Assembly (NCBI GenBank): GCA_963971535.1
Contig: OZ020599.1
Coordinates: 95,766,472-95,830,471 of the forward strand
Direction of reading: 5' to 3'
Source of the DNA: Notolepis coatsorum
Taxonomy: Eukaryota > Chordata > Actinopteri > Aulopiformes > Paralepididae
DNA: 64,000 nt
The notes beneath the pieces were generated by a model. That model saw only the letters and a program-made list of their open reading frames with translations, had not been told where the DNA came from and did not search any database. How positions within the stretch are numbered: position 1 is the stretch's first letter; every line of letters begins with the position of its first letter. Position numbers and translations under genes: made by a program. Shown here piece after piece: positions 1 through 64,000 of this stretch.

Positions 1-25
1 CTCCGTTACGCCACCTGACCGCCCC
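1..25 (-). mobile_element. tRNA-derived SINE, head fragment cut by the window edge
   Basis: The first 25 bases (ending CCACCTGACCGCC) match the 5' head of the minus-strand SINE at 45476-45946, which ends with nearly the same bases. Only the extreme 5' tip lies in the window, so it is assigned by similarity to the internal copies. Confidence 0.6.
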
Positions 26-777
26 TATCTTGACCAATTTGTATTCCTGAAGATATCACATAAAAGCATTCATTAAAACACTTATTTCCAAGGTGGTCCT
101 CGATGGAAGACAAAACACAGCACATACAGTATAGCCTACTCAACTGCTAATTATTGCTCAACTGCAAAAATGTATGCCTACTTATGTATAGCCTACAGGG
201 AAAAACACATTCACAACAGGCAGCAAAGTTTATTTTCAGCCAAGTATGGTAATAAGGTAACTATTAGGATATATGGTATGGATTACTTACTCTTATAACC
301 TATTACTATCTGTGGTAGCTCTAGTCTCCACCTACACAAATTGTTGATCATGACCATTGATCATGCACCTTCACATGGTAGGCACATTAGGTCAAACTCC
401 CCAAACAAACAAGCACACCATTGATTTAATTGCCATATAAATCACATACAAAGATCTAACTATTACTCCTCTCTGAACATGAATATAAAACAAGAAAGTG
501 ATCTATTAACTGTGTAAACCTTATGCAATATTCATCATTGATATTTGGATACTTGAAATCTGTATGAACTGAGTAGTTAGTATCAAATGAAATAAGATGG
601 AACAGCTCCATACATTCATTGAATAAACAACTATTTGCTCATTAACAGTATGGTATTGTTTAAATTGTACAGCTTTTTGCACATCTTTGTCAGGGAATTC
701 CAACAATTCTGGACCTGAATGTACCAGTTAATTGTAATCATCTCTCTCTCCTTATGTCTAGTCAAGCCAGGTTGTGA

Positions 778-1675
778 AGGAGAGTGTGAGGATTCTGTGA
801 GGATTGGCCCGTTGCCGAACGCACACTTCTAGGTCAAGTATCAATTACCATCACGCACCTGATGTGTGTTCTAATCAGCGCTCCAGAGGCTTCATATACT
901 CGGACCTTCTGTCATTCGATGTCGGGTCGTTTTGAGTACTACTGCTTTGAATACTTCTGCTTCTGCCTGTTGTTCCCCGTTGCTGTGCCTTGTCTACTTT
1001 CCCTCCAGGACATCTGTGGATTGCCGCTGGTGAAAACCTTGTCCCCCCCCGTTTGGAGCTGCGCCTCGTTTACCCGCTTTACTCTTGCGCTTTGGTGAGT
1101 TTGAACCAAACCCCTTTTTGGACTATTCTGTTTTGTGTGTTTTGAAGAACACTGAAGAGTTCTATTTTTGCTTACACTTGACTCAGCTAAGTTGTGTGTT
1201 AAAGGAGACACTGAAGATTATCATTTTGCTTGCACTGGACTCAGCTGGGGTGTGTGTTTAGAAGAGACACTGAAGATTATCGTTTTTGTTTTGCACTGAC
1301 CCTCAGCTAAATTGTGTGTTGTGGTGAACACTGAAGATATCGTTTTGTTTGTTCTGGACTCGGCTAAGGGAGGAGGAGACCGCACTGCCTCTGTGTGATG
1401 TGGACTGTTATTGATCTCTGTCTCTCTCTTTTCCACCTCGAGTTGAAGCTGGGAGTATCTGCAGAGCCGCTTCGGCGTCAACACCGTTTCCCCACCTTGA
1501 ACACCAAGAGGATCTGCAGAGCCGCAGATAACTCTGCTGAAGGCAGTCTCCCTTTGTTTCAAGATTGTTACTTGCTCCTTTTTGACTCTGAAAATAAATA
1601 CGCCCTAGTATTTGGCTAACTCTGAACTACCTGTCTGTGCTGTGCGTTTGAGGTCGGTTTCAAACCCTAACTATA
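778..1675 (+). mobile_element. Candidate solo LTR with internal tandem repeats
   Basis: This block is absent from the two sister copies of the surrounding hAT element. It starts TGTGAGGATTCTG, has a TATA-like stretch near 893, and an AATAAA-type signal at about 1592 near its 3' end. Between about 1140 and 1370 a unit of roughly 55 bp (containing ACACTGAAGA and GGACTCAGCTAA) recurs four times. The length (about 0.9 kb) and layout suit a Ty3/gypsy-type LTR. I could not find a clean CA end or a clear target duplication, and about 18 bp of the host element is missing at the junction, so the class is an inference. Confidence 0.42.
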
Positions 1676-1882
1676 GACTACTTTGCCCATCCTGAGCCTG
1701 CTATGATGCAGATGTCTTTACATCACCACCCAAAACAAGATTCAGCCAAGAGTGAGTGAGTACACTGGTCCACTTGCACTGGTACACTTGTCCATGGCAC
1801 TTACTACCCAGCTTTTAGTGGTTTGGGGGAATAGTACAGTAGGTATGCATATTTAAGGGGGCCGCAAGGATGGTGTACTGGT

Positions 1883-2241
1883 GCCGGCCTTTCTTTCTCC
1901 CGAGAGAGTTAACGTCGATCAACTTGTTCGGAGTGTATATTCCACCACAAGCAAACACAGGTGACGCGCTGTCCCTGCTACATGACGAGGTAAATAGAAT
2001 CCAAGCAGCGAATATTGACGCTGCTATTGTGGTTGTGGGTGATTTCAATAGCGCCAATCTGAGAAGAGTATTGCCAGACTTCTACCAGCATGTGACTTGT
2101 AACACCAGAGGCGGTAATATTTTAGACCATTGTTACTCGCAATTTAAATGTGATTACAAATCTCATTCTGCCAGTGGTTTCGGCAAATCTGATCATAATG
2201 CTATCTTCCTCCTCCCCAAAGTCTTAAATGCGCGCCGGTAG
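1883..2241 (+). pseudogene. L2-like ORF2, endonuclease domain remnant
   Basis: The reading frame encodes the C-terminal part of an apurinic-type (exonuclease-endonuclease-phosphatase fold) endonuclease. VYIPPQANTGD, the metal-binding strand VVVGDFNSAN and the catalytic SDHNAIF motif are all readable. It opens abruptly at the LINE truncation point, so the N-terminal half (with the catalytic Asn and Glu) is absent. A stop at 2239-2241 ends the frame about 120 bp before the next coding block. The enzyme would nick target DNA for target-primed reverse transcription; this copy cannot. Confidence 0.82.
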
Positions 2242-2361
2242 TCTCGCGAGAGGTGCAGAAATGGACTGTGGGATCAGAGGAAACGCTACAGGCTGCACTA
2301 GAATGTACAGACTGGGGGGTGTTCCGAGATAACACATAACATTAATGACTACACGGAGACA

Positions 2362-2814
2362 GTGCTGGACTTTGTCTGTACTTTGGTGGAAGAAACAATC
2401 CCCACTACCACAATTAGAGTTTACCCAAACCAAAAGCCCTGGGTAGACAAATCCATCCGTGAGGCTCTGAAGGCGCGCACCTCATCCTACAACGCCGGGC
2501 TTGTGGCAGGCAACATGAATGACCACAAGGTGGCGACATGCAATGTGAGAAGGGCAGTGAAAGAAGCAAAGAGGCGCTACAGGGATAACATTTTACTTCA
2601 ATATGAACAGGCTGACTCTAGAGCTATGTGGCAGGGCCTCAGAACGATGAAAGATTACAAAGGCACCTCCCTCAAACTGAACAGTGACATCTCCCTAGCA
2701 AATGATCTCAATACCTTCTATGCAAGGTTTGAGGCTGGGAATAACAGCACCAGCCTACAATCCACTGCAATGGAGGGGGGGACACTGTTGATGGAGACTC
2801 AGTGTTCAGGTTAA
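2362..2814 (+). pseudogene. L2-like ORF2, linker between endonuclease and RT
   Basis: An open stretch of 150 residues continues the same LINE polyprotein: a basic segment (KPWVDKSIREALKART ... AVKEAKRRYRDN) typical of the linker upstream of the fingers domain. It ends in the wrong frame at 2812-2814, where a frameshift near 2780-2815 separates it from the RT block that starts at 2802. It belongs with the neighbouring ORF2 fragments and is not a separate gene. Confidence 0.75.
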
Positions 2815-4193
2815 CAGAACATGAGGTGAGGAGGACCTTCAAGAAAGTGAATATCAGGAAGGCAGCAGGACCGGACGGTATCCCCGGCCGCGTCCTAAAA
2901 GTCTGTGCCGACCAACTGGCCCCAGTATTCACTGACATATTTAACCTGTCCTTGGAACAGGCTGTCATCCCCACCTGTCTGAAGAAGTCCACTATTATCC
3001 CTGTACCCAAGAAATCCAAGCCTGCTTGCCTCAACAACTACCGCCCTGTAGCTCTCACCTCCATAGCCATGAAGTGCTTTGAGAAGCTAGTGAAGGGCTA
3101 CATCTGCTCCTCCCTCCCCATCAACCTGGACCCCCTGCAATTTGCATAACGCCCCAACAGGTCCACGGAGGACGCCATAGCCCATGTGCTGCACACAGCA
3201 GCATCACACCTGGACAAGAGGCAGGGGAACTATGTGAGAATGCTGTTCATCGACTACAGCTCAGCATTCAATACCATAATCCCCTCCAAACTCATAGCCA
3301 AGCTCAGGGACCTGGGCTTGAACTATGACCTCTGCCAGTGGGTCTTGGACTTCCTGACGGGCAGACCCCAGGTGGTGAAAGCAGGCAACTGCACCTCATC
3401 CATCACTCTCAACATAGGGGCCCCCCAGGGCTGTGTTCTGAGTCCCCTCCTCTACTCCCTGTACACACATGACTGTGTGGCACAGCGGAACAACAACACA
3501 ATCATCAAATTTGCTGATGACACAGTAGTGGTGGGCCTGATCTCTGCAAACGACGAGAGGGCCTACCTGGAGGAGGTCAAGGTTCTAGCGGGATGGTGTC
3601 AAGAGAACAGCCTCTCCCTGAACGTCAGCAAAACAAAGGAGATGATTGTGGACTTTAGGAGGTCGGGGGTCAGGGACTACAGCCTCCTCAGAATTGACGG
3701 GGCACCGGTTGAGAGAGTGAAGAGTTTTAAGTACCTCGGAGTCCACATATCCGAGGACTTGACATGGACCTCACACATTGACAGTGTTGTGAAGAAGGCA
3801 CGGCAACGCCTCTACTTCCTCAGACGCCTAAGGAAGTTCCAAGTCAGTCAGAAGATCCTTAAGAACTTCTACTCATGCACAATAGAGAGCATACTGACTG
3901 GCAATATCACCTCCTGGTTTGGGAATAGCACTGCACAAGACCGTAGCAGACTACAGAGAGTGGCCCGCTCAGCCGAACGCACAATTGGAGGGGGGCTTCC
4001 CACTCTCCAGGGCATTTACAACAAGCGGTGCATGGGCAAGGCTAAGATAATTATCAAAGACTCAAGCCACCCAAACAACTGCCTATTTGAACTGCTGCAG
4101 TCAGGCAAGCGATACAGGAGTCTCATGGCAAGCACAGAAAGACTCAGAAGAAGCTTCTATCCCCAGGTCATCAGGATGCTCAACGAACAATAA
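2802..4193 (+). pseudogene. L2-like ORF2, reverse transcriptase domain with one in-frame stop
   Basis: One reading frame spans the RT core and is broken only by a TAA at 3147-3149, where relatives have Tyr (QFA[13 protein letters not shown]). RT blocks are readable in order: [62 protein letters not shown], the catalytic FADDTVVVG (about 3509-3535), [15 protein letters not shown] and FKYLGVHI. A thumb and C-terminal region follows to the stop at 4191-4193. The catalytic Asp pair is intact, so damage is light and insertion fairly recent. The product would be the LINE polymerase; this copy is dead through the stop, the upstream frameshift and 5' truncation. Confidence 0.88.
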
Positions 4194-4740
4194 CACTATG
4201 TAACAACCATCAAATGCACTCACAGCACACACATCCACACGCACACACTCACTTTAAACATACAACTCACTGCAGCACCCACTTTAACCACTTTAGTACA
4301 CCTAAGCACACTTTATATTTATCGATAAAGAATTTGCACTACAACCCATACCTCATTACACCTTACTGTAAATTATATTGTACCTAAATTGTAACTCATC
4401 CCACTTCTGCTTTGCACTGTATAGTATATTGTATGGTAACTCAGTTACTTCTACTCTACATAGAGCATTGTATATATGTATATACTGAAAATTTTTGTCT
4501 ACGTACTTGACTTCTATTTTATACTTGCTATACTTATTTTATTATCTATTTTTGCCTAGCACAGTCTCTGGAGCGAAACAGAAAGAAGCATTTTGTATAA
4601 AAGTATTCTGTACTTCTGTATGACAACTAATAAAGAAACTTGAACTTGAACTTGGTGGATGGTGTCCGAACGATTATGGTGGGCCGGTCTGGGCCAAAAA
4701 TGCCAGGGCCGATTTTTGGTCCCAGTCCAGCCCTGCCCCA

Positions 4741-6623
<1,883 letters not shown>

Positions 6624-6935
6624 GCCCCACGCTATTTCACCAGAGGTCAGAAGGGAGGCTCGCTCGCAGTGCATCACCCTTGGAGCAATTAGGGCATCAG
6701 TGCCTTGATGTGTCGTTGTATTAAAAGGGGCATATGTAGAGGAGATTCAGTCATGGTTGGAGTGATATCTACAGTGAAAAGGGGACTGCGCTGAGATCAA
6801 GGCATTGACATCACAGCCAAAAAAAAAAAAAAAAATAATACTATTTCAAGTGTGCAATAATGCATGATCTTTGTACAACACATTATTACAGATGTATTAC
6901 TCTATATGCTTATACTATGTAAGTTGGTGGTGGAG

Positions 6936-6938
<3 letters not shown>

Positions 6939-7010
<72 letters not shown>
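6939..7010. repeat. (GT)n microsatellite
   Basis: Uninterrupted GT array of about 72 bp, 320 bp downstream of the (CA)n array and in the opposite phase. Confidence 0.98.
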
Positions 7011-7013
<3 letters not shown>

Positions 7014-7157
7014 ATTTATTTTGTTTATTTAAACAGATCCCCATTAGCTGACGCCTAAGCAGCAGCTAGTCTGGGGTCCAACAACATACACACACAAGAT
7101 AACATACACCGATAAAACATAAGAAAAGCATAAAACATAAGAAAAGCATCCCCTAGT

Positions 7158-7997
7158 GGGGTTCCCAAAGTGGGGGTCGCGAGCCGCCGCGGGGCCAGAT
7201 AATTTTTTTTTTAAATAAAGAAATAAAGAAAATAATAAAAAAATACATTTGTTACAGTATGCAGCAGGCCAGGCCAGTGTTTCTAGTTGCAGCAGCGCAA
7301 TAGTTAGATAACCTAGATGGGGAACAACCAGGAGATCACTGCAACTCAAGTTGGAGAACTATCTCTCTCTCTCTCTCTCTTGCTCTCACACACACACAAA
7401 GGGAGCCGCATGTGATTGGTGGAGGCGGGACCCTTACAAGAAAACAAAAAATCAATCAAAATCAGTGTTGTTGCTAATCATTGACTAATCCCCCCCAGAA
7501 AAATCTACTTTGCATTTGATATATTGCAAATATATGCCATCACACACACTGGCATTTAAAGGGTTAGAATTATAAAATGAATATGTGGTGTTATGATCAG
7601 GGCTGAAGTTGAATAAAAGATTGTATTTTTTTCAATCTGACATTACAAAAAAACAGAAAATCCATCAAAATCAGTGTTGTTGCTAATCATATATGCTAGC
7701 CTGTTTTTTAACAATCATTTGTGATGCCATCACAAACACTGGCATTTAAAGGGTACAAATAAAAAAAAAACCTGCACCAGAATGCAGGAAATGAAGTCTT
7801 TGTAACAAAAAATTTCCTGGTGGGGGACCCCCAGACCCGCTGCTTAAAAAGTGGCCTGACTGGGGCTATATTTTGCACTATATTTCCTGGCCTGAATGAT
7901 TTCCCCAGTCCGGCCCTGGTTAAAAGCCTCCAATGCTTATTAGTGTGTGTGCGTTTGAACGTTTGCATGTTTCAACCATACATTTCCATTTATATAA

Positions 7998-8028
<31 letters not shown>

Positions 8029-8123
8029 TTTATTATAATTTTTTTTACCTCCTATAATAGTGGGGGTCGCGGCTCTCTGACACCGTTATTTGGGGGTCGC
8101 GGCCTGAAAAGTTTGGGAACCCC
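7158..8123. mobile_element. hAT-like non-autonomous element
   Basis: The left end GGGGTTCCCAAAGTGGGGGTCG and right end (reverse complement GGGGTTCCCAAACTTTTCAGG) are terminal inverted repeats of the common 'ggggttcccaaa' hAT type. CCCCTAGT occurs at 7150-7157 and again at 8120-8127, overlapping the right terminal repeat, so it is a candidate 8-bp duplication. The interior is AT-rich and repeats a CAAAATCAGTGTTGTTGCTAATCAT block twice (about 7455 and 7665). It also has an A/T run at 7997-8043 and no transposase. Confidence 0.7.
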
Positions 8124-8424
8124 TAGTCCTAGTGTGTGTTCCCCTAGTTCTTACAGATAAGTCAGAAGCATATCATAAGCAGAGGTCGATTTTCCTTTCA
8201 TTTCGGTACAGCGTGTGATTCTGTTGGCAAATATGAACAACCTTCAGTTGGTCAGTATGCTGCTGTCTCCTGTCCCATGGTCCCTCAGTTTGGACCAGCT
8301 CCTCTGCGAGAGGCTCGCTCTGCGCCAACGTTGCTCAGAGGTGCCGCGGGCGACGACGGAGCAAAAAGAGGGACAGTTCCATGGAGGTCGGCTGCTCCAC
8401 TGCCGTCTTTGCGATTGAACACAT

Positions 8425-8615
8425 GGGGCGACAGTGGCGGTCGGGAGGTAGAGCAGTCGTCTGGTAAATCCAAAGGTTCCCGGTTCGATTCCCGCTCCTC
8501 CCGGGGCAGCGTGTCGAAGTGTCCTTGAGCAAGGCACTTAACCCCTAACTGCTCCCGATGAGCAGGTTGGCACCTAGCTGCATGGTTGCCTCTGTTATAT
8601 AAATGCAACATTTTC
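8425..8615 (+). mobile_element. V-SINE-like tRNA-derived SINE (partial)
   Basis: A tRNA-like head with a B-box match (GGTTCGATTCCC at about 8482) is followed by the conserved GTCCTTGAGCAAGGCACTTA segment of fish SINEs at about 8520 and by ACCCCTAACTGCTCCCGATG. The 3' part is shortened compared with the copy at 12575-12806. Confidence 0.75.
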
Positions 8616-8734
8616 TTTTTTTTTACTTTAACCCCAAAAAAAACACCTCTGCCTGGCTGTCCTCCTTGTTAGTCCATGGGTGTTATGTAAACAGCCTGAT
8701 ACCGTGTTTCAAGAGCTGCAAGAAGCCAGCTGTG

Positions 8735-8860
8735 GTTCTGCATGTCACAGGATGATGGTGGGACTGAACACAGTGGTAGATCTCATGTCTGGATGTGTGA
8801 CAGGATGATGATGGGACTGAACACAGTGGTAGATCTCCACGTCTGGATGTCACAGGAACC
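8735..8860. repeat. Short tandem duplication (about 60 bp)
   Basis: The block containing ACAGGATGATGGTGGGACTG and ACACAGTGGTAGATCTC occurs at about 8747 and again at about 8799, with small differences. Confidence 0.7.
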
Positions 8861-9180
8861 GGTGATCTCTGTTGCGCTCGTCGCGGCACCTGCTCTTCAC
8901 ATTTCTCTCTCGGCCACGCTCTCCATTCTCGCCTCCTCGAATTCCGCCGTGAAGGTGACCCCGTTATTAACGGCGGTGGCGCAGTGATAAATCACGTGGT
9001 CCGTTAGATTTCCTTTCGATTTCATTTCAACCCTTTTTATTTATTCTCTCCAATGAATCATTGAGGTCATCTCTCGTTTTCCAGTGACGTCGAGATTACA
9101 GGCGAGGTTAAAACAGGTCGAAACGCAATTAAAAATGAAGGGGGAAAGATACTGAAAAATAGAGAAAAATAAAATTAAAA

Positions 9181-9465
9181 TCAGTTACACACTGAAGCAG
9201 GGAGGTTTGTGATAATAGTTTTCAATTGTCCATACGGTAGTGGAGTATTGATTTTCAGTGTGAGCTGAAGATCATTCCAAGAAGCTGGGGCATTAAAACA
9301 AAAGGCTGACTTTCCAATACACAATACACAATCATCAGCATAAAGATGAGCTTGACAATCATTCAAACAAGAGACAATATCGTTAATAAAAAAGGTAAAG
9401 ACTGAACCTTGCAGACCACCATTTGTTACAAGCAAAAACTCAGACTGGGCACTTCCTGACTTCAT
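9181..9465 (-). pseudogene. LINE reverse transcriptase relic
   Basis: On the minus strand 94 residues read as a shrunken LINE ORF2: GGLQGSVFTFFINDI corresponds to the palm block 'PQGS-LGP-LF-IYIND', followed by HLYADDCVLC (catalytic YADD retained). It then jumps directly to FCFNAPASWNDLQLTLKI, the C-terminal 'AP--WN-LP' block. The region between the palm and the C-terminus has been deleted. It differs in sequence from the L2 element at 2802-4193, so it belongs to another LINE clade. Confidence 0.72.
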
Positions 9466-9871
9466 ACAGAGACCTTTCTATCCAAACCAATATTACATAA
9501 TAATTATTTGTAAGAACAGAGGATGATCAACTGTACCAAATTCAGATTTTCAAACACTATTAAATCTGCCTGTTGAGATTGAAAGATTAAATATATGCGT
9601 TAATTGCTCAGGACAGTTTCATGGTTCATGGTGGACACGCAATCCTTGTCAATAAGAAGGAGCCCTGTGTATATTCCTTTTCAAATAATGCACAGCATCT
9701 GATAGGTGTTTATTGAAGGGTATATCTCATCCTGCACAGAAATCAACCATATTTAATACGTGTAGGAAGGCATTAGTGGTTTTGTTTTTGTTAGAGTTTA
9801 CTGCTTTCCAAAAATGTCCCGGGTTTGAGTAGGAGCTAGTAATTAATTAGGTCTAAATAATAATTTGATTT

Positions 9872-10331
9872 GGGCGGCTAGGTGGCGCAGTGGGCAAGGC
9901 GCTCGCCACCAACGCAGGAGATGCTGGGTTCGAGCCCAGCTCTCGGCGTTGCTACCAGCTTGGCTGGTCGTTCATACTAATACAATTGGCAGTATTAGGG
10001 GGTGGGAAGCTGGTGGGTGGGGATCGGACGTTGTGGACAGCGACTCCTACAGGTCAGTTGGTGCGCCTGCGCAGTAGAATCAGGAAGCGACGGGGGCCCT
10101 CCCACGCAGACCCTCGCCGCTGAGAGATCGCGCTGTGCAGGTGAAAAGATGTGACGGCTGCCTCCTCGAGTACCGGAGGGGACACGTGATGCAAGGCTTC
10201 ATCCACATTGCAGCCGGCTTGTGGGAGGCATGGCCTAACAACGTTCGAGACAGGGGAGGGTAGAATTGGACAATACGAAATTGGGGAAGGGAGAAAAAAT
10301 TAAAAATGGGGAGAAAAAGTTGATAAAAAAA
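9872..10331 (+). mobile_element. 460-bp tRNA-derived SINE with target-site duplication
   Basis: The element is flanked by a perfect 17-bp direct repeat, AAATAATAATTTGATTT, at 9855-9871 and 10332-10348. The tRNA-derived head has an A-box (GTGGCGCAGTGGGC at about 9891) and a B-box (GGGTTCGAGCCC at about 9927), and the element ends in an A-rich tail. Four further copies, all on the minus strand, are at 1-25, 32856-34453, 38113-38573 and 45476-45946. Confidence 0.88.
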
Positions 10332-10552
10332 AAATAATAATTTGATTTGGCTTTTCTCACAGCTGAAGTATATTATTTATTTCTAATTAGTCTAAATTAA
10401 GTGTAAAGGATCTCCTGAGTGTCTGGTATGAGACCAGGCACTGTTCCTTTCTTTAAGCAAAGCTGAACAAGGGTGTTATTAGCCTACCTTTTTAGAAAGG
10501 GCTTTTATTAGTTTTTATGTCTTATTCATATGTTGTTCTGCTATGTGTTCTT

Positions 10553-10664
<112 letters not shown>

Positions 10665-10739
10665 ATTTGTATTCTATTCTTTTTAACTCTGTAGCACTCT
10701 GAGACTCTCAGGAATGTAGGTGTGCGTTATAAATTAAAT

Positions 10740-11001
<262 letters not shown>

Positions 11002-11084
11002 GTCTTCAATTTTAAGTTTTTTGAATGGTGCATGTTTATCAATTAAGCTTTTGGTAAAAAAAAATCTCTTTGTAACTGTATGAG

Positions 11085-11590
11085 ATTTGGTCTTCTTTAA
11101 TCACGTATTTCTGACACATGCAACGGGCGGCGATCACTAATTCCTACTGTAGCTCAAAGACACCACAGTCATCGCGTTTGTCAACCCTATTGGAGAATAT
11201 ATCAATTAGACCTGAAACAATCAGATTGGGTCTAGTGGGTTCTCTTATCAGCTGAGATCAATTGAGGCCACCACTAACCTCCTTAATATAATCAGATGTA
11301 TAATCTAGCCAGTTCAGATTAAAGTCCCACAACAATCAGCTCAACATCGGAATACTGAGAAAGTAGATCCGCTATTGCGTCAATGGAACTTAAATCAGCA
11401 GATGGGGGTCTGTAGACCTCTACCACAACCTCAGGGCAAGAAATTCCAAACATTTTGGTCTAGAACTGTCGCAGAGAAATCTGATCTGCAGTAACATAAA
11501 TAACCACCCCTCCTCCCCTCCCAACTCACGCTACAAGTTGTAGCCCATTAAAGCTGTGTCCAAGACACTTGTTTCTTTTAGCCTAGATCT
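11085..11590 (-). pseudogene. LINE endonuclease relic
   Basis: The reverse strand can be read, with several frameshifts and stops, as a LINE endonuclease. VGRGGGVVIYVTADQIS is the 'RGGGVaiYv' block, followed by EVVVEVYRPPSADLSS, VELIVVGL (decayed 'vvGDFN'), and PNLIVSGLIDIFSNRVD. It precedes the LINE tail at 11720-12066 but on the opposite strand, so the two are separate insertions. Confidence 0.62.
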
Positions 11591-11719
11591 AAAAGATGAA
11601 TATGATCCAGTTACTGGAGTAAGCTTCTATAATTCAAGTGAATTACTCCTAGATCGTAGAGTTTGGAGTAGGATCAGGGGTAGTGATAGAAGGCTGTAGG
11701 GGGATAGTAATTGAATTAG

Positions 11720-12066
11720 AGACAGTAACATTTGAGCAGTTTTGCACTTTAGTTTGTATATTGTATATTTTGTATAGTGTTTAGTCTTTATTCTTTTAAC
11801 GTTTATTTTTACTGTATGAAGCACAATCTCAGGAGGCTCAAACAGAAGAAAGCATTTAACTGTAATGTAATGATGAATTGAAAATGGGGGACCCTGATGT
11901 AAACAAGACGAATGTCTTTTTCTGGTCTGCATCCTCTTAGCAGTTTGTTTTGTATTGAGTCGTACTGTATTGTACCCATTCTGCAATTTGTTAATAAAGT
12001 TTTCAATCAATCAATCAATCATATGTGAGAAATAAAACAAAACTTGAAACTTGAACTTGAAACTTG
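11720..12066 (+). mobile_element. L2-like LINE 3' tail, interrupted by another LINE tail
   Basis: The outer parts (11740-11873 and 12020-12066) match the 3' UTR of the L2 elements at 4194-4652 and 23700-23890 (ACTGTATGAAGCACA, then AATAAAACAAAACTTGAAAC). Inside it, 11874-12019 is the 3' tail of a second LINE family (GGGGGACCCTGATGTAAACA, AATAAAG, then a TCAA repeat). That family is also present at 53254-53337 and 62825-62960. Confidence 0.75.
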
Positions 12067-12574
12067 ATTCTGGTACGAATGATCAGAGTAGTATATTCAC
12101 GCTTAACCTTGGATGTAATGAAAGGAGTCAATTTATAACCAAACGACAGCCTGAGCATGGGCCGGAGGGTGAAGGTCTGACGGGTTCTAAAAGATGATAG
12201 ACTGGGAGGCTTGGACTTAATTGGCATCAAACAGAGGCCATAGCGGTGCCTGACTCCCATAAGAGAGATTGTAATGTTTGTAGGCCTACAGTAGCGTGTT
12301 TGATGAGAGTAACTTGGCTCCATCCATTTAGATGAATCCCATCTCATTTAAACAGTGCTTGTCTGTCGGCTATGGAATGTCCCGGTACATGCAGTAAGAC
12401 TTCAGCCAGAGGTGTAGCAGGCAGAGGCGGCTAATCTTCGTGTCCCCAATGTTTATCAGAAAAGGACAGTGGACCTCAGATAGTGAGTTGGCGGAAGATC
12501 CCTTTAACACGTCAACGTGAGGGACATCGGGCAGCGTGACAGCAAGCAGTCTACTGTATGTCCCGGTTTCAGGA
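12067..12574. other. Unassigned non-coding stretch
   Basis: No gene or named repeat is recognised. A minus-strand open frame of about 110 codons at 12015-12347 has no family match I can name and starts inside a LINE tail. Confidence 0.45.
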
Positions 12575-12806
12575 AGTAGAGCAGTCGTCTGGTAATCTGG
12601 TTTGATTCCCGCAACTCCCGGGCAGTGTCCTTGAGCAAGACACTTAACCCCTAACTGCTCCCGATGAGCAGGTGGGCACCTTGCATGGCTGCCTCTACCG
12701 TCGGTGTGTGAATGTGTGAGTGAACGGGTAAAAATGTGAGGAACAAATTGTAAAGCTCTTTGGATAAAACTAAAAGCGCTCTATAAATGCACCATTTACC
12801 ATTTAC
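12575..12806 (+). mobile_element. V-SINE-like tRNA-derived SINE
   Basis: A damaged tRNA-like head (GGTTTGATTCCCGC as the B-box) is followed by the conserved GTCCTTGAGCAAGACACTTA segment and a spacer. The 3' end, GCTCTTTGGATAAAACTAAA ... TATAAATGCACCATTTACC, is typical of these fish SINEs. Its central part matches 8520-8570. Confidence 0.8.
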
Positions 12807-12817
12807 AATCACATAGC

Positions 12818-13945
12818 ACTATGGAGTTACCAACAATGGTCCTCATTCTCGAACATGTACGTAAGTACCTTTGTAAATATCTTGGTAAAAAGTTTGTACT
12901 AACACATTTACAAAAATCCCACCAGCGCTGCCCCCCGCCTACCATTGCTGCCCCCCGTCCACCAGCGCTGCCCCCCGTCCACCAGCGCTGCCCCCCCGCT
13001 GCCCTCGTGCACCAGCACTGCCACACGTATTCTCTTAATACAGACACACTGAAGTGATGTGTTTAGTTCTTGAGAGAAATTGTAAACTGTATCTAATAAT
13101 AGTGACAACATCAAGTAAATCAAATCCATGTTTAAAGGCTTTATTCATCCTACATCCGTGCTATTAATCGCTGTCGGACTTGGACAGCAGTCTGTTGTCC
13201 AGGCAAGATGAGCAGTGGAATGTTGGATGGGGGGCAGCGCTGGTGGACGGGGGCAGTGCTGGTGGATGGGGGCAGCCCGACCGTCCACCAGCGGTGCCAT
13301 GCGTGCCTGTGCCCATGGCAACACGGTCCAGGCAATGCTGGACAGCCAGGAGAGGGTCGCTAACAGCCAGGAGAGGTTCGCTAACAGCCAGGAGAGGACC
13401 GTGGTGGTGATGGAAGCGCTTGTTGGAATGTTTCTTCACTGGCTCTTACAATGTATACAATAAGCAATGTCATAAAATACAAATAAAACCAACAATAAAT
13501 AATATCATCATGGAGAACAAGATGGTATATGGAATATTAATAGTCTAGTCCACTATAGCTACATCCACGCGATTCGGTTCAGTTCTTATTTATTTATTAA
13601 TTTTCGGACATGGTTCGTTGAGTCACGGTTCATGGTTCGTGTAAAACATGACTGTTAATGATAAAAATATTGTTGTATTTATTATCATTATAATTATTGA
13701 ATTCCGCTGATGTCTGTAGGATCGAAGTGACGCAATCCCCAAGGACTTCTCCCACAGACAGCTGGTGAAAACACCAGTCTGTCTGACTTACGTCTTCGAG
13801 TTCGTAAATCCTACATAAATCGAATTTACAATACGAAGCCGTTCGAGAATGCCGAATAAATTTGTAAATCGAGTTACAAAGGAATTCCTTGGTAACTTTC
13901 ATGTATGTCCTTTCGAGAATGAGGACCAATGGTATCGCAAAGCAG
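12818..13945. repeat. Large imperfect inverted repeat with an inner G/C minisatellite
   Basis: 12818-12908 (GGTCCTCATTCTCGAACATG) is the inverted counterpart of 13849-13945 (TTTCGAGAATGAGGACC). Inside it, 12924-13020 holds about four units of a 20-bp CCACCAGCGCTGCCCCCCGT repeat, and its inverted match lies at 13222-13295. The right arm carries a triplicated AACAGCCAGGAGAGG at 13340-13395. The pattern suggests a decayed DNA transposon or a rearranged inverted duplication; I cannot name the family. Confidence 0.55.
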
Positions 13946-13956
13946 GTACAGCAGCG

Positions 13957-14328
13957 TCAACAGGAGAAATGCCAGGAGAGTGGTCTGAGAGTGGTCTGCA
14001 CGGCCCTCCAAAACCTGCTCCTCATCAGCTCCATGGAACCAGGGGTACGAGCGACACCACCAGCAGCAGCAGCGGTACCAAGAGCATCCCCCAGGCCCGG
14101 TGGAGACAGCGCCAGAGGGGCTCCCTGGTGTCTCTGAAGGAAAGAGGCCTCCAGAACCTCTCCAGGTCTACGGGCTCCTTCAGCATCTACTGTAGACGAG
14201 GGGAAGGACTCGACTCCTGGATGGGGTTTGTTGGCATCTGCTGGGTGGGCCGGAGCCTCCTCAATCAGCACTGCAGAGCGGTTTGGACGGCCTCGGTCAG
14301 CACTGGAGAGCGGTTTGGGCGGCCTCAG
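13957..14328. other. Unassigned G/C-rich stretch with a 34-bp tandem repeat
   Basis: Open frames of about 100 codons exist on both strands but none matches a family I recognise. At 14262-14362 a unit containing CAGCACTGCAGAGCGGTTTGG is repeated three times. Confidence 0.45.
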
Positions 14329-14998
14329 TCAGCACTGCAGAGCGGTTTGGGTCGGCTCCAGGCGAGAATGTGATGTAGCGTCCACATCCTGCAGCCACAA
14401 GCCAGCCGCAGACCGGGGCGGTCGTCGTGACGAGGGGTCTGATTGGACGTTGAAAGTGAGAACTGGGGTCTTGTGAGAACCGAGAATGTTCGCCAGAAAT
14501 CTCAAGTTGGCTTCAATGTCGGGAGATCTGGCTCCCCCAAAACATTTAATCTCGGCTGGCTTGTCTAGCTTAATATGCCGGGTGATGGAGTTGGCAATCA
14601 CTAGGACAGGTCTTCGGAAGGTCTGTGCAGACCATCACGGCCTGGGACTGGAACCCGCATCAAGTGGCGCATACCGATTTGTATGTGTAAAATCAGGTTG
14701 CGGAGCGGGTGTCGAGGCCAAGACCAAACGGGTACACAGCCGCTCCGTAGCGGGCACAAAGGCTGCGTCCTGAGCACTATGACTGGGACTCTCCAGTCTA
14801 GAAGACCTCGCTTGAGGCTCCTCAGAAGAGCCTGAAATGCCTGTGACTTTTAAAGCTGGCTGTTTTCCTGACACAAGTTCACGGACACGACTCTCTAGCA
14901 GAGTTAACCTTTCTAGCAGAGAGGCACAGAGAGAACAGGAAGACATGCTTACCCAGGTGGAGGTGGTAAACATAATGGAAAAAGGGCTAAGGACCAAG
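14329..14998 (-). pseudogene. LINE ORF1 relic with esterase-like domain
   Basis: Two overlapping minus-strand frames (14998-14635 and 14601-14329) together resemble an L2/CR1-type ORF1. The first has a Cys-rich, heptad-like segment (SCSLCASLLERLTLLESRVREL) and then a low-complexity linker to NRYAPLDAG. The second has IANSITRHIKLDKPAEIKCFGGA, which corresponds to the 'vlGdSitR...CfPGA' start of the SGNH-esterase domain in fish LINE ORF1 proteins, followed by SPDIEANLRFL. The catalytic GDS is decayed to ANS. A frameshift separates the two parts. The protein would bind LINE RNA. Confidence 0.62.
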
Positions 14999-15269
14999 CT
15001 ATACTAGGTTATAGACTGCTATAGGCTACATTTATGAAGCCAATCGAAAGTTTAGCTAAATACGTAGCTAAAACCAGTAGGTCGGGCTAGCCGGGTAAGC
15101 CTGGAAGCTAACGGACTTGGAGATAGTTCGCTTAGGGTGACCAAACGTCCTCTTTTGCCCGGACATGTCCTCTTTTCACGCCCTGTCCGGGGCGTCCGGG
15201 GGGGGGGGGGGGGTTATAAATTCATGAAAATGTCCAGGTGTAATTGTTTTTCACGGGACAAATATGCAT

Positions 15270-15464
15270 GTTCTGTATCGTTAGTGGCTTAGCTTGGCAT
15301 CGCTACTGCACTATCTCGCGTACGTGCACGCGTACTGAATAAACCACAAATGTACCTCTAATACCAGTATTAGTCTGACCACACCCCTCATCAGCTTACC
15401 TTCATAAGCAGGTGTGTGGTCACCTGCTCTCCTCCTTCTCGCTTTCACCACAAGGAAGAGGTGC
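15270..15464 (+). repeat. DIRS copy A, left inverted terminal repeat
   Basis: Begins GTTCTGTATCGTTAGTGG (unique tip, 15270-15291), then GCTTGGCATCGCTACTGCAC. From there to about 15464 it is the near-perfect complement of 20372-20540 (for example TCTGACCACACCCCTCATCA). Confidence 0.85.
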
Positions 15465-18400
15465 CTCGGTAGATCCCCACACTTGACACCATGATGGAAG
15501 AAATTGGATTAGGAACAGCTTGGGAAACAAGGATACGTTGACATCATATCTTTATTTTCTCTCTCACTATTTTCGAGAAAATACGGCGATATTGTCTTCG
15601 TACTGGAGTGTCTAGAAGATGATGATCATTCTACAAACCCTCCACCGGTTTTCGTATTGGGAGCACGCCGCTGCATGCTTCTCAACTGCAGTTCCTTGCT
15701 GTGTTTGTTGGGGTGAAACCTGTCAGGCCACAGCTGAACTGTCGGACATGCCGCTGTTGTGAGGAGCGGTGCGTTCCAGGTTGGGTGAGTAGTGTTTGCT
15801 GGCGGGCTCCACTTGTCTGTTAGTGCTATGGGGGCTACTTGACAAAGTTTATGGAAACCGGCCCCAGGCTAGGGTCCTTTGTTTAGCCGTCTAGGCGACA
15901 GAAGGCCTTGGTCTGGCGACCATTATAGTTTTAACTAGTGGGCCGCGACCATTGACACTGGTGATCCCTGTGTGTTCTGGACGAGTGGATTCTCTCTGTC
16001 ACCGTGTTAAGACCCCATCTTTCATATCCAAATGAGAGTATTCCTTCACGAGGGGATATGTGCATGTAATGTGCGATAGCGGCAGATTCATGTTCAAAGT
16101 CAGCTATACAGGCCAGTTGGTACTGTGCTGATTCCGCCGGACGTGGTAATGTCACCGTTGTGAAGCGGTGTTGACGTCTTGTTTTCTCTTTTCTCTTAAA
16201 AAGTGAGGAGGGTTCAGAACGGCGGCCTGTCTGGGTGAGTGTTATGTCATTGTTTACATGTTCATAGTTTACGGTTAGCCGGTCGGTGGCCTGGCGCGGG
16301 GTAGCTTGGCTTCTCGCGCGCCGCCGGGAGCTCGCTCCTGATCGCGTGCGTCGTTAGATCGGCGTCTCGCGAGCGGAAGCAATAGCACCCGAACGGTTGG
16401 AGCAGCCGTTAGCTTGATGCTATTCTGTTGAACGTGCTTTGATTTTAACATGTTTTACACTCTTGACCACGACGTCATCCTTGACAGGGGATGTTCGTCG
16501 ACCCTGCCTGAGCCTAGACGGGGATTGCGTCAACAAAGAGGACTGTAGCGACTGGTGGAGCGGCGACGCTGCCCGGATCGAACAACACAGGACGGCTGTG
16601 TTCTACTACGGTGTCTTGTGACTGCACTTCGCTGATCTGCGTTCCGGGTAGGTACGGGGTTGGCCAGACCTCATAACACGTCTTCTGGTTTTACCTTGCT
16701 AAATGTATTGTGAATAACGGTGTTTTTTCCCAAAACGTGTGTTGTTGCAATGCATTTGGGATACGTTGCGGGTTGTGTGTGAGCTGTTTTTGTCACTAGC
16801 AGTTAGCTTCTCCGTGCAGATCGTGATGTATTGATCTGGTTGTTGTGTGAGAAACATCATGGTGTTTATGTGTACCGTGTACTCACTACTAAGGCAACTA
16901 ACCTATGAAGCTATGCTTGGTGACGAGTGAGTAAAAGAATGTTCTTTCTCAGACTGTAATGACAATGAACAGTGAGTTCACACATTAACAGGTTTTCCTG
17001 TTTTAACTGGCCGTATTGAGGGTAAAATAGGAGGATTGTGTTTCCCCCCCCGGTTCCCTGGGGACTTTATCACCTCCTATCAGACATGTTGTGCATTAAT
17101 TGTGTCTTTTGTGTGGTAGGGATACGATGTAACTCTCAGCTTGATTGCTGAGGTTGTGCTAAATCTGCTGGAGAAACTTATTTCCTAAAGGGAAATTGGT
17201 TTGGTTGCTGTCATGTGTGCTTAGCAAGGCCTGTGGTCGATACTAATCAAGAATGATGTATTCTCTCATTGTGAAAAAAAACGGCGTTCCTCTGTTGAGT
17301 GTTTTTGCCATTTTTTGTAGGTGATGATGGGTTGTGTGTGTCATGTGACCTACAACTGGGTTGTACTGGCCACAGAAGCACATGTGTATGTTGGACCGGG
17401 GTTCTTAGAGCCCTCTCTATTCTGTGTTTTTCCTTAGTAAAAATCAGATAGCAGGTTAGCTCGTGCGCTGTGTGGAGCTGTGAAACGCTTCATAGAGCTG
17501 ACTATGACTGTGTCATATTCTCTTTTTGTCGTTACGTCGTATCATGGGTGTGGGGTCGTAAAGGGGTGAACTGGTAACCTTTCCTCTCCCCATTGTTCTG
17601 TCGGTCAGGGGTACACCCCCTGTCCTTCAAGGTTCCCGTCACGTGGCGGTTCGGCACGTTACGGGGGGGGGGGGGGGGGGGGGAGGGAGTTCCTGGTCCC
17701 ACGGCCTGGTATATTGGGCGTGTGCACCGCAGGAATTCCCCCGCCATAGAGTACGTCACCGTGCGCGTCTCTGTTGGTAGGACTTCCGTGTGCTGTTCAG
17801 GTCCATGTGATGGATCTGTTTTCAGGGGGGGTGGTCAGGGCTCCTCCTCACCAAGCGCCTACTCAGGCCTTCTGTGAGTTCGGACTCCTTCTTCCATGTG
17901 AGGAAGCCTCCATCAGAGTACAGAGCCTTCCTCCTCAGATTGTCAAAGTGAGTGGACCCTCTAGAAGGGTCCTTTTCTATTGTATGTATATTCGATTCAA
18001 TTCGTTTATTGAGTGTGTATGGGTTCGGTGCCTCTTCCCCGGAGGCCCTAAAACCAGTTTTTTACATGGCTCAAGGTGCAATATATTCTTTTCAATCTGT
18101 ACAGCTCGCGTGGGAAGTCTCTCTGGGGATCCCCGTCTCTTTCCTATGGGAGGGTGGTGGGATGTAAAAATGTGAAAAAATTTTACCCCGGCTGTGTAGA
18201 CTGGGATACATACTGTTGATGCTTCCTTCTTTCTATTCCAGAAGTGTTGGAGTTAGGGAGTGTCACACCCCTCTTGTCGTTCCCCTGGGCGCCTTGGGGA
18301 TTCAATGACAGGTCTAAATAGCCTGTTCATTGATGGGGGTGTGTCCCGACGCACGTATAGTGCTAGCTCGCTGTAAACAGGCGATTGACTGGCACGCCTT

Positions 18401-18882
18401 GGTTGCTTGTGGTTGAAACAGCGTTTTTATAAAGCAACTGAGATGGGGGTTTTTCCTCTTCCGGCGACCACATCCCATGACCTGGGTGGGTTGTCGACGG
18501 ATTCTCGTTCATGTCTGGGGGATGATGACGGGATGGATCTGAACATATGTAGTGGGGTCTCACGCCCTTGGGGTGGGCCACCAGGCGCGGTTCGTCCGAA
18601 CGTCTGGGTGGCGCCTTCTTTTCATGTTAAGATCAACACGCATATCTGCCCTTCTCCTGGAGTAGGCATGTCGGCGTGGTTAGGGCACGGGACTGGTTCT
18701 GGTCACGCTGGTCCAGATCAGTTGAACCCGTTGTCCGCCGGGGATGCAGATCTGCTGTTCTGGTACCCTGAGGGACTTGGGCTTTTTTCAGGGGGAAAAA
18801 TGCCAGGTCGGTCTGGGTGTCACAGGGTTAAGCGCTATGGAGACCCTGGTTGGGTATGTTTTTACTCAGCACTGTCGTCATG
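15465..18882. other. DIRS copy A interior, no recognisable ORF
   Basis: I find no RT, RNase H, tyrosine recombinase or gag-like motif in any frame. From about 15830 onward it aligns with copy B from 24960. Runs of G (17664-17682) and GTGAGT-type splice-donor-like sites (for example near 16220 and 15785) are present. Short open frames shared with copy B (for example around 17690-17870) reflect recent common descent and are not bounded by conserved starts and stops. Confidence 0.6.
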
Positions 18883-19002
18883 GCTTACAGCCATGCCATT
18901 CTGTACGCGCTCGATCTCGTCGGATCTCGGCCGCTACACAGGTTGGTCCTGGTTAGTACTTGGTTGGGAGACCGCCGGGGAATACCAGGTACGGTGTGCT
19001 TA
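18883..19002 (+). pseudogene. 5S rRNA-like segment in DIRS copy A
   Basis: 120 nt, the full length of a vertebrate 5S gene, follow the 5S order. They run GCTTACAGCCATGCC at the 5' end, CTCGATCTCGTCGGATCTCGG in the middle, then GGTTAGTACTTGG, TTGGGAGACCGCC and GGAATACCAGGTAC, ending GTGCTTA. The box A region (normally AAGCTAAGCAGGG) is changed to CGCTACACAGG, and no T-run terminator follows directly. The same segment occurs at the same place in copy B, so it was part of the ancestral element. A Pol III role is possible but unproven. Confidence 0.88.
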
Positions 19003-19660
19003 GGGGCTGGTTCTCCATTATTTTTCGCTCCTCTCTCACGCATGGCGAAGAGGGGCCTGTGGGGGTGGTTTTTTGACCTCCTCTGGTGACCCTGTGCTTC
19101 CCGTACCGCCAGGCCCGGTCCGAAGTGATGTTTGCGACCCGTAGGCCTGGGTTAACCCTTTTTGGAAACTGAAACACTTGTACTGCGGTATAGCCGGTGT
19201 ATACCCGCAGGTGTGTTTTGGAGTTTTTTCTTGAGGGGTTATAGGAACAACCACCGCATTGGGTAACACCGAGGTGGTTGATTCCCTGGTGTGTTGGAGC
19301 AGTGTCAACTCCCGGGTTCACCGTTTGAGGGTGCCCCTGCACGTTCATGACGTCTGCCAATCGTGTCAGCCTTCTCTGCCTCGACCCCTCTGGGTGGGGG
19401 TTGTTAAATGGAGGCTTGGTCATGCAACACCGCCAGCTTACGCTCCTTCCGCCGGGGCGGCTGTGTTCAGCTGTCCCCTCTGGCGCCTGTCTCGTCCGCA
19501 GTCTCCAGGCTAGGGTTAACAGCCTGTTGCCTGGTTTTTCCCCGGTGCGCTGCCTGCTTCCGTTGGTTAACCTTTTTGTGTGCTTACGGCCATGCTGACT
19601 GCCTATTCTGCAGGGTCAGTGTGCCAGGCGGTGTGCTATTGGGGGGACGGGGCCCGCTCG

Positions 19661-19767
19661 GCTTACGGCCATACCGACCTGAACACGCCCGATCTCGTCC
19701 GATCTCGGAAGCTGGGCAGGTTCTGGCCTGGTTGGTTCCGCCTGGGAATACCAGGTGCAGTAACTGA
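19661..19767 (+). pseudogene. Second, internally deleted 5S rRNA-like insert (copy A only)
   Basis: About 106 nt read GCTTACGGCCATACC ... CACGCCCGATCTCGTCCGAT ... GGAAGCTGGGCAGG, then jump to GGTTGGTTCCGCCTGGGAATACC and end GTGCAGTAACT. It is closer to genuine 5S in its first half than the segment at 18883. It lacks about 12 nt in the box C region. Copy B reads straight through this point (GCTCGGCTGAGGGGCC at about 28976), so this is an insertion in A or an exact loss in B. Confidence 0.85.
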
Positions 19768-20252
19768 GGGGCCTTTGTCCGAATACGCTGGCGATGTGGG
19801 GGGCGGGGCACTACGTGCCCACCTGGTGGGGTCTTGATGCTGGCATCATGGACTTCTCCGGGCCCCCATTCTAGGGAGTCCAGTCCTTTTGGTGGGTCTG
19901 GGTCTTCCTTCGTGCTCCGCTGCTACGGCCTTGCCACGGGGTTGGGTTTGCCCTTGACCCCGTGATTCTGGGGGCAGTAACGAGGTTGTTCCTCCGTTCG
20001 TTCCCGGGTGGCATGCGGGTTGTGCGTGTGTGTAGTCGTGGGGTCGAGCCACGGTCTGCTCACCCTGTGCGTTGAGTTGCTTGAGTGCCTCTTCGCACGG
20101 TCGGGTCCGTCGCCCTCCCGTGACGTCCCTAATAGGGGGGCTACCCTCCATTAGGGGGGGTCGGGGGGGCTCGGCCCTCCCTGTTCTGATGGTTTTGGGG
20201 GGCTGTCAGCGGGGTGTATTTGTCAGCCAAGTGGCTCCGCTTGGCCTCCCTT

Positions 20253-20349
20253 GTGCAGTAGCGATGCCAAGCTAAGCCACTAACGATACAGAACGTTAGG
20301 TTATGACTATAACCAAGTTCTGTTAGTTAGGGGCGATGCTTGGCATCGG
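20253..20349 (+). repeat. DIRS copy A, internal complementary region
   Basis: 20253-20293 is the exact complement of the left tip 15271-15311. 20292-20349 is the exact complement of the right tip. The two meet at CAGAACGTTAGG, which is what the complement of a head-to-tail circle junction would give if left and right ends share GTT. An imperfect hairpin (arms 20231-20245 and 20266-20280, 12 of 15 paired) overlaps its start. Confidence 0.85.
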
Positions 20350-20371
20350 ACGGCCGCTGCAGCCCTTGTCC

Positions 20372-20586
20372 TCACCTTGTGGTGAAAGCTTGGGAAGGAG
20401 GAGAGCAGGTGACCACACACCTGCTTATGAAGGTAAGCTGATGAGGGGTGTGGTCAGACTAATACTGGTATTAGAGGTACATTTGTGGTTTATTCAGTAC
20501 GCGTGCACGTACGCGAGATAGTGCAGTAGCGATGCCAAGCATCGCCCCTAACTAACAGAACTTGGTTATAGTCATAACCTAACGTT
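20372..20586 (-). repeat. DIRS copy A, right inverted terminal repeat
   Basis: Complementary to the left repeat up to 20540. It then has its own 46-bp tip ending CATAACCTAACGTT. A perfect 6-bp hairpin, GCGATG-CCAAG-CATCGC, marks the change from shared to unique sequence (20529-20545). Confidence 0.85.
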
Positions 20587-20749
20587 AACCATTGACTGGC
20601 ACGTTGCATTGAATACTACGGTACTCTGTTGCGTGTGACATATTCCCAGAGAAGACTGCTTTCAGTGCTTTGTCGGCAGCTCTACTACGCTCACACACAA
20701 ACAGAGGAGGAAGCGGACAGATCCGACCAGCATTGATTATATAGCGAAA

Positions 20750-20842
20750 ATGTACATTACAGATGAACTGCAGAGAAAATTCCCAATTTACTGTCCCGGT
20801 CGAGACAAATGGGAGGCGGAGTGCAACGCGTGCAAAGCTTGA
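20750..20842 (+). pseudogene. BED-like zinc finger fragment of a hAT transposase
   Basis: A short frame encodes 30 residues, MYITDELQRKFPIYCPGRDK then WEAECNACKA, before a stop. 'LQ-kFP----gr----A-C--C' is the start of the BED-type zinc finger found at the N-terminus of many hAT transposases (the C-x2-C pair is present, the later His pair is not). It lies inside the hAT element 15133-21629, consistent with a non-autonomous derivative. Confidence 0.55.
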
Positions 20843-21600
20843 CCATATGTTTCTTTGTCTAATAAAGGTGCCAGATACAGAGAATGGACACAGAAAAACA
20901 TTTAAAATAAAGCTGTGCGAGGCGAGAGTTTGATGGCAAAGTTGACTGATTGATTGAAGTATGCAGCTATACAGAGAGAGAAAGAAAATAATTGTACACA
21001 ATTTTGATGCCTCAAAATTATGTTTTGGTTTTATTTATGATGATATAAGATGCTTATGATACAATCATTCTAAGGATTACATGTGTAATACATTTGTTTT
21101 GTACACTAATTGCAAGTTATGCAAATGTAAACAAATCCGAAACTGCATAGTGCACTTTATTATTAGATACTTTATTAATTCATTATCTTTGTGAGGTTAC
21201 TGTTTTATCATTTACATTACATTGAAAAGATACAAAGATATATTTTAAAGCTGGATTTTCTAATACAGAAGAGGTATTATTTAGAACATTAATTCATATA
21301 TTTTTTGTTATTTATTTTGTCCAGTAAGACTTGAAAGGAGATATTATTTTGTTATAGGTTGATTTTTAAGTAATTTTCTTGAGATTTGTCAGATAGATTA
21401 CTTTAGGCATAATAAAGCATGTTGAGTAACTTTGGTTATAGAGATATATTCTTTTGTTATATAAAATAATATAAATAATAATTTTCTATCCATACAGAGG
21501 AGGCATAGGCCTACTTTAAATATATAAAAATTATAAGGCATCTTTGAGTACATTTTGAGTACCCTTTAAGTATCTTGAGGCTGGGGGCAGAGTGTCCTCT
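20843..21600. other. AT-rich remainder of the hAT element
   Basis: AT-rich DNA without recognised genes, ending in the hAT terminal repeat. Confidence 0.5.
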
Positions 21601-21776
21601 TTTTTGGAAATCATAATATGTTCACCCTAAGTTAGCCGACAAGTTAACAAGGCAAGACCACCAAATACAATAGAATGGCCTATTGGAGGAGGGGAAGTAA
21701 GAGGCAAGAGAGGCAAAGAATGAGGCCAAACTAACTGAATTTATAGACTACTGTAGGCTACAGTGAGTTTATGGAA

Positions 21777-22406
21777 CGCACTAGCCGGAATAAGGAACGC
21801 ACTAGCCGGAATAAGGAACGCACTAGCCGGAATAAGGAACGCACTAGCCGGAATAAGGAACGCACTAGCCGGAATAAGGAACGCACTAGCCGGAATAAGG
21901 AATGCACTAGCCGGAATAAGGAACGCACTAGCCGGAATAAGGAACGCACTAGCCAGAATAAGGAACGCACTAGCCGGAATAAGGAACGCACTAGCCGGAA
22001 TAAGGAATGCACTAGCCGGAATAAGGAATGCACTAGCCGGAATAAGGAACGCACTAGCCGGAATAAGGAACGCACTAGCCGGAATAAGGAATGCACTAGC
22101 CGGAATAAGGAACGCACTAGCCGGAATAAGGAACGCACTAGCCGGAATAAGGAATGCACTAGCCGGAATAAGGAACGCACTAGCCGTAATAAGGAACGCA
22201 CTAGCCGGAATAAGGAACGCACTAGCCGGAATAAGGAATGCACTAGCCGGAATAAGGAATGTACTAGCCGGAATAAGGAACGCACTAGCCGGAATAAGGA
22301 ACGCACTAGCCGGAATAAGGAATGCACTAGCCGGAATAAGGAATGCACTAGCCGGAATAAGGAATGCACTAGCCGGAATAAGGAACGCACTAGCCGGAAT
22401 AAGCCT
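21777..22406. repeat. 21-bp minisatellite, 30 copies
   Basis: Thirty head-to-tail copies of AACGCACTAGCCGGAATAAGG. Because 21 is a multiple of three and the unit lacks stops in several frames, three long frames stay open (heptads such as RTSRNKE). Most variation is one C-to-T change at the CpG of AACGCAC (11 of 30 units read AATGCAC or similar), with rare changes elsewhere. Confidence 0.98.
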
Positions 22407-23050
22407 CTGCTAGCGCGCCGGCAGGGTAACCGGCAGACCTGACAGAAGGGTAGTTGAGATTAAGAAGAGGAAGCAGGTTACAAATCAGTGGACTACGGCA
22501 GCCGGGAAAAGCCTCTGTGCTAGCGTGTCGGGAAGCTAACCGACAAGCTAACCGACAGGCTAACAATTGCAAATTTAGAAAAAGAGCAAATCTATCTGGT
22601 AAATATGTAACCCACAGAGCAAACCTGACTAACGGAAGGGTAGTTGAGATGAAAATGTAGGTTGTACCGTAGATTCCGTCGTGTTGTGGATGTGTAGAGC
22701 CGTCCAAAACACATCCGTCCTAACACCACAAGGACCCAGGGAGGGTTCCCTAAACTGTTCTTAGCGCGATGGATCTCAATGACTTAAGAGATCTTGTTTG
22801 CTTGTTTACAACTTTGGTCTTTTCTGGCAGCGAGAGGTTATTTGGTTAAACGGAACAGGAGTGTTAAACCAAAATGGAGCCAAGACTTTTTTGGACCACG
22901 CTGACCATGTATTACATCGCCCCTCGCGACAATGGTGAACTCCTGGTAATTAGCTGACTGTCTGCCATACCAGTAGCCTTATTTCATCCGTTCAAGGGCT
23001 GTCTATACAATGGAACATCACAGCACTCGCCAGCACTCGCCCCCCTTCTC
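22407..23050. other. Unassigned stretch, possible LINE 5' region
   Basis: Contains repeated GCTAACCGACAAG-like motifs (about 22530-22565) and no recognised gene. Similar GCTAACGGACTTGG sequence lies at 15108 on the other side of the hAT insertion, so both may belong to the 5' part of the LINE whose ORF1 is at 14329-14998. Confidence 0.35.
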
Positions 23051-23054
23051 TCCC

Positions 23055-23205
23055 CTCTCCTCAAGGTCTGTCTGCTCCTGTAGCGCCTGCCCTCCCCCTC
23101 CTCAAGGTCTGTTTACTCCCACAGCGCCCGCCCTCTCCCCACCTCCTCAAGGTTTGTCTGCTCTTGCAAGCCCCCCACCCATCCATCCCTCAAGGCCTAA
23201 AAGGC
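23055..23205. repeat. Pyrimidine-rich tandem repeat, about 45 bp, three to four copies
   Basis: Units contain CCTCCTCAAGGTCTGT followed by CTCC and a CAGCGCC-like stretch, at about 23068, 23098 and 23143, with a partial copy at about 23190. Confidence 0.75.
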
Positions 23206-23219
23206 GAGGCACATGCCCC

Positions 23220-23892
23220 TAGGTTGGGAGTCTCATGGCCAGTACAGAGAGACTCAGAAGGAGCTTTTATCCCCAGGCCATCAGGATGCTTAATGACTCC
23301 ATGTAACAACCCATCATCTACACTCATTGCACACACATCCACATGCACACGCTCACTTTTAAACAAACACTCACCTTAACACTCACTTTAGACACTTTAA
23401 CACTACATTATATTTATCTATTATTAAAGAGATTTGCACTGCATTCATACCTCATTTGCAATTGCACCTTACCTCAAAGTGTTGCACCTCATTTTATGCA
23501 TTGTTTACTAATTTTTACTACTTTAGATTCTAACCCTAACTAACCTTATTGTCATGCCTAATATACTATCCTACACTATAGCACTCAACACTTTGATTAA
23601 CATTGTTACTCAGCTGATAAATGTGTGCCCTTCCTGATGACTTGTCGTACAGAACTTGTAAGTCGCTTTGGATAAAAGCGTCAGCTAAATTACAAAATGT
23701 AAATGTTTATTGTATATTCCTCTTTACTTACTTTTTTCTTTTTTTTAAACTTACTTTTGACTTACTTTCTTACTTTTCTTCTACTTTTACTGTATGAAGC
23801 ACACTCTCAGGGGCTCATACAAAACCAAGCATTTCACCGTAAAGTACGTATATTTTATTATGATATTTAATAAACAAACTTGAAACTTGGGT
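23220..23892 (+). mobile_element. L2-like LINE 3' end with inserted SINE tail
   Basis: Starts in the C-terminal ORF2 region (GAGAGACTCAGAAGGAGCTT, as at 4138-4158) and continues through a 3' UTR alignable to 4194-4650. It ends AATAAACAAACTTGAAACTTG. At 23573-23705 a SINE 3' part is inserted (GTAAGTCGCTTTGGATAAAA, then AAATGTAAATG), matching 49830-49970. Confidence 0.8.
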
Positions 23893-23919
23893 TGTGCCGA
23901 TGGGTGATGACGTCTGGGA

Positions 23920-24240
23920 TTGCCAATCCTCCCATTAGGTCACATCATCAATCAGTACAATGTATTTCATAGTTATGCAGATAACACCCAATTATACATC
24001 TCTGTTAAGCCACTGGGGCCTGACTCAGATGGCCTAAGCTCTCTGACTGCCTGCTTGGCTGATATATATAAATGGATGAGCAACAACTTCCTAAAGCTAA
24101 ATGAGGATAAAACAGAGATACGTTTACTTTGCATGTATTGCCAATGCCTTTGTCAACATCATGTTGATTTCTTTGGGGGTCGTTTGAGCCCAAACAACCG
24201 AATGGCACTTAAGGAGACTTGTGCAAAAATGTATATTAAT
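23920..24240 (+). pseudogene. LINE reverse transcriptase relic
   Basis: PLGHIINQYNVFHSYADNTQ, then LYISVKP and WMSNNFLKLNEDKTEI, match the RT palm block of fish LINEs ('LPLG-ii--h-i-fh-YADDTQLY'). The catalytic YADD has become YADN. The frame is lost after about 24130. It lies directly behind an L2 tail but belongs to a different LINE clade. Confidence 0.72.
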
Positions 24241-24959
24241 TAATATTCAGGTGCCTTGCTCTCTCCGTAGCCTGTGTCTGTATATCTCCATTTCTCCTCT
24301 CTGCCTTGCCGCTTGATTGACTGCCAGGCGCAGGGAACAGCTTACAGGAGCTGCACAAATTCATCCACTGATCAAATCATACGGGCACACAACTCGCTAC
24401 AGGAGTTATATCCGCCATTATGAATGAAAGGATGTCTGTCATCGTATCAATTGTGATGTTCTTTTGCCAGAAAGTAGTACGCCCCCACGAAAGTGCCACT
24501 GAAAACATTGCATTCATATTTGCAATAGTTTAACAATCTCAACATAAATCAAATATGTTGACTCAATAAGATAAAACACTAGAGCATGTATAATGCTCAT
24601 AAAAGCAATAGGCCTGTTCTATTTTGATTTAGTTTGACTGCGCTGAGTTGCAGTGAATGTCTCTCTACCACACTGTCTCTCTCTCTCTCACCTCCCCCAG
24701 CCCAGGTCTCTCTTGCGGTTGCAAAGTTTTAACAATCCAGCCGGATCACGCAAACAAGTATTTGTTGAGCAACAATACAATAAAAAATTAAACAATCTGA
24801 TGAACGGATGTATTTCACAACATCAGTGGAGAAAACACATTTAGTTTTCACAGGATTTGAACAATAACCTAGACTTGCGCGTACCGCTGTCGACCTAATA
24901 TACAGGAGGAAATGGGAGATGGAGAGAGAGAGTGGGGGAAAGAGAGAAAGAGAGACAGA
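24241..24959. other. Unassigned non-coding stretch
   Basis: No gene or classified repeat recognised; it ends in a purine-rich run (AGAGAGAG, 24917-24959) at the left break of DIRS copy B. Confidence 0.5.
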
Positions 24960-27900
24960 GGGGCTAGTTGACAATGTTTATGAAAACCGGCCCCAGACTA
25001 GGGTCCTTTGTTCAGCCTCTTAGGCGACAGAAGACCTTGGTCTGAAGCCCATTATAGTTTAACTAGTGGGCCACGACCATTAACACTGGTGATCCCTGTG
25101 TTTTCTGGACGAGTGGATGTTTTCTCTGTCACCGTGAGCCCCATCTTTCATATCCAAATGAGAGTATTCCTCACGAGGAAATATGGGCATAGATGTTCGG
25201 TAGCGGAAGATCTGTGTTCAAGTCAGCTACAGGCCATTTGGGTATTGTGCTGGCTCCGTCGGGTGTTGGTAAAATCACCGTTGTAAAACTGTGTTAACAT
25301 CTTGTTTCTCTTTTCTCTTAAAAAGTGAGGAGGGTTTCAGAACGGCGGCCTGTCTGAGTGAGTGTTATATCATTGTGTACAAGTTCAGGTGATAGCTGTT
25401 TAGCTTACGTACTAGTGGTGGCCTACTGTTAGCCAGTCAGCTGTTAGCTGCGGCGCTAGTCTGCTGTGATCACTAGGTGGCCTACCTGGCTAGGCTAGGA
25501 AACGTTAGCTTGCTGCTATCGGCCGAGGCCCAGCGCGGGGTGGCTCCGGCCCCTCGCGCGCCGCCGCGGTTCCCAACTCCCCTCTCCCTCACGGGGAGAG
25601 GCGGGGGGGATTCGAAGTCTCCCCTCTGGTCGCGTGCGCCGTTCGCTCGGCGTCTCGCGGGCAGGGGCGGTAGCGACCGACGGTTAGAGCGGCCGTTAGC
25701 TTAATGCTACTCTGTTGAACGTGCTTTGATTATAACATGTTTTAAACACTCTTGACTACGACGTCATCTTTGACAGAGGATGTTCGTCGAACCTGCCCTG
25801 GGCCAGGACGGCAAGGACTGCGTCAACAAGGGGGACCGTAGCGACGGGATGGAGCGGCGACGCTGCCCAGATCGACAACACAGAACGGCTGTGTTTACTA
25901 CGGTGCCTTGAGACTGCACTTCGCTTGATCTACGCTCCGCGTAGGCAAGGTTTGGCCAGACCTTGTACACTTCTTCTGGTTTTCCCTTCTAAATGTTTTG
26001 TAAATAACGATGTTTTCCAAAACGAGTGTTGCTGCACTACATTTAGGATACGACGCGAGTTATGGGTGAATTGTTTTGTCACTGGTATTTAGTTTCTCCA
26101 TGCAAATCGGGTTGTTGTTACAGATGTGAAAATGATCTGGTTTGTTGTGTTGAGAAACATCATGTGTGTTTATATGTACCGTGTACTCACAACTAAGGGG
26201 GTTAACTAACCTATAAAGCTATGCTTAGTGACAAATGAGTAAAGAATGATTATTTTCTCAGCCTGTAATGACAATGAACAGTGTGTTCACATATTAACAG
26301 GTTTTCCTGTTTTAACTGGCCGTATTAAGGGTAAAGTAGGAGGATTGTGTTTCCCCCCGGTTCCCTGGGGACTTCTTCATCCTCCTTTCAGACATGTTGT
26401 TGCACTACATTGTGTCACTGTGTGGTAGGGATACGATGTAACCATTAGCTTGATTGCTGAGGTTGTGCTAAAACTGCTGGAGAAACTTTATTTTCCTAAA
26501 AGAAAAGATTGTTTGGTCGCTTTCGTGTGTGCTTAGCAAGGCCTGTGGCCGATACTAATCGAGAATTATGTATTCTCTCATTATGAAAAACGGCGTTCCT
26601 CTGTTGAGTGTTTTTGCCATTTTTTGTAGGTGATGATGGGTTGTGTGTGTCATGTGACCTACAACTGGGTTTGACTGGCCACAGAAGCACATGTGTAAGT
26701 TTGGTACCGGGGCTCTTGGAGAGCCCTCTCTATTCTGTGTTTTTTCCTTAGTAAAAACCAGATAGCAGGTTAGCTCATGCGCTGTGTGAAGCTGTCAGAC
26801 GCTTCATAGAGCTGACTATGACTGTGTCATACTCTCTTTTTGTCATTACATCGTATCATGGGTGTGGGGTCGTAAAGGGGTGAACTGGTAACCTTTCCTC
26901 CCCCTTTTTTCTTTTGGTCAGGGGTAAACCCACCTGTCCTTCAAGGTTCCTGTGACGTTGCGGTTCGGCACGTTACAGGGTGAGGGGGGGGGGGGGGGAG
27001 TTTCCTGGTCCCACGGCCTGGAATATTGGGCGTGTGCACCGCAGAAATTCCCCCGCCATAGAGTACGTCACCGTGCGCGTCTCTGTTGGTAGGACTTCCG
27101 TGTGCTGTTCAGGTCCATGTGATGGATCTGTTTCGGGGGGTGGTCAGGGCTCCTCCTCACCAAGCTCCTATTCGGGCCTTCTGTGAGTTGGGACTCCTTC
27201 CGTGAGGAGGGAGCCTCCTTCAGAGTACAGCGCCTCCTCCTCAGATTGTCAAGGTGAGTGGACCCTCTAGAAGGAGTCCTACTCTATTGTGTATGTATTC
27301 GATTCAATTCGATTATTGAGTGTGTATGGGTTCAGTGCCTCCTCCCCGGAGAGCCCTAAAACCAATTTTTTACATGGCTCAAGGTGCAATATATTCTTTT
27401 CAATCTGTACAGCTCGCGTGGGAAGTCTCTCTGGGGATTCCCGTCTCCTTCCTATGGGAGGGTGGTGGGATGTAAAAATGTGAATTTTTTTTACCCCCGG
27501 CTGTGTAGACTGGGATACATACTGTTGGTGCTTCCTTCTTTTCTACTAAAAATAGTTGGAGTTAGGAAGTATCACACCCCTCTTGTCGTTCCCCTGGGCG
27601 CCTTGGGGATTCAATGACAGGTCTAAATAGCCTGTTCATTGATGTGGGTGTGTCCCGACGCACGTATAGTGCTAGCTCGGGGTGTTCTGTAAACAGGCGA
27701 CTGACTGGCACGCCTTGGTTGCTTGAGGTTAAAACGGCGTTTTTATAAAGCAACTGGGATGGAGGTTTTTCCTCTTCCGACGACCAAATCCGACGACCTG
27801 GTTTGGTTATCGACGGATTCTCGTTCATATCTGGGGGATGATGACGGAATGGATCTGAACATATGTAGAGGGGTCTCACGCCCTGGGGGTGGGCCACCGG

Positions 27901-28201
27901 GCGCGGTTCGCCCGAACGTCTGGGTGGCGCCTTCTTTTCATGTTTAAGATCAACACGCATATCTGCCCCTTCTCCTGGAGTAGGCATGTCGGCGTGGTTA
28001 GGGCACGGGACTGGTTCTGGTCACGCTGGTCCGGATCAGTTGAACCCGTTGTCCGCCGGGGATGCAGATCTGCTGTTCTGGTACCCTGAGGGACTTGGGC
28101 TTTTTTCAGGGGGAAAAATGCCAGGTCGGTCCGGGTGTCACAGGGTTAAGCGCTATGGAGACCCTGGTTGGGTAAATTTTTTACTCAGCACTGTCGTAAT
28201 G

Positions 28202-28320
28202 GCTTACGGCCATGCCGACCTGTACACGCTCGATCTCGTCAGATCTCGGCCGCTACACAGGTTGGTCCTGGTTAGTACTTGGTTGGGAGACCGCCTGGGA
28301 ATACCAAGTACGGTGTGCTT
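28202..28320 (+). pseudogene. 5S rRNA-like segment in DIRS copy B
   Basis: About 119 nt: GCTTACGGCCATGCC, CTCGATCTCGTCAGATCTCGG, GGTTAGTACTTGG, TTGGGAGACCGCCTGGGAAT, ending GTGTGCTT. It sits in the same context as the copy A segment (both preceded by TTTACTCAGCACTGTCGT). It is closer to canonical 5S at its 5' end and in box C (GACCGCCTGGGAATACC) than copy A. The box A region is altered in the same way (CGCTACACAGG), so that change predates the split. Confidence 0.88.
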
Positions 28321-29441
28321 GGGGCTGGTTCTCCATTCTTTTTCGCTCCTCTCTCACGCATGGCGAAGAGGGGCCTATTGGGGTGGTCTTTGACCTCCTC
28401 TGGTGACCCTGTGCTTCCCGTATCGCCGGGCCCGGTCCGAAGTCATGTTTCGTCGACCCGTAGGCCTGGGTTAACCCTTTTTTGAAAACTGAAACACTTG
28501 TACTGCGGTATAGCCTGTGTTTTGGAGTTTTCTTTTTTTTTCTTTTTTCTTGAGGGGTTATAGGAACAACCACCGCATTGGGTAACACTAAGGTGGTTGA
28601 TTCCCTGGTGTGTTGGAGCAGTGTCAACTCCCGGGTTCACCGGTTGAGGGTGCCCTTGCACGTTCATGACGTCTGCCAATCGTGTCAGCCTTCTCTGCCT
28701 CAACCCCTCTGGGTGGGGGCTTTTTAAATGGAGGCTTGGTCATGCAACAACACCAGCTTACGCCCCTTCCGCCGGGGCGGCTGTGTTCAGCTGTCCCCTC
28801 TGGCGCCTGTCTCGTCCGCAGTCTCCAGGCTAGGGTTAACAGCCTGTTGCCTGGTTTTTCCCCGGTGCGCTGCCTGCTTCCGTTGGTTAACCTTTTTTGT
28901 GTGCTTACGGCCATGCTGACTGCCTGTTCTGCAGGGTCAGTGTGCCAGGCGGTGTACTATTGGGGGGACAGGGCCCGCTCGGCTGAGGGGCCTTTGTCCG
29001 AATACGCTGGCGATGTGGGGGGCGGGCCACTAAGTGCCCACCTGGTGGGGTCTTGATGCTGGCATCATGGACTTCTCCGGGCCCCCGTTCCAGGGGGTCC
29101 AGTCCCTTTGGTGGGTCTGGGTCTTCCTTCGCGCTCCGCTGCTACGGCCTTGCCACGGGGTTGGGTTTGCCCTTGACCCCGTGATTCTGGGGGCAGTAAC
29201 GAGGTTGTTCCCTCCGTTCGTTCCCGGGTGGCATGCGGGTTGTGCGTGTGTGTAGTCGTGGGGTCAAGCCACGGTCTGCTCACCCTGTGCGTTGAGTTGC
29301 TTGAGTGCCTCTTCCCACGGCCGGGTCCGTCGCCCTCCATTAGGGGGGGTCGGGGGGGCTCGGCCCTCCCTGTTCTGATGGTTGTGGGGGGCTTTCAGCG
29401 GGGTGTATTTGTCGGCCGATGGCTCTCGCTCGGCCTCTCTT

Positions 29442-29535
29442 GTGCAGAGAGTGACGCCGAGCGAGAGCCATACGATACAGAACGTTAGGTTATGACTATA
29501 ACCAAGTTCTGTTAGTATGGTGACGCTCGGCGTCC
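29442..29535 (+). repeat. DIRS copy B, internal complementary region
   Basis: Starts GTGCAGAGAGTGACGCCGAG and reaches the junction CAGAACGTTAGG at 29478-29489. It continues as the complement of B's own right tip (29711-29772). The first part does not match copy A's left tip exactly and should be the complement of B's lost left tip. A perfect 16-bp inverted repeat (29419-29434 with 29456-29471) overlaps its start. Confidence 0.82.
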
Positions 29536-29559
29536 GACGCCGCTGCAGCCCTTGATATC

Positions 29560-29772
29560 GCCTTGTGGTGAAAGCTTGGGAAGGAGGCGAGTGGGTGGCC
29601 CCACCCCTGCTTATATGGGTAAGCTGATAGGGGTGTGGTCAGACAAATATTGGGATTAAAGGTACATTGTGGTCTTTATTCAGTGCGCGTGCACGTGTGC
29701 GAGGACAGTGCAGAGAGTGACGCCGAGCGTCACCATACTAACAGAACTTGGCTATAGTCATAACCTAACGTT
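29560..29772 (-). repeat. DIRS copy B, right inverted terminal repeat
   Basis: Matches the right repeat of copy A (CCTTGTGGTGAAAGCTTGGG, GGGGTGTGGTCAGAC), with B-specific tip changes. A perfect 7-bp hairpin, GTGACGC-CGA-GCGTCAC, replaces the A hairpin. Confidence 0.8.
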
Positions 29773-29878
29773 TTGCACACGTTGTTTTGTCTCTTGCATT
29801 GCCATGTACAAAATGATGGTTTCAATGTTACAGGCAGCCATGCTGGAAGAAAGAGAACTACATAAACATTCTATGTGA

Positions 29879-30145
29879 CTGTATAGCGTGTCTGACCAGA
29901 GTGTTCCACTAAAATGTCTCCCCCTATGTACCTACTGTATAGCGTGTCTGACCAGAGTTTCCCACTAAAATGTCTCCCCCTGCTGTATAGCGTATCTGAC
30001 CACTCAAATGTCTCCCCCTATGTACCTACTGTATAGCCGCGGGTCTGACTAGAGTGTTCCACTACCAGAGTGTTCCACTCAAATATCTCCCCCTATGCAC
30101 CAACTGTATAGCGTGTCTGACTAGTGTTCCACTAGCATGGCACTT
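29879..30145. repeat. About 56-bp minisatellite, five variable copies
   Basis: Units begin ACTGTATAGCGTGTCTGACC and include CCACTAAAATGTCTCCCCCT. Individual units carry deletions or an internal duplication (CCAGAGTGTTCCACT). Confidence 0.88.
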
Positions 30146-30169
30146 TTATTACTTTTCAATGTATTCTAT

Positions 30170-30305
30170 GTATTTTGAAATGTATTTTCTTTCCATGTAC
30201 CTCATAGGCTTTTATTTATACACTTTTTTATTTTCATGTAGCTTAAAGGCTTTTATCTATGCACTTCTATCATCTTAATGTATCTTTTATTTCAAAATTC
30301 TTTAT
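30170..30305. repeat. Degenerate about 57-bp tandem repeat
   Basis: TTTTC-TTTCCATGTACCT ... GGCTTTTATTTATACACTT recurs at about 30187 and 30231, and again beyond the hAT insertion at about 30883. So the MITE at 30314 landed inside this array. Confidence 0.6.
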
Positions 30306-30313
30306 GTATTTTC

Positions 30314-30877
30314 TAGGGCTGTCAGTTTATCGCGTTAATTAGATTAATTAATTACACAGCAAATTATCGTGTTATGAAAATTAACTCAAAATTAAGAAAT
30401 CTTATTTTTTTTATTTATCTCATTCATTCCATAAGAATGTAGAATAAACATTTACAGACTTTTTTTTTAAATGGTCCGACTCCATTTGCATGTTCTTGGT
30501 ATCTGATTCTAGGGACATCTATGGATCTCAGGGAATGTATTCCCAGTGTCAGAAATACTGTGTCTGTTACTAGGCTTGAGTAAATTGTAATGAACCAAAT
30601 GAGAATTTTCTTTCTTTGACTGTGAATAACACCATGCAAAAATTTACCAGACCTGAAAAATCTAAGCAAATGAATAAATGGAAGATGATTAAACAGAAGG
30701 TTTTGCAGATACAGTACTGAATTCTGCCACCCGGACAAATACAATTTGAAATATGATTATAGAATATAGAATATCAGGCCTAAAATGGTTATGTGATTAA
30801 AATGCGATTAATTAGATTAATTAATTACAAATCCTGTAATTAATTAGATAAAAAAATGTAATCGCCTGACAGCACTA
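30314..30877. mobile_element. hAT MITE with perfect 8-bp target duplication
   Basis: Ends TAGGGCTGTCAG / CTGACAGCACTA (one mismatch). Long AT-rich subterminal inverted repeats (ATTAGATTAATTAATTA) lie at both ends. The flanking GTATTTTC at 30306-30313 and 30878-30885 is an exact 8-bp duplication, typical of hAT. No transposase. Confidence 0.9.
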
Positions 30878-31249
30878 GTATTTTCTTTCCATGTACCTTA
30901 AATGCCTATATCTATACATGTATTACCATCTTAATTTATCTGTTTGTTTGTTTTTATTTGACAGAAAAAGAAAGCAATACGCTTGGACCAGCACTCACAG
31001 ATTTTGGTTGTTTAATGGCAGCCTGAAACAAACATGTTTCGGAACAATTATGTTCCTTCCTCAGTGTTGATGGCTAGCCTGTCGCGACAAGACCATTGAA
31101 AACAATAGGAAAAAATTTGCAGACGTGTTAAAAAAGGCGTCCGTTGTGATCACAGCCTAACTGGTTCTTCATACAGCTCTGAATTGCCATCTTGCTGCAC
31201 TCAGAGATTTCTTACACTCTGAAGCCACGTGTCCTGCACTGCGGTGGAA

Positions 31250-31420
31250 ACGGAGTCTCTCACTGGGACTCTGATCTCTTCCCTCTTGTTCTGCCTCAGC
31301 ATCCATGTCTCTCACTAGGAATCTGATCTCTTCCCTCTTGTTCTGCCTCAGCACTCGTGTCTCTCACTGGGAATCTGATCTCTTCCCTCTTGTTCTGCCT
31401 CAGCACTTGTGTCTCTGCTA
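31250..31420. repeat. 51-bp tandem repeat, three copies
   Basis: Units contain TCTGATCTCTTCCCTCTTGT and TCTGCCTCAGCA followed by GTGTCTCTCACT. The third copy breaks down after 31410. Confidence 0.88.
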
Positions 31421-31502
31421 TTCAGCCGTTCAAACCTCAGTGACGCCGACAAGGTCCGCTCCCTCTGTCCGTTGTTGTGCCGTGTCAGACCTTTCGCTCC
31501 AC

Positions 31503-32690
31503 AAACAAAACTTCTCTAACGAACACTTGTCAAACGAACACTTGTCAAACGAACACTTCTCAAACGAACACTTCACTAACGAACACTTCTCTAACGAACA
31601 CTTCTCTAATGAACACTTCTCAAACGAACACTTCTCAAACGAACACTTCTCAAACGAACACTTCTCAAACTAACACTTCTCAAACGAACACTTCTCAAAT
31701 GAACACTTCTCTAACGAACACTTCTCTAACGAACACTTCTCAAACAAACCCTTCCCAAACGAACCCTTCTCAAACGAACACTTCTCTAACGAACACTTCT
31801 CAAACTAACCCTTCTCAAATGAACACTTCTCAAATGAACACTTCTCAAACTAACATTTCTCAAACGAACACTTCTCAAACGAACATTTCTCAAACCAACA
31901 CTTCTCTAATGAACACTTCTCTAACGAACACTTCTCAAACGAACTCTTCTCAAACTAACACTTCTCTAACGAACACTTCTCAAACGAACCCTTCTCAAAC
32001 GAACACTTCTCAAACGAACACTTCTTAAACGAACACTTCTCTAATGAACACTTCTTTAACGAACACTTCTCTAACGAACACTTCTCAAACGAACCCTTCT
32101 CAAACGAACACTTCTCTAACGAACACTTCTCACAAACCCTTCTCAAACAAACACTTCTCAAACGAACACTTTTCTAATGAACACTTCTCTAACGAACACT
32201 TCTCAAACGAACACTTCTCAAATGAACACTTCTCAAACTAACATTTCTCAAACGAACACTTCTCAAACGAACATTTCTCAAACCAACACTTCTCTAATGA
32301 ACACTTCTCTAACGAACACTTCTCAAACGAACCCTTCTCAAACTAACACTTCTCTAACGAACACTTCTCAAACGAACCCTTCTCAAACGAACACTTCTCA
32401 AACGAACACTTCTTAAACGAACACTTCTCTAATGAACACTTCTTTAACGAACACTTCTCTAACGAACACTTCTCAAACGAACCCTTCTCAAACGAACACT
32501 TCTCTAACGAACACTTCTCACAAACCCTTCTCAAACAAACACTTCTCAAACGAACACTTTTCTAATGAACACTTCTCTAACGAACACTTCTCAAACAAAC
32601 CCTTCTCAAACAAACCCTTCTCGAACGAACACTTCTCAAATGAACACTTCTCAAACGAACACTTCTCAAACGAACACTTCTCGACGTCCC
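31503..32690. repeat. 15-bp minisatellite with a 388-bp higher-order duplication
   Basis: Roughly 79 copies of a 15-bp unit (TCTCAAACGAACACT and variants with CTAACG, AATGAAC or CCCTT). Frames on both strands stay open because the unit is a multiple of three. A block from about 31830-32188 recurs almost exactly 388 bp later (32218-32576), including the odd CACAAACCCTTCTC deletion unit at 32131 and 32519. Confidence 0.96.
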
Positions 32691-32990
32691 AATCGATTGG
32701 CACAGGACAAATAACACCTTCCGTTGTGGCTTTTTCTCCTAAGGCGAAAGACTGAACCTGGTGTTTTCCTAGCATTGTTGATTACAACGCCCGTCACACA
32801 CGCCACAATTATCAGACCACTCCTTGTAATCCTCATTTCCTTCACTTTACCTATCTTTTTTTTTTTATCCACTTTTTCTCCCATTTTCAATTTTTTCTCC
32901 CATCCCAATTTTCGTATCATCCAATTCAACCCTCCCCTGTCTTTGAACGCTGTTTCATGCCTCCCACAAGCCGGCTGCAATGTGGACTAA

Positions 32991-34091
32991 AGGCCTCTAC
33001 ATGCTACAGCAACTTCAAAGCAACTGCAACACAACATCGGCGCGATTTCAGCGCGGTTGTTTTAGAGGGTCTTGTAGACTGTGTTGCTTGGACGTTGCGT
33101 ACATGTCCCCAGAATCTAATCTGAACAACCGTTGCGTTGATATTGCGTAGCAGTGATTGGTTGGTTAGCGAATGGGGGCGGGGCTGTCATAGAATAATAT
33201 TAGTCCCGCAGAGAATAATATCCTCCATTGTTGAAGCCAGCGTTGACGCTAAATAATCAGCGTCACATAGCTCGCCTTTTTCTGAAAACCCAAGCACATA
33301 TTGTTCCATAGCATACGCCTTCAGTTGATCATGACAAATCCTCTCTTACCTTGACGATTAAAAAGCCTCCATAATTTAGTAAATAAAGATGTAGCCAGCC
33401 AGCTAGCATTGGGTCTATTCAAAATGCTAGCTACATAGCTAACCAAGTAAATACAATGGTATCCGTCCTGAGGTAACGTTAAATACAACGTTTGCTAGTC
33501 GAAATGACTGGACACACACAGGGACAAGTTAAACATCAATCAAGTAATTTATTCCAATAGGTAGTTTGAGCTGCATGTGAGCCGAGGTCCTCTCCATTGG
33601 AAACTAATGATGTTACGGTAACGTTAGCTCGAAAAGCACAGAAAGTGAAGCTGCTAGCAACAGACACTATAACACTTCCGGTCGGGGGTTTTCAAAATAA
33701 AAGAGCGACGTCTAAAATCACCGGAAATACGTTTATTTTGTACATTATCCAAAGTTAACACGAACCTAAACTAACTTTAGATTAGTTTAGGTTCGTGTAA
33801 CGTTAGATATTGTAAAAAATAAACGTATTTACGGTGCTTTTAGACTCGCTCTTTTATTTTGAAACCCCCCGCCCGGAAGTAAAAATTATGCTTATTTTTC
33901 TGCTTTTATCAATGGGTTGGTTGAGAAGGGAAGCGTCATCTATCTAGGGAACCTAGCTACATACGGGGTACAATGTTACATAGGCTGCGCGTTGATTTTG
34001 CAGAAGCATAAAGGTAGAGTGTCTGCAACACCGTTGCTTTGTCGATGTTGTGTCGAAGTTGCTTTGAATTTGCTGTAGCATGTAGAGGCCT
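32991..34091. mobile_element. PIF/Harbinger-like non-autonomous element
   Basis: Terminal inverted repeats AGGCCTCTACATGCTACAGC / GCATGTAGAGGCCT bound the insert. It is flanked by TAA on both sides (32988-32990 and 34092-34094; the right side has an extra TAA). The three-base TWA duplication fits PIF/Harbinger. The uninterrupted site is seen in the sister SINE at 38241 (GGACTAAGTCATAC). No transposase or Myb-like ORF is present; the interior contains a foldback at 33675-33879. Confidence 0.72.
33675..33879. repeat. 205-bp foldback nested in the Harbinger-like element
   Basis: CTTCCGGTCGGGGG ... CCGCCCGGAAG arms pair along almost the full length (AAAATAAAAGAGCGA with TCGCTCTTTTATTTT; AACACGAACCTAAACTAA with TTAGTTTAGGTTCGTGTAA). 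The centre is near 33778. It may be a small independent MITE or a long hairpin of the host element. Confidence 0.8.
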
Positions 34092-34469
34092 TAATAAGTC
34101 ATACATAGCACGAGTCCCCTCCGATACTCGAGGTAACAGCAGTCGCATCTTTCCACCTGCGCGGCTCGATCTTTCAGCGTCAGGGGTCTGGGCTTTGGAG
34201 GGGCCCCGCCCCGTCGCTTCCTGATTCTACTGCGCAGGCGCACCAACCGACCTGTAGGAGTCGCTGTCCACAACGCCCAATCCCCACCCATCAGTTTCCC
34301 TCCCCCTAATACTGCCAATGTGTATTAGTGCGGATGACCAGCTAAACTGAAAGCAATGTGGAGCGCTGGGCTCGAACAGGGAGGCGTACCTGTTCGAGCC
34401 CAGTCTCCAGTATTCATAGTGAGCACCTTGCCCACTGCACCACGTAGCCACCCTTACACTTTACCTATC

Positions 34470-34519
34470 TTTAACCCTTTCACTACCACACGACAGAAGG
34501 TTAATAACCCTTTTACTAC
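34470..34519. repeat. 30-bp minisatellite, left fragment
   Basis: AACCCTTTCACTACCACAC units that continue at 35142-35325 beyond the LTR. Confidence 0.75.
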
Positions 34520-35141
34520 TGTGGCCCTTTATCCATTTATCCATGTCTTTCATTATCCATGTCTTTCACTTTCGGACCGAAAGGCCAAGGCCTGGCCATC
34601 TGTTGGTCAAGTCACAAGCCAAAGACTGCTGAGACAGCAGGTTTGGCTGACCAGAGGAAACTAATGACAGGATCTGCAAGATATAATATCTGTGAATCAA
34701 TCTATTTATCCATTTATCTATTGTAGGAGTGCATAGACAAATACCTACAAATGTGTGTACCATTACAAAGTGTGCTATTATGCTGTATTAAAACAAGCAA
34801 ATGCCTATGTGTATGGCCCCAGTCTGTCCTTCAAAACTAAAGCCAGGAGACAAACTGTAATTCTAGATCCTTGCTATTTTAACTGTTACTGTACCTTGTT
34901 TAGTTGTTTGTTAGCCCTGAACCATGGTGCTAAATTGGAAGAGAGCCACCTCATTGGCTCCAGAAAAGTATAAATGTCAATGTGATGGAAGGAGCTGTGC
35001 TTGTGCCCCGGCTAAGTAGTAACCTGTGTCCACTCACAGCTGTGTGTGTGTATTCTCTGTAATATTGAATATGTAATAAATCTTTGAAATTGCTGAACCC
35101 TCTCACCATCATCCTTCAAGGTCAATCTAACGAACGTGACA
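34520..35141 (+). mobile_element. Solo LTR (622 bp) inside a minisatellite
   Basis: The block starts TGTGGCCC, ends GAACGTGACA and is flanked by CTAC on both sides (34516-34519 and 35142-35145), a 4-bp duplication. A TATA-like AGTATAAATG lies at about 34966 and an AATAAA at about 35076, in LTR order. Removing it restores the 30-bp repeat phase (TTACTAC + CACACTACAG). No internal retroelement sequence remains; the family is not identified. Confidence 0.7.
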
Positions 35142-35325
35142 CTACCACACTACAGAATGTTAACCCTTTTACTATCACACTATAGACGGTTAACCCTTTC
35201 ACACTACAGAAGGTTAACCCTTTCACTACCACACTACAGAAGGTTAACCCTTTCACTACCACACTACATAAGGTTAACCCTTTCACTACCACACTATAGA
35301 ATGTTAACTCTTTCACTACCCCACT
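35142..35325. repeat. 30-bp minisatellite, about six copies
   Basis: Unit GGTTAACCCTTTCACTACCA plus CACTACAGAA, with one shorter copy (35190-35212). Similar CTTTCACTGCCACAC motifs recur at 47050 and, inverted, at 51880. Confidence 0.9.
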
Positions 35326-36538
35326 CAGGGCTGGACTGGGACTGGCATTTTTGGCCCAGACCGGCCCACCACAATTGGTCGGACACCACCCACCAGTACA
35401 CCATCCTTGCGGTTGCCTTAAATATGCATACAGTACCATACTGTACTATTCCCCAAAACCACTACAAAGCTGGGTAGTAAGTGCCATGGACAAGTGTACC
35501 AGTGCAAGTGGAGCAGTGTACTCACTCGCTCTTGGCTGAATCTTTGTTTTGGGTGGTGATGTAAAAACACCTGCATCATAGCAGGCTCCGGACGGGCAAA
35601 GTAGTCTACAGCCTGTTCCTCCCTGTCTCTCTCCTCCACAACCTGGCTTGACTATAGACATAAGTCGAGAGAGAGATGATTACAATTAACTGGTACATTC
35701 AGGTCCAGAATTGTTGGAATTCCCTGACAAAGATGTGCAAAAAGCTGTACAATTTAAACAATACCATACTGGTAATGAGAAAATAGTTGTTTATTCAATT
35801 AATGCAGAGCTGTTCCATCTCATTTAATTTGATACTAACTACTCGGTTCATACAGATTTCAAGTATCCAAATATCAATGATGAATATTGTATACGGTTTA
35901 CACAGTTAATAGATCACCTTTTTGTTTTATATTCATGTTCAGAGGAGTAATAGTTAGATTACTGTATGTGATTTAAATGGCAATTAAATCAATGGTGTGA
36001 ACAGCAACAAAATAAACGATTTGTGTACTGTAGGTGCAGAGCTACCACAGATAGTAATAACAGTAAGTAATCCATACCTTACCATATATATCCTAATAGT
36101 TACCACCATACCTGGCTGGAAATAAGTTGAGCAGTTTTTGCAGTTGCAGTTGAGCTACAGGTGTTGTATATTATACAGCCTTTTTGTTCATCTTTATCAA
36201 GGGAACCCTTATCCTAATGATTTTAATAATATTATGATGATACGATATGGACCTATGTCACTCACAACCTGGGCTTAGCCAATGCTGACAAAATAACGTT
36301 AGAATAGTCAGCCAGAGTTTCGACTGCATTAGGGAACTATGGTACAGTAGCTAGCAGCTACTTTATGATAGCGTTACGAGTATGTTATCATATTATTATT
36401 GACATGAATTAATCCTCAGCATCGTCATCATGGTATCACATGCACACTACCTCCCTGCGAGCCTCTGAACAGCATCTGAGTCGGTGAGTCGGCCCACCGG
36501 GAAAATGCCCGGTATGCCAGATTACCAGTCCAGCCGTG
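35326..36538 (+). mobile_element. hAT-type non-autonomous element (copy 2, complete)
   Basis: Left end CAGGGCTGGACTGG, right end CCAGTCCAGCCGTG (one mismatch in 14). Flanking ACCCCACT (35318-35325) and ACCACACT (36539-36546) agree at 7 of 8 positions. Copy 1 (60-4735) and the fragment at 50265-51130 are relatives. It inserted at the edge of the 30-bp minisatellite. Confidence 0.82.
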
Positions 36539-36551
36539 ACCACACTAAACC

Positions 36552-36720
36552 TGTGATGAAAACCAACCTGAAAATAATGTGTATCTCCTCTTACGGAGCC
36601 ACCCTGTGGAATGGGCTAGACTAGAGGATGAACAAAGATATTGTGAAAACATAAATCAATTCAAATCTAGACTAAAAAAATCTATTTTTGATAGGTACAG
36701 AAGGGAAGAAGAGCTTTAAT
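36552..36720 (+). pseudogene. LINE ORF2 C-terminal relic
   Basis: ISSYGATLWNGLD in one frame and NQFKSRLKKSIFDRYRREEE in another, followed by a stop, match the extreme C-terminus of several fish LINE ORF2 proteins ('YGa-lWN-L-----k----Fk--Lk--l---Y'). One frameshift and stops separate the pieces. Confidence 0.65.
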
Positions 36721-37038
36721 TGCATATTAATAAAAAAATAAATAAAAATAAAAACGTATGATACTGTATTGTATGTTATATCATATTACATTATATAATC
36801 ATGTTATAATTAATTTGTATATTATATCTGAACTATATTTGCAGTATATGCTAATATATTATGGTACTATATTGTATATATCATGTACTATATATCTCAC
36901 ATCACATTATATATGTGCTGTATACACTATTATGTACTATATACTATTATATATACTATTATATACTGCAGGTATACTATACTGTAATGTGTACTGTAAT
37001 GTGTACTATATGTGTGTACTGTAATGTGTACTATATGT

Positions 37039-37172
37039 ATGTACTATGTATGTATGTATGTATGTATGTATGTATGTATGTATGTATGTATGTATGTATG
37101 TATGTATGTATGTATGTATGTATGTATGTATGTATGTATGTATGTATGTATGTATGTATGTATGTATGTATG

Positions 37173-37217
<45 letters not shown>
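37039..37217. repeat. (TATG)n microsatellite
   Basis: Tetranucleotide array of about 178 bp with one TATATG slip at about 37172, preceded by AT-rich DNA with scattered GTACTATA-like motifs. Confidence 0.98.
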
Positions 37218-37219
<2 letters not shown>

Positions 37220-37650
37220 GAAAAAATAAAAATAAAATAAATGTAAGTCTTCAGGGGTAGGGCCCGACAAGCCTAGTGCTTCTCCCTAGCCCTTTTCGGA
37301 CAATTGGACAATGCTGCAATAGCAGCTGGTAAAACGTTGACGATTTATGGAATGACCGTTGTTATGTGTCCAAAGTATGTGTGTATTATGTGAACTGAAC
37401 TGAGCTAATCGAATCTAAACTAATATGGGCAGCTTCAAGTAGATTCAATTGTGTGAACTACACTGTATCACTGGAACACATAGACATTATTAAATGAAAA
37501 TCTGAGAAAAGGCCACTTCCCCATAATCCCATGAGGTTGAGGCGCATACCGCCCTATTGGAGGAACACTATAACTGCTTTTAAAAGCTAATATCTATGTA
37601 TTAATTTTCTTTTTTAGATGATTGTGAATGTAACATTTCTTTCTAAAATG

Positions 37651-37745
37651 AATTAGGAGTATTTGGAGCTATAGATGTTCTTTAAAGAGAAAGCAGAATA
37701 GCTGCTTTATCTTTAAAGAAAATCTGCCTCCAAATACTCATAATC
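37651..37745. repeat. About 95-bp foldback
   Basis: ATTAGGAGTATTTGGAG ... TTCTTTAAAGA-GAAAGCAG pairs with CTGCTTTATCTTTAAAGAA ... CTCCAAATACTCATAAT. A small hairpin MITE or stem-loop. Confidence 0.7.
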
Positions 37746-37918
37746 ATAATTAATCTTCACCTTCAGTTGTTGTAAGATTTCTTTAAGCTATAAGCACATC
37801 ATGCTTTTGAGCAAATTATGAAATAAATATTGAAAATAATTGAAATATGAAATAAATTAATATATATATATTTTCTTTCAATATTTATTTCATAATTATA
37901 TTTATATTATTATATTTA

Positions 37919-38053
<135 letters not shown>

Positions 38054-38112
38054 TTATATTATTATATTTATGAAATTTATATTTATCATATTATATTTAT
38101 ATATATATATAT

Positions 38113-38573
38113 TTTTTTTTTGATCCACTTTTTCTCCCATTTTCTATATTTTCTCCCATCCCAATTTCGTATCATCCAATTCAACCCTCCCCTGTCACGA
38201 ACGCTGTTTCTTGCCTCCCACAAGCCGGCTGCAATGTGGACTAAGTCATACATAGCACAAGTCCCCTCCGGTACTTGAGGTAACAGCAGTCGCATCTTTT
38301 CACCTGCGCAGCTCGATCTCTCAGTGGCGAGGAGTAACGCGTGGGAGGCTCACGCTGCCCCCGACACTTCCTGATTCTACTGCGCAGGCGCACCAACCGA
38401 CCTGTAGGAGTCGCTGTCCACAACGCCCGATCCCCACCCATCAGTTTCCCACCCCCTAATACGGCCAATGTGTATTAGTACGGACGACCAGCTAAACTGA
38501 AAGCAATGTGGAGCGCTGGGATCGAACAGGCGATCCCAGCGTCTCTGCATTCGTGGCGAGCGCCTTGCCCACT
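38113..38573 (-). mobile_element. tRNA-derived SINE (minus strand), uninterrupted
   Basis: T-run, then TTTTCTCCCATCCCAATTTC, and the tRNA-like head near 38520-38570. AT-rich ATATTTATATATATA flanks both sides as a probable target duplication. It shows the empty form of the site used by the Harbinger-like insertion at 32991. Confidence 0.83.
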
Positions 38574-38820
38574 ACATATTTATATATATATAAACAAAGA
38601 TAGGCATATGTCACCGGATGTCAACCCTATAGCAAAGCATTCAGAAAAGATGCATCTCAAGATGCCATAATCGTACCCCCTGGCAGTAGGGATAAAACAT
38701 TAGAGGTGACATGTCATAATGAATTGCAGCACTGCATGCATCAACAGTAATGTGTCCTCTAAGTCTAATAGACCTCTATGCCCTGCCGTCTTCCAACTAG
38801 GCTTCTTGTGGACACGTACC

Positions 38821-39229
38821 CAGGGGTGTAAAGTACTTGAGTAATTGTACTTTGTTACAATACTATTTGACAAGAACCCTAGGACGTGCAATGTCGAACC
38901 CACGTATAAAAAAATAAAAATAACTAAACCCTTCGTTTTTTCCAAGGCTGTAGTTTGGCCAACTTTACAACTGGATGCTGTGATGTGAATCCCGTCCATG
39001 TTAGTTTACCGTGACATGTTTTTTCAAATTCGATGGAGAAGTGCATTAAATAATTTTTTGGCAAAAAAAGTGTCCTCTGTTCTTTAATTTCAACGTTGTC
39101 TATCGCAGAGCACATTATATTGTGGGCAGAGTGTATGTTTGGTTTAGCTGATGATTTCACTAATTAGATTTTGAGACGGTACCTATACTTTCACTTAAGT
39201 ATAATTTCTGGGTACTTTTTACACCCCTG
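38821..39229. mobile_element. hAT MITE inserted in a minisatellite
   Basis: Ends CAGGGGTGTAAAGTACTTGA and (reverse complement) CAGGGGTGTAAAAAGTACCC. Flanking CACGTACC (38813-38820) and CACGCACC (39230-39237) agree at 7 of 8 positions. The 30 bp to the left (CCAACTAGGCTTCTTGTG) is a stranded unit of the 55-bp array to the right. Confidence 0.88.
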
Positions 39230-39230
39230 C

Positions 39231-39765
39231 ACGCACCACTGGCTGCATTGGTTATGAAGTTGCCCCAACTAGGCTTCCTGTGAACACGCACCACTGGCTG
39301 CATTGGTTATGAAGTTGCCCCAACTAGGCTTCCTGTGAACACACACCACTGGCTGCATTGGTTATGAAGTTGCCCCAACTAGGCTTCCTGTGAACATGCA
39401 CCACTGGCTGCATTGGTTATGAAGTTGCCCCAACTAGGCTTCCTGTGAACACGCACCACTGGCTGGCTGCATTGGTTATGAAGTTGCCCCAACTAGGCTT
39501 CCTGTGAACCCACACCACTGGCTGCATTGGTTATGAAGTTGCCCCAACTAGGCTTCCTGTGAACACGCACCACTGGCTGCATTGGTTATGAAGTTGCCCC
39601 AACTAGGCTTCCTGTGAACATGCACCACTGGCTGCATTGGTTATGAAGTTGCCCCAACTAGGCTTCCTGTGAACACGCACCACTGGCTGCATTGGTTATG
39701 AAGTTGCCCCAACTAGGCTTCCTGTGAACACGCACCACTGGCTGCATTGGTTATGAAGTTGCCCC
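39231..39765. repeat. 55-bp minisatellite, about ten copies
   Basis: Unit ACGCACCACTGGCTGCATTG ... CCAACTAGGCTTCCTGTGAAC. Units are almost identical; one carries a GGCT duplication at about 39460. Confidence 0.96.
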
Positions 39766-40352
39766 AATCGGACGTTGCCCCTGAGAGCAGCCTCCCCCTG
39801 GAGCTCCGTACCCCACACGCTGTGTGGCCGCTTCGTTCTGTGACACGCTGTTAGAACATTCAAATCATCAAAACAAATGTATTTGTAGCCCGAAATCACA
39901 TGGAATTTCCCCCATGGGCTTTGTCAAGAAGAAACATCACAATAGATCCAGAACAAACACCACCATAAAATCCACATAACACTCCCAGACTTTCCCCAAT
40001 GAAGATGAGGAACAACTCACTAAAACCTAGCAATAGGAGAAAAAAAGCACCACAGGTGGCGTGGAGGAGAGAAACCTCAGATGGGCTGTTCAAAGGGGAT
40101 CCCCCAACAGGATGTCGGTGATGATATAGTGTTACTAGGATGATAGATGGATGGAGAATAGAACAGGTGAATAATTGGTAGGAATGTATATATACATGTA
40201 ATGAAACACATATACATACATGGTAGCAATAGTATCTAAAGTACATAAGAACATTTTAAAATTTAAATAAAATAGAACTAAGAACAAAAAAGCATAGGAA
40301 TACGAGCACTGGTATGAAAATAACATGAAGGCTAAAAGTCATTGTGTAAAAA
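39766..40352. other. Unassigned stretch with a SINE-like motif
   Basis: At about 39878 TGTATTTGTAGCCCGAAATC resembles a common fish dispersed repeat head. No gene recognised. Confidence 0.4.
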
Positions 40353-40356
40353 AAAC

Positions 40357-40406
<50 letters not shown>
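40353..40406. repeat. (CAA)n microsatellite
   Basis: Perfect AAC trinucleotide array of about 50 bp. Confidence 0.98.
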
Positions 40407-40407
<1 letters not shown>

Positions 40408-40589
40408 CTTTGTGGTGACATTTACGTGTCGGCTCGCAGATGAGGAGGCAGTTATAAACACACAGAGACGGCATGTGGGTGACCTCTCTCCGGTGACCTC
40501 AAGGGCCTGCAGGGGTCGTGACGCACAACATTACGTGTGACATACAGAACATTGCTACGGCAGGAATCTTTCTATTCAATATTATATTT

Positions 40590-41213
40590 AAGCATTACAT
40601 CACACGCAGGAGTGGTTTGTGACCAATAAACCATGCCTAGGGGTGGTTGTTAGGCCCGAGGCGCAGCCGAGGGTCGTTAGACCCCCCTAGGCATGGTTTA
40701 TTGGTCACAAATCACGACTGCACGTGGTGTAAAGCTTTTATACAACTGCCAGATTCATCCAACCTTATTTCTATACAATAAACACACATTAATCGAAGAT
40801 TTATTGAAAAAACCATCCGCCAGAAAAAGTAGTTCCCACAACTCCATGTGGAAGCAGCTTGAAGTGCATCCAACCAAACTAACACATCCAACTGTGTATT
40901 ATTGGAATGATTGAGAGAAGTTGCCTCATGTGGAAGCAGCTTGAAGTGCATCCAACCAACTAACACATCCAACTGTGTATTATTGGAATGATTGATTGAA
41001 AATTTATTAAAACGTTTTCTTTGCCCTATAGGAAAAAAACGTTTTCTTCGCCCTATTTTTTTATTTATTTCTTTTAGCCTAAACTTAACCAGTTGGAAAC
41101 CAGGGGTACAGTAATAAAATTAGCAATCAACCAATCAATCAATTCAATAGACCATGCTCACTTAAAACAGCGCTGCTTCTCTCTCAGTCTGACTCCCCCG
41201 CTGTTGCAGACAG

Positions 41214-41258
<45 letters not shown>

Positions 41259-41277
41259 ACAGTGTGTGTGTGCGTGT

Positions 41278-41332
<55 letters not shown>

Positions 41333-41725
41333 TGTGTGTGTTTGTGGGTACGCCAGCGTCGGACAGTGTGAGAGAGAACGCTGCAAGAAAGTAGGAAGGA
41401 AGAAATTTAAATCAATCAATTAATCTATCAATCAATCCGCGATTTTTCTTTTGTTCTAGATTGAGTCAAGACCCATCAATTACATCATCCAACATTGTTT
41501 AAAATACTAACACATTCCCCTTGACAGAATCGCTTCATATTTAGTCGTTATGGTGCTTTCAACATAACCATTTGATCTCCGCGATCCTGTTTTCTCCCGG
41601 AGTGAGCCGGGGAGGGTTATGTGATTTGGTTGTGGGCGGGTCCTGAGCCCAGGACCGTGGATTGTTACCAATAAAGACGTGTGAATGGCCAATCAGAATC
41701 GAGAAATTTGCATGCCGTTGTATAA
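40590..41725 (+). mobile_element. Unclassified dispersed repeat, copy 1 (with 25-bp hairpin)
   Basis: Matches 52513-53686 in inverted orientation along most of its length: GCATTACATCACACGCAGGA at one end, GCATGCCGTTGTATAA at the other. Both copies contain the same about 70-bp tandem duplication (ATGTGGAAGCAGCTTGAAGT ...) and GT/CA microsatellites at the same place. Copy 1 has perfect 25-bp arms at 40619-40643 and 40684-40708 around CCCGAGGCGCAGCCGAGGG. No coding sequence is recognised; the class is unknown. Confidence 0.7.
41214..41345. repeat. (GT)n microsatellite, interrupted
   Basis: GT runs at 41214-41256 and 41262-41342 with scattered CA and GC interruptions, inside the dispersed repeat copy 1. 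Confidence 0.97.
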
Positions 41726-41775
41726 AAGACAACAATCTGGCATGTAAACATAGTGTGACTCAATTTGTCTGCATT

Positions 41776-41779
<4 letters not shown>

Positions 41780-41861
<82 letters not shown>
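41780..41861. repeat. (CA)n microsatellite
   Basis: Perfect CA array of about 80 bp. Confidence 0.98.
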
Positions 41862-42244
41862 CAGGGCAATCGTATCTTCATTCAATTCCACTGAAATACA
41901 AATTCTCAACACGGAATCCTCCACTAGACATGTACTATGTGGTAATGTGTTAATTACTGATAACAGGCGGAGCAAACATTTAATAAGACAGCGGCAGACG
42001 GATTACATTAGGTCAGTCCAGAGAGCATTCTGGTGTGTGAGTTGGTTATTGCTTCAAAAGCAACCTGCTTTGCATGATGCGAATGTTCTAACAATATAAT
42101 TGTCCTCCCCCGGCTTATCCATGCGGTGCCTTGCCACTGCTGTCACGCCTGGATACAGTCGCCAACATGGCAGGTTAGGTTCTGATTGGCCTGTTGTCTC
42201 CCCTGACTCCAGCCACTCATTAGCTATGAATGGCAATTATACAT

Positions 42245-42340
42245 ATATAGGGGTTCTCAAACTTTTTTATACCACAACCCCATTTTATTTAGGATTTTTT
42301 TGGCGACCCCACACTTAATGTATCGCGTAATTTCATCGTG
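42245..42340. mobile_element. hAT-like terminal segment
   Basis: AGGGGTTCTCAAACTTTTTT followed by CCACAACCCC and GGCGACCCC resembles the left end of 'ggggttctcaaac' hAT elements. No matching right end was found. Confidence 0.45.
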
Positions 42341-43064
42341 GAATTAAGGAATATCAAAATAAAAGCACACGTTGTTGAACTTGATCATGCATATTTATTC
42401 GAAAATTTTATTACAGCACTATGTTATCAATACACATTTATAAAACGAGGCATATTTAGCCAAAATATGTTGCCAGAACATAAAAAAATATATATATATA
42501 GAAGAGCCGAGTGCCACGCTAACCCTTCGAGAATCCTTGTGATGTCCGGTTGATCTGCGCTAAGCTCTTTTATTTTTATTTTCTCCACCAAATTTCTCCT
42601 CTCAAATGGCTTTTGGAGAAGAGATCTTATTGAATTTGGGGGCAGCTGCTGTAATCCTGTCTCGTCTTGAGTCCCTGCGTCCATCATTGTTGGCGTCATC
42701 AGTCCGCACACCCCTAACACCAATGACTCTGCTTGGGGCGCTAAATAAATCACCCTTTAGGCATCATATTTGAAGACGCTGATTGGCAAAATTTTGTTGC
42801 TAGGTGCATTTATGTTGCCCGGTGCATTTTTCAATAGGCTGCATTGCGGCGATGGGGCGATATTTCTAGCGCCCCAGAAGAGACAGGGGATGAACAGGAC
42901 GCGTGTAACTGTTCCGCAACAGTAAGTGACTTCCGGGGTAGGCCTGATTGGCCCCGACAGGCACGTGACGCGCAACTTTCTCTGCCGCGCGGCACGCTCC
43001 GCGGAGCCGAGCGGCAGAGCTTACGGAATTACGTAACCGTCCAAATACGCCGTGACTCTCATTC

Positions 43065-43141
43065 GGTGCTATAGCTCACCTGGCAGAGCAGTGGTCCTGC
43101 GATCCTGCGGTCCGTTGTTGGTGAGTTCGAATCCCATCAAA
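43065..43141 (+). tRNA. tRNA-like sequence inside the MULE-like MITE (probable pseudogene)
   Basis: GGTGCTATAGCTCACCTGGC carries an A-box-like TAGCTCACCTGG, and GAGTTCGAATCCC is a good B-box. A T-run follows at 43143-43152. The anticodon arm does not fold convincingly and the acceptor ends pair poorly, so it is probably a tRNA-derived remnant or SINE head. The promoter boxes may still work. Confidence 0.5.
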
Positions 43142-43182
43142 TCTTTTTTTTTTAACGTGATTTTTTTTTTAACGTGTATTCT

Positions 43183-43458
43183 TTTGCCGGTTAAGGTTAG
43201 GCATGGTTAAGGTTAAGGTTAAGGTTAGGCATTGTTTCGGAGTTGGTTAAGGTTAGAACGGTTAAGTTTAGGCGCTGTTAAGGAGCTGGTTAAGGTTAGA
43301 GTTTGTCTTAGAGAATGGCAATATTCTTTCTATGGTTAAGGTTAGGCATGGTTAAGGTTAAGGTTAAGGTTAGGCATTGTTTCGGAGTTGGTTAAGGTTA
43401 GAACGGTTAAGTTTAGGCGCTGTTAAGGAGCTGGTTAAGGTTAGAGTTTGTGTTAGAG
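43183..43458. repeat. Two 138-bp tandem modules in the MULE-like MITE
   Basis: GGTTAAGGTTAGGCATGG ... GGAGTTGGTTAAGGTTAGAA ... TTAGAGAATGGCAATA occurs at about 43183-43320 and 43335-43467. A related module lies at 51240-51370 in another inverted-repeat element. Confidence 0.85.
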
Positions 43459-43938
43459 AATGGCAATAGACAGCCTATTTCCGCGCGACAGCTCTCAGCA
43501 GCCTCGTTGCGCGTCCTGAGTTTGCCGCGTCACGTGCCTGTCGGGGCCAATCAGGCCTACCCCGGAAGTCACTTACTGTTGCGGAACAGGTACACGCGAA
43601 CAGGACGCACAAACAATGATTTATATTTTATATATTACATGTTTCCCTAGCACCCTCTATGGACCAGCCGCCACTGCATGGCTGGCAGCTCCGTCCTAGA
43701 AAATGGAAGGATGTGTAAATCATTGTACCACCAGCTCGGTACGTTCAAAGTCCAGGCGGAACATGTCCCCCCCCCCAAACACTGTTTTGAGGTCTAAGGA
43801 TCTAAGTTTGGCATCCAATTAATCACCATGGAACAAGAGGAGTCGTTCAGCCGAGCTCAAAGCCGTGTTAGCAGCCGTGTGTCACGGCTCAGCTGAGAAG
43901 TCCCAATTACCCGCAGCTGACCAACGCTGCAGTTCAGG

Positions 43939-44020
<82 letters not shown>

Positions 44021-44040
44021 CTCTCTCTCCTCTCTCTCTC

Positions 44041-44139
<99 letters not shown>

Positions 44140-44207
44140 TCTCTCTCCTCTCTCTCTTCTCTCTCTCCTCTCTCTCTCTCCTCTCCTCTTCTCTCTCTCT
44201 CTCTCTC

Positions 44208-44240
<33 letters not shown>
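43939..44240. repeat. (CT)n microsatellite, imperfect
   Basis: CT array of about 300 bp with CTCCTCT variants; the open frames are artefacts. Confidence 0.98.
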
Positions 44241-44243
<3 letters not shown>

Positions 44244-44349
44244 CGGCTGAGGGTGCTTTTCATTCTGATTCTCTGACTCAGTGAGCATGCTCAGATGCCG
44301 AGAGAGGGAGAATACTAGTGCAGAGGGCTTGTAGAAAAAACCTTTGACT

Positions 44350-45225
44350 GTGTCAAGTCAAGTCAAGAGTTTTATTTGTCATGGCATACAAGCATACAGT
44401 GAAATATGGGGGGTCATGCCGCAGCGATTGTGCAATAATACAGTAATAAGAATAGGATGAGAATAGACATTTGTGCAATAATACAAGTAATAAAAATAAG
44501 ACATAACAGGTATAATGTACATACATTTTACAAAAAGCATGGTAAGACATGCTAAGGTCCTGCGATAGTGCAATACACTGTTATCTACGGATGAGGCACT
44601 GGGTCTTATGTACACTACTATACAATGCTATACTATACAATCTACAGTTGTACTGTGTGTCCCGCTGCTGTCGGGACAAAACCTCATAACTCCAAAAACC
44701 CAACTTTTCAGCAGATGAAAAAAACTAACACAGATTTGAGGGTGAATAGAGTTAAGAGGTTTAGACAGATGATCGGTTTAATGCTTTCCCATTGTTTAAA
44801 CTTTGTAAAACCCACACACACATATGGAGGATGATCTACGGAGTTGATTTATATAATAAAAAAAAAAAAAAAAAAATGGAGTTATGAGGTTTTGTCCCGA
44901 CAGCAGCGTTATGCTAGCTTGCTATATCCATCTGTTTACTATACAAGAACCACTCCCGTTCTTGTTTTTAAAGTGACCTTTTCATTGTGTAAAGTGACCG
45001 TTGAGTGTGAGCGTGTGCAGCATGTGTGTGTGTGTGTTCGTATACAGTATGTGTGTTGTGTGTGTGCTCATGTGTGCTTGTATGTGGAGAGTTCAGTGTT
45101 CAAGACTCTGATGGCCTGGGGGAAGAAGCTGAGCCGAAGTCTCTCTGTCCTAGTTGCTGTTGTTCGCAGGTGTTTGCCTGACCGCAGCAGCTTGAACAGG
45201 CTGTTGTTGGGGTGGTGAGGATCTT
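44350..45225 (-). mobile_element. L2-like LINE 3' UTR (minus strand) interrupted by a MITE
   Basis: The complement of 44352-44400 gives a GACTTGACTTGAC tail next to AAATAAAACTC. 45088-45222 contains CTCTGATGGCCTGGGGGAAG and GCAGCAGCTTGAACAGGCTG, a segment common in fish L2-type 3' regions. The MITE 44663-44908 splits it. Confidence 0.6.
44663..44908. mobile_element. 246-bp MITE with perfect 32-bp terminal inverted repeats
   Basis: Arms 44663-44694 and 44877-44908 are exact complements (CGCTGCTGTCGGGACAAAAC / GTTTTGTCCCGACAGCAGCG). The loop contains an A-run (44858-44876). I see no clear target duplication, so the superfamily is open. Confidence 0.82.
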
Positions 45226-45261
45226 TCATTATTAAAAAAATAATAATGTGATGATAGGGAC

Positions 45262-46024
45262 TAGGCCTGTCCCCGACTAAGGATTTGTATAGTCGACTTT
45301 GATTGTCAAAAATTTGCAGATAGTCGACTGGTAGTCAACTACCCCCCTTAATGCAAAAAAAAAGTAAAAAAATAAAAGGAAATTATAAATATCTTTTTCT
45401 TTCACGTTAGCCACACTTCTAGACCTCTTTGCTTTTGGAAAGAATGATACAAAAAAAATTATATTATATATTTTTTTATTTTTCTCTTTCTCCAATTTTC
45501 TGTTTTTCTCCCCGTCCCAATTTAGTCGCCGTGCCAATTCCCCCCCTCCCCTACCTGGCTGCTGTATGCATGTTCTCCTATGAGTCGGTACAAGGGCGTC
45601 CCGAAGCCGACCGCACGCTTCCTCCGATACGTGCGGCAACTGCCAGTGACGTCTTTTCACTTGGCAGCGAGGACTCTCATTGGTGAAGTGTAACGCGTGG
45701 GAGGGCACACTATCTCCACCAAGTCCTGCCCCTGCTGAGCAAGCGCCGAGACCTGACCTGTAGGCGTCGCTGTCCACAACGCCAGATTCCCACCCACCAG
45801 CTTCCCACCCCCTAATACTGCCAATTGTATTAGTATGAACGACCAGCCAAGCTGGTAGCAACGCCGAGAGCTGGGCTCGAACCCAGCATCTCCTGCGTTG
45901 GTGACGAGCGCAATCTCCGCTACGCCACCTGACCGCCATATTATAATTTTTTAAGAGGTTGGCAGTCGATTACGGTTCCTTTCGATCGATTAGTTGACTA
46001 TTCGACTAGTCGAGATCAGCCCTA
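45262..46024. mobile_element. hAT MITE carrying a nested SINE
   Basis: Ends TAGGCCTGTCCCCGACTAA and (reverse complement) TAGGGCTGATCTCGACTAG, with repeated AGTCGACT motifs near both ends. ATAGGGAC flanks exactly at 45254-45261 and 46025-46032. Without the SINE (45476-45946) it is about 290 bp. Confidence 0.9.
45476..45946 (-). mobile_element. tRNA-derived SINE (minus strand), variant subfamily
   Basis: T-rich start (complement of the A tail), CTCCCCGTCCCAATTTAGTC, and the tRNA-like head at about 45870-45945 (complement GGTGGCGTAGCGGAGATTGC and GGGTTCGAGCCC). The middle differs from the other copies (extra CGTCCCGAAGCCGACCGC block), marking a second subfamily. Confidence 0.85.
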
Positions 46025-46465
46025 ATAGGGACAGACATTTCTTTTTTTAGCTAGACATTTTGTTAGATATTCAGTTAAAATAGACTGAGGTTGTCTCAAA
46101 GATATACTGAGACCAAAAACAAAGTGTGTTTACAGATTTCTATTTTAAGCAGTTAAATCTTTTACCTGCATTGACCGCATTCACACGGTGGCCATTTTGC
46201 TCTTATGTCATGCTCAGGTTGGGAAGCCTTTCCCCCCTATCAGGTTCATTGCAGGGCTGGGCAATTCATCAAGTTTAAATTTCAATGACAATTGTGGCTT
46301 ACCACGATCATGAAAACAAGATAATCGAGATCAAACGCATGCCGTGTTGCTCTGATTTCTCATTGGTCTTGTGTTGTAAATGCAGCACACCCTTCCTTCA
46401 CAGTGGTGCGCTCTTACCCCTTTCTTACCGCGAGTCTGTACAATAACATGCCACTGACAGGAATC

Positions 46466-46930
46466 CAGTGTTGTAGTACTCGAGTCCGAGTCCTGGACTG
46501 ATTTTCAGGACTTGTGACTCGACTTGGACTTGAGCACTGATGACTCTGACTCGGACCTGGACTAGAGCATCGACTGCATTCGGACTCGGAAGGTGCAGAC
46601 GAGGACTCTGACTATTTATTTTTGTAATAGGCCCTAATCCTTTGGCATAATATATTGCTGGCTAGTGCATTTGTTTGGCTATTGTGTCACAAAGTAAATA
46701 AACTCCCTTTGAAATGATGACCAGTTTTTTATTTTATTTGTATGTCATCTCTTTGACTGCCAGAGTGGAGTGGACTCAACCTTGATGACTTAGACTCGGA
46801 CTCGGACTAGGGTAATGGGAACTCGACTCGGACTCGACTCAGGCTCTTCTTTGGTGACTCGGACTTGGACTCGGACTCCAACACTGGGGACTTGAGACTC
46901 GACTCGGACTCGAGATCAACTACAACACTG
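46466..46930. mobile_element. hAT MITE rich in GACTCGGACT motifs
   Basis: Ends CAGTGTTGTAGT / ACTACAACACTG (perfect 12 bp). Flanking CAGGAATC (46458-46465) and CGGGAATC (46931-46938) agree at 7 of 8. The subterminal regions are built of degenerate GACTCG/GACTCGGACT repeats on both sides, which may act as transposase-binding arrays. Confidence 0.85.
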
Positions 46931-47039
46931 CGGGAATCACTGAAAAGAGAAGAGTCTTCAGTCACCCTCTTCTGGTGGTCTCTCCATCTAGCCTGAAGAC
47001 TGAGTTGCTGCCCCAAAGCTGTGGAATGCCCTCGCTCCC

Positions 47040-48880
47040 TCCCTGTCTGCCTTTAACCATTTCACTGCCACACTAGCAAACGGTTAACCCTTTCACGGTG
47101 ACAATACAGGAGGAACAGGCACCTCTAAAATTGGCCATTTTCGTTTTCGTTTTTTTGAGGACTCCATACTTTTTTTGCAAACCAAAACAACATACTTTAT
47201 ACTTATAGCACATGCATGAGCCTGGTCTCTTTTGAAAGATGACATTCTGAAGTTTCTGATTCCAGAAAAAAGATTCACTTTTAGTGCTAACGTAATAGAG
47301 TAACATAGGTCTGAACTTGAGTTGTAAAAATAAATTGTTACTAAAGTTTTTCTGTAGTAGTTAGTAGTCCAGAGGTATTTCCCCAGAAGGTGGTATGGCT
47401 TACAAATCCAGACGGAGCCATAGCCTGAAGCCTTATGTAGTACATATCCAAATTTCATAAAGATCCATTCAGAAATGAGTGATTAGGAGTGATTATGGTA
47501 ACCTGTGTACAAAGAAAAACTCAGTTTTCTCATAGACTTCAATTCATTCGGCTGTTTTGCTCTTCCTGTTTTCGTGTTTTTAGTTTTTTTTATGTAGATC
47601 CGCATGTGGGGTATCATTGGAAAGCCACACTCATTGGCTACAATGATCCACAATCATTTTCGAGATTGGATCTAGATTGACGGAACTCCTGCAGCCTGAG
47701 TCGGGAGTGGTATTTTGTGCTATCGACAGGTAACAAATAAGCCTTCAATTCGATATATATATTGTATTACAAAATATGCACACCCGAGTCACTAGGGGTC
47801 AAATGTTAATGTCAAATCAACACAAAGAAAGTATATTTAGATTCAAAGACTATTTTAATAGCTTTCTTTGAATACAGTTTCTCTCCTGTGAAATACAAAT
47901 GTTCAACAAAACCATCAACATTGACTCAGTTAGACCTCTTTCTTATATCCGCGGCGCTAAGATTGAAGATTTTTCACTTCATAGATTAATCTAGATTAAT
48001 TTATTTTAATGCTTTAATAAATTTAAATTAATCTCCAGAGTTAAAGAATTAATTGACAGCCTATTATTTTTCTATTTCTTATTATTCTTTAATTTTTTTA
48101 ATCTTTCTTGTTATATTTGTCGTAATTTTTCCATGCTTTTTTATGCATGTTTTTACTGTATTTGGTGCAACTACAGTATTTTTAAATGTGCTTTAGAAAT
48201 AAAACGTACTTACTTATTTACTTACTTCAATGTCATGGAGATGTATCGATGGAGACTGCAGTGTTTATAGGGTTTACTCGTATTCGACGACGATAGCCTG
48301 GACGGTTAGGAGCCAGATCTTGTGTCATGGTTAGGTCTACATCCTGATCTAGTTCTTATACCGAGTGGCTGTACAATAGTGGCTGGGTAGACCTGACCTA
48401 AGGACACTATAGTGAATGTCTGTTCTGGAGACTCAAATTGACCCAAATTCTTCTTTAGCAAGAACCTTTTTAGTGGCGAGTTACATAATCATCTATAAGC
48501 TTCAATCTCAAAGATACTTTACTGTAAATCCCATAACCGGGAATTTTCTTTCAACCTAATGTTGGTTACATTCACATACATTCTTGGAAGACTGTGATCC
48601 TAAGCTATTTGGACCTTTAACCCCATTGAAAATTGGAATATAGATCTGTTTTACCCCCAGTGTTTAGACATCCAGTAGTGTTTCCAGATCCAACAGCGAA
48701 GGGACTTTCCTGGTTTGCATTTCACTGCATTCCTCTCCAATAAACATGTTTTGTACTGAATAGAAAGCATCTCCTTGTTTACTGATAGGTGTCCAAGAAG
48801 ATTTTGGTTTTGTTCCGTGGTTTGTAATAAGAAACATGTGTCTTTTTTTCTTTTAATGTATTTCTTTATTTCATTGCATG
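47040..48880. other. Mostly unassigned stretch
   Basis: No gene recognised. 47050-47100 has CTTTCACTGCCACAC motifs like the 30-bp minisatellite. 48050-48230 looks like a LINE 3' tail (AATAAAACGTACTTACTTAT). The rest may be unique sequence. Confidence 0.45.
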
Positions 48881-48889
48881 TGTTATAAT

Positions 48890-49080
48890 TGTAAAGAGAG
48901 GGATGCAGATAATAATAACAATATAATAAACGTTATTTGTATAGCACCTTTCATACAAGAATTGCAGCTCAAAATGCTTCGCAGCAGTACAAAAAGACAG
49001 GCACAAAATGAGCAAAATAGACAAAAATAGACTAACTCACGGTTAGACGAACACCAAATCACAGTTCTTCGCATTAGGAT
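48890..49080. repeat. Common fish dispersed repeat fragment
   Basis: CGTTATTTGTATAGCACCTT ... CAGCTCAAAATGCTTCGCAG is the start of a widespread teleost interspersed repeat (a LINE or SINE 3' region read in reverse). Confidence 0.5.
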
Positions 49081-49424
49081 CTAACAGCCTAACAGGCCTC
49101 TTTGTTTACGGCCCATAATATAGATAATTTCAAAATAGACAATAATAAAAGAGCAGCAAAATTGTGCAATAGTGCAGTGCAATAAAACAGTTAGTAAAAT
49201 AGAATAGACAAGAGTAAAATAATGCAATAGTGCAGTTCTGAATTACTGTTTAAACAAATACAACTATTTAGAAAAATATTACTAAAATATCATGAATCAT
49301 AAAAATAAACAAATGATAAACAAAAATGACGACAGGCAACAGGAAGTTAATACATTTGACAAGGAAGGAACAGCGACTATATATATTCTCTATATATTAG
49401 AGAAACTATAGTTTGTGAGGGTTT

Positions 49425-49515
49425 CCGGTTCCGATCCCTGGACCAGCAGGAAATCTGGGACGAGGGAACTGAATGAACAACAACTACCACTGAAATGCCC
49501 TTGAGCAAGGCATTG
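49425..49515 (+). mobile_element. SINE fragment
   Basis: TTCCGGTTCCGATCCC (B-box-like) and GCCCTTGAGCAAGGCATTGA match the V-SINE-like copies at 8482-8540, with a longer spacer. Confidence 0.5.
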
Positions 49516-49829
49516 AACTCAAGATCATTATACTAAGTTACTATAGCTATTATCTATATTTATTACATGCAAAAGAATATATGGTGCTCTAGCCTGGGTT
49601 CTTACTTCCCCACAGTATACATCATTCGGGGTTGGGTATTATCGGATTAGATGTAACTGGATTACAGTAATTACATTTAAAAAAAATTATTACATAATCA
49701 GTTACAGTTACTGAGAAAAACCATAATCACATTAGAGATTATTTTGGAAGAACAAGCAACTTGGATCAATCATACAAATAGGGGAAAAGCCACTTTGATG
49801 GAGAGATTAACCTCATTATCCACTGTCTA

Positions 49830-49972
49830 CACTGTAGCACTCAACACTTTGATGAACATTGTTGCTCAGCTGATAGAGTTGTGCCCTTCCTGATGGCTTG
49901 TCGTACAGAACATGTAAGTCGCTTTGGATAAAAGCGTCAGCTAAATGACTAAATGTAAATGTAAATGTAAGG
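49830..49972 (+). mobile_element. SINE 3' part
   Basis: CACTCAACACTTTGATGAAC ... GTAAGTCGCTTTGGATAAAA and a TAAATG repeat tail match 23573-23705. Confidence 0.75.
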
Positions 49973-50264
49973 TCAGTCACTCACAAAGTAATTTACAGGA
50001 CGTGGGGGCACTTACAGGTGAGTGGCCTAAAGAGTGCACCAAAGCCCTGTGGTCTCTTATGCATTTATAATTTGGTGGATGGGCTAAATGCATACCAAAA
50101 TTAGTTATACAACCCAACCTATTCATTCTAAATGCATTATCTATAATAAAAAGTCACCTGTTGTTGGTAAAAAAATTTTTTTTACTGAAGTATTAACATA
50201 TTTCTCCACTTCTTGGCTCACTGAAAGTACACAAAATAAGGACAGACAAAGACAGAGACACAAA

Positions 50265-51130
50265 AAGCTGTACAATTTAAACAATACCATACTGGTAATG
50301 AGCAAATAGTTGTTTATTCAATTAATGCATGGAGCTGTTCCATCTTATTTCATTTGATACTAACTACTCAGTTCATACAGATTTCAAGTATCCAAATATC
50401 AATGATGAATATTGCTTACATGAATATTGCTATGAATAAGGTTTACACAGTTAATAGATCACCTGTTTTATATTCATGCTCAGAGAGGAGTAATAGTTAG
50501 ATCTTTGTATGTGTGATTTATATGGCAATTAAATCAATGGTGTGCTTGTTTGTTTGGGGAGTTTGACCCAAACAAAAATTAACGCCGGCCACTAGGGGGC
50601 AGCGTCTCGTTAGTAGTGCTGATCAGCTTAGATTATGGACCTAGGTGACGGTCACTCACAGAACGTGGGCTTATTTTAGCCAACGCGATGCTGACCAAAT
50701 AACGTTATCATTCATATTATTATCGACATCACCATGGCAGTGATGGCACACACAAACTACCTCAGGTTCCTCCTCCTGCTCACTGTCCCTCCTCGGCCCT
50801 TCTGCCTGGCTGGCTACCTGAGGCTGTTGTTGCTGCACAGCCTGCACTATTATTGTGGGTGACGACATTGAAGCTGCAGCTGCAGCAAACATGTCTGTGA
50901 TTTTATTATATTTTTCAGCATCCACCTCTAGATTTCAGATTTTTTTCGCCCGCAATTTCTCCACACCCCCTTTACGTTTCTTCTGTTTGTCCATTTTTTC
51001 CCCTGTTTGCCGCATCTGTTCTTCTCACACCACGAGAAACAGGCGAGAGGGGAGGGGGGGGGGGCTTATTAAGAGATGTGATTATTGGGCCGGCCCAGTG
51101 TCAGTCAGTACCAAATGGGCCGCTGGGCCG
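50265..51130 (-). mobile_element. hAT element fragment (copy 3) with transposase N-terminus
   Basis: 50265-50570 matches 35745-35990 of the complete non-autonomous copy. 50640-51130 adds sequence that the short copies lack and encodes a transposase N-terminus, so this fragment is closer to the autonomous parent. A CAGTGTCAGTCAG-like, GGGCCGGCCC-rich end lies near 51090. Confidence 0.62.
50671..51000 (-). pseudogene. hAT transposase N-terminal relic
   Basis: The minus strand reads MDKQKKRKGGVEKLRAKK near 50995-50940, then, after a short gap, DAEKYNKITDMFAAAAASM, a Gln/Pro linker and an acidic stretch (RRDSEQEEEPE). 'KRKgGaeKLR-K------da-k--kitdmF' is the N-terminal segment of a hAT family that precedes its zinc finger. 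Stops and a frame change make it non-functional, and the catalytic domain is absent. Confidence 0.6.
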
Positions 51131-51136
51131 CCTGTT

Positions 51137-51513
51137 ATTTTTCTACAACGGAGTTCGACGATTTGCGAATCTGATTGGCCAGTGTCATTTCTGGTCATGT
51201 GACGCGTACGCCCAATCGTGGGACCGCAAGTTTCTACACTGGTTAGGCTTAGGCGCTCGTTCGAAGTCGGTTAAGGTTAGAGTTTGTCTTAGAGCATGGC
51301 GATAGAACGCCTGCCCTGATTCCGACGGTTAAGCTTAGGCACTCTTTCGAAGTTGGTTAAGGTTAGAACGCCAGGTGCTTTGCAGGCTGTTCGACACGGA
51401 AATGGGCAAAGACACAGCTCGTCACGCTATTGGGCGCACATATCACATGACCAGAAACGTCAGTGGCCAATCAGATTCGCAAATCGCCGAACTCCGTTGT
51501 AGAAAATATAGGG
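51137..51513. mobile_element. Inverted-repeat element sharing its core with the MULE-like MITE
   Basis: Terminal inverted repeats of about 90 bp: TTTCTACAACGGAGTTCGAC with TCCGTTGTAGAAAA, and CAATCAGATTCGCAAATCG. The core contains two GTTAAGGTTAGA modules (51255-51370) like those at 43183-43458. No target duplication was found. Confidence 0.7.
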
Positions 51514-52215
51514 CCAGGCTAGTGGGCCGGTCGTTGACCAAACAGCCCACGCGCAGGCTTGTCAGTCACTGCTGTTCTGCTCGCGCATGCTTTGAACAAG
51601 TAACGTTAGTTCAAAAGCAAAGCAAAGCCACCTGCATGTCCCCTGCCTGGGCAGAAGCGACCATGCATGTATAGTGCTGTAGCGATGCAGGGGGGAGTAC
51701 CTTTGCCAAACATCAGACATTACCGGACATTTTCAACTTGCGAGTGTACATTTATATTGTGATATTTCTATAAAAAAATTAAAATTAAAAAAATAGATAT
51801 TTTTTTAATAATATATATATATATTTTTTTTTAATAGTCCGGACCTCGGTGACCTCATAGCTGGCTATGGCCATGAGTGCGGCAGTGAAAGGGTTCAAAG
51901 TAACCTTCCCAACCCGGTTTATAATATTGCTTCAGAAGCACTCCCCTTTACCCTCTCCTCTCCTCTCTATGCAACACTAACCAATCCATCTACATTCATT
52001 TCACACTCACCTTTAAAGGGTAACTATCTTACTATTTCTTTCACTATTTGGGCAATTTTACCCAATTCCTGTGAGTTTATGGAACACATCTGTATGTTTT
52101 TTTGTTTTGTATTTTTAATCAAGTACCGGTACTCAAAAACAGCATTTTTCTACCTAAAAATTTTCAGCCGTTTTGAGGCTGGGCTCCGTTCATACTCGGA
52201 ATGCGATATTTGAGT

Positions 52216-52350
<135 letters not shown>

Positions 52351-52512
52351 TGACGCGCATGGGCCAAGCGGTCTCTCTTAACACATTGACTGCCACGCTT
52401 CTATCCATCAATGTATGATCACTGCCACCAGTCTAAGCCTATGGAGATGTTCACCTTCTTTGCAGGGCTATACCTTTTTAAATTGTATTGCTAAATTGAC
52501 ATTACTATGGCC

Positions 52513-52896
52513 CATTATACAACGGCATGCAAATTTCTCGATTCTGATTGGCTGAAACAGTCCATTTACACGTATGTATTGCGATCAGTCCACGCTTGCT
52601 GGCCCAGGACCCGCCCACAACCGAATCACATCACATCAATCCGCCGGATCACAAGAAGGTGGACAATAATCTTTACAAATGGATATGTTGATAGCGACTA
52701 AACGACTAAATATCAAGCGATTCTGTCACAGCGAATGTCTTAGTCGTTTAAACAATGTTGGATGATGTAATTGATGGGTCTTGAATCATTCTGTAACAAA
52801 AGAAAAATCGCGGATTGATTGATTGATTCATTTTCAATTTTTTTTCCAATTTCTTTTTCCTCGCTCTAGTCTCCACCCACCGCCACACACCCCCCC

Positions 52897-52930
<34 letters not shown>

Positions 52931-53686
52931 CACACACACGCACACACACGCACACACACACACACACTCTGCCTGCAACGCGAGGGATAGTCAGACTGAG
53001 AGAGAGCTGGGTGCTGCGCTGTTCTAAGTGAGCATGGCCTATTGAGTTGATTGATTGATTGATTGCTAATTTTATTACTGTACGCTTGGTTTCCAACTGG
53101 TTAAGTTTAGGCCTTCTACAGTAGGTTTAAAAAAATAAATAAAAGAATAGGGCGAAGAAAACGTTTTTTTCCTATAGGGCAAAGAAAACTTTTTAATTTG
53201 TTTTACCTACTTTCTATAGAAGCATCTAAGAATGAAGTTCTAAGTAGGTCTGCATTCCCTTAACAATTGTGTGTATTGAGCCGTACTGTATTGTACCCAT
53301 TCTGCATCTGGTAATAAAATGTTCAATCAATCATTCCAATAATACACAGTTGGATGTGTTAGTTGGTTGGATGCACTTCAAGCTGCTTCCACATGAGGCA
53401 ACTTCTCTCAATCATTCCAATAATACACAGTTGGATGTGTTAGTTGGTTGGATGCACTTCCGATCTGCTTCCACATGGAGGCAAATTGTCTTTTTTGTAG
53501 TTGTGGGAACAACTTTTTCTGGCGGATGGTTTTTTCAATAAATCTTCGATTATTGTATAGAAATAAGGTTGGATGAATGTGGCAGTTGTATAAAAGCTTT
53601 ACACCACTTGCAGTCGTGATTCTGACGACCACCCCTAGGCATGGTTTATTGTTCACAAACCACTCCTGCGCGTGATGTAATGCTTA
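52513..53686 (-). mobile_element. Unclassified dispersed repeat, copy 2
   Basis: Inverted counterpart of 40590-41725, with a CA-type microsatellite (52894-52970) where copy 1 has GT. It has only one arm of the copy 1 hairpin (53632-53657). A LINE tail (GTATTGAGCCGTACTGTATT ... TCAATCAATCA) is inserted at 53254-53337, next to the tandem duplication. Confidence 0.7.
53254..53337 (+). mobile_element. LINE 3' tail with TCAA repeats
   Basis: Matches the tails at 11920-12019 and 62880-62960 (GTACCCATTCTGCA, AATAAAATG, TCAATCAATC). Very short 5'-truncated insertion. Confidence 0.75.
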
Positions 53687-53936
53687 ATTCAACATCGATT
53701 ATCTATCGTTCAGGATGTAGGAACATTATACTTTTTCATTCATAGATTCTTCCAAAAATACCGTCTAGAATATAAGTATGTTTTTATCGTTTTCTGCAGT
53801 AATTCCTAGAACGTGAGTTATAGGCATAAACGCATATATAGATTATCAACTGCCGTTTGTTGCCGATACACGCTATATTAAAATGTTCAACTGTACATGA
53901 TCCTAAACGTTATGACTTATTATGCGTGGATGAACG

Positions 53937-53970
<34 letters not shown>

Positions 53971-54059
53971 GTTTTTCTTTATTTTCCCTTTTCAACATGA
54001 AACAAGACAATACAATACAATAACAATACTAATAAACAAGACATCACAGGACAATAACA

Positions 54060-54205
<146 letters not shown>

Positions 54206-54858
54206 GACATCACCATCAGTTAAATCAGAATAATGAAAAAAAAAAATAGTAATGTATAAATTAAATATATAAATTAATAAGAATATATATATATACATAC
54301 ATATACATACACACACACATATATATACATATATACATGCATATACCCACATGTATGTACCATAAGGCGAGATTACTTGAGCACCCGTCATCTCCAGTAT
54401 CGACAACCAAGGTCCCTACCCCGTGAGGACCCCAAATCCGGCGCCCCAGCGAGCCAGAGCATCATGCCTCTTTAACACTCCGACTCACCAAGACCTCGAA
54501 TCAGGGGCCCCCACCAGTCCGAGACCGCGTCTTGTTTGCTTTTCTCATATTTTTATATTCAGAGTTAATGATATTGTTTACACTGTTCATTTTTTCTCAT
54601 ACGTATTTTTAAATAAACAATAATAAATAATAACAACAATGACAACAACAACATCATTGTTATACAACAGACAGGCCTCTTACGCGTCTGTTGTACAACT
54701 TCTTCCACTAGGGAAACCCACCTCCAAAAAATACACAACCGGGGATAGACATCCCAAGACCCCCGGCCCCCACCCCTCCCCCAACCAAACAGCAAAACCA
54801 CCAATCGACACGGCCAGCGACAGCATGCGGATATATTCACATACCGCCACTAGCCGTA

Positions 54859-57800
54859 TCAATCAACAGCCCCTCTGCTCAATCGAGAAAACAGCGGAGA
54901 CCAAAGGTCCCGGAACATCCACCCCCGGCCGCGCTCCTCCAAGGTCAATCTCTCCAATGGAAGAAGCTGGGATATCTGATCTTGAAACATCTCAAAAGTG
55001 GGCGAAGAGTCATTTTTCCAAAACAGGAGAATACATTTCTTGGCAAAGTATGTTATAACAATCAGCAGTCTATATTTTTTTGGATCCATCTGGATCTCTG
55101 GTAATTCATTAAGTAAATAGGCACATGGGGACAAGTCAAATTCCGTTTCTAATACAGATTTTGTAAATAAATGAATACAATTCCAGAATCGTTTTAGTTT
55201 ATCACAGTGCCAAAACATGTGTAGAAATGTTCCTTCGTTAGTTTTACATCTAGGACAGTTTATTGAATTATCTCTAGACATTTTATGCATTTTTATTGGA
55301 GTTAAATACAATTTATGGATACATTTAAAATTTGCTTCTTTGATTTTGTTACTTGTAAATGGAAAGTGTATTCTATCACAAATATTTAGCCATGTATTTT
55401 CTGCAAATTTCATGGTTAGGTCTGTCTCCCAGATCCTCAACAAAGGCAAAAAAGATGAGTGACATTCTTTGGAGAAGATGTCATAAAATTCACTAATTTT
55501 ACCTTTAATTGTGGTCGATGACATTAGTATTTCTTCTATTTCATGTAATTCTAGTCTTAGTTTATTTTCTCTTCTCAGTATGTGTATAATGTTTCTCATT
55601 TGTAAATATTTAAAGAAATCAGTATTTGGGATGGCATATTCTGTTCTTAAATCCATAAATGATTTTAACTGCATATTTGTATGAAACAGGTCTTTGAATT
55701 GACTTATCCCCAACTGAGCCCATTTAAGTATATTAATTGATCTTAGATGTTTATCTAGATCAGGATTGTGATAGATAGGAGAGTATATGGAGGTACAATT
55801 GGTGATACCCAGTTTTTTTGAGCAGTCCTTCCAAGCACATAGTGTGTTAAAGACAGTGAAGCAATTACCTATGTTTCTTATCTTTTTAAATTGTTTTATA
55901 AATATGAGAGAGTCCAATGGTAACGGGTCAACAAATTTAGCTTCTAACTGAAACCACTGTGAGTCCCGTCTTCCCAACGACCATGACAGTACATTTCTTA
56001 ATTGGGCTGACCAAAAATAATGTTGGAGGTTGGGGAGACCGAGACCTCCCATGGATTCTGGTTTCATAAGTGTCAATAACTTTATCCTAGGCATTTTGTT
56101 GCACCAAATACATTTTGAGATGGGTCTATTCATAGATTTGAAAAATTCTGTAGATAAGTAACATGGTAACATTTGAAAAAGGAAATTTAGTCTTGGAAGG
56201 ACGTTCATTCTTATTACATTTATTCTTCCCAGCAGAGATAATGGGAGCGTGGACCATTTACACAAATCAGTTTTTATCTTTTCTATAAGAGGACAATAGT
56301 TTTCCCTGTACAAGTTCTCTAGTTGCGGTGTAATGTTTATTCCCAAATATTTAAACCCTTCTGGAGACCAATTAAAAGGATATGTTTTATACATCGTTTC
56401 AGTTGGGGTCATATGCAGGAGACAAGCATTTGATTTATTAAAGTTTAACTTATATCCAGAGTATTTTCCAAATTGTTCTATTTCGTTATATAAGTGTGAT
56501 AAGGACTGTTCTGGGTCTTTTATGTATAAAATAATGTCATCTGCGTATAAGGATATTTTATGTTCCTCCTTATTCATTTTCAGTCCTTTAATGTGAATAT
56601 TGTCTCGTACACATGACGCCAGCAATTCAATCACCATCGCGAAGAGTGAACTCGACAGTGGGCATCCTTGTCTTGTCCCTCTCGTTAGTGTAAAAAAAAT
56701 CAGAGGAAGCTCCATTGGTAATGACAGCTGCTTTAGGATTTTTATAGATTGCTTTAATCCAAGCGATAAAGTTTGGTCCCATATTAAGCTTGTCAAGTAT
56801 AGAAAAAAGAAAGTTCCATTCAACCCTATCGAAGGCCTTCTCTGCGTCCAGTGATAGGAGCAGAGAAGGGCTCCGACTGGTGTCCAAATGGTTTATTACA
56901 TTTAAAAGTCCCCTTATATTGTCAGCAGAATATCTCCCTTTTATGAAACCTGATTGGTCTGGATTAATCAATTTAGGCAAAATATCTTCTAGTCTTTTTG
57001 CTAATAATTTGGTTATAATCTTGTAATCGTGATCTAAAAGACTAATAGGTCTATATGATGAACAATTTAAAGGATCTTTGCCACTTTTGTGCAATACTGT
57101 GATATGTGCTAAGTTCATTGATTGAGGGAGTATTCTATTGTGACAGAAATTATACATCATTGCCATAAAAATGGGATGAAGTTCAGTCCAAAATTCTTTA
57201 TAAAATTCAGCAGAAAAACCATCTGGTCCTGGGCTTTTATTTATGGGCATTAACTTAATTGTGGCCAGAACCTCTTCTTTTGTAAATGATGAGTTAAGGT
57301 ATTGCTGGTCTAATTCAGACAATTTTGACAATTTCTTATTTTGTAAGTACTGGTCCAGTTGTTCTTGTGAATGAGAACTTTGAGATTTGTAAAGTGTATT
57401 GTAGAATTCAAAGAAAGCTTGATTAATCTCTTTAGGTTGATATGTTATATTATCATTGAGATTAATTGCTTTAATAGTTCTTTCAGTTTGTTCTTCCTTT
57501 AATTGATGGGCCAGTAATTTACTTGGTTTATTGCCAAATTCGTAATGCTTTTGTCTAACGTAATTCATTTTTGTTGTAATTTCGTTTGAAATATTAAGGT
57601 TTAGTTTGGCCCTGGCCACAATTAGTTGTCTCCAATTGTCCTCTGTAGACGCTGTCTTATGAAGTGCTTCACATCTTATTACTTCTCTCTCAAGTTCTTG
57701 TGCTTGTGCTCTTTTTACTCGCTTTTTAAATGAACCATATGAAATTATTAGTCCTCTTAAAGTGGCTTTTGCAGCCTCCCAGATAATGTTAGGGTCAATG

Positions 57801-58330
57801 GGGGGGTCATTATTTTCCTTTATGTAGTTTGTAATCCATGTTCGCGTTTTTACTTTAAATTCTTCATCTTGGAGTAATGAATTATCAAATTTCCATTGTT
57901 TGGTGAACGAGTTGTTCCTATTAAACTGAATAGTCATGCATATTCTGGCATGATCTGATAAAATGATTGGGCTAATTTCACATTCCTTTATCATGTATAT
58001 ATATTTTGAGTAAATAAAGGCATAGTCTATTCTACTATATGAGTTATGTACATTTGAGAAGAAGCTGTAGTCTTTAATGCCTGGATGTAATTCACGCCAG
58101 ACATCAATTAGGCCACTTTCTGCACATAACCCTTGAAGAACTTTTGAGGATTTGGAGCTATGGTTAGTTTGACTAGACTTATCCAATGCTGTCATTGTCA
58201 GATTAAAATCTCCCGCCATCACTCCAAAACCTTTACAGTTTTCATTGAACAGCCACACCATGTCAGGGGGGTTGTTTATAATTCCGTGATCGTCAGTAAA
58301 TGCTTTATGGAGTATGGGTTGATTTATTGA
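54859..58330 (-). pseudogene. L1-like ORF2: endonuclease remnant, RT, C-terminal zinc-knuckle region
   Basis: Upper frame (58261-56627): VMAGDFNLTMTALD and ILSDHARICM are the last endonuclease motifs; then the RT fingers, INKSPGPDGFSAEFYKEFW, SYRPISLLDHDYKIITKLLA, DQSGFIKGRYSADNIR and SLDAEKAFDRVEW. The lower frame (56823-54859) continues with GTRQGCPLSSSLFAMVIELL, the catalytic ISLYADDIILYI, FKYLGINITP, and a C-terminal CPRCKTNEGTFLHMFWHC knuckle. The two frames are offset at an A8/T8 homopolymer (56692-56699). One-base slippage there explains the break; everything else is open for over 1,100 codons. The enzyme would nick the target and copy L1 RNA. Loss of the 5' endonuclease half makes this copy inactive. 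Confidence 0.9.
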
Positions 58331-58835
58331 TCAGATGGTATGTAAATAAAGAAATGTATAATCACCTTGAAAATAACGTTACTGTCCTCTTACCGTTCGC
58401 CGATGAGACTGGAGAAAAAAGATCCCACTTATTTGACGTCGATCGACTAGATCCATTTCCGGTTTGTATGGCGCAATAAACGCCCAAATCATATCGATTA
58501 TTGAGTTATGGCAGCGATCCATATACACGGATGTGTGTCTAGAGTCCCCCAACAATATGTGACTGCCGGACGGATTTCCCAGATGCACCGAGATCACCAG
58601 ATCCATTTCCAGTTGTAACTCGCCCGATCATCCACCAGGCGGCGGTATTGAAGCGTTGCACTGTTGTGCAGAGTCCCACTGTCTCAGCAGAGGCTGGGTG
58701 GCGGAATTATGAATACCATGGCGAAAAAATGAAATATGATCTCAATAACGTCGTACGCCGTGGCTTGGCAGAATTCGCATGACCAGCAAACCCATCGTAC
58801 AATATGATTGGCGGTCAATGTGTTAATGAGTAATA
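58331..58835. other. Unassigned stretch upstream of the L1 truncation point
   Basis: AGATCCATTTCC-containing segments occur at about 58449 and 58599 as a partial direct repeat. No gene recognised. Confidence 0.4.
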
Positions 58836-58845
58836 CAGGTGGCTG

Positions 58846-58978
58846 GCAGTTGGCTACAAGAATAGATGCATAGCTGGCAGTTGGCTACAAGCATAGATGC
58901 ATAGCTGGCAGTTGGCAGTTGGCTACAAGCATAGATGCATAGCTGGCAGTTGGCAGTTGGCTACAAGCATAGATGGGG
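58846..58978. repeat. About 31-38-bp tandem repeat, four copies
   Basis: GCTGGCAGTTGGCTACAAGC and ATAGATGCATA, with a CAGTTGG duplication in two units. Confidence 0.88.
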
Positions 58979-59179
58979 CGGGCGTTATTATGCAGATGAG
59001 AAACCTCTGACGTCACAGATACGCAAAATTTCAGATGACTCACTTGAGTGAGGGACAATATTGTGAGATGAGAATTGGAAGAATGGGCCAAATTGAGAAT
59101 TAGAGACATAGATCCTATTAATATAAGTCCACATAGCTAGAAAATAATGCTAAACACTGGAAAAGGCCATTTATAAGAT

Positions 59180-59455
59180 GTTCCCCTTTAACATTGACTT
59201 AGACACTTTAAACACTTTTTAACACGACACCATATTTTATCTATTTATTACCTCATTTTTGCATTTTGTACCTCATTGTTTGCATTCTTTTTGTACTTTA
59301 GGTTGTATTTTAGTTTGTATATTGTATATTGTATATGTTGTATAGTGTTTTGTACTGTATAGTGTTTGGACTTTATTCTTTTTACTTCTTTTTTTACTGT
59401 ATGAAGCACATTCTCATTCATACTTTATACGTGACAAATAAAACTCTCCTATTCT
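59180..59455 (+). mobile_element. L2-like LINE 3' tail
   Basis: GTTTGTATATTGTATATTGT, TTTACTGTATGAAGCACATT and GACAAATAAAACTC match the L2 3' UTRs at 11745-11830 and 23790-23880. Confidence 0.7.
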
Positions 59456-59590
59456 CTCCTCTCCTGTCCTCTCCTCCTCTCCTGTTCTCTCCTCTCCTCC
59501 TCTCCTGTTCTCTCCTCTCCTGTCATCTCCTCTCCTCCTCTCCTGTCATCTCCTCTCCTCCTCTCCTCTCCTCTCCTCCTCTCCTCTCTA
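59456..59590. repeat. (CTCCT)n polypyrimidine repeat, possible splice-acceptor tract
   Basis: About 130 bp of CTCTCCTCTCCTGT-type repeats end in CTCTCTAG directly before the opsin ATG. It could serve as the polypyrimidine tract of a 3' splice site if the opsin has an upstream untranslated exon. Confidence 0.75.
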
Positions 59591-59591
59591 G

Positions 59592-59682
59592 ATGGGAAAT
59601 GCGTCAGACACATCATCCGTGTTTGTGTCCACCATCACCAAGGAGTACGATCTCCTCATGGGTTCACTCTACAGCATATTCG
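59592..59682 (+). CDS. opn7: Neuropsin-group opsin (opn7-like), first coding exon
   Basis: The exon encodes MGNASDTSSVFVSTITKEYD then LLMGSLYSIFG, ending in phase 1 at a consensus donor (CG|GTAAGT). The short extracellular N-terminus has one N-glycosylation site (NAS) and leads into transmembrane helix 1. The next exon at 61860 continues the frame (G|GC). The sequence resembles fish non-visual opsins of the Opn5/neuropsin group; the opn7 label is from recall of the family and could be opn8 or another member. The start is the first in-frame ATG after a polypyrimidine-AG, so either the transcript starts nearby or an untranslated exon is spliced to 59592. Opsins are retinal-binding G-protein-coupled light sensors of the plasma membrane. 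Most of the protein, including the retinal-binding lysine in helix 7, lies outside the window. Confidence 0.82.
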
Positions 59683-60649
59683 GTAAGTTATGGGAACGAC
59701 TTGGCATTCATTGTCCAGAACCGATTATTGTGCAATATTCATGAGATTAGGAGTAAAATGTACAAACTTACTGTCTCATAAAAGATAGTTACAGTGCAGA
59801 AACTTGTTGTGTTAAGTATAATTTAAACAAAAGACAAAGATCCCTATATGTGCACAGATCCGGTCAGGGACTTTACCACTAGCCTTAGAGACCAGCAGAT
59901 TTAATGTCACCCCAGAGGAGGACAGACTTTGTTTGGGGTATGAGTTAGGTGAAATTTAGAATGAGATTCACTTTTTGTTTTACAAAGGTTTAGGTGGCTA
60001 CATTGATCCGCTGTGTCTGTCCATTCCAATTTTCAAAGACGAGTATCCATTTGTTAGAGTTGACATTAGGTTAAAAAAACAAACAAACAAAAAAAACAGA
60101 CACTAATACCTTCTGTACATTTTCTATCCGTTCATTGACGAATCAATGTAACTGCAGTGCAGCCTTATTTAGTACATTGCACAAACATATTGTTGCTGGT
60201 CTGGACTGGACCTCTGAACTCCTCTCCGGTCAAGCTTTCACTGCTGCCGGGTTTAAATATTGCCAAATGTTGCACCAACCCGTCTCTAGAGCCTCCTTTC
60301 TCTCCTTCATGTGAAGTTAAATCTACTCTAAAAGTTAAAGTGAACGCTACTCTGTGCTACTCTCTGCTGCACAGACCTAATAAATAGCTCTGCTGTCTGC
60401 ACAGACACTTTCAGTTTATAATGTTGGCTGATTATGTATTGATAAATAACCCCACTTAGTATTTTACAATTTAGTTTTTTATTTGATGAATGTGGGCACT
60501 GATATACGAAAATGAACGAAATGGGTTTTATTTCTATAAAACATTTTATAAAGTATTTTTTTTATGTCTGAACAGAAGAGTAACACCGGTAACACAGACT
60601 ACAGCTGCAAGCCTACTAGCTAGGTCCGTCGTCCTCGCTTGTTAAACTC

Positions 60650-60652
60650 TTG

Positions 60653-60711
<59 letters not shown>

Positions 60712-61112
60712 CGCACTGCACCTTAATATGGACATACACTTTTATGCAAGACACTTTCTGTAAATGATTTACTATTTTATTTTATCTTACCTCATTTTAT
60801 ATTTGAGTTGATCTTACTACTACTACTTATTGTTATTTAACACACACACACACACAAACACACATGCACTCTGCACTGCACCTCAACATGCACATACACT
60901 ATACACAAGACACTTTCTGTACATAATTGACTATTTTATTTAATCTTATCTCATTTTATATGTTATCTTATTACTACTTATTGCTACCATTCTTGTATTC
61001 ATTGTTGTTTCTTACGTTGAGTCTGAGCTCGAAACACAAAAATGTCATTACCTGCAATGCCCCTGTATTGTTGTGTATTTGACAAATAAAGAACTTGAAC
61101 TTGAACTTGTTG
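60650..61112 (+). mobile_element. LINE 3' tail with an internal tandem duplication, in opsin intron 1
   Basis: Two copies of a roughly 185-bp unit (CACACACA, then TGCACTGCACCT, ACATACACT, AGACACTTTCTGTA, TCTTA-CTCATTTTATAT) at about 60655 and 60840. They are followed by TGTATTTGACAAATAAAGAA and a GAACTT tail at 61093-61110. The first unit contains a (CA)n array (60655-60708). Confidence 0.7.
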
Positions 61113-61726
61113 CATAAACAGATACAGTACAACCTTGTGGACATGGTTCCACAGTATAATAACTCTGGTCCACATAACCCACACCAGACAACTTCACAAG
61201 AGTTTAATACGATTTTCTTGAAGTTTGCCATAGGGCTAATGCTATGTTGCAGCCAGCTAGCTACTGAGCCAAGGAAGAATAATAACAACAGCGCATGCAG
61301 GCCAGAGGTCAGGCAAGAACAGCGCTCCAAGCTATCAAGTGGAGGTATTGTTTGACACAACACTCCCGCCTAGTGGCTGACATTGCTTTGACAGTCAACA
61401 CGGTTCAGGACTTTATTTGAGGCAATAACCTGCATATAAAAGAACATTAACAACCACATTACAAAAGTCGACTTTGATTCATGACATTTAAATATGAATA
61501 TGGCCCACCCCTAATAGAAAGCGGTCATTCATCTCTTTTCAAACAGTGTATACAATGTAAAATGTGTTTGGGGCTCAACGATTCGTTGAATGTACAGTAG
61601 ATTGTGGATTCTCCTCTAAACCCCAACTCCTCCCTTTTTTCCTCCCTCACTTCAACTTTTGCCGTTTTTGTTCATATAACTTGCCTTTTTGTTCATATTC
61701 CCTTTCCTGTCCTCCCCATTGACCTT

Positions 61727-61813
61727 ATCTTATGTCATGCTCAATTTGGGATTCCTTTCCACCCTGTTCCCGAACAGGGTGGAAAGGAATCCCAACCGGA
61801 TCATGACATAAGC
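61727..61813. repeat. 87-bp hairpin (mini-MITE) just upstream of opsin exon 2
   Basis: TCTTATGTCATGCTCAATTT ... TTTCCACCCTGTTC pairs with GAACAGGGTGGAAAGGAATC ... GATCATGACATAAG around a two-base centre near 61771. A related half-hairpin is at 46195-46240 (CTCTTATGTCATGCTCAGGT). It lies 47 bp before the exon 2 acceptor. Confidence 0.82.
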
Positions 61814-61859
61814 GCAAAAATGGCTGTATGAATATGGTCCATGGCCTCTCTCTTTGTAG

Positions 61860-62022
61860 GCGTGCTGTCTCTCCTGGGAAACGGCATCCTGCTACTTGTT
61901 GCCTATCGTAAAAGAACATCCTTGAAGCCTGCAGAGTTCTTCATCATCAACCTGTCCGTCAGCGATCTTGGGATGACTTTGTTACTATTCCCTCTCGCCA
62001 TATCCTCGGCGTTCTCACATAA
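61860..62022 (+). CDS. opn7: Neuropsin-group opsin (opn7-like), second coding exon
   Basis: Acceptor TCTCTTTGTAG|GC; 163 nt; donor CATAA|GTATAC (phase 2). It encodes GVLSLLGNGILLLVAYRKRT, then SLKPAEFFIINLSVSDLGMT, then LLLFPLAISSAFSH. This is transmembrane helix 1 with the conserved GN (N1.50), intracellular loop 1 (YRKRTSLKPAEF, the KPAE motif of the group), and helix 2 with its conserved Asp (SVSDLG, D2.50). Together with exon 1 it makes about 84 residues, under a third of an opsin. The next exon should begin near the helix 2/extracellular loop 1 border, and I do not find it before 64000. No stop or frameshift is seen, so the gene looks intact here. Confidence 0.85.
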
Positions 62023-62269
62023 GTATACGACGGACCTCTCTCTCTCTCTTGCTGTTTTGTTTTATGTTTGATGTCTGTTTCTTTCTCTCTCTCTCCTCTT
62101 CTTGCAATGATACAAACGTGTATTTGTCAGAGAAGACTTGTACAGCATCCTCCTTGTTCCATGTAAGATCAGAAAGGGTACATTGTACATTTTAACGTTA
62201 TATTCAAGCATTCCAGGAAATAGCCTTCCTGGACAAACTAAGTATCAGCCCTCAAAGGCTTTGTCTAGA

Positions 62270-62345
62270 CCATAGGTGTCAAACTCACGGCCCGCGGGCC
62301 AAATCCGGCCCGCCACGTCATTTGATGTGGCCCCCCAAGAGCTCA
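62270..62345. mobile_element. hAT-like terminal segment in opsin intron 2
   Basis: CCATAGGTGTCAAACTCACG followed by GCCCGCGGGCCAAATCCGGC is the left end of a common vertebrate hAT MITE type. No matching right end is seen; the rest may be deleted. Confidence 0.5.
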
Positions 62346-62824
62346 GGTAAAAAAAAAAAAAAAAATTTACATTAATATTGGGTTAAAAAAATAGCAGTGT
62401 TAAAATAATTGTGGGTTAATGCGTTAATAAAGCTTTGACTTTGACAGCCTTAGTTATTACACATTCTTACACATACATGTATGTTGAACATCTGAGGTAT
62501 TGATGAAGTAACAAAGGAAAAAAGCCAAAAGCACTTACTCCTCAGACATTCTTTGACAATTTTACAGCCCAAAATACAAAAAAGATCCAGGCGGAATAGG
62601 TAACAAAGGGTTGAAGAAATATTGTCTGAACTGTCAGATGCAAACTGGCTGTGTGACATAACCGAGCATCTCGCTCAATTGAATAAGAAGCTGTAGGGAC
62701 GCAAACAAGTCCCACCCAAAACTTTACCAATATAGTTGTGAACTGAGACAACCCTTATTTTGTTATTTTTGAGTACAGTTACAGTTGTGTGTTCATGCAG
62801 ACACATAATAGCAATTTCATTACG

Positions 62825-62960
62825 AATTGAAAATGGGGGACCCTGATGTAAACAAGTCGAAAGTCTTTCTCTGGTCTGCATCCCCTTAACAATTGTGTGT
62901 ATTGAGCTGTACTGTACTGTACCCATTCTGCAATCTGTTAATTAAAGTTAATTAAACTAT
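62825..62960 (+). mobile_element. LINE 3' tail
   Basis: GAAAATGGGGGACCCTGATG ... GTATTGAGCTGTACTGTACT ... CATTCTGCAATCTG matches 11874-12000. Confidence 0.78.
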
Positions 62961-63163
62961 CTTCCATTAGTTGGATGTATGGCCTCTGCAAGGTTGTGTG
63001 CAGCCATTTGTTTTTGTAACACCTGCTACATCTGTCCCACGTGTTCTTTGCAGCTCAGTTGTTAGTTCTGCCCCTCTTGACTGTGACAAAAAGGTTTTGA
63101 ACAAACTTAATGTCATAGCTTGTATTTGATGATCTTCTTCTTTGTTATTTACTTGAATGGTTT

Positions 63164-63805
63164 TGTCACGATGGGGTAGGTAGAATGCAATAATACAGAA
63201 AGGGAAGGAATGGAGGAGGCAGAGGCGAGGAGTGAAGCTTGGAGAAGGGTGTTTACTGTAGAATCCAGTGCAATACAAGGAACATACAGAAACTACATAA
63301 CAAACTTCACAATACAAAGCAACAAACACTAAGACTTACTAGAGGGAGAACGGTGCGACACGACGTGGATAGGAACAGGGGGTAACTGGAGGTATGTCGC
63401 CACAAGGAAGGGAGGACAGACAGACACCTAAATACCCAGACTAATTAACAAATCAAGAACACCTGGTCAACACAGAATCACAACACAACGACCAAAGGCA
63501 CTGACAAACTAAACAACAACTAGACACTACGGCAATGACACACAACAACACAACAAGGGGTGACATCACACATAGACAGGAGTGGCCCAAAATAATAAAC
63601 AATTAGACACAAATTCTATTATTTGGAACCAGAGCAAAATGGCCGCCTGTACCAACAGGCTAGTCTGGCCACTAGAGGGTAGGAGACCAATGTCAGGCCG
63701 AGGGCCAATGTCAGATGGAGGGCATTGCCCAAAGTTAGGTGGAGGGTACTGCCCAATGTTACCATCCTGCCCAGTCCAGCCAGGACCGGGCCTAGGATCA
63801 TGACA
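63164..63805 (-). mobile_element. 3' LTR of a Ty3/gypsy-like retrotransposon (minus strand)
   Basis: A 642-bp block starts TGTCACGATGGGG and ends GGATCATGACA, so the ends are the inverted pair TGTCA/TGACA. On the minus strand it is preceded by a G-rich polypurine tract (complement of ACCCCCCCCTCAACGGGGGG, 63808-63828), placing it as the 3' LTR of an antisense element whose body continues past 64000. It sits in opsin intron 2. Confidence 0.75.
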
Positions 63806-64000
63806 GTACCCCCCCCTCAACGGGGGGCTTCCAGACCCCCGAAAACAACGTCCATAAGCAGGTGAGGGAGGAAGCCGGAACCCCGGAGAGGACCCAGGGA
63901 GAGGACCCGAAGAAGAGGGACCAGGAGGCTGAACGAAAAACCCAGGAGGGGCATAGCAGCCAGGGGGGTTGAAAACGGGCGCAGATGCCCGGAGAGGAGG
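63806..64000 (-). mobile_element. Internal end of the antisense LTR retrotransposon
   Basis: The minus strand keeps an open, Pro/Gly/Arg-rich frame (PPGFFVQPPGPSSSG ... RGSGSPPLRGGV), typical of the C-terminal tail after integrase in these elements, then the polypurine tract. Too short to confirm the family. Confidence 0.5.

Follow-up and report, generated by a model that had tools for sequence, protein, structure and literature searches.

5S rRNA sequences inside a DIRS1-like element family of Notolepis coatsorum: probable captures of a host RNA, amplified and decaying

Introduction

5S retropseudogenes and SINE3 and other 5S-derived SINEs are known. A 64,000-nucleotide stretch of the Notolepis coatsorum genome (GCA_963971535.1, contig OZ020599.1, positions 95,766,472 to 95,830,471; hereafter the window) raises the question of how 5S rRNA sequences came to lie inside DIRS-like elements, and whether they do anything there. 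A first-pass annotation had described one 5S-like segment, with the same altered box A region, as fixed within two such elements (copies A and B), and had proposed that it supplies a Pol III promoter, recruits 5S-binding proteins or is a passive capture. Here we describe the two copies, their relatives in the 3.42 Gb genome searched, and the host 5S sequences with which the segments can be compared.

Results

Copies A and B belong to one DIRS1-like family

Copy A has the ends of a DIRS1-type element (Table 1). Its inverted terminal repeats are 94.8% identical over 191 columns, and its two internal complementary regions meet at a 3-bp circular junction, AAC, equal to the GTT termini. Copy B is described correctly as DIRS-like in its family membership, its left terminus being absent through 5' truncation. 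Positions 16338–19663 of A and 25626–28984 of B are 90.3% identical, which places both in one element family. Differences between A and B in the right internal complementary region recur, with one exception, in each copy's own right end; where the ends have changed, the internal complementary regions have changed with them. Among 20 long copies, 16 carry the internal complementary region motif, 11 of these with a matching left end (0–2 mismatches in 30). With the termini tested in this way, the DIRS-type nature of the element is borne out.

Table 1. Features of copies A and B in the window
Feature	Position	Strand	Basis
Copy A, DIRS1-type element GTT...GTT, 5,317 bp	15270..20586	+	Termini and internal complementary regions exact; no protein domain recognised
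A, left terminus and inverted terminal repeat	15270..15455	+	15267–15455 versus 20564–20375
A, 5S module #1	18883..19000	+	Rfam 66.6 bits, E 8.2e-12; 98/118 to host-type 5S
A, probable 5S remnant #2 (both 5S ends, middle lost)	19582..19637	+	Shuffle test; no Rfam match
A, 5S module #3 (13 nt missing around box C)	19661..19763	+	Rfam 55.4 bits (19661–19766)
A, left internal complementary region, ending in circular junction AAC	20253..20294	+	42/42 to left end
A, right internal complementary region	20292..20348	+	57/57 to right end
A, right end with its inverted terminal repeat	20375..20586	+	Repeat comparison with left end
Copy B, same family as A, left end missing	24960..29772	+	Sequence comparison
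B, 5S module #1	28202..28319	+	Rfam 69.0 bits, E 1.8e-12; 101/118 to host-type 5S
B, probable 5S remnant #2	28903..28958	+	Shuffle test
B, empty #3 site (GGCT followed by GAGGGG)	28981..28984	+	Read in sequence; junction 3,519x in genome
B, right internal complementary region	29478..29534	+	Over 57 bp, 96.5% identical to the right end of B itself

Copies A and B contain 90 stop-free pieces of at least 55 amino acids (47 in A, 43 in B). We searched Pfam with 39 of them (29 from A, 10 from B) and found no match above the cut-off, nor any in seven pieces from other family copies; the lowest E value among the pieces searched, 0.026, falls short of it. No gag, RT-RNase H-MT or tyrosine recombinase gene was recognised in these pieces. 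With no protein domain recognised in the pieces searched, A and B look non-autonomous, and we class them as a non-autonomous DIRS1-like derivative. A-type sequences show only 0.30–0.35% flank divergence (n = 11), which we count as a sign of mobility. Read from sequence, A and B are members of one very large, young and apparently non-autonomous DIRS1-like family. In public sequence collections a module string had a single exact match, in a sequence that looked unrelated on inspection, and the terminus sequence had none.

Passages of a report on fish DIRS1-like elements describe GaDIRS1 as having GTT ends and 5,322 bp and TnDIRS1a as ending in GAT, and list internal complementary regions of 46–56 and 36–57 bp (PMC3266345). 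As far as those passages go, the present family shares the AAC circular junction, the inverted terminal repeats and the two internal complementary regions (here 42 and 57 bp), and copy A is like GaDIRS1 in its GTT ends and its length. In contrast to the fish elements, it has no recognised gag, RT/RNase H/MT or tyrosine recombinase, and it carries 5S segments.

An old 5S module retained by most copies that keep its flank

The 5S-like segments of A and B are real and lie at the same element position: module #1 matches the full Rfam 5S_rRNA model (1–120) in both, well above the gathering score of 38, and aligns with the species' own 5S as given in Table 1. Because both copies belong to one family, the common module is a single inherited feature, and we reject the idea that A and B each captured it separately. 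Both carry the same alterations of the box A region, as first reported: relative to host-type 5S these are A49C, A50C, A55C, G56A, one base lost near 63, and G66T.

A 16-nt core of #1 occurs, with at most one mismatch, at 7,043 genomic places against 10 for a reversed control. Genome-wide, 5,527 of 5,712 exact upstream flanks run on into #1, and anchors further upstream lead to it in 94 of 98 typed cases, a lower bound. Genome-wide, the exact flanks of #1 were never met without the module, though copies with changed flanks would escape this search. Module #1 is an old 5S module that almost every copy with an exact flank still has, and among copies keeping the region it is not the case that most members lack it. 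The description of #1 as fixed holds to this extent only: of 32 #3-less junctions sampled on contig C1, within its first 45 Mb, half (16) are without the #1 core, the box C core and the upstream anchor. These may be deletion derivatives or have a different interior.

A probable remnant and a younger module

Module #1 is not the only 5S sequence in copy A, where a further module (#3) and a probable remnant (#2) had been overlooked. Aligned to B's #1, the remnant reaches a score attained by 0–2 of 500 shuffles, or by 2–9 of 500 when aligned to a reference 5S; its score of 32–33 compares with 28.9 for the best background window. It is weaker than #1 and #3 and below the Rfam threshold, and we regard it as a probable 5S remnant in both copies. 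All three segments are oriented in the element sense.

For comparison with host genes we scored the 47 best of 112,738 first-look 5S candidates from the same genome, which reach 108–117 bits. The modules, at 66.6, 69.0 and 55.4 bits, do not rank as functional 5S genes beside these. Eight fetched host loci yield four distinct sequences, all beginning GCTTACGGCC and all with A17 and T61. Both bases are mostly present in the modules too; as the host 5S carries them, we no longer take them to show that #1 and #3 share an origin. G16, found in B's #1 and most #3, is not a general link either, most B-type #1 copies having A16.

Genome-wide, 2,812 exact #3 junctions are filled and 3,519 are empty. 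The empty junction reads CCCGCTCG GCT GAGGGG; in all 20 fetched #3 copies, selected by their left junction, the filled one reads CCCGCTCG followed directly by GCTTACGG...GCAGTAA and then CTG(A/G)GGG. #3 begins at 5S nucleotide 1 and ends without the last 5S bases, and its right junction has no clear microhomology, a point that counts against the capture route favoured below. Full-length #3 is present in other copies, unlike A. One such sequence, in copy L099, differs from host-type 5S by two substitutions over 116 nt (position 64 beside box A and position 89 in box C). Module #1 differs at 17–20 of 118 positions, so #3 is the younger, and we interpret it as a second, recent 5S capture, much younger than #1.

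The alternative is that all modules descend from one old 5S set and that a deletion between the GCT repeats flanking #3 removed it from B-type copies. The #3-less junction is indeed what a GCT–CT deletion would be expected to leave, but the #3 of L099 is far nearer to host 5S than #1 is. Moreover, the flank profile of L099 is 1 A-like to 6 B-like, as in 14 of 15 long #3-less copies; the least changed #3 thus has a flank of the type seen where #3 is missing. Loss by deletion is accordingly very unlikely.

Two other routes are that a LINE inserted the segment, as a 5S retropseudogene or SINE3, or that break repair captured a 5S gene at the DNA level. This reading has the known precedents in its favour, as well as a LINE 3' tail elsewhere in the window. 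The junctions argue otherwise: #3 is 5S alone, without a SINE body or tail; its empty site shows no target duplication; and the 20 fetched copies contain no 7–17 bp target duplication, no spacer DNA and no gene TTTT. An exact-match scan for 7–12 bp flank repeats returned only the modules' common start around #1 and nothing around #3 of A. We consider these routes improbable.

Promoter parts are being lost

If the 5S were a working Pol III promoter, its internal control region would drive the element or a small RNA, in the manner of Cassandra or SINE3. Within the customary limits of the boxes, #1 keeps its IE unchanged (0/6) and most of box C (1/18 changed in B, 2/18 in A), and the #3 of L099 is just two changes from host type; box A of #1, though, is changed at 4 of 15 positions in both copies. 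A T5 run starts 20–21 bases past the end of #1, so a transcript would end near 140 nt, and no TTTT lies directly 3' of the module. Since #1 is 3.6 kb inside the element, it would give no full-length RNA. Gaps of 13, 5 or 1 nt at box C affect 9 of the 20 fetched #3 copies. In the CATG group, the most homogeneous and youngest, 9 of the 11 copies sampled have them; in the AATG group, 0 of 8 do. The 5S promoter parts were lost while the family went on multiplying, and the promoter proposal, poorly supported by these features, strikes us as improbable.

A second functional proposal is that the 5S fold acts as a handle on the element RNA, binding L5, TFIIIA or similar and aiding nuclear export, import or packaging. 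The retention of #1 at its exact flanks speaks for it, as do repeated capture in sense orientation and the fact that the Rfam score is passed by all 20 fetched #3 copies and by 19 of the 20 for #1. Against it, #1 folds no better than shuffled sequences (z −0.13 and −0.84; #3 of A, −2.15), several 5S end-helix pairs are broken in #1, and many young #3 copies have lost 13 nt.

Nor is there a clear excess of conservation. Over 22 flank-anchored sequences, pairwise divergence is 1.63% upstream, 3.74% in #1 and 3.42% downstream, and #3 diverges by 3.98%, its two flanks by 2.85% and 0.93%; neither module is clearly better conserved than the sequence around it. Change at a neutral rate, which the first-pass annotation named, together with a lack of transcripts, as an argument against its proposal, is roughly what the sequences give. 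Restricted to the AATG group, #1 diverges by 2.79%, a value intermediate between those of its flanks (1.89% and 4.93%), and mild constraint may act on it. Shared changes are fewer in part 70–108 of #1 (1/39 versus 14/81 elsewhere; Fisher p 0.035, for a region picked after looking and against a reference 5S). Low #1 variation in 27 de-duplicated B-type copies (0.27% versus 0.78–1.09%) was discarded as a sign of constraint, because the copies had been picked by likeness to a module-centred query and the flank-anchored sample is without the effect. Weighing both sides, we find an RNA handle unlikely. We note that the near-universal retention of #1 is also compatible with function.

Discussion

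We favour, with moderate confidence, a model in which a non-autonomous DIRS1-like family captured host 5S at least twice by template switching and then amplified it as a decaying passenger. The element would be moved in trans by an autonomous DIRS, whose reverse transcriptase, copying element RNA, would change templates to host 5S rRNA close to the 3' end of that RNA, copy it to nucleotide 1 and return to the element RNA through the 3-nt overlap GCT. The captured 5S would then be amplified with the element and decay. Template switching onto 5S rRNA is, we infer, the likeliest capture route, and the 5S probably travels in thousands of copies as a passenger in decay and not as a working promoter. 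Passive capture is the best fit among the three ideas first proposed. No autonomous partner element was found and the switch itself is inferred only, both of which weigh against the model.

Related systems frame this reading. Cassandra, in passages of two reports, is a TRIM of plants whose LTRs contain 5S (PMC10886601, PMC10853983); like it, the present family is a non-autonomous retroelement with host-derived 5S, but with inverted termini in place of LTRs, an internal 5S whose promoter boxes are not kept, and at least two captures. The family shows neither the 5S-containing LTRs nor the conserved set of box A, IE and box C of these 5S-bearing TRIMs. Ajax, a nemertean TRIM with partial 5S, is likewise an animal non-autonomous element; as described in part of PMC10886601, it keeps and conserves the promoter part only, whereas here nearly the whole 5S is present and its promoter parts are decaying. 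SINE3 and 5S-derived SINEs, also named there, have a 5S origin in common with our modules. The family, in contrast, has DIRS termini, no LINE tail and no target duplication, and #3 does not combine a 5S head with a LINE-derived tail and target duplication.

In LINE-1/5S chimeras, too, a small host RNA becomes linked to element sequence in the course of the element's reverse transcription. According to passages of PMC13174262, their 5S lies at the LINE-1 5' end, whereas in the present family it is internal and in sense orientation, spans nearly the whole 5S and is found in thousands of copies. The 5S of the published chimeras is typically antisense and truncated (PMC13174262), which counts against our model. 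A search of titles, abstract openings and passages in the open-licence literature, a weak negative with Repbase outside its scope, found no 5S inside DIRS; a phrase search of the same literature, also a weak negative, found no paper using the phrases tried for non-autonomous DIRS.

A more active history is conceivable, in which 5S rRNA, or its L5/TFIIIA RNP, recurrently enters the replication complex of a Cassandra-like DIRS element and gives a subfamily a short-lived advantage in transcription, export or packaging, followed by a sweep, inactivation and fresh capture. We think this unlikely.

So far, small-RNA capture by retroelements has mostly been pieced together from isolated old events. 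In the present genome the empty site (3,519 exact junctions), a near-unchanged recent capture, intermediates and a decayed older capture in thousands of copies occur side by side, and the stages by which a host rRNA is captured, multiplied and worn down become measurable one by one. For annotation, 39 of 40 fetched family segments pass the Rfam 5S threshold yet are not 5S genes. For DIRS replication, the finding points to template switching by the DIRS reverse transcriptase.

DIRS1-type elements carrying an internal 5S module

Copy A, a DIRS1-type element of 5,317 bp, has GTT at both ends. Its left end matches 20294-20253 at 42/42 bases and its right end matches 20292-20348 at 57/57, with the left and right complementary stretches joining at AAC. 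These termini are the inverted repeat and internal complementary region (ICR) of a DIRS1-type element. Stickleback GaDIRS1, as described in PMC3266345, is alike, with two GTT ends, AAC, an ICR of 46-56 and 5,322 bp in all. Copy A lies within an older repeat (15131-21631); the ends of that repeat read, by eye, CTTAGGGTGA... and ...TTCACCCTAAG.

Copy B retains the right end and ICR; its left end is absent. Identity between the copies is 90.3% across A 16338-19663 and B 25626-28984, and as copies of one family they hold module #1, the older 5S module, as a single inherited feature. The first-pass annotation had proposed that both elements contain a 5S-like module at matching internal positions, and Rfam matches of 66.6 and 69.0 bits bear this out. 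Copy A also contains a second, younger module, #3, whose site is empty in B. Remnant #2, present in both copies, shares both of its 5S ends with #1 and is, less certainly, a further 5S remnant.

5S-related features of copies A and B (Rfam 5S_rRNA gathering score, 38; all three scored matches lie above it)
Feature	Position	Rfam 5S_rRNA match
Copy A	15270-20586	
Module #1 in copy A	18883-19000	66.6 bits, full model
Remnant #2 in copy A	19582-19637	
Module #3 in copy A	19661-19766 (Rfam match; module taken as 19661-19763)	55.4 bits
Copy B	24960-29772	
Module #1 in copy B	28202-28319	69.0 bits, full model
Remnant #2 in copy B	28903-28958	

Divergence between A and B is 16.5-17.9% in the terminal region (three windows) versus 7.8% in the interior (16400-19660). 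Within each copy the ICR agrees closely with its own right end (57/57 in A, 96.5% in B), and the differences between the copies in the right ICR are, with one exception, repeated in the right end (20253-20586 and 29478-29775). Such mirrored change is a prediction of ICR-templated replication and suggests that the two lineages went on replicating once they had split. No protein family scored above cut-off in the 39 pieces searched of 90 stop-free pieces of at least 55 aa from A and B, nor in 7 pieces from other copies; one further piece in this search lay outside A and B. Of the 48 gaps in the comparison of A with B, 42 have lengths that are not multiples of three. On both grounds we call the copies non-autonomous; no autonomous partner was found.

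Elsewhere in the window, LINE-type reverse transcriptase frames occupy 3150-4190 (+) and 54862-58330 (-) (RVT_1, E 4.3e-23, 4.6e-17 and 8.3e-21). Between A and B lies a tandem array of a 21-bp unit (21773-22403; 30 copies, 97% matches), and a UnaL2-type LINE 3' tail at 23644-23698 scores 50.3 bits, slightly below its gathering score of 55.

Distribution of the modules in the genome

Patterns were counted in the window's own genome (3.42 Gb, 4,787 contigs). The terminus 35-mer, expected twice per intact element, has 6,779 matches and the upstream anchor 5,684. The 19-mer immediately 5' of #1 has 5,712, of which 5,527 continue into GCTTAC, and the empty site of #1 with exact flanks occurs nowhere in the genome. 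The 16-nt module core, at up to one mismatch, gives 7,043 matches (reversed control, 10). Genome-wide, the filled #3 junction is matched 2,812 times and the #3-less junction 3,519 times.

Among the matches listed on one contig, the module core follows at least 94 of 98 anchors, and the exact #1 core precedes 48/51 #3 junctions versus 22/48 #3-less junctions. Neither anchor nor module was found at 16 of 32 #3-less junctions there; these copies may be deletion derivatives, or their interior may be of another kind and possibly coding. Among the first 55 termini on this contig, 46 are accompanied by the exact #1 flank, 8 by the #3-less junction alone and 1 by no mark. The A-like copies (CATG group) are very young by sequence, with pairwise flank divergence of 0.30-0.35% (11 sequences).

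Origin and order of the captures

The best 47 of 112,738 first-look genomic 5S candidates score 108-117 bits, and eight fetched host loci comprise four distinct sequences that all have A17 and T61. Compared with a host-type 5S, module #1 has 17-20 differences over 118 aligned positions. G64T and G89T are common to all 21 aligned #3 sequences and are the sole 2 substitutions over 116 nt in L099, the copy with the least changed #3. Among 20 fetched #3 copies, 12 are whole or one base short, one is 5 short and seven are 13 nt short around box C. These gaps, found in 9/11 CATG copies and 0/8 of the AATG group (one copy untyped), are confined to the young group and not fixed in it.

The flanks were typed at 7 columns that distinguish A from B. 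L099 is A-like in 1 of these and B-like in 6, as are 14/15 long #3-less copies, a set picked by similarity to B. The other full-length-#3 copies have 2-4 A-like columns and those with the 13-nt deletion 4-7, apart from L085, a partly N sequence, which has 2. The simplest order, and a likely one from these sequences, is that #1 was captured long ago and #3 recently on a B-like background, followed by decay towards the A-type.

The empty #3 site reads CCCGCTCG GCT GAGGGG and the filled site CCCGCTCG GCTTACGG ... GCAGTAA CTGAGGGG, with CTGGGG at the right junction in 5/20. The insert is in sense orientation, begins at 5S nucleotide 1 and ends a few bases short of the mature end; its junctions have no TTTT tail, spacer or target duplication. 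These features point to an RNA source, and we infer a template switch between element RNA and 5S RNA, out and back at one spot.

Substitution bias and fate of the modules

Changes in the modules fall predominantly on adenine, at 10/14 substitutions common to both #1 modules (p 1.9e-4) and, after removal of one host polymorphism, 18/23 distinct changes in #3 (p 3.9e-8), taking adenine as ~23% of 5S and with alleles not fully independent. Those at adenine include A>G and A>T (18883-19000, 19661-19763 and copies L080-L099), and the element's sense strand is itself A-poor, its aligned part having 844 A and 1,381 T. Rare changes in single copies are mostly of other kinds: 27 B-type copies show chiefly C>T (47) and G>A (44), versus 21 A>G, and the counts in a flank-anchored sample are 15 for G>T, 11 for G>A, 8 for C>T and 5 for A>G. 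The pattern suggests a replication-stage bias against adenine, through RNA editing or reverse transcription.

Three observations favour a function for the captured 5S: #1 is retained where its flank is kept, capture was repeated, and #1 has fewer common changes in its 70-108 part (p 0.035, for a region picked after inspection). Pairwise divergence of #1 is 3.74% over 22 sequences, against 1.63% and 3.42% in the flanks (CATG group, 0.59% against 0.30% and 0.35%; AATG group, 2.79% against 1.89% and 4.93%). For #3 it is 3.98% against 2.85% and 0.93%, or 3.60% against 2.27% and 1.40% in full-length copies. In #1, 4/15 box A positions are changed, none in IE and 1 or 2/18 in box C, and a T5 run starts 20-21 bases 3' of the module. 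Compared with shuffles, the #1 fold is no more stable (z -0.13, -0.84); #3 has z -2.15. The divergence relative to flanks, the box A changes, the T5 run and the #1 fold all count against function, and the captured 5S is most likely a passenger, an RNA-binding role being less likely.

Relation to known 5S-bearing elements

Cassandra and Ajax are non-autonomous retroelements with 5S in their LTRs and conserved promoter boxes, whereas the 5S described here is internal. In LINE-1/5S chimeras the 5S is typically antisense and truncated; here it is sense and nearly whole. Searches on DIRS among open-licence papers turned up nothing on 5S within these elements. What is new is the DIRS order, the internal position, a nearly whole 5S and at least two captures in a single family, together with a surviving series that runs from the empty site through to the decayed module.
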